A stretch of DNA of 33,335 nucleotides, from positions 1 through 33,335 of the forward strand of contig WQXS01000022.1 in NCBI GenBank assembly GCA_009784725.1, given 5' to 3'. The notes below the pieces were generated by a model. The model was not told the origin of the DNA. It saw only the letters and a program-made list of their open reading frames with translations, and did not search any database. Of this stretch, positions 1 to 33,335 are shown in pieces. This DNA is from Oscillospiraceae bacterium (GTDB lineage: Bacteria > Bacillota > Clostridia > Oscillospirales > Oscillospiraceae). The translations under genes were made by a program, and so were the position numbers. The stretch's first letter is position 1, and every line of letters begins with the position of its first letter.

Positions 1-774
1 CACTTGCAGCGCAAGACCATCACGCGTATGGATTCTCGACACACCTAAATTGATGACGACCGAAATCGCTGCATCGGCAATGCCAAAAAACAGAAGAACA
101 AATATAAAAACATAGAGTGCACCGGTCAGGCGCCCGGGAATCACAAAATCAAAAATCCGCTCTGCGATGATTGGGGGAATAATGCCTACTATGTTAGCTA
201 AAAAACTGCATACAAGGATGATTATAACATCTCTGTAAACATTTTCACGTAATGTAAACCCTACAATATCCGCTGCTTTTAATGACTCTGACGGAAACAC
301 ATGGAATATCGCAATCGCATCTGCTTGAATGCTTGATGCAAATCTTTTGTTAACTCTACTATATTGCATTGTTTTAGGATTATATACCTTGTATCCGTAG
401 ATGACGCAAGGAGTGAGAGCCAAAGGTGTTCCGTCTTCAAGGTAACCTATCATCACACCATTATTACTCTTCCACCAGTTTCTTCCAAGCACAACTTCTT
501 TTTGTCTGAAACCTGAAAGATATAATGCATCATTTTCGGGATTGTTCTGGTCTTCAGACGGATTTTTTGCCGGTGCTTTCATCTCGACTTTGAAATAATC
601 ACATAAAATCCTGCAAATCTTTGTATAATCATCGTCGTCATGGTCATTCCAAACAAGTTTTGGCAACACTTTATCTATTCCGGCAATCTGCTCTATGGCA
701 TGCTCGAAAACCTTATCGTTGTAATCACTTCTTTTTTGAAGCAACTCTATTTCCGTTCTTTGCTTATCTTTCAT
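1..774 (-). CDS. NHLP/NHLM-type bacteriocin export ABC protein (second ABC subunit), 5' part only
   Basis: This reading frame opens with ATG at 774 on the minus strand, 8 bases after the stop of the preceding ABC gene, and is still open at the window edge, so the C-terminal ATPase domain is not visible. The translated part starts MKDKQRTEIELLQKR and holds a soluble N-terminal region with a double Trp (GRNWWKSNNG), a T-PLALTPC stretch and a Y-VYNPKT stretch. Hydrophobic segments follow, then IPPIIAERIFDFVIPG. This pattern (WW, P-AL-P, a phenylalanine-proline pair, then a membrane domain beginning with PP...FD-VIP) matches what I know of the second ABC subunit of NHLM bacteriocin systems, which has a cytosolic N-terminal domain instead of a C39 peptidase. 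It would act in the inner membrane with the neighbouring ABC and HlyD proteins to export a peptide. Family call from recognition, not from a search. Confidence 0.7.
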   Translation of the reverse strand, partial: MKDKQRTEIELLQKRSDYNDKVFEHAIEQIAGIDKVLPKLVWNDHDDDDYTKICRILCDYFKVEMKAPAKNPSEDQNNPENDALYLSGFRQKEVVLGRNWWKSNNGVMIGYLEDGTPLALTPCVIYGYKVYNPKTMQYSRVNKRFASSIQADAIAIFHVFPSESLKAADIVGFTLRENVYRDVIIILVCSFLANIVGIIPPIIAERIFDFVIPGRLTGALYVFIFVLLFFGIADAAISVVINLGVSRIHTRDGLALQV

Positions 775-782
775 ATTCAAAC

Positions 783-2516
783 CTATACCGCTGTTTTTTC
801 GGGCTTTATGATCGAAGCATAAAATTCCGATGATTGAATTAGCTGATCATGTGTTCCCCTGTCAATGATTTTACCCTTATCCATAATGATGATTTCGTCA
901 TAATCGGTGATATGCGTGAGTATATTGGTAACGATAACGCAAGCGCATTTACGTCTGAGCAGACTGCTCTCTATTTTCTGACGATTGAGCGGGTCAACAT
1001 AGCCTGTCACTTCATCAAAGAAAACAATTGACGGGTCGTGCAAGAGCGCACGCGCAATTTCCAGCCTTTGCCTCTGACCGCCACTAAGGTTTGTGCCGTT
1101 TTCATATAACTCTGAATCGTACGCACTGCCAAGAGATGCGATATACTCGTGTATACATGCATCACTTGCGGCATTGTAGATTTCAGAATCGGGCACAGAG
1201 TCATCCCAAATAGTAATATTATCACGAATAGAAGCTGCGAATATGGTGATAGATTGGTTGGCCGAACCGATTGAATTAGCATACAATTGTTTGTTTATGC
1301 GGCAGGGGTCGATACCGTCAATAGTTATTTCGCCGCTGTTTGGTTGATATAACCCCTGCAGGAGCTTTATTAGAGTTGTTTTTCCGGCACCGGAGTTACC
1401 GATGATTGCAATGCGCTGACCGGGCTCTACTGTGAGGTTGATGTTTTCCAGCACCGGTGTGCCTTCGACATAACTAAATGAAACATCCTTTATTTCGATT
1501 CTGCCTTCCAGCTTTCCCGAAGCGATATCAGCAGCATCTTCGTTTTTTTCTTCCCTAATATCGCTGCCAAAATCTTGTGTAAAATGTCCCAGTCGTTTTA
1601 TAAAAAGTCCCAATGTGAACTTTGAAAATATTAATGTTTTTAAAGGGATGAAGAAAGCGACGGCATAAGCTTGAAAAGCCATATAATCACCGACTGTCAA
1701 GCTCCTATCCATGATCCTGATTGCGGAAATCAAAAGCAACAGACTGAGAAAAAGAACTTCTGTAATATTTCTGAATGGTCTGTAAGCAAACATATATTCA
1801 ATTTTTCTTCTCGCATTGATGAATTCAATTTTTTTGCCGAGCAAGCGCTTAAAGAGTTGGTTTTCCGATGCTGTTGCCTTAAAGGTTTCAATATTTTCGA
1901 GTCCTGCAAATGCGATGCCTTCGTCCTGCAGAGCAAGTTCAATAGGGTCTGCGTCATTATCGTCTTCTTTAATCATTTTATTACTTATATAATCGCGGAT
2001 TTTTGTCAAAAGAATATTAAAGATAACAAGACCGACAACGATTACAGTCATCAGGGGATTTAAAAGATACATTAATATAATGTAAAACACTATGCTTATA
2101 ATACAGAATATATAATCCAATATGTCTTCTGTAATTGCTGTAGCTACCAGTTTTGGAGAGTTTGCCCAAAACAGCAGATGATAACTGTCTTTGCTGTCAT
2201 GCAGGTTCATGGGAGCACAAAATACTCTCCAAATATAATCTGCCAAAGACGAAACCTCGATTCTGCTTGAAAGACGCATCAAGCAGTTCTTTTTCAGCCA
2301 TATAATGACAGATGAGATTATCGTGGTTCCAATCATCAGAGCAAAAAGCGGAAATAGCCACTCAGTAATACCATCTATCAAAATGTAATCTGCAAACACT
2401 CGCTTGAACAATGGTGCGAGTGCTGCAGGGATTAACAATAATACATTCAAAATGAGTGCATAAATAATAGTACTTCTGTTCCTCAGAATTAATTCAATTG
2501 CGTTTTTTTGTAACAC
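783..2516 (-). CDS. ABC exporter of NHLP/NHLM bacteriocin type, lacking the C39 peptidase domain
   Basis: The protein has 577 residues. An N-terminal six-helix exporter membrane domain (about residues 15-320) is followed by a complete ATPase domain: Walker A GNSGAGKTT at about 373-381, signature NLSGGQRQRLEIARAL, and a Walker B region ending FFDEVTGYVDP with the catalytic Glu present. The family is the peptide exporter ATPase/permease. The stretch PLFKRVFADYILI near the N-terminus resembles the start of the membrane domain in NHLM ABC1 proteins, but those usually carry about 150 residues of C39 cysteine peptidase in front of it. Here the gene starts almost directly at the first helix, so the leader-cleaving domain is missing. 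The gene begins 5 bases after the HlyD gene and ends 8 bases before the next ABC gene, which indicates one operon. A generic lipid or peptide ABC exporter is possible, but the context favours NHLP export. Confidence 0.75.
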   Translation of the reverse strand: MLQKNAIELILRNRSTIIYALILNVLLLIPAALAPLFKRVFADYILIDGITEWLFPLFALMIGTTIISSVIIWLKKNCLMRLSSRIEVSSLADYIWRVFCAPMNLHDSKDSYHLLFWANSPKLVATAITEDILDYIFCIISIVFYIILMYLLNPLMTVIVVGLVIFNILLTKIRDYISNKMIKEDDNDADPIELALQDEGIAFAGLENIETFKATASENQLFKRLLGKKIEFINARRKIEYMFAYRPFRNITEVLFLSLLLLISAIRIMDRSLTVGDYMAFQAYAVAFFIPLKTLIFSKFTLGLFIKRLGHFTQDFGSDIREEKNEDAADIASGKLEGRIEIKDVSFSYVEGTPVLENINLTVEPGQRIAIIGNSGAGKTTLIKLLQGLYQPNSGEITIDGIDPCRINKQLYANSIGSANQSITIFAASIRDNITIWDDSVPDSEIYNAASDACIHEYIASLGSAYDSELYENGTNLSGGQRQRLEIARALLHDPSIVFFDEVTGYVDPLNRQKIESSLLRRKCACVIVTNILTHITDYDEIIIMDKGKIIDRGTHDQLIQSSEFYASIIKPEKTAV

Positions 2517-2521
2517 TTCAC

Positions 2522-3403
2522 CTACCTCCCAAAGAAAAACACATCAATAGGGCGGACGGCTTCTATTAAAATCGATGCTTCGCATAAGGTAAGGTTTTCA
2601 AGCATCCTGCTTGGACCGTATGAGGTGGTCCATTTATATCCTGTTATTGTTTCCTCCGATGTGGTGAGTGTCACATCTACTTGATAAAGTGCACCGCTTT
2701 GCAAAAAATCAGATGCCAGTTCAGCACTGCCGAGTGTGTTATAAAGATATTGGAATGTGACCGGACGCTGACTTATCTGTGTAACAGTTCCAATCATATT
2801 ACCGTAATTTTGCCTGTTTACCGCAGCCGGGAAAATGCTGACTTCCATCCCCTGTTCAATACTTCGTGCTTGCGTATTCGAAACAAATAATAAACACTCC
2901 CGCATCGCTCCATCGGGAGGTTCTTTAGAAATAGTGGCAAGCATTTGTCCGCGTTCAACATAATCCCCTGTATGTACGTATGTATCAACAACACGACCGG
3001 AATCGAATGTTCTGATTTGACTTGCAGCTATGAGCTGCTCACGTTTTGCTTCGATTTCAATCTCAGGATATTCCTGCAAAATCATCAGGTTGATTTCGCT
3101 TATCAACACATTTTGCTCAATCCTTGCTACAACTTGATTTCTTTCAACATATTGCTCGGGAGTCAAGGTGAAATCAATCAGGAAACCATCGCTTGATGCA
3201 AATATATTGACGATTGTTCCTCTCTTAACTAAAACTCCCGAAACATCCTCCTGCACATGCATAGTGCCGAAAAATCCCCATATCATCGCACCGCCAAGGA
3301 TTGCCAAAACCAATGCAAATGCTATCCATGACTTTATTTCAATGACAGAAATCATTTTTTCCACCTTCATCGATGTGGCGGAAATGTGATTATTTTTATT
3401 CAT
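2522..3403 (-). CDS. HlyD-family secretion adaptor of NHLP/NHLM bacteriocin system
   Basis: About 293 residues from the ATG at 3403, which overlaps the stop of the upstream binding-protein gene (ATGAATAA). A longer reading from 3433 is open, but 3403 gives the usual coupled start with a GGGG stretch ahead of it. One transmembrane helix (AFALVLAILGGAMIWGFFG) follows a short cytosolic tail. Then come a lipoyl/barrel-sandwich half with GVLVKRGTIVNIFASSDGF, a short hairpin of about 50 residues, the second half with GRVVDTYVHTGDYVERGQML, and a beta-barrel region with FPAAVNRQNYGNMIGTV. That is the layout of HlyD/membrane-fusion adaptors. The short coiled-coil hairpin and the ending with repeated Thr/Ser strands fit the NHLM-type HlyD, which bridges the ABC exporter to the outside of a Gram-positive or similar cell. 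It lies directly before the C39-less ABC gene. Confidence 0.75.
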   Translation of the reverse strand: MNKNNHISATSMKVEKMISVIEIKSWIAFALVLAILGGAMIWGFFGTMHVQEDVSGVLVKRGTIVNIFASSDGFLIDFTLTPEQYVERNQVVARIEQNVLISEINLMILQEYPEIEIEAKREQLIAASQIRTFDSGRVVDTYVHTGDYVERGQMLATISKEPPDGAMRECLLFVSNTQARSIEQGMEVSIFPAAVNRQNYGNMIGTVTQISQRPVTFQYLYNTLGSAELASDFLQSGALYQVDVTLTTSEETITGYKWTTSYGPSRMLENLTLCEASILIEAVRPIDVFFFGR

Positions 3404-4529
3404 CCTTAATATCCCCGTTTGTGTTGATTTCATGAACTATTACCCTGAAGCCTTCAAATTCGCCGGAATTTCTATCAAAGGTCAGAGCACCCGACACAGC
3501 GTTATAGCCTGATATGGAAGAAATATATGCTGCTATTGCCGATGCATCTATACTTCCGACAACTTCCATTGCACTTGCAAGCAATTGTACTGAATCATAC
3601 GCTGCCACAGCACGTATATCGGGAGATTGTCCGTATGCCTCGTAGAACTTCTTTAAAAAATCTCTATCAAGCAGTGCGATATCATAAGTAGCTATGAAAA
3701 TATTATCCATATAGTCTTCTAATTGATAATTGAAGCTGCTCCCTACAAAATTGTCTCCGCTCAGAATAGGGATATCCGGATTACTGTCACGAATGAGCTT
3801 AATTGGCTGAACAAAGTTTTCAACCGATGATGCTATATAAACAGCATCAACGCCAAATGCACTCCAACGTGCAGAAATATCTGCGATGTTGAAGCTTGTA
3901 ATACTCGATACACGGTCGACCACTGCTATATTGTGTCTGCTCAGCTGTATTTCCATAGCTGTTGCAAAATCACGTCCATACTCATTATCATCGAAAAAGA
4001 TTGCAACATGCCTATGGTTGTGGTCAGCCGAGTGATCGGCAAGTGCATGTGACATAACCTCGTGATTCGCAAACATTCGGAAAACATAGTTATTATAGTA
4101 TTCTAAAAGGTTCATGCCGGTTGCAGTAGGGGTCACCATAACAACCCTGTTTTTTTCATATACAGCCGAAACGAAATAGCTGACATTAGTAGTCCAATGA
4201 CCAATCACCGCTGTTATCCCCTGTTCGTGAAAGGCATCGGCTATCTGCATAGCGGAATGAACATCATTATTATCATCACGGATAGCAGCGTGCAGTGTTT
4301 TACCCAAAACACCGCCATTTTCATTTATATGTTTTATTGCAAGCTCATATCCCTCTCGAAAGAGCGAGTCCCCGTCATTTAACGCAACAGGATAGGCAAT
4401 ACCGATATAAATATCATCAGAATCCTGAGAATTATATGTTGCAATATCCGCTTGTACACCAACACATGCAGTAAGAAGCAATAAGCATATTACCACGACG
4501 TAAACACCATATACAGCCCTCACGCTCAA
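3396..4529 (-). CDS. LivJ/LivK-type (Peripla_BP_6) substrate-binding lipoprotein
   Basis: A 377-residue protein with a hydrophobic signal (VYVVVICLLLLTAC) whose lipobox places the lipidated Cys at residue 22, so it should sit on the outer face of the membrane. The mature part reads like the type 1 periplasmic-binding fold of branched-chain amino-acid/amide receptors: IYIGIAYPVALNDGD, then GYELAIKHINENGGVLGKTL, then VSAVIGHWTT-like and VMVTPTATG stretches, and a DAVYIASS segment. The start is TTG at 4529 or GTG at 4523; both follow an AAAGGAG ribosome binding site. It is the first gene of the export operon and overlaps the HlyD gene by 8 bases. No import permease or ATPase of the Liv type is near, so amino-acid import is unlikely here. 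A role in sensing or binding the exported peptide or another extracellular ligand is my inference. Confidence 0.75.
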   Translation of the reverse strand: MSVRAVYGVYVVVICLLLLTACVGVQADIATYNSQDSDDIYIGIAYPVALNDGDSLFREGYELAIKHINENGGVLGKTLHAAIRDDNNDVHSAMQIADAFHEQGITAVIGHWTTNVSYFVSAVYEKNRVVMVTPTATGMNLLEYYNNYVFRMFANHEVMSHALADHSADHNHRHVAIFFDDNEYGRDFATAMEIQLSRHNIAVVDRVSSITSFNIADISARWSAFGVDAVYIASSVENFVQPIKLIRDSNPDIPILSGDNFVGSSFNYQLEDYMDNIFIATYDIALLDRDFLKKFYEAYGQSPDIRAVAAYDSVQLLASAMEVVGSIDASAIAAYISSISGYNAVSGALTFDRNSGEFEGFRVIVHEINTNGDIKDE

Positions 4530-4568
4530 TAATCTCCTTTAATCATATAAATAAACAACCAATTTAGT

Positions 4569-4598
4569 ATTATAAAAGATAATAATCTACAATGTCAA
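4569..4598 (-). promoter_or_regulatory. sigma-A-type promoter for the export operon
   Basis: Read on the minus strand, TTGACA (4593-4598) is followed after 18 bases by TATAAT (4569-4574). Both hexamers match the consensus. The -10 box ends 39 bases before the TTG start of the binding-protein gene. Confidence 0.75.
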
Positions 4599-4605
4599 TA
4601 CCTGA

Positions 4606-4625
4606 GCTGTATACTGCTGTATACT
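4606..4625 (+). repeat. two tandem 10-bp repeats between divergent promoters (candidate operator)
   Basis: The 10-mer GCTGTATACT occurs twice back to back (4606-4615 and 4616-4625), followed by a partial third copy (GCTATATA). Each copy holds the palindrome GTATAC, and the period equals one helical turn. The repeat lies exactly between the -35 boxes of the two divergent promoters, a usual place for an operator. Confidence 0.55.
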
Positions 4626-4633
4626 GCTATATA

Positions 4634-4662
4634 TTGACATTATTCTTAACCTAGAATATAAT
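4634..4662 (+). promoter_or_regulatory. consensus sigma-A-type promoter for the restriction-modification genes
   Basis: TTGACA at 4634-4639, a 17-base spacer, then TATAAT at 4657-4662: a perfect match to the housekeeping consensus. It lies 36 bases before the ATG at 4699, so a short leader is expected. Confidence 0.8.
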
Positions 4663-4698
4663 CATACAAGAATCTTATATTTCAGGATGGAAGATTAT

Positions 4699-5766
4699 AT
4701 GGAATACATTTCAGCAAAAGAGGCAGCAATTCAATGGGGTATTTCTCAGCGCAGAGTTGCTGTATTTTGTTCCGAGGACAGGATTGAGGGTGTAAAACTA
4801 ATGGGCAAGATGTGGTGGATTCCTAAAGATGCACGCAAGCCTGATGATGCAAGGAGTTTGCGGCATCAGCCAAAAACTCCGGCGAAAGTAAAACCTTTTA
4901 TAAAATGGGCTGGTGGAAAAGCTCAAATACTAGAAAATATTAGATTGAAGTATCCAAAAGATTTAGGTAACAATATAAATAAATATGCTGAACCATTTAT
5001 TGGTGGTGGGGCAGTCTTGTTCGATATACTCAGCAATTATAAAATGTCCAAAGTTTATATGAGCGATATAAATCACGAGTTAATACACACATATACTACC
5101 ATTCGAGATAGTATTGATGAACTCATTGTTTTGTTAAAATCTATGGAGATGAAATACCTTCCTGTTAGTGTAGAAAGAAGGAAAAACCTGTATTATAGTA
5201 ATCGCAGTAGATACAATAACTTAATTCATGAAAAAATAAAAACGCCGGAGTTAGCAGCATTATTTATTTTCTTAAATAGAACCTGCTTCAATGGCTTATA
5301 CAGAGTCAATTCAAAAGGTGAGTTCAACGTTCCTCAAGGTGACTATAAAAATCCCTGTATATGTGATGAAGATAATTTGACTGCTGTGTCGAAAGTTCTT
5401 AAAAATGTCCAAATTAAATGTTGTGATTACAAGAAGTCTAAAAGCTTTATTGATAAAAACACTTTCGCATACTTTGATCCACCATACCGTCCATTGACTG
5501 AATCGTCCAGCTTCACCTCCTACACCCAAGACAGATTCGGAGATAAAGAACAAATAGAGCTTGCACAGTTTATAGATATTTTATCAGATACCGGCGCATT
5601 TGTTGTAGCAAGTAATAGCGACCCAACAAATATAAATAAGGAAGACTCATTCTTTGACAAGTTATATGAAAAACATAAAATACTCCGCATAAGTGCTGCA
5701 AGAAATATTAACTCCGCAGCAAATAAGCGGGGGAAAATAAATGAGCTTCTAATAGCAAGTTACTGA
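4699..5766 (+). CDS. Dam/D12-class DNA adenine N6-methyltransferase with N-terminal HTH domain
   Basis: The ATG at 4699 is preferred, because AGGATGGAAG lies a few bases before it; an in-frame ATG at 4687 has no ribosome binding site. Residues 1-50 (EYISAKEAAIQWGISQRRVA...) form a small helix-turn-helix domain with the MKMWWIPKDARKP-type ending seen in Clostridia DNA-binding domains. After a short linker comes the methyltransferase: KPFIKWAGGKAQIL (SAM-binding motif I of D12 enzymes), FIGGGAVLFD, TCFNGLYRVN, and the catalytic FDPPYRPL at about residue 260. The D12 class includes Dam and DpnII-type enzymes, many of which act on GATC, but the target cannot be read from sequence alone. The gene heads a restriction-modification cluster. 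The HTH may bind the repeat in its own promoter region (inference). Confidence 0.85.
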   Translation: MEYISAKEAAIQWGISQRRVAVFCSEDRIEGVKLMGKMWWIPKDARKPDDARSLRHQPKTPAKVKPFIKWAGGKAQILENIRLKYPKDLGNNINKYAEPFIGGGAVLFDILSNYKMSKVYMSDINHELIHTYTTIRDSIDELIVLLKSMEMKYLPVSVERRKNLYYSNRSRYNNLIHEKIKTPELAALFIFLNRTCFNGLYRVNSKGEFNVPQGDYKNPCICDEDNLTAVSKVLKNVQIKCCDYKKSKSFIDKNTFAYFDPPYRPLTESSSFTSYTQDRFGDKEQIELAQFIDILSDTGAFVVASNSDPTNINKEDSFFDKLYEKHKILRISAARNINSAANKRGKINELLIASY

Positions 5767-5883
5767 GAGTAAATAAATTCGTGATTTTTATTAATTGGTT
5801 ATTAAAATTTTAACTAGGAATCGATGATATGGACTCCAGTGTTCTAAAAAACGTTTTTAGTTTATCTTTATGGAGGAAATAAA

Positions 5884-6414
5884 ATGATAAAAGGTGGTAA
5901 AGGTGGAGTAAACACAAAAACCGGTCTTGAGTTTGAGGGAAAAACTGACTTATCTACATTTTTGTCCAAACAGAAAGGATATAATATAAATAATGAAAAA
6001 GTTTTTTATTTAGGAGAAGAAGTAGCAAGGGTATTAAAACCATACGGAAAGTTCTATCAATTTCTTATGGAATACGGCATAAAGTGGGACACAATAATTT
6101 CAAAACAGATTCGTCCAGACGATTGTATATATGTTATTATAAATAACACACTTTTTATAATTGAATGCAAATACCAAAACGTTGCAGGCTCAGTTGATGA
6201 AAAATTACAAACGTGCGACTTTAAGAAAAAACAATATCAAAAATTATTGTCACGTGCAAATATTGATGTCGAATATATTTATTTATTAAACGATTGGTTC
6301 AAAAAACCGGAGTATAAAGATGTCCTAGATTATATACTTAGTGTTGGTTGTCATTTTTATTTTGAATACATACCTCTTTCAAAACTAGGATTACCAATAC
6401 CATCGGAGGATTGA
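5884..6414 (+). CDS. PD-(D/E)XK restriction endonuclease, likely partner of the Dam-class methylase
   Basis: A 176-residue AT-rich gene with a strong GGAGG site 8 bases before its ATG. The start MIKGGKGGVNTKTGLEFE is a pattern I associate with small type II restriction enzymes and related nucleases. The fold signature is clear: P78-D79, a beta strand (CIYVIINNTLFII) and E94-C95-K96, giving PD-X14-ECK, with a Q98 just after, as in many restriction enzymes. It would cut unmethylated DNA at the site protected by a methylase of the island. It follows the methylase by 117 bases, in which a small hairpin (CTAAAAA/TTTTTAG, 5844-5860) sits between the two genes. The cleavage site is not readable from sequence. 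Confidence in nuclease is higher than in the exact partner. Confidence 0.75.
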   Translation: MIKGGKGGVNTKTGLEFEGKTDLSTFLSKQKGYNINNEKVFYLGEEVARVLKPYGKFYQFLMEYGIKWDTIISKQIRPDDCIYVIINNTLFIIECKYQNVAGSVDEKLQTCDFKKKQYQKLLSRANIDVEYIYLLNDWFKKPEYKDVLDYILSVGCHFYFEYIPLSKLGLPIPSED

Positions 6415-6548
6415 TTAGTAAGCGAAAAATTTTTCTACATTCTTTTTTCATTTTACCATCGTAATTAATAATTTTTTTATATAATCATCTATGATTTCAC
6501 ATTTTCATTCATCATTTTGAAGAAGTGTGATTTTTCCTATATGATGAA

Positions 6549-6647
6549 ATGCTTGACAAGTGGGAGTATAATGTTCTTCCATACTTAAAACAAGGTGAAG
6601 AAAAGGGAATAACTTATGCTTACACACCACGAACCAGACAGTTTTGA
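6549..6647 (+). pseudogene. short open frame just upstream of the second methylase; possible frameshifted N-terminus
   Basis: A frame open from 6531, with ATG at 6549 and TGA at 6645, encodes protein-like sequence (LDKWEYNVLPYLKQG, then EEKGITYAY) before running across the start of the methyltransferase gene in another frame. One indel around 6613-6625 would join it to the methylase. It has no good ribosome binding site. It could equally be chance. Confidence 0.3.
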
Positions 6648-7350
6648 ACTGGAGGAAAATTCTTTATGGTCATTCCCTGAGCGTGGTTGCTGGGCAACGC
6701 ATGATGCCAAATACAGGGGTAATTGGTCGCCATATGTACCACGTAATCTCATACTAAGATATACTACAGAAAAAGAACTTATACTAGATCAATTTGCCGG
6801 TGGCGGAACTACATTGATAGAAGCAAAACTTTTAAATAGAAATATAATTGGTGTTGATATAAATCCAACATCACTGGAACGGTGCAGGAAAAAAACTACA
6901 TTTATGTGTGATAATGCGGGAAGTGTTTATATTAAAAATGGTGATGCCAGGAAACTTGACTTTATTCCTGACAAAAGCATAGATTTCATTTGCACACACC
7001 CGCCTTATGCAAACATAGTAAAGTACAGCGATGGTATTAGTGGAGATATATCTAATTTCGGTCTTTGTGATTTTTTAACAGAAATGAGACCGGTAGCCGA
7101 TGAGTGTTATCGTGTTTTAAAACCTAAAAAGTATTGCGCAATTCTCATGGGAGATACAAGAAAAGGCGGGCATATTATTACTTTAAGTTTTGACGTTATG
7201 AAAATTTTTAAAGAATCTGGGTTTAATGTAAAAGAAATAGTTATTAAAGAACAGCACAATTGCAAGTATACTGACCGATGGAAGAAAAAAAGTTATATAA
7301 ATAACTTTTTATTAATAGCTCATGAATATTTGTTTGTGTTTCAAAAATAA
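6616..7350 (+). CDS. DNA N4-cytosine/N6-adenine methyltransferase with THPPY catalytic motif
   Basis: A 244-residue SAM-dependent DNA methyltransferase. Motif I is LDQFAGGGTTLIEA (residues 57-70), and IIGVDIN (77-83) supplies the acidic residue that holds SAM. The catalytic loop is T127-H128-P-P-Y131 instead of the usual TSPPY. The N-terminal stretch WATHDAKYRGNWSPYVPRN is typical of a subgroup of type II and orphan methylases in which the Arg-Gly-Asn-Trp-Ser-Pro-Tyr block precedes motif I. The start has AAAGGG eight bases upstream, but an extra N-terminal part may lie in another frame just upstream. It is the third gene of the restriction-modification island. Either it protects a second site or a strand of an asymmetric site, or it is left over from another system. 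The base it methylates cannot be told here. Confidence 0.75.
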   Translation: MLTHHEPDSFELEENSLWSFPERGCWATHDAKYRGNWSPYVPRNLILRYTTEKELILDQFAGGGTTLIEAKLLNRNIIGVDINPTSLERCRKKTTFMCDNAGSVYIKNGDARKLDFIPDKSIDFICTHPPYANIVKYSDGISGDISNFGLCDFLTEMRPVADECYRVLKPKKYCAILMGDTRKGGHIITLSFDVMKIFKESGFNVKEIVIKEQHNCKYTDRWKKKSYINNFLLIAHEYLFVFQK

Positions 7351-7432
7351 AACAACAACTTCGCAGCTTAAGATGCGATGCGAAAAGGGGATGTAGTGCA
7401 AGTTATTTACACGATTTATATAAGTTTATTTA

Positions 7433-7460
7433 AGTACAGCTTTTAAATTCTCGCTGTACT
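7433..7460. other. perfect 8-bp inverted repeat between convergent genes
   Basis: AGTACAGC (7433-7440) and GCTGTACT (7453-7460) pair perfectly around a 12-base loop, in the gap between the convergent methylase and aldo/keto reductase genes. There is no T-tract on either side, so it is at best a weak terminator. Confidence 0.35.
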
Positions 7461-7491
7461 ACCTTCAGCGACTCCTTAACTCTTCTTATTC

Positions 7492-8448
7492 TCATTCAAC
7501 CAGCCATGCTGCCTCCTCCGGTGTGATTTCAACATCCAGTGCTTTGACCGCCGAATTGATTTCCAAAAGACTTTCCGCACCCAATAATGCATAGACATCT
7601 AACTCGCCTGCAAAGCAATATGCGATAGCAATTTCTGCAACGGTTACGCCTTTTTTCTCCGCCAGAGTATATGCCTTATCGAGCCGCTTGAAATTAACGG
7701 GATGACAATATGCATACTTACATACATCATCCAGTTTATCCGTATCGGGTGAGTAATCCGATGATGTTACCCTACCGCTGAAAAACCCGCGGGCAATACT
7801 CGAATATGCAAATACCGGCATATTATTTTCAACATACCACTTTCGTACCACGTCATTTTCCGGACCGCTTATTGAAATACATCCGTCTCCCCAAGGGTTT
7901 TCCACCTGTACGGCAAGACCGTAGTTCGGACTTGACGCAGTAAAAGGTGTAAGACCTTTTTCCAATGCATAATTATTTGCCTCGGTAAAACGCTCTACAG
8001 TCCAGTTTGACCCCCCGATTGCCTTAATAGCTCCTGAGCCGACATACCTGTTTAATGTATCCATAATATCGGAAACCGGAACAGTCAAATCATCACGGTG
8101 CAGCATATAAATATCGATATAGTCCGTCTGCAGCTGCCGAAGCGAGTTTTCGATATCTTCAGCAAGCTTGGCTGCCGGAACCCTGCTTCCGTTTTCATCC
8201 GGATGCGCTCCTTTTGTGATAATAACAACATCACTGCGATTATCCCGTTCCTTCATCCATTTACCGATATTCGGCTCACTCCCGTAAACCTTGGCGGTAT
8301 CAAAGGTTGTGATTCCGTTTTCCATCGCTGAATCAAGCAGACTAAATACCCTGTCATAACTCCCGTTTTCATCAGGATGAATTATCATCGTACCAAAAAT
8401 TATGCGTGAAATTTCCTTGTCAATACCGGCAATTCTCCCATACTTCAT
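7492..8448 (-). CDS. aldo/keto reductase family oxidoreductase
   Basis: Numbered from the ATG at 8448 (318 residues), the protein carries the aldo/keto reductase tetrad in order: D50 and Y55 in TFDTAKVYG, K79 in IITKGAHP, and H117 in YMLHRDD. It should be a cytosolic NAD(P)H-dependent TIM-barrel enzyme acting on a carbonyl or sugar-derived substrate. The start at 8448 is chosen because GGAG lies nine bases before it; an in-frame ATG at 8463 lacks a site. The gene follows the Gfo/Idh/MocA gene by about 20 bases, so the two are probably cotranscribed and may act on related sugar substrates (inference). The substrate cannot be read from the sequence. Confidence 0.85.
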   Translation of the reverse strand: MKYGRIAGIDKEISRIIFGTMIIHPDENGSYDRVFSLLDSAMENGITTFDTAKVYGSEPNIGKWMKERDNRSDVVIITKGAHPDENGSRVPAAKLAEDIENSLRQLQTDYIDIYMLHRDDLTVPVSDIMDTLNRYVGSGAIKAIGGSNWTVERFTEANNYALEKGLTPFTASSPNYGLAVQVENPWGDGCISISGPENDVVRKWYVENNMPVFAYSSIARGFFSGRVTSSDYSPDTDKLDDVCKYAYCHPVNFKRLDKAYTLAEKKGVTVAEIAIAYCFAGELDVYALLGAESLLEINSAVKALDVEITPEEAAWLVE

Positions 8449-8468
8449 ATCATCACTCTCCATACAAA

Positions 8469-9452
8469 CTATCTGTCATCAGACGGATACTTTAGTCCCC
8501 ACAAACCGCGAAGCGTATCGCTTAGCCCGGTAATTGCCAGTGTTTCAGCATGCGGCATCAGCCGGCACTCAATTTCACCTGCACGGACAGCCTCCATCAC
8601 TGCCATAATTTCATAATTATACCCGTTCCCGTCCTTTTCCGAAAAAGTGACAGGCTGTTCACCGTCAATAAACAGCGTTGCACTGTCGGTATTCCAAAAG
8701 TTTTTGATGCAAATACTTCCCTTTTCTCCGAAAATATTCAAATCATGATATGTTGCAGTTCGCACACCGCACGAAAGAACAGCAATTTGCCCGCTCTTGT
8801 ACCGAAGCAGCATTGCGGCCTGCTCATCAACACCTGTTTTCCCGATATCGGCAACACCGGTGATAGTCTCCGGTTCATATCCGAAAAGCATTGTCGCCAT
8901 ACTGAGCGTATAACATCCGACATCAAGAAGACCACCGCCGCCAAGTTCTTTTTTTAAGAGACGGGATTCAGGGTCAAAATCAATCCTAAATGAAAAATCA
9001 CAATGAATCATTCGGACATCACCGATTTTGCCCTTTTCGATCCAGCTCACGGCTTCTTTAATTGCCGGTAAAAACCGGGTCCAATGAGCCTCCATGATAA
9101 ACACACCTTTTTCCTGCGCAGCAGAAATCATGGTCAAGGCTTCTTTTTTATTGACGGCAAACGGTTTTTCGCACAGCACATTCAACCCGTTATTTATACA
9201 AAGCATTGCAGCATCAAAATGCATAGGATGCGGAGTGCTGATATATACACAGTCTATTTCCTTGTCCTTTACCAGCTCCTCATAACTGCCGTACGCTTTC
9301 ACCGCGCTATATTTTGCCGCAAAAGCTTCTGCTCTTTCCATGCTGCGTGACCCTACCGCATAAAGCTTTGCACCCTGTGCAGATGATATCCCTTCGGCAA
9401 ATTTATTGGCTATAGAACCCGGCCCAAGAATCGCCCACTTAAATTCAGACAT
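8469..9452 (-). CDS. Gfo/Idh/MocA family NAD(P)-dependent oxidoreductase
   Basis: About 327 residues from the ATG at 9452, which has GGAGGG five bases ahead; the longer TTG reading at 9464 would include this ribosome site and is unlikely. The N-terminus KWAILGPGSIANKFAEGI is a Rossmann nucleotide-binding motif. CEKPFAVN carries the conserved EKP of the family, and GGGLLDVGCYTLSMA is the typical block before the active-site helix. The family oxidises or reduces sugars and inositols, and dihydrodiols, with NAD(P). The likely promoter lies at 9516-9544. It forms a two-gene unit with the aldo/keto reductase. The real substrate is unknown. Confidence 0.85.
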   Translation of the reverse strand: MSEFKWAILGPGSIANKFAEGISSAQGAKLYAVGSRSMERAEAFAAKYSAVKAYGSYEELVKDKEIDCVYISTPHPMHFDAAMLCINNGLNVLCEKPFAVNKKEALTMISAAQEKGVFIMEAHWTRFLPAIKEAVSWIEKGKIGDVRMIHCDFSFRIDFDPESRLLKKELGGGGLLDVGCYTLSMATMLFGYEPETITGVADIGKTGVDEQAAMLLRYKSGQIAVLSCGVRTATYHDLNIFGEKGSICIKNFWNTDSATLFIDGEQPVTFSEKDGNGYNYEIMAVMEAVRAGEIECRLMPHAETLAITGLSDTLRGLWGLKYPSDDR

Positions 9453-9515
9453 ACAACCCTCCAAAATTCATTAATTAATTACATCCCTTAAATACCCGAA
9501 GTTAACCTTGCATTA

Positions 9516-9544
9516 ATGATACATGCCGCCGCACTTATATACAA
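9516..9544 (-). promoter_or_regulatory. probable promoter of the oxidoreductase pair
   Basis: On the minus strand, TTGTAT (9539-9544), a 17-base spacer and TATCAT (9516-9521) precede the gene by about 63 bases. Both hexamers differ from consensus, so this is moderate evidence. The rest of the 9465-9721 gap is AT-rich, with a possible TATAAT at about 9636 for the plus-strand gene and nothing else that I can identify. Confidence 0.4.
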
Positions 9545-9721
9545 GCGAAATTTAACAGATAAAATAATCCGGGCAAAATAATTCAGTAATTTTTCAAAAA
9601 ACACTAAACTTCCCCGAAAACATTCCGATATACTATATAATGTGTAATTTCACAGCCGCCAACACAAAGTGATGACAGATAATCAAAAGGTGCGAGGTCT
9701 TAAAGAGGGAGCTAACATCAA

Positions 9722-10972
9722 ATGAGGACTACACTGTTCAAAACAGCATCAAAAATAATTATGCTTACACTTATTGCATTTATTGCAATCAGTGTTTTCG
9801 TTGATTTCAAAGCCGGCATGTATTTTGTAGGTGGTTCCGAAGGCAAACGCTCGGAAGAACAACGCGAAAACAACCAACTGTCAGCTAACAATAAAGTTCA
9901 TGTATCAAACCAAAGCAATACAGGCACTCAAATCAGCACAACCAACACAAACAATCAAACCGCTCTGTCAAACCAAACAAACGGAGCAAGCACCTCTACG
10001 GTAAACAACGGATTTGAATTTCTAAGAAATACAAGCATCAACCCGCTCACAGGCCTCCCGTCAGCAGGTGATATTGCAAAAAACAGACCTGTTGCCATAT
10101 CAATAAGCAATCAACGTGACGCTCTTCCGACAAATGCAACAAACGGTATTTCCGAAGCCGATATTGTTTATGAGTTTCTTGTAGAAGGCGGCGGAACACG
10201 TTTTATAGGAATATTTCAGGATTTCACCAACGTAGGTGTTGTAGGAAGCATCCGCAGTGCAAGACATTATATGGTGGAAATAATTGAAGCATATGATGCA
10301 CTCTTCATTCACGCAGGCGGCAGCCCGCTCGGGTTTGAAGAAATTGACAACCGCGGAATTACAGCTTTTGACGCAGTCAGAGGACGCAGAGCACAAATCT
10401 TCAACAGAGACGTAAACAGAATTCCCGGACATACTGTACTTAATTATCACGGGCAAACAACATCGGGCGCACTCTTTTCAAAGCATCTCCCGACATATGA
10501 TATCAGACTCACACACTCCGACAGATTTATCCAAGCACTGTTCTTTTCCGATAACCCAATTCCGTCGGGTAAAAGCGCACAGAGCGTTACTGCAAGATTT
10601 TCAGCAGCAAAAAGCAGCATCTTTTCATATGACAGCACCAAGAATCTTTACTTCATGAGCCAGTACGGCAGTCAGTTTAAAGATGCAAACAACAATGCTC
10701 CGGTTGCGTTTACAAATCTGTTAATTCTCGAAACACCGGTCTCCGACCTTGTCGGGCACGGTGAAGGTGCAGGAAGACAGGACATGAGTACGGTAGGCAG
10801 AGGCACCGGATACTTTGTAAGCGCAGGCAAATACATCAATATTAACTGGTTCAGAGCAGATAAAGCATCACAATATATATACGCCGATGAAAATGGCAAC
10901 ATAATCGACCTCGGCCGCGGCAAAACATATATCGCAATCGTTCCCGAAGGTGCAAACACAGTAATTAATTAA
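9722..10972 (+). CDS. DUF3048 (YerB-like) membrane-anchored extracellular protein
   Basis: A 416-residue protein with an N-terminal hydrophobic helix (IIMLTLIAFIAISVFV) that has no lipobox Cys, so it is probably a membrane anchor or an uncleaved signal. A linker of about 70 residues rich in Asn, Thr, Ser and Gln follows. The conserved domain begins at NPLTGLP and continues RPVAISISNQRDALPTNA, ISEADIVYEFLVEGGGTR and VGSIRSARHYMVEI, the hallmark of DUF3048 proteins; B. subtilis YerB is the best-known member. The C-terminal half has the DUF3048_C type of strands ending in the GRGKTYIAIVP segment. The molecular function is unknown. It stands alone between an oxidoreductase pair and a strong terminator. 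AAAGAGGGAG lies just ahead of the ATG. Confidence 0.85.
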   Translation: MRTTLFKTASKIIMLTLIAFIAISVFVDFKAGMYFVGGSEGKRSEEQRENNQLSANNKVHVSNQSNTGTQISTTNTNNQTALSNQTNGASTSTVNNGFEFLRNTSINPLTGLPSAGDIAKNRPVAISISNQRDALPTNATNGISEADIVYEFLVEGGGTRFIGIFQDFTNVGVVGSIRSARHYMVEIIEAYDALFIHAGGSPLGFEEIDNRGITAFDAVRGRRAQIFNRDVNRIPGHTVLNYHGQTTSGALFSKHLPTYDIRLTHSDRFIQALFFSDNPIPSGKSAQSVTARFSAAKSSIFSYDSTKNLYFMSQYGSQFKDANNNAPVAFTNLLILETPVSDLVGHGEGAGRQDMSTVGRGTGYFVSAGKYININWFRADKASQYIYADENGNIIDLGRGKTYIAIVPEGANTVIN

Positions 10973-11013
10973 ACAAAGAATATACATCTCATCCTTTATC
11001 ATATCTCCATAAT

Positions 11014-11043
11014 CGCAAAAACCGCCAAAAGGCGGTTTTTGCG
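11014..11043. terminator. strong bidirectional hairpin terminator
   Basis: CGCAAAAACCGCC (11014-11026) pairs perfectly with GGCGGTTTTTGCG (11031-11043) around an AAAA loop. The A- and T-runs inside the stem give a U-tract in both directions, so it can end both the DUF3048 gene and the convergent zinc-ribbon gene. Confidence 0.85.
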
Positions 11044-11058
11044 TTGTTCTATGAAAAG

Positions 11059-11454
11059 CTACGACTCCGAAATCAACCATTCCCAACACTTCGGGCAGGT
11101 TATCCGTATCTTACCTTTCCCTTTCGGCACACGCAGTTTTGTCTTACATGTCGGGCATTTATAGTACTTGTATTTTCTTTTATCATTAATCCACACGATT
11201 ATGTTTTTAATCTTCATTCTTACAGGCCACCAATAACGTAAAAACTTATCGTTCTCGGCACGGCGGCGGGTTATATTGCGTGAAAGCATCCTGAAAATCA
11301 CAAGACCGAATACCAAATATGAAATATACAAAAGAGGAACATGCCATAAAATAATGTTAAGAAGCGACAGAATAAACGCAATAATAATCATTGCGATACC
11401 GAGATGATCAGGCCCGTATCTGCCAATCATAAACCTGTGCAAAAAGTTTCGCAT
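11059..11454 (-). CDS. small membrane protein with C-terminal zinc ribbon
   Basis: A 131-residue protein. Residues 18-56 hold two closely spaced hydrophobic segments (IAMIIIAFILSLLNIIL and PLLYISYLVFGLVIF), followed by a basic stretch (RNITRRRAENDKFLR). The C-terminus has a treble or ribbon-type zinc site, C100-x2-C103 and C120-x2-C123, in a basic context (KYYKCPTCKTKLRVPKGKGKIRITCPKC). Such two-helix plus zinc-ribbon proteins are common in Clostridia and uncharacterised; the ribbon should face the cytosol by the positive-inside rule. The gene converges on the DUF3048 gene at a shared terminator. No function is proposed. Confidence 0.7.
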   Translation of the reverse strand: MRNFLHRFMIGRYGPDHLGIAMIIIAFILSLLNIILWHVPLLYISYLVFGLVIFRMLSRNITRRRAENDKFLRYWWPVRMKIKNIIVWINDKRKYKYYKCPTCKTKLRVPKGKGKIRITCPKCWEWLISES

Positions 11455-11511
11455 CCGAACATCCCCCTTGAATGCTGCGAGAAAGTGTTATTGCAGGTGT
11501 CGCTCAAACCA

Positions 11512-11534
11512 GACACGAGAACCGTCCCCTTGTC
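11512..11534. repeat. REP-like palindromic element, copy 1
   Basis: A 23-base element that starts GACACGAGAACC and ends GTCCCCTTGTC, lying 5 bases from a near-identical second copy. As RNA from the minus strand it folds into a hairpin with G-U pairs. GAACCGTCCC-type elements like this are scattered in many Clostridia genomes (recognition, not a search). Confidence 0.6.
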
Positions 11535-11539
11535 TTACA

Positions 11540-11562
11540 GACACGAGAACCGTCCCCGTGTC
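11540..11562. repeat. REP-like palindromic element, copy 2
   Basis: The same element with ends GACACG and CGTGTC, so the outer six bases pair perfectly. The two inner A-C mismatches become G-U pairs in the minus-strand RNA, leaving a 3-base loop. It sits 3 bases after the end of the uridine-kinase-like gene and could mark the 3' end of that operon's transcript. Confidence 0.6.
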
Positions 11563-11565
11563 ACA

Positions 11566-12504
11566 TTAAGAGTAAATTCCGCCTCCGATAAATTCACGTA
11601 AAATGGATTCTGCGGGGACAACCGAGGAATCAATTTCCTTAAACTCCTTTAGTGCGGGCAGCAGAGCCCTAAGCTCATCAAGGCGCTCCGTTCCGTCGGG
11701 TACTTCGCTTATCGCCTTATAAGCAAGCTTCTTCATAATCGGCACCTCATATGCCATTGATGAATCAAACAGCAAATCCGCTTTATATTTAAACGGCGAA
11801 ATATATTTCTTCTCACCGTCGCGCACATTTGCCCACATTTTTAAGGTTCTCGATGCACCCATTCCCCGGAAAAGCTCATCCCGCACAACCCTGCGAAGAA
11901 GCCTTGTCCACGTCCGCTTAAAACAAACCTCATGATTTTCCTCTATATCCGAGCGTGCACTTATATAGAGCTTAAACGCATTCGGATGTTCATTTGCAAG
12001 CATATCATTAAGTGCGTGAATACCTTCAAAAATAACAATTTCATCCTTTGCAAGCTTAAGAGGTTTGCATTTTGCCGGGTCTCTGTCTTGGATGTTAAAG
12101 CAAAAATACGGAATTATGACCTCCTCACCCCGGTCCAGCTTTGTATAGTGTTCATTTAATAAATCCAAATCAAGGCAATATGGGGACTCAAGGTCATGCT
12201 CACCGTCGTCGGTGCGGGGAGCCGCTTCCCTGTCACTTGAAAGAAAGTACATATCCATTGAAATCACATGCGCATAAATCCCGAGGTTTTTTATTGCGTC
12301 GCATATTTTTAAGGCAGTAGTTGTCTTGCCTGACCCAGACGGTCCGGACAAAAAAACAACACGGCTTATCTCAGCTCTTTCGGCTATTCCCGCTGCAGCT
12401 TCCATTACCTTTCTGTTGTAAATAGCTTCACACTCAAGCGCAAAATCCTTAGGGTCATCTGTAGCACGTTTATTAATTTCTTCAATATTATAAGGATACG
12501 GCAT
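11566..12504 (-). CDS. uridine-kinase/phosphoribulokinase-family nucleoside kinase
   Basis: A 312-residue P-loop kinase. Walker A is FLSGPSGSGKTTTALKI (about residues 51-67). The following YAHVISMDMYFLSSDR block holds the conserved Asp of uridine kinases; then come a DLESPYCLDLDLL segment and the EIVIFEGIHALND block, which is the Walker B-like signature of the PRK/Udk family. The predicted reaction is ATP-dependent phosphorylation of a nucleoside such as uridine or cytidine, in the cytosol. Many Clostridia carry a longer version with N-terminal TGS and threonyl-tRNA-synthetase-like domains; this one is the kinase domain alone. Its start overlaps the end of the hemZ-like gene by 17 bases, and it is the last gene of a five-gene operon. 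Confidence 0.8.
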   Translation of the reverse strand: MPYPYNIEEINKRATDDPKDFALECEAIYNRKVMEAAAGIAERAEISRVVFLSGPSGSGKTTTALKICDAIKNLGIYAHVISMDMYFLSSDREAAPRTDDGEHDLESPYCLDLDLLNEHYTKLDRGEEVIIPYFCFNIQDRDPAKCKPLKLAKDEIVIFEGIHALNDMLANEHPNAFKLYISARSDIEENHEVCFKRTWTRLLRRVVRDELFRGMGASRTLKMWANVRDGEKKYISPFKYKADLLFDSSMAYEVPIMKKLAYKAISEVPDGTERLDELRALLPALKEFKEIDSSVVPAESILREFIGGGIYS

Positions 12505-13660
12505 TTTCTCTTATTCTCCCTGCTTTTTCATTCATTTTTTCAGTCATATCAATGTATTCGCGAGGGTATTTTGCATTAAAAATCCTTTCGATTCTTCCGT
12601 CCGAAGTCACAAGCTTGGTTACTCCGCCTCCGCCGAGCGCAAGCACCGTGCAAAGCTCATCCATCATACACTTGTTATATATTCCCTCATGTCCGGGAAG
12701 GCTCCAGCCCGTATTTTCATATCCCCCCGAAATGTATTTCTGCCTGTATATATAATAAGGATTATACATTGACTCCCGCAGTCTTTTTAATGAATAACCG
12801 AGCATCTCTCCGACCTCTGCTCCGTCCGGGACCGACGTATTTTCAAGCATTATACGCGACCCTTTTTTAAGTGATAGCGTATGAACCGTAACATTTTCCG
12901 GCATAAGCTCAAGAATCGAATCCAGTGACTTACTAAAACCATCAACAGTGTCGGAAGGCAGTCCGGCAATCAAATCCATATTAAGAGCCGCTTTTGATTT
13001 GCGGATAAGCTTCACTGCATCATATACATCCTTCGTACTGTGTTTTCGCCCTATCGCAGATAAAACATCCTCGGACATCGACTGCGGATTTATGCAAATC
13101 CGGTCTGCACCGTGTGATATTATAGTTTCAAGTTTATCTGCCGTAATTGTATCGGGACGCCCTGCTTCAACCGTATATTCGAGTAATGAAGATAAATCAA
13201 AGGATTTTTCAAGAGCAGCCATAACGGCTTCAAGCGTTGCATCATCGAGCGAGGTTGGTGTGCCTCCGCCGATATAAACACATACGATTCGTAACCCAAG
13301 CTCAAGCACAAGCTTTGACATCGTATCGATTTCCCGCAGCAATGTTTCGGTAAACGGTTTAATCAGAGAAAAAGAACGCTCAACACTGTTACTTACAAAA
13401 CTGCAATATGCACACCTTGTCGGACAAAACGGAATCCCTACATATAATGCTATATCCTTTGGTCCGAGTGATTTTTTTAGTCTTACCGCAGCCTCGGCGG
13501 TTTCGAGACAAATTCCCGCTCTGTCAGGTAAAACCAGATACTTCTGCTTTAGAATATTAAGGACAGAATCTGCACTCTCCCCCGAGATAAGCAGCTTTTC
13601 TGCAACCTTGGAAGGACGGATTCCCGTAAGTGTACCCCATGGTTTAACTTCCTGTTGCAT
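12488..13660 (-). CDS. hemZ: HemZ-type radical SAM coproporphyrinogen dehydrogenase-like protein, N-terminally short
   Basis: A 390-residue radical SAM protein. The cluster-binding motif C79-x3-C83-x2-C86 (FCPTRCAYCSF) is intact. VYIGGGTPTSL, TVEAGRPDTI and NMDLIAGLPSDT are the usual blocks of the HemN/HemW/HemZ family. The N-terminal KPWGTLTGIRPSKVAEK is specific to HemZ, where it normally follows a domain of about 100 residues; B. subtilis HemZ is about 500 residues long. Here that domain is absent and the ATG overlaps the end of the MBL hydrolase gene by 17 bases. HemZ is thought to convert coproporphyrinogen III to protoporphyrinogen without oxygen, but a related SAM-radical role such as that of HemW is also possible. 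No other haem genes are near. Confidence 0.7.
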   Translation of the reverse strand: MQQEVKPWGTLTGIRPSKVAEKLLISGESADSVLNILKQKYLVLPDRAGICLETAEAAVRLKKSLGPKDIALYVGIPFCPTRCAYCSFVSNSVERSFSLIKPFTETLLREIDTMSKLVLELGLRIVCVYIGGGTPTSLDDATLEAVMAALEKSFDLSSLLEYTVEAGRPDTITADKLETIISHGADRICINPQSMSEDVLSAIGRKHSTKDVYDAVKLIRKSKAALNMDLIAGLPSDTVDGFSKSLDSILELMPENVTVHTLSLKKGSRIMLENTSVPDGAEVGEMLGYSLKRLRESMYNPYYIYRQKYISGGYENTGWSLPGHEGIYNKCMMDELCTVLALGGGGVTKLVTSDGRIERIFNAKYPREYIDMTEKMNEKAGRIRENAVSL

Positions 13661-14288
13661 GCTTCATATATCTGTTAAAGCTGCGCTCATAACCGAGTGT
13701 TGATGCTTCGGCATGACCGGGATAAACCTCATAATCACCGTCAAACTCTGCAAGCCTTTTAAGCGATCTCATCATTGTATCCTCATCCCCGCCTTCAAGA
13801 TCTGTTCTTCCGCATTCGAGGCGGAAAAGTGTATCCCCTGTGAACAAGGCATCCTCACACTGCAGTGTAACCGACCCAAGCGAATGCCCCGGTGTTTCAA
13901 AAACTTTAAACCTTAAGCTTCCGATATCAATAACATCACCCTCGGAATAAAAAGTAAGCTTCCCGTTATCATCAAGCTTATGTCTGCTGCTACCCGCAGA
14001 TATACCGCCTGCTCCTGCGGTGTTTTGACCGCTTCGGTTAACTTCGCTTTCATGAATATATGCAGCTGCTCCCGTATCTTCAAGAACCGCATCAAGTGCC
14101 ATATGATGGTCATAATGCCCGTGCGTTAGAAAAACAGCAACAGGAGTTAGTCCGTTTGACTCAATATAATCGAGAATTTCATTTGAATCGGCTCCCGGGT
14201 CGATAACAGCACATTTTTTTGAATCCTCATCGGTCACAATATAACAATTCGTTTCAAGCATCCCGACAGGCAGCGTTTTAATCAGCAT
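13644..14288 (-). CDS. metallo-beta-lactamase-fold hydrolase, glyoxalase II-like
   Basis: A 214-residue protein with the dinuclear metal site motif THGHYDHH (H56, H58, D60, H61). An N-terminal NCYIVTDEDSKKCAVIDPG block precedes it, and downstream metal ligands appear in ETPGHSLGSV, LFTGDTLF and VYPGHAE. This is the single-domain bacterial type often annotated as hydroxyacylglutathione hydrolase-like; in Clostridia the true thioester substrate is unknown. It lies 15 bases after the helicase loader gene and overlaps the hemZ-like gene by 17 bases, so translation may be coupled. The same gene next to HemZ is a common Clostridia arrangement to my knowledge. Cytosolic; no signal peptide. Confidence 0.8.
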   Translation of the reverse strand: MLIKTLPVGMLETNCYIVTDEDSKKCAVIDPGADSNEILDYIESNGLTPVAVFLTHGHYDHHMALDAVLEDTGAAAYIHESEVNRSGQNTAGAGGISAGSSRHKLDDNGKLTFYSEGDVIDIGSLRFKVFETPGHSLGSVTLQCEDALFTGDTLFRLECGRTDLEGGDEDTMMRSLKRLAEFDGDYEVYPGHAEASTLGYERSFNRYMKHATGS

Positions 14289-14303
14289 TTATAATAATCC
14301 TCC

Positions 14304-15290
14304 CTAAAGAACATTTCTTTTTTTCCTGATATCATCTCCGTAAAATGTAAGAACCTGATATTCACCTTCAAGACGTGACATTATCTGCTCCGAATATTTT
14401 CGTCTCAGCTCATCAATTGTCAGATTCGAATTAATCAAGGTTTTCCTGTTTGTTATCAGGCGTGTATTAATAATCTCGTATAAACTTGATATCGTAAACG
14501 AAGTGGTCATTTCCGTGCCCAAGTCATCTATTATGAGCAGTTCGCATTCAAGGTATCTTTTTGTTTCGTTGCGTATCCCCTCAATATCGTCCGTTCTGTT
14601 GAATTTTGCATCTTCAAACTTGGAAAATACCGAAGCGGCGGTGTCATATACAACAGAAAACCCGTTTTCCGAAACAACTCTTGCAATACAGGCCGATAAA
14701 AAAGTTTTACCGAGACCCGGAGAACCGTTAAAAAACAGATTTTTTGATTTCGCACTGAAATTTCGTGCATATTCAACACATATTTCAAAGACCATCTCCA
14801 TGCTCCGGCGCGGTGAGCCTGTACCTGCGGAAACGGAATCATCGTAATATGAAAGAGAAAAGCTTTCAAAATTTTCAGTTCCGAGCTTAAAAAGGTTGCT
14901 TAGCGACACACGCTGTTCTTCCTTATAAATATCCTCAAGACAACAACACATTGAATTATTGACAAAACCCGTATCATGACATTTTGGGCACATATAATCA
15001 TCGTCAAGATAATCCTTCGCAAACCCTGCTGCCGTAAGCTCGGCGATACGCTCCTCCTGCAGTTTTACGTTATTCAGGCGTATTTCCTCAAGCCCGTCAG
15101 ACGACGGAGCACCCAAAGCAACACCAACAAGCTGTGCCATTGTTGCCCGTAAGCTGTTGTCAATATCCCGCACACGAGGAGCCGCCGCATAAACCTTTTC
15201 AAGCCTGCGTCCGAGCCGTTCATCCTTTTGTCTGCGTTTTTCCTCAAGTTTGTTTTTTGCCCGGGCAAGTATCCTACCGTCTATTGCCAT
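14304..15290 (-). CDS. DnaC/DnaI-type replicative helicase loader ATPase
   Basis: A 328-residue AAA+ protein. The N-terminal half carries a Cys cluster (C101-P-K-C104-H-D-T-G and C115-C-C-L) of the type found in DnaI-like loaders. The ATPase half has Walker A FFNGSPGLGKTFLSACI near residue 190, Walker B ELLIIDDLGTEMTT and a sensor segment LINSNLTIDEL. The family loads the replicative DNA helicase at the origin. Its position directly downstream of a DnaD-domain gene (13 bases) agrees with the primosome role of the Bacillota DnaB/DnaD/DnaI set. Homologues in transposons (IstB) share the ATPase, but no transposase gene is near, so a chromosomal loader is the better reading. Confidence 0.85.
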   Translation of the reverse strand: MAIDGRILARAKNKLEEKRRQKDERLGRRLEKVYAAAPRVRDIDNSLRATMAQLVGVALGAPSSDGLEEIRLNNVKLQEERIAELTAAGFAKDYLDDDYMCPKCHDTGFVNNSMCCCLEDIYKEEQRVSLSNLFKLGTENFESFSLSYYDDSVSAGTGSPRRSMEMVFEICVEYARNFSAKSKNLFFNGSPGLGKTFLSACIARVVSENGFSVVYDTAASVFSKFEDAKFNRTDDIEGIRNETKRYLECELLIIDDLGTEMTTSFTISSLYEIINTRLITNRKTLINSNLTIDELRRKYSEQIMSRLEGEYQVLTFYGDDIRKKRNVL

Positions 15291-15303
15291 TAATTATCTA
15301 CCT

Positions 15304-16338
15304 TTACTCTTCTTTAATCTTATTCAAGAGCCGCTGCATACGTTCCATTTCTTCATTAGTCGGTTCACCATGCTTTTGTGAGCCGTAACTGTTTCTGCCG
15401 TAACCTTGCCCGCTGCTTTGTTTCCCGGCAGTTTTTCGCTGCTTCCCGCTGTCATTTTCATTAATCTGCTCTGCAGTATGCAAACCCTTGTTATGCCAGT
15501 TTTTAAGTATTCCGTCAATATAGGGCCATGCCATACCGCCGGTTTTTACAACAGTTCTGTCATATGCTATTGCAATTGCATCGGATTTAAAACCCATTTC
15601 TATCCAGCTGTCAACATAACGCTTTTCTGTTGCCGAAAGCTCGCGGTCTTTGATGTGCAGCGTATTTTTCATCTGCCCTCTTGCACTTTTTTTCGCTTCA
15701 AGAGCCTTTAAGTATTCCTCCGCTCTTTCAAGAGAATATATACCCTCCCGCTCCCATGTGTATGCCGCTTTTTCGATATACCTTACCGATGGAGCCCTGC
15801 CGTCACCGGTTATGCTGCATTCTTTTATACAGTGGGTTATAAGCTGCAGTATTACCTCGGGAGGAAGGCGCAGATGGTCGTAAATTCCAAATAATCTGAG
15901 CAAATCATCGGGCGAAAGAATCGTTCCGAGCCTGCGCTGTGTTTCATCAACAACCACCGAAAAATCAGACCCCGACATCAATTCATTTGTAACTTCCTGC
16001 TGTGTATGCTTACGCGGCTGCTCAAATGGTTTTCCCGCAGACTTCTCGGAATCATTCCCTGAGGTACTTACACCCATTTCTGCTTCGGCTGTACCGTCAT
16101 AATCATCAAGCTGTACAAGCCCAAGGCGCGAAAGAACCGCCATGGCGGAAGCAACCCAGCCTTTGTTTTTTTGGAGTGCAACAGCCGCCTCCGATGATGT
16201 CTTATGCCCGTGTGTTTTTAGAATATACAGATACAGCAAGGCTGCATCTCCGTCACCTGCACGTATAAGCTTATCAATTGTTTGCCCGGTTAATGTAACA
16301 GTCTCGGAACCGGGCAATGTAATTTTCATGTCAGACAA
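15304..16338 (-). CDS. DnaD-domain primosome protein
   Basis: A 344-residue protein. The N-terminal part (LLYLYILKTHGHKTSSEAAVALQ...VASAMAVLSRLGLVQLDDYDG) reads as a winged-helix domain. After an acidic, Ser-rich linker there are two DnaB_2/DnaD modules: LSPDDLLRLFGIYDHLRLPPEVILQLITHC (about 140-190) and SATEKRYVDSWIEMGFKSDAI...GGMAWPYIDGILKNW (about 235-290). The YIDGILKNW type of ending is the DnaD hallmark. A basic, Gln- and Ser-rich tail follows. In Bacillota such proteins act with DnaA and the helicase loader in replication restart and initiation. It is the first gene of the minus-strand operon; no clear promoter is seen in the repeat-filled gap upstream, so readthrough from the GTPase gene is possible. 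Confidence 0.8.
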   Translation of the reverse strand: MSDMKITLPGSETVTLTGQTIDKLIRAGDGDAALLYLYILKTHGHKTSSEAAVALQKNKGWVASAMAVLSRLGLVQLDDYDGTAEAEMGVSTSGNDSEKSAGKPFEQPRKHTQQEVTNELMSGSDFSVVVDETQRRLGTILSPDDLLRLFGIYDHLRLPPEVILQLITHCIKECSITGDGRAPSVRYIEKAAYTWEREGIYSLERAEEYLKALEAKKSARGQMKNTLHIKDRELSATEKRYVDSWIEMGFKSDAIAIAYDRTVVKTGGMAWPYIDGILKNWHNKGLHTAEQINENDSGKQRKTAGKQSSGQGYGRNSYGSQKHGEPTNEEMERMQRLLNKIKEE

Positions 16339-16349
16339 ATATAACCGCG

Positions 16350-16445
16350 CCTTTCAAATTTAGCCTTTCAAATTTAACCTTTAACTATGACCTTTCAGCC
16401 TCAACCTTAGTACAATAATTTTAGAGCAATAACCTTAGAGCAATG
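16350..16445. repeat. degenerate 14-bp tandem repeat array between two genes
   Basis: About seven units of 13 or 14 bases: CCTTTCAAATTTAG, CCTTTCAAATTTAA, two 13-base variants that start CCTTT, then AACCTTAGTACAAT, AATTTTAGAGCAAT and AACCTTAGAGCAAT back to back. It fills almost the whole gap between the DnaD-domain gene and the end of the GTPase gene, and further weak units run into that gene's last codons. Confidence 0.7.
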
Positions 16446-16456
16446 CCTTATCAATC

Positions 16457-17794
16457 TCAGCCTTTTATCTTTGCAATTAAATCCCTGAGCACATCTTCAA
16501 TATCTGGATGTCCGATTTCCTGAAGGCTGTAATCAACACGGGTATTCGGTTTTTTAATGTCTATTACTCTTCCCAAATCAATCGGGGTTGCAATAATCAC
16601 ACTGTCGCAGTCAACACGTTCAATCGTTGCCGATAAATCACGCATCTGTTCTTCGCCGTACCCCATAGCCGGAAGCAGATTTTCAATGTGCGGATATGTG
16701 CGGTATGTTTTTGCAAGACTGCCAACAGCAAAAGGCTTCGGGTCGATAATTTCAGCCGCTCCGTAGCGTCTTGCGGCGACTATGCCCGCTCCGATTTTCA
16801 TTTCACCGTGAGTTAAAGTCGGTCCGTCTTCAACTACGAGTACACGTTTTCCTTTAATAAGCTCCGGTTTTTCAACACTGATGGTTGATGCCGCATCAAC
16901 TACAACAGCGCCCGGATTAACCTTTTCTATGCTCTCTCTGACCGTCAGGATATTTGCATAGTCGGCACTATCGATTTTGTTGATGACAACAACATCGGCA
17001 AGCCGGAGTGTAACTTCACCGGGATAGTATGAAAGCTCGTGCCCCGGTCTGTGAGGGTCGGTAACCGCAACCATTAAATCAGGTTTATAGAATGAAAAAT
17101 CATTATTCCCGCCATCCCAGAGAATTACGTCACAACCGTCCGGGTCATTTTCGGCGGCACGTAATATTGCTTCGTAATCCACACCTGCATAAATAACATT
17201 CCCTCTTGCGATATGCGGCTCATACTCTTCCATTTCTTCTATTGTGCAATTATGCTTTTTCAAATCCTCAATGGTAGCAAAGCGTTGTACTTTTTGTGCC
17301 AAAAGGTCACCGTAAGGCATCGGATGACGCACTGCAATTACTTTTAACCCGTTAGCCATCAGCACCTCGGTAATCCTACGCGAGGTCTGGCTTTTTCCGC
17401 AGCCCGTACGTACCGCACAAACCGAAATGACCGGTTTTGTACTTTTAAGCATTGTGTTTTTATGCCCGAGCATTGTAAATGCTGCACCTGCGGCGTTCAC
17501 CTTTGCCCCGAGGCTCATAACATATGAGTACGGCACATCACTGTATGAAAATACACAGGCATCTGCATCAAGTTTTTTTATCAATGTCTCAAGCTCGGAC
17601 TGTTCATAAACCGAGATTCCGTTCGGGTACAGCTTCCCTGCAAGCTCTGCAGGATATTTACGGTCTGCAATATCGGGAATCTGAGCAGCAGTAAATGCAA
17701 CTACCTCATAAGCAGGGTTATCCCTGTAAAATACATTAAAATTGTGAAAATCACGTCCGGCAGCGCCGATAATAATAATTTTCTTCGGTGTCAT
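16457..17794 (-). CDS. cyclic-2,3-diphosphoglycerate-synthetase-like P-loop GTPase (COG2403-like)
   Basis: About 445 residues from the ATG at 17794, which has AAAGGA ten bases ahead; a TTG at 17803 is less likely. The N-terminus (KKIIIIGAAGRDFHNFNVFYRDNPAYEVVAFTA) is a Rossmann-like domain. A P-loop follows in VCAVRTGCGKSQTSRRI, then VILWDGGNNDFSFYKPDLMVAVTDP and VVVINKIDSAD. This order is that of the archaeal cyclic 2,3-diphosphoglycerate synthetase and its bacterial relatives, usually annotated only as predicted GTPase. Methanogens use the product as a thermoprotectant, but the bacterial role is unknown. NKID resembles a G4 guanine-specificity motif. Its promoter is divergent from that of the PilZ gene. 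Confidence 0.75.
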   Translation of the reverse strand: MTPKKIIIIGAAGRDFHNFNVFYRDNPAYEVVAFTAAQIPDIADRKYPAELAGKLYPNGISVYEQSELETLIKKLDADACVFSYSDVPYSYVMSLGAKVNAAGAAFTMLGHKNTMLKSTKPVISVCAVRTGCGKSQTSRRITEVLMANGLKVIAVRHPMPYGDLLAQKVQRFATIEDLKKHNCTIEEMEEYEPHIARGNVIYAGVDYEAILRAAENDPDGCDVILWDGGNNDFSFYKPDLMVAVTDPHRPGHELSYYPGEVTLRLADVVVINKIDSADYANILTVRESIEKVNPGAVVVDAASTISVEKPELIKGKRVLVVEDGPTLTHGEMKIGAGIVAARRYGAAEIIDPKPFAVGSLAKTYRTYPHIENLLPAMGYGEEQMRDLSATIERVDCDSVIIATPIDLGRVIDIKKPNTRVDYSLQEIGHPDIEDVLRDLIAKIKG

Positions 17795-17840
17795 AAATGT
17801 CAAATCCTTTCAAAAATTATAAGCAAAAAACAGTTAGATA

Positions 17841-17869
17841 ATTATATCAGCAAGGGTTGTATAATTCAA
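17841..17869 (-). promoter_or_regulatory. promoter of the GTPase gene
   Basis: On the minus strand, TTGAAT (17864-17869), a 17-base spacer and TATAAT (17841-17846) lie about 46 bases before the ATG at 17794. Confidence 0.65.
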
Positions 17870-17877
17870 TGATATAA

Positions 17878-17906
17878 TTGAATCCTTTTATAAACTATGA
17901 TACAAT
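17878..17906 (+). promoter_or_regulatory. promoter of the PilZ/cell-wall/kinase gene series
   Basis: TTGAAT (17878-17883), a 17-base spacer and TACAAT (17901-17906) precede the PilZ ATG by 36 bases. Its -35 box is only 8 bases from the -35 box of the divergent GTPase promoter, so the two promoters probably share regulation or compete. Confidence 0.65.
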
Positions 17907-17942
17907 ATTTTTTATTACTCAGCTCTGAAAGGATGAGCTTAA

Positions 17943-18497
17943 ATGTCAGCACTTGTAGCCGATTATACGGGAAATACAGTATTTATTTACAGTACCGACG
18001 GTGTGCATCTTTTGTCAACTGTTATTAAGGAACATAACAAGAGTGCAAAGCAAATAGAATTAAACTCATATCCACCCGCTTTAAAAGTAAACGATGAGTG
18101 TAAATTGTTGATTCTTTCATCACCGACACCCTGTGAGTTTATGGGTAAGATCCAAAAAGTTGCAGGTAGCCCCTATATCGGAATGTTCCAGGGGCAGGAA
18201 AGGGAAGGCCGCGGCGCAACAAGATATACGATCGCAGCCCCGGCTCTTATTACCACACTTTTTATTGATGGTAAATCGCATCCTCTTCAAACTCCGATAG
18301 CCGTCACATTAATCAACATGAGCACAAGCGGGATACGTTTTCGTGCGCCGTTTTATACTCTTGATGTTGACGATGAGTTTGAAATGCACTTTATTATTAA
18401 TAACATAAGAAAAAAAATCACGGCAAAAGTTATAAACAGCATGGATAATCAAAGCAACTCAACCGATTACGGCTGTCTCTTTATGATGGTTGAGTAG
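17943..18497 (+). CDS. PilZ-domain protein, probable c-di-GMP effector (YcgR-like)
   Basis: A 184-residue cytosolic protein. The first 85 residues resemble the N-terminal beta domain of YcgR-type proteins. The PilZ domain then shows both binding motifs: R90-G-A-T-R94 (RxxxR) and N125-M-S-T-S-G130, the (D/N)xSxxG motif, followed by IRFRAPFYTLDVDDEF. Both are what c-di-GMP contacts in this family, so binding is likely intact. AAAGG lies 11 bases before the ATG. It starts a plus-strand series whose third member has a GGDEF-like domain and faces an operon with an HD-GYP phosphodiesterase, so a local c-di-GMP circuit is plausible. The downstream target (flagellum, pilus, wall or another) is not shown by the sequence. 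Confidence 0.8.
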   Translation: MSALVADYTGNTVFIYSTDGVHLLSTVIKEHNKSAKQIELNSYPPALKVNDECKLLILSSPTPCEFMGKIQKVAGSPYIGMFQGQEREGRGATRYTIAAPALITTLFIDGKSHPLQTPIAVTLINMSTSGIRFRAPFYTLDVDDEFEMHFIINNIRKKITAKVINSMDNQSNSTDYGCLFMMVE

Positions 18498-18546
18498 ATT
18501 TTAATACCGGGAAATTTTTTAAGCACGGCAAACGCCGGAGAGTTTT

Positions 18547-21333
18547 ATGTCTAAAAAGAAAAAACATATCAGCAGAAAACAATTGATAATCATTTACAGC
18601 CTGACAGCAGTATTGTTGTTGGGTCTGCTGTTTGTCGGATGCCGTGCAACATCACAGCCCGAAATTAACACTCCCGAAGACGAAGCTCCCGCAGACTTAA
18701 ACGGTTCTGCCGCAGACAATGATGCACAGATAACAGATGATGGTGACGATATAGTTGAAGATATACCGGAAGAAGATGAAGATTTTCGCGCCGTTTGGGT
18801 AGCCTCCGTCATGAACCTTGACTTTCCGTCCCGCCGGAATCTCTCGGCAGCAGCGCTAAAACGCGAAATTGACGAAATTGTATCCCGCTCTGTACAGCTT
18901 GGTTTAAATGCAATAATATTTCAAGTCAGACCTACCGGCGACTCATTTTACAAATCGGAGATTTTTCCTTGGAGTCACTGGCTTTCGGGAACTCAAGGAC
19001 AGGGTATCTCCGATTTCGACCCGCTCGAATACTGGATTGAAGCCTGCCACGAAAATGGCATAGAACTTCACGCATGGCTAAACCCGTACAGAATAATTCA
19101 CACAGTACAAAACAGCTCCGACCCCGCAATTCTCTCACCCGATAACCCTGTATACAAAAACCCCGAGCTTGCAGTCGGCTGGAGCAATTCAAGCGGAAAT
19201 AAAGGATTATTCCTCGACCCCGGCTTACCCGAAGCAAGGCAGCTTATAATTGACGGCATTACAGAAATTGCAACAAATTACAATGTCGACGGAATACATA
19301 TTGACGATTATTTTTATCCCGGCACAAATTTTAACGACTCCGAATCCTATGGGCGGTACGGCAACGGCATGGAACTTGATGACTGGCGGCGTGACAATGT
19401 CAACACTCTGATTAAAGAAATCCAAAAAACCATCCGTGAAATCAACAACGAACACGAAAAAGAAATCCGCTGGGGAATCTCTCCATCGGCAATTTGGCAA
19501 AACACCAATAGCGACCCGCTCGGAGTGCCTGTCTCAAGCACATTCGAGTCATATAATTTACTATATGCCGATACCCGTCATTGGGTTATGGAAGAATGGA
19601 TTGATTATATCTGCCCGCAGATATACTGGTACATCGGCTTTGAAACAGCCGGCTTTGAACCGATACTTGACTGGTGGGTCGATTTATGCAGGGATTATGA
19701 TGTCGATTTATACATAGGTCATGCTGCATACAGGGAAAACGAAAAAGACCAGCCGCCGAACTGGGACGGAGAAATCATCCGACAGCTTGAAATGACCGAA
19801 GGCTTTGAGGAAATTACCGGCAATGTATTTTACAGGTTTCATTCACTAAAAGGAATGCTCGGCAATACTATCAGGACCTTTTTCCTCGGTGAGGACGATA
19901 CCGAACGCCTGCCGGTGATGGTGCTCGATACTCTTACCGTCGGAATGCCGGAAAATGATACAATCCTGACAGCCTCCGCATCTAACGCTCCGGGTTTTAA
20001 CGTTGTAGGCACAAGCGTTCCCGGTATACCGCTTTACTTAAACGGCGAGGAAGTAACAAACCGCACCCTCGAAGGATTTTTCTTTATTTTTGTTCCTCTT
20101 GAATCGGGAGAAAATGTCTTCACCTTCACTCAGGAGGGTCAGGAGGATGTAGTACGCAAAATAACCAGAAACCGGCCCGGTGGCGGCGGTGGCGGCGGCG
20201 GTGGCGGAGCAGCAACAACAGTCACTCAGGTAACATCACCGAGATATGCTGCCGTTACAACCGACGAAGCTTGGCTTCTTCCCGGAAACACATCAACGGG
20301 CGGCTCCGACTGGATGCTTTCCAAAGGTCAACGTGACCGGGTTGTTTCCGTTTCAAGTAACGGTTTCGTTAAACTCTCTTGCGGCGCATGGGTAAATGAT
20401 AACAATGTATCAATACGGAGCGAAAGCGCACTAACAGAAAATGTTCTTAAAAACGGAGTGTATAAACGGGAGAAGAACCATGATATACTGGTCTGGGAAA
20501 CCTCAGTCTTTTCCGCCGTTTACCCGGTATTTGACGGAAAAACCCTGACAATAAACTTCGGCATGCACACAGAAGCACCACCGTTGAATCTTTCGGGCGG
20601 CCTGTCGCAAACACTTTTTTCAAACCACAGCAGCGGTGTAAGGGACGGTGTTCCATATCATGAGTTTACCGTCAGAAATGATGTAAATCTTGAAGGTTAT
20701 TTTGTCGAGTTTGAAAATAATGAGCTTCGTTTTTATCTGAAAAAGAGAAAAACCCTGGCTCAAGGCGATAAACCGCTAACAGGATTTTCCTTTGTTCTCG
20801 ATGCAGGTCACGGCGGTGAACATAACGGCGCAATCGGCCCGATGGGCTCGGAATTTGCCGAAAAACACCTTACACTCATCAACGCCTTAAAGCTTGCAGA
20901 GCGTTTGGAAGACCTTGGCGCAGCAGTCTATTTGACCCGTGATGACGATTCAACCGTATCATTGCAGGAAAGGGTCAATATCAGCAACAACCATAAACCC
21001 GATTTATTCATCTCCCTTCATATAAACAGCGTTGCAGAAACCACAAACGCAACAAACATCCGCGGCTTCACCGTCTGGCACCGAAATCCCAACACAGAGG
21101 ATATATCTCAAACAATGCTTGATGTTATGCATATGATAAACCCTGCAACAAACAGGCATAAAAATATTAATCAATCAAACCTGTTTGTATGCCGTCCGGC
21201 GTGGACACCATCGGTTCTGCTTGAAGCGGGCTTCATAATTAATATTGATGACTTTGTCTGGCTTATAGACCCGACTCAGCAAGATAGAATGGCAGATGCG
21301 ACCGTAACGGCAATACTCGAATATTATTCGTAA
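18547..21333 (+). CDS. GHL10-type glycosidase-like lipoprotein fused to N-acetylmuramoyl-L-alanine amidase
   Basis: A 928-residue secreted protein. A basic tail and a hydrophobic signal end in LLFVGCRATS, a probable lipobox. After an acidic linker comes a GHL10/DUF187 domain (about 75-430): FRAVWVASVMNLDFPSR, NAIIFQVRPTGDSFY, ELHAWLNPYRI and VDGIHIDDYFYPG, which carries the likely catalytic acids on a TIM barrel. A small beta domain, a run of ten glycines (about 544-553) and SH3/AMIN-like strands follow. The C-terminus (about 745-928) is an Amidase_3 zinc enzyme with H755 (DAGHGG), E772, H825 (SLHINS) and catalytic E893 (LLEAGF). It should bind or cut peptidoglycan at the cell surface. GGAG precedes the ATG. 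Both activities in one chain suggest a two-step wall hydrolase. Confidence 0.85.
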   Translation: MSKKKKHISRKQLIIIYSLTAVLLLGLLFVGCRATSQPEINTPEDEAPADLNGSAADNDAQITDDGDDIVEDIPEEDEDFRAVWVASVMNLDFPSRRNLSAAALKREIDEIVSRSVQLGLNAIIFQVRPTGDSFYKSEIFPWSHWLSGTQGQGISDFDPLEYWIEACHENGIELHAWLNPYRIIHTVQNSSDPAILSPDNPVYKNPELAVGWSNSSGNKGLFLDPGLPEARQLIIDGITEIATNYNVDGIHIDDYFYPGTNFNDSESYGRYGNGMELDDWRRDNVNTLIKEIQKTIREINNEHEKEIRWGISPSAIWQNTNSDPLGVPVSSTFESYNLLYADTRHWVMEEWIDYICPQIYWYIGFETAGFEPILDWWVDLCRDYDVDLYIGHAAYRENEKDQPPNWDGEIIRQLEMTEGFEEITGNVFYRFHSLKGMLGNTIRTFFLGEDDTERLPVMVLDTLTVGMPENDTILTASASNAPGFNVVGTSVPGIPLYLNGEEVTNRTLEGFFFIFVPLESGENVFTFTQEGQEDVVRKITRNRPGGGGGGGGGGAATTVTQVTSPRYAAVTTDEAWLLPGNTSTGGSDWMLSKGQRDRVVSVSSNGFVKLSCGAWVNDNNVSIRSESALTENVLKNGVYKREKNHDILVWETSVFSAVYPVFDGKTLTINFGMHTEAPPLNLSGGLSQTLFSNHSSGVRDGVPYHEFTVRNDVNLEGYFVEFENNELRFYLKKRKTLAQGDKPLTGFSFVLDAGHGGEHNGAIGPMGSEFAEKHLTLINALKLAERLEDLGAAVYLTRDDDSTVSLQERVNISNNHKPDLFISLHINSVAETTNATNIRGFTVWHRNPNTEDISQTMLDVMHMINPATNRHKNINQSNLFVCRPAWTPSVLLEAGFIINIDDFVWLIDPTQQDRMADATVTAILEYYS

Positions 21334-21370
21334 AATATGCCGTCCCGGATTTCTTTAAGGAGGAATTTTC

Positions 21371-24217
21371 TTGAAAGAACAGGATAATAAGTGTGCAATA
21401 CAATGTGAACGTATATGCCGCAGTGAGTCCATGCTGAGCAATCTGCCCGGAATGATTTATCAGTGCCTGCATGACCCGCCCGATTTTACATATACCTTTG
21501 TCAGCGAAGGCAGCACAGAGCTTATGGGTTACACCCCCGAGGAGCTTATTAATAATACCGCACCTAAAATGATTGATATGGTGCATCCCGAGGATGTCGA
21601 TTCGGTACTGAAAATTAATGAAGATACCCTCTCTCACGGCAAACCCCTTGAAACATCCTTTCGTATTATTACAAAAGACGGTTCTGTCAAGTGGATTCTG
21701 GAACGCTGCCGTATTGTCGAGTTTTATCCCGATAATACACCAAAGCTGCTCGAAGGTTTTTATACCGATATAACAAATCAACGCCGCCTTGAAGCAGCCG
21801 AGCTTGCAAACCGCGCAAAATCCGAATTTCTCGCAAACATGAGCCACGAAATAAGAACTCCGATGAATGCAATCCTCGGCATGACAGCCCTCGCAAAACG
21901 CAACTATACCCGCGAGTTTGTAATGGAATACCTCGACAACATTACAAATGCCGGAAATCAGCTTCTTACAATTATTAATGATATCCTTGATTTTTCCAAA
22001 GTCGAAGCAGGCGTCGTAGATCTTATGCCCGAAACTTATGATGTCAACTCTATGATAAACGATATCGTAACAATGATACATGTCAGAATCGGGAAAAAAC
22101 CCCTCGATTTCATCATTGATGACGACCCGCTTTTACCCGGCAAGCTGATCGGCGATATGGTAAGAATCAAACAGATAATAATCAATCTGCTTTCAAACGC
22201 CGTAAAATTCACAAGTGAGGGATATATAATCTTTTCAATCACCGGTGAAAAAAGCGAAGACGAAAAAACATACAAATTAAGCATATCAATAACCGACACG
22301 GGAATCGGCTTAAAAGAAGATGATATAACATCACTGTTTGACAGCTTCTCTCAGTTTGACACACGAAAAAACAGAAACATCGAAGGAACAGGGCTTGGCC
22401 TTGCAATTAGTAAAAATCTTATTGAACTGATGGGCGGTGAAATCTCCGTTAAAAGCAAATACGGTGAAGGCAGCTGCTTCTCATTCACAATAACGCAAAA
22501 TATTCCCGAAGATGCGGAAACAAAACTCTATCACAGTGATGAGCACTGCAAGGTTGCGATATGGGAACGAAATAAAGTTAAATCACAGATTCTCGTTAAC
22601 AAAATAAGCAAAATGGGTATTCCCTGCGAGGTTATAAATAACACCGAGTTTATTGATAATTACACACATATTTTCTTCGACTCATATAAATTTTACGATA
22701 TGATAAAAAACCCCTCTCTTGGAGTAAGGCTTATTGCACTCACCCGGGGTCTTACGGATAATGAAAAAGTCCCGTCAAATATGATTATTATTAATACCCC
22801 GCTCACAACCGTTATGGCACACAGCCTGCTTCGCAACATTGAAGCCGATGGTACCGACCGGAGTGAAAACGTTGAATTTACATTAAAAATCAATAATGCA
22901 AAAATTCTTGTTGTTGACGATATCGATATCAACCTGTTTATATCCGAGGAAATACTGGTTTCTTACGGAGCTTCTGTCGAGCTTGCCGATTCGGGAGCAA
23001 AGTCCATCGAAATGATAAAAGATAACGACTATGACATCGTATTTATGGACCACATGATGCCCGAAATGGACGGAGTTGATGTAACAAAGTATATCCGCGC
23101 ACTTCCCGAAGAAAAATATAAGAAGCTGCCGATAGTCGCACTTACAGCGAATGTTGTCGGTGATGTCCGGGATATATTAATTGAGAGCGGAATGAATGAC
23201 TTTTTGTCAAAACCCCTTGACCCTAAAGAGATGGAAAGAGTCCTCAAGGAATTTCTGCCGAAAGAAAAATGGAGCTTTACACAACGTTTTGTTCACCACG
23301 AGGTTCTGCCCGAAAATAAAGGTTCAAAAATCCTTATAGTAGATGATTCACACTTAAATCAGGAGATACTTTCACGTATTTTAAGAGATGACTACTTTTT
23401 AACCTTTGCATCCTCCGGTATTGAAGCACTTGAAAAAATTGAAAATGAAATTCCAGATTTAATTTTGCTTGATATTGTTATGCCGGGCATGGACGGGTAT
23501 GAGGTCCTGACAAAACTTAAAGAGCATGTTATTAACAGCTCAATTCCTGTAATTGTAATTACCGGAATGTCAAGAGCGGAAGACGAAGTAAAAGGATTAC
23601 TGCTCGGTGCCGTGGATTATATAACAAAACCGTTCCACGAGGTTGTTGTAAAAGCAAGAGTTGATACACATATTAAAATTGCGTCCCAGCTTAGAATGAT
23701 TGAACAGCTCAGCTCAGTGGATTCAATAACAAATATATTCAACAGAAGACAGTTTGTTGATTTGTTGATGCACGAGTGGGATTTTGCAATGCGCGAGAAA
23801 TCCCCGATAAGCATTCTGATGGTTGATGTTGACCATTTCAAAGACTATAACAATGCATACGGAGAGAAAAAAGGAGATATTGCACTTAAAATTATCGCCG
23901 AAACAATAAAATCAATGCTGCACCTTCCCGATTATATAGCAGCACGCTGGGACGGCGAAAAATTCTCGGTGCTTCTTCCGAACACAGACTTGCTCGGAGC
24001 GGTTAAAATTGCAGAGTCCATAAGAAAAACAATTGAAACCGTCGCCGCACTCACCGAAGATGACTCAACGCACCGCCTGACGGTAAGCATAGGCGTAACC
24101 TTCATGACCCCGTCCTCCGAAAATAAAATCGAAGATATTATCAGACGGGCAGACATAGAACTCAAAAAAGCAAAGGACTCGGGACGAAACAGGATAAGCT
24201 ACAGCCTAAGTCAGTAA
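21371..24217 (+). CDS. hybrid sensor histidine kinase: PAS, HisKA, HATPase, REC, REC, degenerate GGDEF
   Basis: A 948-residue protein starting with TTG right after a strong AAGGAGG site, 37 bases after the amidase gene. A PAS domain with a PAC tail (about 15-135, FTYTFVSEGSTELMGYTPEE) leads to HisKA with phospho-acceptor H159 ([12 protein letters not shown]). The ATPase has N-box [16 protein letters not shown] and GTGLGLAISK. A degenerate domain of about 120 residues precedes REC1 (D560 in IVFMDHMMPEMDG) and REC2 (D701 in LILLDIVMPGMDG). The C-terminal GGDEF domain (about 775-945) keeps DVDHFKDYNN but reads R859-W-D-G-E-K-F where RYGGEEF is usual, and the inhibitory RxxD site is HLPD. No membrane helix is present, so input is cytosolic. 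It likely passes phosphate through its own receivers; cyclase activity is doubtful. Confidence 0.9.
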   Translation: MKEQDNKCAIQCERICRSESMLSNLPGMIYQCLHDPPDFTYTFVSEGSTELMGYTPEELINNTAPKMIDMVHPEDVDSVLKINEDTLSHGKPLETSFRIITKDGSVKWILERCRIVEFYPDNTPKLLEGFYTDITNQRRLEAAELANRAKSEFLANMSHEIRTPMNAILGMTALAKRNYTREFVMEYLDNITNAGNQLLTIINDILDFSKVEAGVVDLMPETYDVNSMINDIVTMIHVRIGKKPLDFIIDDDPLLPGKLIGDMVRIKQIIINLLSNAVKFTSEGYIIFSITGEKSEDEKTYKLSISITDTGIGLKEDDITSLFDSFSQFDTRKNRNIEGTGLGLAISKNLIELMGGEISVKSKYGEGSCFSFTITQNIPEDAETKLYHSDEHCKVAIWERNKVKSQILVNKISKMGIPCEVINNTEFIDNYTHIFFDSYKFYDMIKNPSLGVRLIALTRGLTDNEKVPSNMIIINTPLTTVMAHSLLRNIEADGTDRSENVEFTLKINNAKILVVDDIDINLFISEEILVSYGASVELADSGAKSIEMIKDNDYDIVFMDHMMPEMDGVDVTKYIRALPEEKYKKLPIVALTANVVGDVRDILIESGMNDFLSKPLDPKEMERVLKEFLPKEKWSFTQRFVHHEVLPENKGSKILIVDDSHLNQEILSRILRDDYFLTFASSGIEALEKIENEIPDLILLDIVMPGMDGYEVLTKLKEHVINSSIPVIVITGMSRAEDEVKGLLLGAVDYITKPFHEVVVKARVDTHIKIASQLRMIEQLSSVDSITNIFNRRQFVDLLMHEWDFAMREKSPISILMVDVDHFKDYNNAYGEKKGDIALKIIAETIKSMLHLPDYIAARWDGEKFSVLLPNTDLLGAVKIAESIRKTIETVAALTEDDSTHRLTVSIGVTFMTPSSENKIEDIIRRADIELKKAKDSGRNRISYSLSQ

Positions 24218-24250
24218 AAAACACCATTCGTGCAATATTTTGAACATAAT

Positions 24251-24268
24251 ATACAATATATATTGTAT
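24251..24268. promoter_or_regulatory. 18-bp perfect palindrome upstream of the REC protein gene
   Basis: ATACAATATATATTGTAT reads the same on both strands, and a half site (ATTGTATAC) recurs at about 24291. A TTGAAC at 24240 suggests that the palindrome overlaps a promoter region, but no well-spaced -10 is clear. It is very AT-rich, so it could be partly chance. It may be an operator for the gene at 24319. Confidence 0.4.
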
Positions 24269-24318
24269 TATATTAATTTTATGTTAGTATATTGTATACG
24301 ATTGGAGTGTAACCTTAA

Positions 24319-25149
24319 ATGATTAACAGAGAACGTTTATATGCAATTGCGGAGCTTGCCGTTTCCGAAGGGCTTGATAAACTGTCTGACAGTCTTCTCG
24401 GAATGTATATTGATTCGGTAAACTCTTTTATAGACCATTTCCCTATACAATCTCAGAAACTGCAGGATGCAGTTGATGATCAGGATAGTGCAAGCGTTAT
24501 TTCAGGAATATATGTCCCGCTGTGTGATACCTTGATTAGGTTATACGCAAGCGGTCTTGTAAGTGAATACCGTCCGAAGTTCGACAAGCTAATTTCCGAA
24601 CCCGATATTGATTATGACGCTCTTGAAGCAGTTGTCGAAAACTTTATTCAAGCTGTTTCAGCTCTTTCCATTGATATACAAATGGCAATTCGTCCCAACG
24701 CACCTCCGGCACACCGGCGTTATTTCCCACCGGTTGCAAATGCTACCCCCGATACGGGAAATAAACCAAAAGCAAAACAAAGTGACAACAAAACGCCAAA
24801 AAAAATACTTGCCGTCGATAATGCAATAATGTACTTAAATACATTAACCAAAATGCTCGCAAATACATCATACGAGCTTTATACAACAACTTCATGTTCG
24901 GAAGCACTGGATTTTATCAAAAACGAAAACCCTGCACTTCTTCTGCTTGACATTGAAATGCCGGAAATGAACGGCTATGAGCTTGCCCGAAAAATCAAAG
25001 ACAGCGGTTGCGATGCACCGATTATATTCATAACCGCAAACTCCGCAAGATCATACGTTGACAAAGCAATCGAAGTAGGCGCAGAAGCACTCCTCATGAA
25101 ACCCCTCCGCAGCAACCAGCTATTGTCGAAAATAAGCGAGTTTATATAG
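24319..25149 (+). CDS. receiver-domain protein with helical N-terminal domain
   Basis: A 276-residue protein. The first 125 residues (LAVSEGLDKLSDSLLGMYIDSVNSFIDHF...) are predicted helical and do not match a family I can name; they loosely recall Hpt-like or partner-binding bundles, but there is no HxxKG motif. A Pro- and Lys-rich linker follows, then a receiver (about 155-276): KKILAVDNAIMYLN, phospho-acceptor D211 in LLLLDIEMPEMNG, IIFITANS and the conserved Lys in LLMKPL. The usual acidic pair is D-N rather than D-D, so Mg2+ binding may be weaker. There is no DNA-binding output. It lies 101 bases after the hybrid kinase gene, and its last 8 bases overlap the convergent kinase gene. Confidence 0.75.
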   Translation: MINRERLYAIAELAVSEGLDKLSDSLLGMYIDSVNSFIDHFPIQSQKLQDAVDDQDSASVISGIYVPLCDTLIRLYASGLVSEYRPKFDKLISEPDIDYDALEAVVENFIQAVSALSIDIQMAIRPNAPPAHRRYFPPVANATPDTGNKPKAKQSDNKTPKKILAVDNAIMYLNTLTKMLANTSYELYTTTSCSEALDFIKNENPALLLLDIEMPEMNGYELARKIKDSGCDAPIIFITANSARSYVDKAIEVGAEALLMKPLRSNQLLSKISEFI

Positions 25150-28132
25150 AATTTTTTACCAGCCATTTACGTACGTTTTCAACAAGGATTTCCGAATCCT
25201 TGATAAAATCGTCGTTTTGCTTAAGTATCGAAGAAATATCGCCGTTAAGCGCCATTCTTTCAAGTTTTTTCGCTTTTACTGAAAGGCTTTTTGCGCCGAT
25301 GGTTGCACTTATGCCTTTCATTGTATGAATATCAATTGTATAGCTTTCAATATTATCTTCGTTTACATCACGAAGCTTATCCACTTCTATTAGCGTATTT
25401 TCCGCAAAAGACTGCAAAATCCCGATGTACATATCCATATCTTCTTCATACAAAGAAAGCCCAAGAGTTGCATTTACACCGGGTATATCAACATCATCCA
25501 CCGTCAAACCGGTGGTTGATTCATTTTGCACGGAGACATCGGACTCCTGCTGTGTATCATAAGAATCCCGGTCACCCTTCATAATCCAGCGCCGTACAAC
25601 AGTATCAAGCTTTGTTACATTAATCGGTTTTGATACGAATGCATGAAAACCTTCATCCAGAAACAGTCTTTCATTTCCTGCAACAGCGTTGGCAGTTAAT
25701 GCAATTATCGGTATTTTCTCCGTATAATCATTACCGATTTTACGAATCCGGTGTGCCGTTTCAATCCCGTCCATTCCCGGCATCATATGGTCCATAAAAA
25801 TCGCATCATAAACAGGCTCACCTTGTTTCATGCGGTCAATTGCATCATGCCCGTTTAGTACACAATCAACATTCATTTTATATTTCTTTAATAAACCCTT
25901 TGCAACATCAAGGTTGGTTGGAGCATCATCAACTACAAGAACATTTGCCCAACTCAAATCAGGCCGTGAAAACTGTCTTTCAGACTTGCTCTTACTGTCA
26001 TCATACTTAAAACTTCTTAAATCATCCAATGTTTTGTCATCAATTATTTCACCACTTACATAACCTTGCCTGATACTGAACTTGAATGTCGAACCTTTAC
26101 CGTATTCACTTTCGACTACAATGATGCCACCCATCAACTCAACAAAACCCTTTGCAATCGCAAGCCCAAGCCCCGTTCCTTCAATCATGCGGTTAGCACG
26201 TGTATCAACCTGATTGTAATTGCTGAACAGCTTTTCTAAATCCTCGGGGCGCATACCTATGCCCGTGTCATTAACCGAAAACGTCAACCACACATCGTTA
26301 AACTCTCCCCGCTCACATTTAACACTTAGTGTCACAGTACCTTTGTGCGTATACTTAAATGCATTGCTTAAAAGATTAATCAATATTTGCTTTACACGCA
26401 AATCATCTCCGCTTAAAAATGCATATACCTCACCGCTGATATCAATCGAAAATGTAATAGGCTTATCACCGCTCCACATGATACTGAGCATTATTACGTC
26501 ATTAAGTAAACTCGCAAGCTCATATTGCGCAGGCAGCAATGTGAATTTACCTGCTTCAATTTTTGAAATGTCCAAAATATCGTTAATAAGACTGACCAGG
26601 GTATTTCCTGCTGTATTGATTTTTTGCAGGTAGTCTGTCTCATCAACCGAAGGGTTGTCACCCTCTAAAAGCAGTTCGGTTAAACCCACAATTACATTTA
26701 TCGGAGTTCTTATTTCGTGACTCATATTTGCAAGAAAATCGCTCTTGGCACGGCTTGCGTTTTGCGCTTCATCCCTTGCTTTTTGCCTTTCCGAGCTGGA
26801 TATCGCAAGAGCCATTAAATCCGATAATGATGAGACAAAGCTTTGCTCTTCAATTGTCCATTCACGGCTTTCCGGAAACTCCTCAGTGCAATCCTGATCG
26901 GCGCAAACCATTCCGATTGTTTTACCGTCAAGACGGACAGGCGCTTCAAGCATAGCACATAAGTTCTCATTATAGTCACCTTCAATTTCGTGCGATTCAT
27001 GGACATTACTTGTGATAATAAGCCTTTCCGTTATAAGCATGTTTTTATAGACCTCACGGTCAATAAGGCTAAAATCCTCCTCTACGACAATATCATTTTC
27101 AACCTTGTCATAACACGACATATTTATAAGTGTATCTTCATTTTTATTTAAGCCCCAAATACTAATACGGCTTACATTCAAAACATTACACGCTTCTTTT
27201 GCAATATAATCTGCTGCAGCCTTTAAGTCTCCCGCAGAAATAGTAGGTGATTTTGTTATCTCGGCAAGAGTACTGCTCAGCTCTTTTGCTCTTTCAACGA
27301 AGTAACGCATCTTATTTTCCATTTTTACACGTTCTTCGATTTTCTTAATTAATTTTACCTGTTCTCTTAAGTCCCTTGTATAACCGACCACAACATCATC
27401 ATTTCTGTATTTGGCGCGGACAAGAATAATCTCTGCAGGTATCGGTTCTAAGGTATCGGGTATTTGATGCATCCAGTTAAACTTACAATAACCTTCTTCA
27501 AACGCTTGGGAAACAAGCCTTATCGCTTTTGTATCCGATCGCTCTCCGTCCGGTTGATATTCGGGAGAGCATTCACCCAGAAAACGCATTGCATACTCAC
27601 GCTTGTTCTTAAATCCGTAAAGCTTGATTCCCGCTTCATTGCAATCGATTGTATTTAGATACTTATCCCAAATCTGCGTACATAAAGGAGATGTATCAAG
27701 CATAATCGTCAAACGTTCATTCGTTTCCTGTATCAATTTTTCTCTTGAAAGGGCAATATGTAAATCAACACGTTTAACAAGCAACTCATTTGTAATTGGT
27801 TTTAATATGTAATCAACCGCTCCGAGGCTAAGTCCTATAATCTCGCTATCTCTGTCGACCTTTGCGGTCAAAAATATTACGGGAATATTTTTGGTTTTTT
27901 CATCACTTTTTAACTTCTTGATAATTTCATATCCACCCATTTCGGGCATCTCAACATCTAAAAGAATCAATGACGGGATAACCACCTCAAGAAGTTCAAA
28001 CAGCTTCTCTCCCGACGGAGCAGTAAACAAACTGTACTTCTCGGATAGGTTATTCCTTGCAACAGTAAGATTCGTAATATCATCATCAACCATGATAATA
28101 GTCTCACGGTTACTTTCCATTACAACCCCCAT
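25142..28132 (-). CDS. hybrid sensor histidine kinase: REC, PAS, GAF, HisKA, HATPase, REC, Hpt
   Basis: A 996-residue soluble kinase. REC1 (about 8-125, D59 in LILLDVEMPEMGG) is followed by a PAS-like domain (CTQIWDKYLNTIDCNEAGIKLYGF), a GAF domain (about 295-445, with NVSRISIWGLN and CADQDCTEEFPES) and HisKA with H472 ([12 protein letters not shown]). The ATPase shows NLLSNAFKYT, DTGIGM and GTGLGLAIAK; REC2 has D781 (DAIFMDHMMPGMDG), and the Hpt domain has H936 (IDIHTMKGISATIG). It has every step of a His-Asp-His relay in one chain, plus an extra input receiver. The start may be the ATG at 28132 or the one at 28120, the latter with GGGGG ahead. It is the third gene of the operon headed by the hydrogenase-like sensor kinase, 12 bases after the HD-GYP gene. 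Confidence 0.9.
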   Translation of the reverse strand: MGVVMESNRETIIMVDDDITNLTVARNNLSEKYSLFTAPSGEKLFELLEVVIPSLILLDVEMPEMGGYEIIKKLKSDEKTKNIPVIFLTAKVDRDSEIIGLSLGAVDYILKPITNELLVKRVDLHIALSREKLIQETNERLTIMLDTSPLCTQIWDKYLNTIDCNEAGIKLYGFKNKREYAMRFLGECSPEYQPDGERSDTKAIRLVSQAFEEGYCKFNWMHQIPDTLEPIPAEIILVRAKYRNDDVVVGYTRDLREQVKLIKKIEERVKMENKMRYFVERAKELSSTLAEITKSPTISAGDLKAAADYIAKEACNVLNVSRISIWGLNKNEDTLINMSCYDKVENDIVVEEDFSLIDREVYKNMLITERLIITSNVHESHEIEGDYNENLCAMLEAPVRLDGKTIGMVCADQDCTEEFPESREWTIEEQSFVSSLSDLMALAISSSERQKARDEAQNASRAKSDFLANMSHEIRTPINVIVGLTELLLEGDNPSVDETDYLQKINTAGNTLVSLINDILDISKIEAGKFTLLPAQYELASLLNDVIMLSIMWSGDKPITFSIDISGEVYAFLSGDDLRVKQILINLLSNAFKYTHKGTVTLSVKCERGEFNDVWLTFSVNDTGIGMRPEDLEKLFSNYNQVDTRANRMIEGTGLGLAIAKGFVELMGGIIVVESEYGKGSTFKFSIRQGYVSGEIIDDKTLDDLRSFKYDDSKSKSERQFSRPDLSWANVLVVDDAPTNLDVAKGLLKKYKMNVDCVLNGHDAIDRMKQGEPVYDAIFMDHMMPGMDGIETAHRIRKIGNDYTEKIPIIALTANAVAGNERLFLDEGFHAFVSKPINVTKLDTVVRRWIMKGDRDSYDTQQESDVSVQNESTTGLTVDDVDIPGVNATLGLSLYEEDMDMYIGILQSFAENTLIEVDKLRDVNEDNIESYTIDIHTMKGISATIGAKSLSVKAKKLERMALNGDISSILKQNDDFIKDSEILVENVRKWLVKNSI

Positions 28133-28144
28133 AATTCCAGACTC

Positions 28145-29191
28145 TTATTCAGCTTCAAACAACTCATGAATATCAAGAAACACATCGACAATTTGCGGAT
28201 CGAAATGATTGCCTTTTCCCTCAGTAATTATCTCAACCGCTCTTTCGTGTGTAAACGGCGGTTTATAAGGACGTTCCGATACAAGCGCATCGTACACATC
28301 AACAAGTGCCATGACACGGCCGTGCAAGGGAATATCCGTGCCTTTCAGACCGCGCGGATACCCTGAGCCGTCCCATTTTTCATGATGGCTGCCTGCACAT
28401 AATTTCGCATTCTGCATAAATTCATCATCGCCCGATTCGGTAATAATACTTCCGATTATTGCCTCCCCCTCCAGAGCGCGCTTTTGCATATCGGAATATT
28501 CACCCTTGGTAAGCTTTCCGGGCTTGTTTAAAATAACATCCGAAACAACTATTTTTCCTATATCGTGCAGGCGTGACGATGAAACCATGACATCAATGTT
28601 CCAGTTTGACATCTCGTCGGCATATACACCGCGCTTTGTCATGGCATTTAATAAAACCTTCATGTTTTTTGATGTTTGTTCGGCATGCTTACCCGTCAGC
28701 TTGTCCCGGTTTTCCACCATGTTTGCCAGAACCGACATCATGCTGTTTTGCAGTCTGAGAAGTTTTTCCGTTCGCTCAAGCAAAGCTTCTGTTTTTTCAT
28801 TGAGTGCCCGCATGTGATTAACAAGGCTCACTTGATTTCGTACTCTCAGCTTAACGATATCAGTTATAAACGGCTTCGGTATATAGTCTGCAGCGCCCAG
28901 GGTCAAACCTTTTTTCTCAGCATTTGAGCCGTCAAGTCCCGTTATAAATATAACCGGAATTGATTTTGTCGCTTCGGTTTTTTTAAGCTCCGCAATTACT
29001 TCATATCCGTCCATTTCCGGCATAAGAACGTCGAGCAATATTACATCGGGTAAATCTTCTTTTGCAACCATAATTGCATCCAAACCGTTTTTGGCAACGA
29101 AAATTTCATAATCCGGGTTCAAAATACCCGTAAGAGCAATTATGTTTGCACTTTCGTCATCTACGACAAGAACCGTATTCTTTTTATCCAT
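28145..29191 (-). CDS. REC-HD-GYP response regulator, probable c-di-GMP phosphodiesterase
   Basis: A 348-residue protein. The receiver (about 5-120) has acidic pair D-D in [10 protein letters not shown], phospho-acceptor D54 in [13 protein letters not shown] and the Lys in YIPKPF. A short coiled coil ([21 protein letters not shown]) connects to an HD-GYP domain with H209-D210 in [19 protein letters not shown] and G277-Y278-P279, then [15 protein letters not shown]. The metal ligands and the GYP motif are intact, so hydrolysis of c-di-GMP to pGpG or GMP is expected, under control of phosphorylation. It overlaps the stop of the hydrogenase-kinase gene by 8 bases, which implies translational coupling and makes it the likely phospho-acceptor for that kinase. 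Confidence 0.9.
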
Positions 29192-32171
29192 CGTTTTTTT
29201 CCAAACTTTCTTTTATTCTATAGAGCTCATCAAGCGCTTTTTTAAACTCAAAATCCTCCAAATACCGTACAATATCATCCGAGTTCGGTATAGAACGGAT
29301 TTCATCAAACATATTCATATATTCCGATTTTCTTTTAAGCAGTATAGGCTCAAGTCTTCCTATTATTTCCAATGTTTCTTCAAAACCGGCATTTTCACCG
29401 GTATTGTCTGATTGAACTTCGGATAGCAGCGGCTTTAATTTTTCAAGAACTGTGTGCAATGATGACTCAAGAAGCTCCATCTGTGCAAGTGTAACGAAGT
29501 TTACATTATTTCTTAAATTTCCTTCAACAACTTGCGCTGCTTCCTGAAGTGCTTTTTCACCAATTTGTCCCGCATTGCCTTTTAATGTGTGTGCCAGCCT
29601 GTGTGCAAGCTTTATATCATCGGTTTCCAGAGCTTGTTTAATGTTTGTAAAGGTAGCTTGATTGTTTTTCACAAAATAAATCTTAAGCTGTTGTAAGGTT
29701 TCTTCTTCCTGTGCAGACAGATGCCCGATATCTACAGCAACATAACTTGCAACAGGAAGATGCTTGATTAAACATCTCCACAGCTCCTGCGATGTAAACG
29801 GTTTACCGAGGTAATCACGCATCCCGCTTTGCTTGTAGAGTTCCAAATCATTGGACATAATATTTGCCGTGAGTGCAACTATCGGTGTTTTTGTTTTTAA
29901 TTCTGTGATTTTAGCCGCAGCTTCCAGCCCGTCCATCACCGGCATATGTATATCCATAAAAATCAGATCAAACGGCTTTACGCCTCCCTGCATACGTTCA
30001 GTGACGATATCAACGCCCTCTTTTCCGTTTTTTGCCACTATGGTTTTTAATCCGACACGTGATAAATGTTCGCAAATTACCTGCTGATTCAAGCCGTTAT
30101 CCTCGCAAATCAATATCTCACCGTTAAATATAGGTTTTTCAATATCATTTAAAAGCAGTTTCTTTGACGGTTCATCGGTAGAATCTTCAACTAAATCAAA
30201 TGTCAGGTTAAAACTGAACCGGCTGCCGGCTTCAGGTTCACTTTCCACTTCCAGTGAACCGCCCATCAATTCAATGATATTTTTTGTAATGGGGAGTCCA
30301 AGTCCCGTACCGCCGAACCTACGCGTAATACTGTCGTCCGCTTGCTTGAACGGCTCAAATATCTGCGCTACCTGCTCTGCACTCATGCCTATACCGCTGT
30401 CCTTCACCTCGAAACTGATTTTTACATGTTCTTCCTCCAAATCCGTAACCGAAGTCAGAAGCTTAACCGTTCCTTTGTTTGTGAATTTTACAGCGTTTGA
30501 AAGCAGATTCATAAATACCTGACGTATCCTGACAGGATCACCAAGCAGCTTTTTTCCGGGAAACGGTTCAATATAACAATATAAAGAAAGCCCTTTTTCA
30601 ATGAACTTCGGCATTATTGCCGACCGGCATTGGTCGATAACATCCTGCAGATCAAAGGGTATAGTCTCAAGCGTTATATTCCCGGACTCGATTTTTGCGC
30701 TGTCCAAAATATCATTGATTATATTCAATAACCATTTTGCATTATCGCTTATATAGTTAAGATATTGCTTTGTCTTTAGCGAAACATCGTCATCGAGTGC
30801 AAGCTCCGAAAACCCTATTATACTGTTCATCGGTGTTCTGATTTCATGGCTCATGTTGGCAAGGAATGCGGATTTTGATTTGTTCGCAGCTTCGGCTATC
30901 TCACGTTCCTGGATGACACTCTCATGTTCACTTTGAATACAATTGCTCGGTAAATCATAACCAAGTGCTATTCTGCATGCCATGGCATAACATGTTTCAG
31001 AACCGCAGGCACCGCAGTCAAACACTCTTTTATCATCTGTCAATTTATTGATAGATGCATACGCTTCTTCTATTTGTGCATCTGTCAAATCCGTGCGTAC
31101 AATAGTTTTGGGAACGTATTTCCTGATAAAATCATCAAGCCGTAAGGTATTGTCAAACTCCCGATAGAATGAATCATAACTTGCCTTATCCATGCTCTGT
31201 ATAACGGACTTACGGTTTTCATCCATAATACGGCCCGCTTCGTACCTGCTGTGAGTGTGAGCACATCCGGTACCGATATTACAGCCGTCGGGACAGTTAA
31301 GTACATCGAAAACGGCAGGAAGATCACTCTCTTTTTGCTTTGAAAATAAACTGAGTGCATCATAAACAACTTCTTGACCCTCTTCCCGGTCTATCCGCAG
31401 TTGTTTCCCGAAATAAAACTCAATATTTTCCTTCAATCCGCTCGGCATCGAATAAATACGTCCTAGTGCAGATTCATTATGGTCAAATCCGGAGGGTTTT
31501 GCAGGTAGCTTTATTTTGTTTTTTACTATATATTCATAGAATTTTTTCAGTGTGATGTTATAACCGACATATCCGGTATCTTCAAATTCATGTGATTTTG
31601 CAACACATGGCGATATTGCCGCAATGCTGTCATCTATATTTTTATATTCTTTCATATAAATGGCAGTACAGAGCATCGGGCTTTGTATTGGCGATAAGTA
31701 TTGCAACAAGTCATTTTCATACAGCAGAATATAATTCACTATCGCCGGGCAAGGTTGGGTTATGAGTGATTTTGGCTTGTTATTCTGTATATGCCTTATA
31801 TGCGCCCATGTGCATATATCTGCACCCATTGATACGTCGTATATTTTATTAACACCCATTTTGCGAAGCCATGCAAGTACCCTGCCGTACGGTAGCTCAC
31901 CCGTACGTATTGCCGGTGCTACGATTATAGAAATCGGGATTCCTTTTTTAAGGTCGCGTAAAAAACGCTCTGTGTCGTCCTCATAATCCCTGACATCATG
32001 GTGACATGCATAAATACAAGCCCCGCAGGCAATACACCGCTCATGATCGATTTTTACCTTTATCTGATCATTACTCATATAAGTAATGCTTGCCCCCTCC
32101 ATCGGACAAACACGCACACACTTGTTACATCCGACACAGGAAGATTCATTATTAGTAATTACTTTCTTCAT
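29184..32171 (-). CDS. [FeFe]-hydrogenase-like sensor fused to hybrid histidine kinase with REC and Hpt
   Basis: A 995-residue protein. Two 4Fe-4S ferredoxin sites come first (C12/15/18/22 and C46/49/52/56). The [FeFe]-hydrogenase core (about 75-350) then shows all three H-cluster loops: TQPC141PA, SPC189VAKSHE, and NC293PDGC297NIGTGC. A third Fe-S motif follows (C386, C389, C394, C411; [10 protein letters not shown]). HisKA has H442 ([12 protein letters not shown]), and the ATPase, a REC with D740 and an Hpt with H861 (AHTLKGNAG) complete it, plus a helical tail of about 70 residues. The usual proton-relay Cys next to the L1 ligand is Pro here, as expected for a sensor rather than a fast enzyme. 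The input is probably H2 or redox state; the output passes to the REC-HD-GYP protein next to it. Soluble, cytosolic. Confidence 0.85.
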
Positions 32172-32206
32172 ATAAGCACATCCCGGTGTCTTTTCATATT
32201 TTATTT

Positions 32207-32235
32207 ACTATACTATATTTCCCATAATATGACAA
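32207..32235 (-). promoter_or_regulatory. promoter of the hydrogenase-kinase operon
   Basis: On the minus strand, TTGTCA (32230-32235), a 17-base spacer and TATAGT (32207-32212) lie 36 bases before the ATG. The -35 box adjoins the outer arm of a long inverted repeat. Confidence 0.6.
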
Positions 32236-32246
32236 ATGACAACTCT
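32221..32246 (-). repeat. inverted repeat copy flanking the GlsB-like gene, left
   Basis: On the minus strand this reads AGAGTTGTCATTTGT, then four unmatched bases and TTATGG. A matching copy in the opposite direction lies at 32754-32779 on the other side of the GlsB-like gene (20 of 25 positions alike). Confidence 0.45.
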
Positions 32247-32294
32247 GCAATTTTAGGGAACTTTTTAAAGTTCCTTGAAATCAAGAGTTGTCAT
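32236..32294. other. nested inverted repeat (long hairpin)
   Basis: Outer arms ATGACAACTCT (32236-32246) and AGAGTTGTCAT (32284-32294) match perfectly over 11 bases. Inside, GGAACTTT and AAAGTTCC pair around a 2-base gap (about 32257-32274). Partial pairing of the bases between the arms would give one long imperfect stem. It lies upstream of the promoter of the hydrogenase-kinase operon and could be an operator, a small RNA or a mobile remnant. Confidence 0.5.
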
Positions 32295-32325
32295 ATGCTC
32301 GTTACTGTATTTTGCTATATTAAAA

Positions 32326-32369
32326 TGCACCTCCAATAGTTAGTTTTTATGTCTAACTTTTGGGGTGCA
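32326..32369. mobile_element. paired insertion-sequence-like ends (terminator-like hairpin or IS/MITE remnant)
   Basis: Arms of about 18 bases (TGCACCTCCAATAGTTAG and CTAACTTTTGGGGTGCA) pair with one mismatch and one bulge around a 9-base loop. Read on the minus strand, GTGCACCCCAAAAGTTAGAC resembles terminal repeats of IS3-type elements that I know from Bacillota. No transposase is present. It also sits where a terminator of the GlsB-like gene would be. Confidence 0.4.
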
Positions 32370-32391
32370 CTTCATTATCACCAAATGTGAA

Positions 32392-32655
32392 TTATTTTCC
32401 TATTTTTAATATTGTTGCAAGCCAAATAACAAGACATGCGCCGCCAATCGATATAAGTATACTTACAATATTAAAACTAAACGCTCCGCCAAGGCTTCCG
32501 AAACCTAATAATGAAGCTATAAAACCACCGACTATCGAACCAACTATACCAAAAATAATGTTCCATAACAGGCTTTTTTTACTTTTCATTATAAGCCCCG
32601 CAACCCAACCAATAACCGCACCAAACACCAACCACAACAAAATCGTAATAATCAT
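32392..32655 (-). CDS. GlsB/YeaQ/YmgE-family small membrane protein
   Basis: An 87-residue, very hydrophobic protein with three membrane segments: IITILLWLVFGAVIGWVAGLI, WNIIFGIVGSIVGGFIASLLG and FNIVSILISIGGACLVIWLATI. The Gly spacing (GAVIGWVAG, GIVGSIVGGF) is characteristic of the family once called transglycosylase-associated proteins; members are often stress-induced, but their function is not settled. AAAGGATGAGG precedes the ATG at 32655. A consensus promoter with an overlapping palindrome lies just upstream. It is a single-gene unit between inverted repeats, in the same direction as the hydrogenase-kinase operon. Confidence 0.85.
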   Translation of the reverse strand: MIITILLWLVFGAVIGWVAGLIMKSKKSLLWNIIFGIVGSIVGGFIASLLGFGSLGGAFSFNIVSILISIGGACLVIWLATILKIGK

Positions 32656-32675
32656 TATTCCCTCATCCTTTCATC

Positions 32676-32692
32676 GCCATTTTAATAATGGC
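32676..32692. other. small hairpin in the leader of the GlsB-like gene
   Basis: GCCATT (32676-32681) and AATGGC (32687-32692) pair around a 5-base loop, between promoter and ribosome binding site. No T-run follows in the direction of transcription, so it is not a typical terminator; it may affect mRNA stability. Confidence 0.35.
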
Positions 32693-32699
32693 CTTTCTT

Positions 32700-32736
32700 A
32701 TTATATATGATAATAATTAGTTTGTAAAATTTTACA
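32700..32736 (-). promoter_or_regulatory. promoter of the GlsB-like gene with overlapping 14-bp palindrome
   Basis: On the minus strand, TTTACA (32723-32728), a 17-base spacer and TATAAT (32700-32705) form a near-consensus promoter. The -35 box is one half of the perfect palindrome TGTAAAATTTTACA (32723-32736), a likely binding site for a dimeric regulator. Confidence 0.6.
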
Positions 32737-32753
32737 GAAAAGTAGTGAACTAA

Positions 32754-32779
32754 GAGTTATCATTTGTGGAGTTATGGCA
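32754..32779 (+). repeat. inverted repeat copy flanking the GlsB-like gene, right
   Basis: AGAGTTATCATTTGT followed after four bases by TTATGG, an inverted counterpart of the copy at 32221-32246. The two copies enclose about 500 bases with the GlsB-like gene, its promoter and two hairpins. In the rest of the gap up to 32980 I see only AT-rich sequence and one further inverted repeat. Confidence 0.4.
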
Positions 32780-32918
32780 CGCCAATTCATGCCAAAGACG
32801 AACTATTATGTCAGCGGTAACGGGTTTGTGATAATTGCATCATTGTAAGATAATTTGCAATATTTCACAAAAATGTATTGAAATCAGTTGATATTTGTGT
32901 TATATTATCTTTGACAGG

Positions 32919-32974
32919 CACATATGCGGTAGACAGGCTCTGACTTCGGTTATCTTTGTCCCTTCCCATATGTG
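32919..32974. repeat. inverted repeat downstream of the right-edge gene
   Basis: CACATATG (32919-32926) and CATATGTG (32967-32974) are perfect inverted arms 40 bases apart; within and before the interval TTATCTTTG-type sequence occurs twice (about 32905 and 32950). Purpose unknown; chance is possible. Confidence 0.3.
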
Positions 32975-32980
32975 TTTGCT

Positions 32981-33335
32981 CTATTCATCAGCACTATCAT
33001 CAAGCAAAAATATCTTGCCTTCCGGTGTAAGTATTCTATGAGTTTTATATATATTTCTACCTGCAATCTTGACCACAACAGCCATATTTCCACGTTTCCC
33101 GTTTAGTTCCACAGGTGCAGCAAAGGAAATCGTGTCAAGACTTCTATCCTTGTGATTTGTGTGATAACCAATAATTATTCCTTGTTTTATAACTTTATGA
33201 GCAACAAAAAATGCAGCAGCTTCTCCACTGTTTGTGGCATATCTCAAAGCATCGGTTAGGACTCTTGGAGTAATTATTACATCACCAAATCCTTTTCTAT
33301 TAATTTTTGTGCCTATATTGTTATAGAAAGAAATA
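32981..33335 (-). CDS. unrecognised protein, C-terminal part only (gene runs off the right edge)
   Basis: The minus-strand frame is open from the window edge to a stop at 32981, giving at least 117 residues; no start is visible, and the TTG at 33247 is internal. The visible part begins ISFYNNIGTKINRKGFGDV, then LTDALRYATNSGEAAAFFVAH, and ends with alternating strands: SFAAPVELNGKRGNMAVVVK, RNIYKTHRILTPEGKIFLLD and an acidic tail. The strand-rich FAAPVELNGKRGNMAVVVK type of ending reminds me of C-terminal modules in phage or mobile-element polyvalent proteins and barnase-like nuclease toxins. That is a weak resemblance, not an assignment. An IS-like remnant lies about 600 bases away. Confidence 0.5.
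   Translation of the reverse strand, partial: ISFYNNIGTKINRKGFGDVIITPRVLTDALRYATNSGEAAAFFVAHKVIKQGIIIGYHTNHKDRSLDTISFAAPVELNGKRGNMAVVVKIAGRNIYKTHRILTPEGKIFLLDDSADE

Follow-up and report, generated by a model that had tools for sequence, protein, structure and literature searches.

The [2Fe] part of the H-cluster of [FeFe]-hydrogenases is made by three maturases, HydE, HydF, and HydG. Hydrogen sensors in termite-gut treponemes, in which an H-domain is joined to a phosphorelay or methylation output, were reported by Ballor, Paulsen, and Leadbetter in Microb Ecol in 2012, in a paper that is not known to address the maturases. Sensors pairing an H-domain with a kinase have been known as a kind since HydDB (2016), which, in the available part of the paper, sets out three putative sensory groups: C1, linked to histidine kinases; C2, chemotactic; and C3, linked to phosphatases (PMC5037454). 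In its accessible sections, PMC8924675 treats group C and D enzymes as putative sensors because direct physiological evidence is lacking, and the excerpts available describe two characterised sensory enzymes that were studied with the H-cluster in place. TamHydS (group D, M2e) has two N-terminal [4Fe-4S] motifs and has lost C299 (accessible parts of PMC8163306 and PMC10407848); it also has serine for M353, leucine for M497, and a C-terminal Cx2Cx4Cx16C motif (PMC8163306, in part). TmHydS (group C, M2f) combines ferredoxin motifs, an H-domain, and a C-terminal Fe-S motif that is followed by a PAS domain, and the Cx2Cx4Cx16C spacing is reported for sensory enzymes of both groups (PMC8163306, same sections).

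The protein described here is encoded in the window, by which we mean the whole 33,335-nucleotide stretch analysed from an Oscillospiraceae bacterium (contig WQXS01000022.1, assembly GCA_009784725.1). The gene and its parts are:

29184..32171, minus strand: H-domain hybrid histidine kinase, whole gene, 995 aa
31992..32141, minus strand: 2x[4Fe-4S] ferredoxin domain, residues 11-60 (Pfam Fer4_7; C12, C15, C18, C22, C46, C49, C52, C56)
31272..31916, minus strand: [FeFe]-hydrogenase H-domain, residues 86-300 (Pfam PF02906, alignments, model fold)
30936..31019, minus strand: C-terminal Fe-S motif Cx2Cx4Cx16C, C386/C389/C394/C411 (sequence; PF04060 match below its cut-off)
30681..30875, minus strand: HisKA, residues 433-497, phospho-accepting H442
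30201..30542, minus strand: HATPase_c, residues 544-657
29778..30116, minus strand: receiver domain, residues 686-798, D740
29454..29678, minus strand: Hpt domain, residues 832-906, H861

Pfam matches and sequence together bear out the anatomy given in an earlier, sequence-only reading: ferredoxin domain, H-domain with four cysteines, further Fe-S motif, and a HisKA-HATPase_c-REC-Hpt kinase whose H, D, and H relay residues (H442, D740, H861) are complete. The H-domain scores 90.3 bits against a PF02906 gathering score of 22.1, its model has a hydrogenase fold, and all four H-cluster cubane cysteines are in place by alignment and sequence (C141, C189, C293, C297). The alignments put P140 at the C299 position, confirming the proline noted earlier at the proton-relay cysteine, with S187 at M353, L291 at M497, K192 and E195 at K358 and E361, and L246 and D289 at TamHydS E252 and E289. 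A sensory rather than catalytic role is supported.

Compared by description, HydDB group C1 has in common with this protein an H-domain tied to a histidine kinase, here by fusion to HisKA and HATPase_c, and group C2 resembles sister proteins with methyl-accepting output, one (L050) from this genome and one (L070) from a close relative. The 995-aa kinase differs from both groups: it is a hybrid by fusion that carries a receiver and an Hpt domain of its own, and its host genome has no detected maturase. It shares with TamHydS all of the features listed above but has Leu for Glu252 and Asp for Glu289, and TamHydS, as far as the available text goes, has no fused kinase and is encoded upstream of a bifurcating hydrogenase. 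Closer to TamHydS in this genome is the product of a separate gene near HydABC (L007/L053), 449 aa long, which keeps SGGE. From TmHydS, with its similar Fe-S motifs and H-domain, the kinase differs in having no PAS domain at E values up to 1; one is present in a same-genus relative (L054). The treponeme proteins, from termite guts, reportedly share the H-domain with phosphorelay or methylation output. The suggestion that such a sensor is little described was too strong, given groups C1 to C3 and the treponeme paper. Nar1/IOP1 is also hydrogenase-like and keeps its cubane site where maturases are lacking, but it is a eukaryotic Fe-S trafficking factor with no kinase and one ferredoxin-type site (PMC12621388, sections available). 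The kinase itself looks like a domain swap, in which a chemotaxis-type H-domain has been joined to the kinase module of another clade.

No HydE, HydF, or HydG was found over its cut-off in the genome that carries the kinase, a 99-contig draft that is 98.41% complete. The best scores there, 19 bits for HydE and 86 bits for HydF, are far below cut-off and at the level expected of other radical-SAM and GTPase genes, and HydG had no match; Thermotoga maritima passed each cut-off in the same search. Within the genus, 17 of 19 genomes (this one included) have none of the three over cut-off, an outcome with a chance of about 10^-18 from incompleteness alone if one linked locus and independent losses are assumed. 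The member G015 has a HydE-like match of 157 bits, below cut-off, and the remaining two genomes, G004 and G016, have hydE, hydG, and hydF. Absence of hydEFG had been named beforehand as an argument against a hydrogenase cofactor, and H2 sensing by an H-cluster is not supported in the form first proposed. Among relatives with PF02906, all three maturases are missing from 37 of 57, and from 17 of the 31 with completeness of 95% or more and contamination of 5% or less.

The same picture is seen more widely, where the sensor family is unlinked to maturases. In a class sample of 391 genomes, HydG, the one maturase tested, occurs in 11 of 19 sensor carriers and 229 of 372 other genomes (Fisher p 0.81), which is no association. 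Here 240 genomes were HydG-positive, the absence of HydG in 131 was read from their not being listed among the positives, and the sensor and HydG sets were taken as the same 391 genomes since their handles agree; carriers may be undercounted because sensor scoring was limited to the top four candidates of each genome. Among the carriers without HydG is G425, a 99% complete genome in a single contig, with another member of the family. A contig scan fetched 80 loci (L069-L148); the HydG and HydF searches covered 50 of them (45 of the first 49 and 5 others), and 23 of these 50 carrier genomes have neither over cut-off, at least 2 of the 50 being genus members already counted and completeness not being given. 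Maturases are present in about half of sensor carriers. Mapped on a 75-row sensor tree, the maturase label takes 21 changes; shuffled labels take 21.2 on average, and 278 of 500 shuffles give a count at least as low. Maturase presence is distributed as if by chance. The tree was built quickly, with SH-aLRT as its only support measure and 30 of 72 inner branches poorly supported (drawn open), and the phylum labels of MAGs may include binning errors. Our search of the open-access literature found no report of sensory hydrogenases in maturase-less genomes, a weak negative that covers open papers only.

Despite this, the H-site is well kept. Loss of the H-cluster cysteines in close homologues, the other finding that had been set against a hydrogenase cofactor, was not seen; all four are invariant, standing in every one of the 44 sensors whose genomes lack maturases (28 contig-scan rows from 23 genomes plus 16 own-genus rows), L3 conservation being partly built in for L069-L148, which were fetched by patterns with the L3 cysteines or GADI..W, and the genus sensors having been obtained by profile search instead. 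The 8 ferredoxin cysteines are invariant in these 44 rows and in 26 of 26 rows with maturases. P86, P165, K192, and E195, the counterparts of CpI P231, P324, K358, and E361, which face the [2Fe] site in real hydrogenases, show the same invariance in carriers with and without maturases. As far as sequence can tell, the active site has no sign of decay in maturase-less carriers, and the intact pocket counts against an H-site that holds only a conventional Fe-S cluster. In these counts L089, L095, L097, and L099 took their maturase status from another locus that shares the bin name, L104 stands among the 26 rows with a HydG divided between two contigs and scoring below cut-off, and L073, L087, and L109, of unclear maturase status, were omitted.

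Both known proton relays have lost their first residue: C299 has become proline, and the group D Glu252 has become Leu246. The Glu252 column, placed by the SGG-E letters in primers from the available part of PMC10407848, is Leu, Phe, or Ile in 44 of 44 and 26 of 26 rows, with Glu only in the short sensors L053 and L067. According to the same sections, E252 variants of TamHydS retain less than 0.01% of H2 oxidation, and E289D keeps 70% of H2 evolution and at most 3% of H2 oxidation (PMC10407848); Asp fills the Glu289 column in 69 of 70 rows, including the 995-aa kinase (Asp289). Judged by its position two residues from the lost Glu, E248 could act as a stand-in relay residue.

The kinase gene is flanked by the following features:

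28145..29191, minus strand: REC-HD-GYP response regulator, likely a c-di-GMP phosphodiesterase (Response_reg, HD_5; HDIGK and GSGYP motifs)
25142..28132, minus strand: second hybrid kinase, REC-GAF-HisKA-HATPase-REC-Hpt, 12 bp downstream
32207..32235, minus strand: promoter-like site TTGTCA-17-TATAGT, 10/12 matches, about 35 bp before the ATG
32233..32297, no strand assigned: nested imperfect palindrome overlapping the promoter-like site

HD and GYP motifs are the marks of HD-GYP c-di-GMP phosphodiesterases, and the regulator is encoded by the next gene after the kinase, with an 8-bp overlap. At L069 an orthologue of the kinase is directly followed, with an overlap of a few bases at most, by a protein 77% identical to the regulator. 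The proposed coupling to an HD-GYP gene holds up in the wider set, where such a gene adjoins 9 of 35 kinase-type sensor genes vs 1 of 63 without a detected kinase, in rows that are not independent and that omit the present locus and the duplicates L083 and L113 (1 of 99 genes had no flank). The lone non-kinase case, L134, is cut by a contig end, and in 2 of the 9 kinase cases the neighbour is on the opposite strand. The second hybrid kinase, whose Hpt match is below cut-off (18.1 vs 24.6 bits), is the probable third gene of the operon. The promoter-like site is weak, because 32 such sites were found in an 8-kb stretch where 23.1 are expected. The palindrome is a possible operator or hairpin; its exact 11-nt arm and 18-nt core are absent from all other fetched loci (L004 being the same DNA).

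The reading we favour, though with as much doubt as belief, is that the 995-aa protein is a soluble hybrid kinase that senses redox state, carries at most a conventional Fe-S cluster at its H-site, and feeds c-di-GMP turnover. Electrons from a low-potential pool, with ferredoxin-like donors, would pass through the two N-terminal [4Fe-4S] clusters to the H-site, where the four conserved cysteines most likely hold a conventional Fe-S cluster only, because no HydE, HydF, or HydG was detected. The linked Cx2Cx4Cx16C cluster, directly before the kinase helix, would then switch autophosphorylation of H442 through its redox state, in one direction or the other. Phosphate would move from H442 to D740 to H861 and on to the receiver of the overlapping REC-HD-GYP protein, and probably also to the second hybrid kinase; the resulting change in c-di-GMP hydrolysis would alter motile or attached behaviour. 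A precedent for such a site is Nar1, in which a [4Fe-4S] cluster is believed to occupy the H-cluster position where maturases are lacking (PMC12621388, in part). Counted against this redox-sensor reading, besides the intact pocket, are the Asp at Glu289, the maturases in about half of the carriers, the group-A-like HydA genes retained by maturase-less genomes, the presumed termite-gut source of the close relatives, and the reported support for a sensory role in two enzymes, RaHydS and TsHfsB (available sections of PMC8924675).

A true H2 sensor, in which H2 reduces a complete H-cluster at the H-site and the kinase is then set by the reduced Fe-S chain, is the first alternative to be weighed and in our view an unlikely one. 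It would require maturases that are missing from the assemblies, lost very recently, or carried on an unbinned replicon. The fully kept ligands and pocket, the two maturase-bearing genus members, and the serine, leucine, and Cx2Cx4Cx16C features shared with TamHydS all fit it. TamHydS interconverts H+ and H2 once given a synthetic [2Fe] site (PMC8163306, in part), and a response to H2 is presumed for group C enzymes (PMC12578642, in part). The 17 maturase-less genus genomes, the single-contig carrier without HydG, the missing association in the class sample, the scatter on the tree, and the replaced relay residues stand against it. The termite gut is rich in H2, and the close relatives, by their sample codes presumably mostly termite-gut MAGs, would come from a setting that suits H2 sensing.

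Another cofactor at the H-site, for example a plain [2Fe-2S] cluster sitting in the cavity of a sensor for O2, NO, or iron-sulphur status, seems improbable. Nar1 is reported with an unexpected [2Fe-2S] cluster and a cavity able to accommodate cofactors (accessible part of PMC12621388), but four [4Fe-4S] clusters already use up the 16 cysteines here.

Still harder to credit is an H-cluster matured by a route other than the known HydE, HydF, and HydG and serving both the sensors and group-A-like HydA. Group-A-like HydA (above 280 bits) occurs in 54 relatives, 35 of them without any maturase over cut-off and 16 of those at least 95% complete; because maturase-less genomes retain these genes, maturation here may not be understood. 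The uneroded active-site residues of the sensors point the same way, but an Fe-S-only site is simpler, and such HydA may have another job. The HydA of the present genome (L001, TSCSPGW) was considered as a case of a lost H-cluster ligand and dropped, as A. woodii HydA1 in 7q4v, a structure titled as an electron bifurcating Fe-Fe hydrogenase, has the same letters; the variant is also mentioned in the available part of an eLife Melainabacteria paper. We give equally little credence to the broader idea that many relatives have a functional H-site through a new maturation route or other cofactor, the sensor family then marking a second way to build an H2-sensing centre. That the H-domain is a cluster-less relic of the lineage, on a kinase driven by something else, fits the lack of a maturase over cut-off in this genome but is scarcely believable when 12 ferredoxin and H-domain cluster cysteines are kept in all 44 maturase-less rows and one genome has five long H-domain sensors with different outputs.

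If a widespread family keeps its cluster cysteines without depending on the maturases, many of its members would be mislabelled as H2 sensors, and surveys of gut metagenomes would overcount H2-sensing genes. A hydrogenase-like sensor without maturases may read the redox state of the cell rather than hydrogen. Judging by the HD-GYP, GGDEF, and chemotaxis outputs found with these sensors, motility and attachment in bacteria of several phyla may be steered by low-potential redox state (or H2).

The H-cluster maturases HydE, HydF, and HydG make the [2Fe] part of that cofactor, and none of the three models gave a match over cut-off in the genome that carries the window sensor (98.41% complete, 99 contigs). 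The same is true of 17 of the 19 genomes of the genus, the sensor's own included, the other two (G004 and G016) having all three maturases; the sequence-only reading had named absence of these genes as an argument against a hydrogenase cofactor. Among 60 relatives, including the sensor's own genome, HydG was over cut-off in 18, HydF in 18, and HydE in 20, with all three present in 17 and none in 40. Relatives with a PF02906 H-domain have none of the three in 37 of 57 cases, or 17 of 31 for genomes at least 95% complete and at most 5% contaminated. Fifty genomes carrying the sensor family, taken from a contig scan, include the genus members G004 and G009 (loci L083 and L113); HydG exceeds its cut-off in 24 of the 50, HydF does so in 25, and neither does in 23. 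An even sample of 391 genomes across the class, with the sensor called at E up to 1e-60 and four candidates scored per genome, contained the sensor in 19, of which 11 have HydG, compared with 229 of the 372 other genomes (p 0.81). The eight carriers without HydG comprise five that are 99 or 100% complete, the sensor's own genome at 98.4%, and two at 91% and 73%; G425, one of the eight, consists of a single contig. Marking on the sensor tree which genomes have maturases requires 21 label changes, against a shuffled mean of 21.2. No description of such a sensor family failing to track maturases was found in the open literature.

The active site does not decay where maturases are missing. The comparison covers 73 sensor H-domains: 44 whose genomes lack HydF and HydG, 26 whose genomes have both, and 3 of unclear status. 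The cysteines of the ferredoxin domain (eight) and of the H-cluster (four), together with P86, P165, K192, E195, C386, C389, and C394, do not vary in either group. At C411 each group shows a single gap, and S187 (Ser/Thr) and L291 follow the same pattern in the two groups. Cysteine loss in homologues, to which the sequence-only reading had looked as an argument against a hydrogenase cofactor, is thus absent from the 44 maturase-less rows. Such preservation speaks for retention of a cluster and, by itself, also against the [2Fe] site having simply been lost. At C299, the relay position of group A, Pro stands in 41 of 44 rows without maturases and 25 of 26 with them, and no row has Cys. The column of Glu252 in the group D sensory hydrogenase TamHydS, located by its SGGE motif, is Leu246 in the window sensor and Leu, Phe, or Ile in 70 of 70 rows; the two short sensors, L053 and L067, retain Glu. 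At the position of Glu289, which comes next in the relay, the window sensor has Asp, as do 69 of 70 rows. TamHydS E252 variants are reported to retain <0.01% of H2 oxidation; in the E289D variant, H2 evolution remains at 70% and H2 oxidation at no more than 3% (PMC10407848).

On the maturase and active-site results, we favor the reading that the window sensor is a redox sensor whose H-site would hold no more than a conventional Fe-S cluster, as is thought for Nar1, a hydrogenase-like protein of yeast and man, both of which lack maturases (PMC12621388). Nar1 homologues produced in E. coli are reported to show hydrogenase activity (PMC12621388), so the cavity may still accept a cofactor. Against the favored reading, about half of the carriers have maturases and the pocket is intact. 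The protein may instead be a true H2 sensor whose maturases were missed or lately lost. Also possible is an H-site matured by a route outside the known maturases: among the 54 relatives that have a group-A-like HydA (>280 bits), 35 show no HydE, HydF, or HydG over cut-off, and maturation in this group may therefore not be understood. The HydA of the sensor's own genome (L001) lies at G000:C9:27102-27953, and 26 of 30 such genes (L001, L012-L040) have TSCSPGW in motif L1, with and without maturases alike. For the favored redox sensor, domains and residues are seen directly, and the cofactor, donor, direction, and target are inferred: electrons would enter via the ferredoxin domain, the C-terminal cluster preceding the kinase helix would carry the signal, and phosphate would pass from H442 to D740 to H861, with the HD-GYP protein of the next gene as the likely receiver.

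Genes of the sensor operon
29184..32171, minus strand: 995-residue sensor
29191-28145: REC-HD-GYP gene, next after the sensor gene with 8 bp overlap; HDIGK and GSGYP motifs
28132-25142: second hybrid kinase, probable third gene of the operon, 12 bp past the REC-HD-GYP gene

The proposed HD-GYP coupling is supported by recurrence of the pairing, an HD-GYP gene adjoining 9 of 35 kinase-type sensor genes versus 1 of the 63 sensor genes in which no kinase was detected (window left out). In L069, which holds the closest orthologue (H part 73% identical, kinase part 64%), an HD-GYP protein directly follows; it is 77% identical to that of the window over 344 residues and extends into a second receiver-like stretch. 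A nested imperfect palindrome (32233-32297, 25- and 15-nt arms) overlaps a promoter-like site of the operon, and its exact core is absent from all other fetched loci. Just upstream of the operon, at about 32300-32372, the sequence resembles the end of an IS3-type element together with the beginning of that element's first gene. A PAS-kinase-REC-REC-GGDEF protein (21371-24217) is another c-di-GMP gene near the operon; two DNA methylase-like genes with a small gene between (4687-7350) possibly form a restriction-type cluster, judged by eye.

Beyond L069, the two halves of the sensor differ in their nearest relatives. On the 75-row tree, its H-domain and that of L069 group with L070, a methyl-accepting protein, and L071, a 572-residue protein with no kinase match (SH-aLRT 99). 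The kinase part is also closest to L069 (a neighbor gene there reaches 63%), followed by neighbor genes in L114 and L112 (54% each) and the L112 sensor (52%); L052, from the same genome, shares 52% in the kinase part and only 48% in the H part. With the H-domain placed beside L070 and L071 and the kinase part nearest elsewhere after L069, the sensor is most simply read as a fusion of a chemotaxis-type H-domain with a kinase-REC-Hpt module of another clade.

The sensor's own genome has seven PF02906 genes: the HydA, a short sensor near it (L007), and five long sensors including that of the window, the others having kinases (L049, L051, and L052) or a methyl-accepting output (L050). The short sensor, L007 (449 aa, L053:15217-16563), is TamHydS-like, retains SGGE, and lies ~4.6 kb away from HydA; upstream of it is an ATPase gene that, judged by eye, is of the anti-sigma kinase type. 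When genome contigs were scanned with the family alignment, at least 577 of at least 591 pattern matches proved to be relatives, and the best 80 were kept. Many of the nearest relatives, among the matches listed, are MAGs whose sample codes we take to denote termite gut. Phylum labels on the tree are Bacillota, Fibrobacterota, Spirochaetota, Acidobacteriota, Pseudomonadota, Thermodesulfobacteriota, Synergistota, Cloacimonadota, and Actinomycetota. An Oxalobacter record (L107:5923-8328) fuses a GGDEF diguanylate cyclase domain to an H-domain protein, and an Acidobacteriota MAG (L106:3-4271) encodes kinase-REC, H-domain, a second kinase, and two RECs, in that order, in a single frame.

Such proteins had been called little described, but HydDB already lists histidine-kinase-linked and chemotactic sensory [FeFe]-hydrogenases as a putative class (PMC5037454), and group C1 genes adjoining a kinase gene were reported from Cloacimonadota in 2021 (PMC8542988). 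Within this listed class, the hybrid-Hpt fusion with HD-GYP represents a variant. By Pfam, the outputs of ten sensor proteins include MCPsignal, PAS-kinase-REC, kinase-REC-Hpt, and GGDEF; motility and c-di-GMP are a common theme of the sensor outputs.
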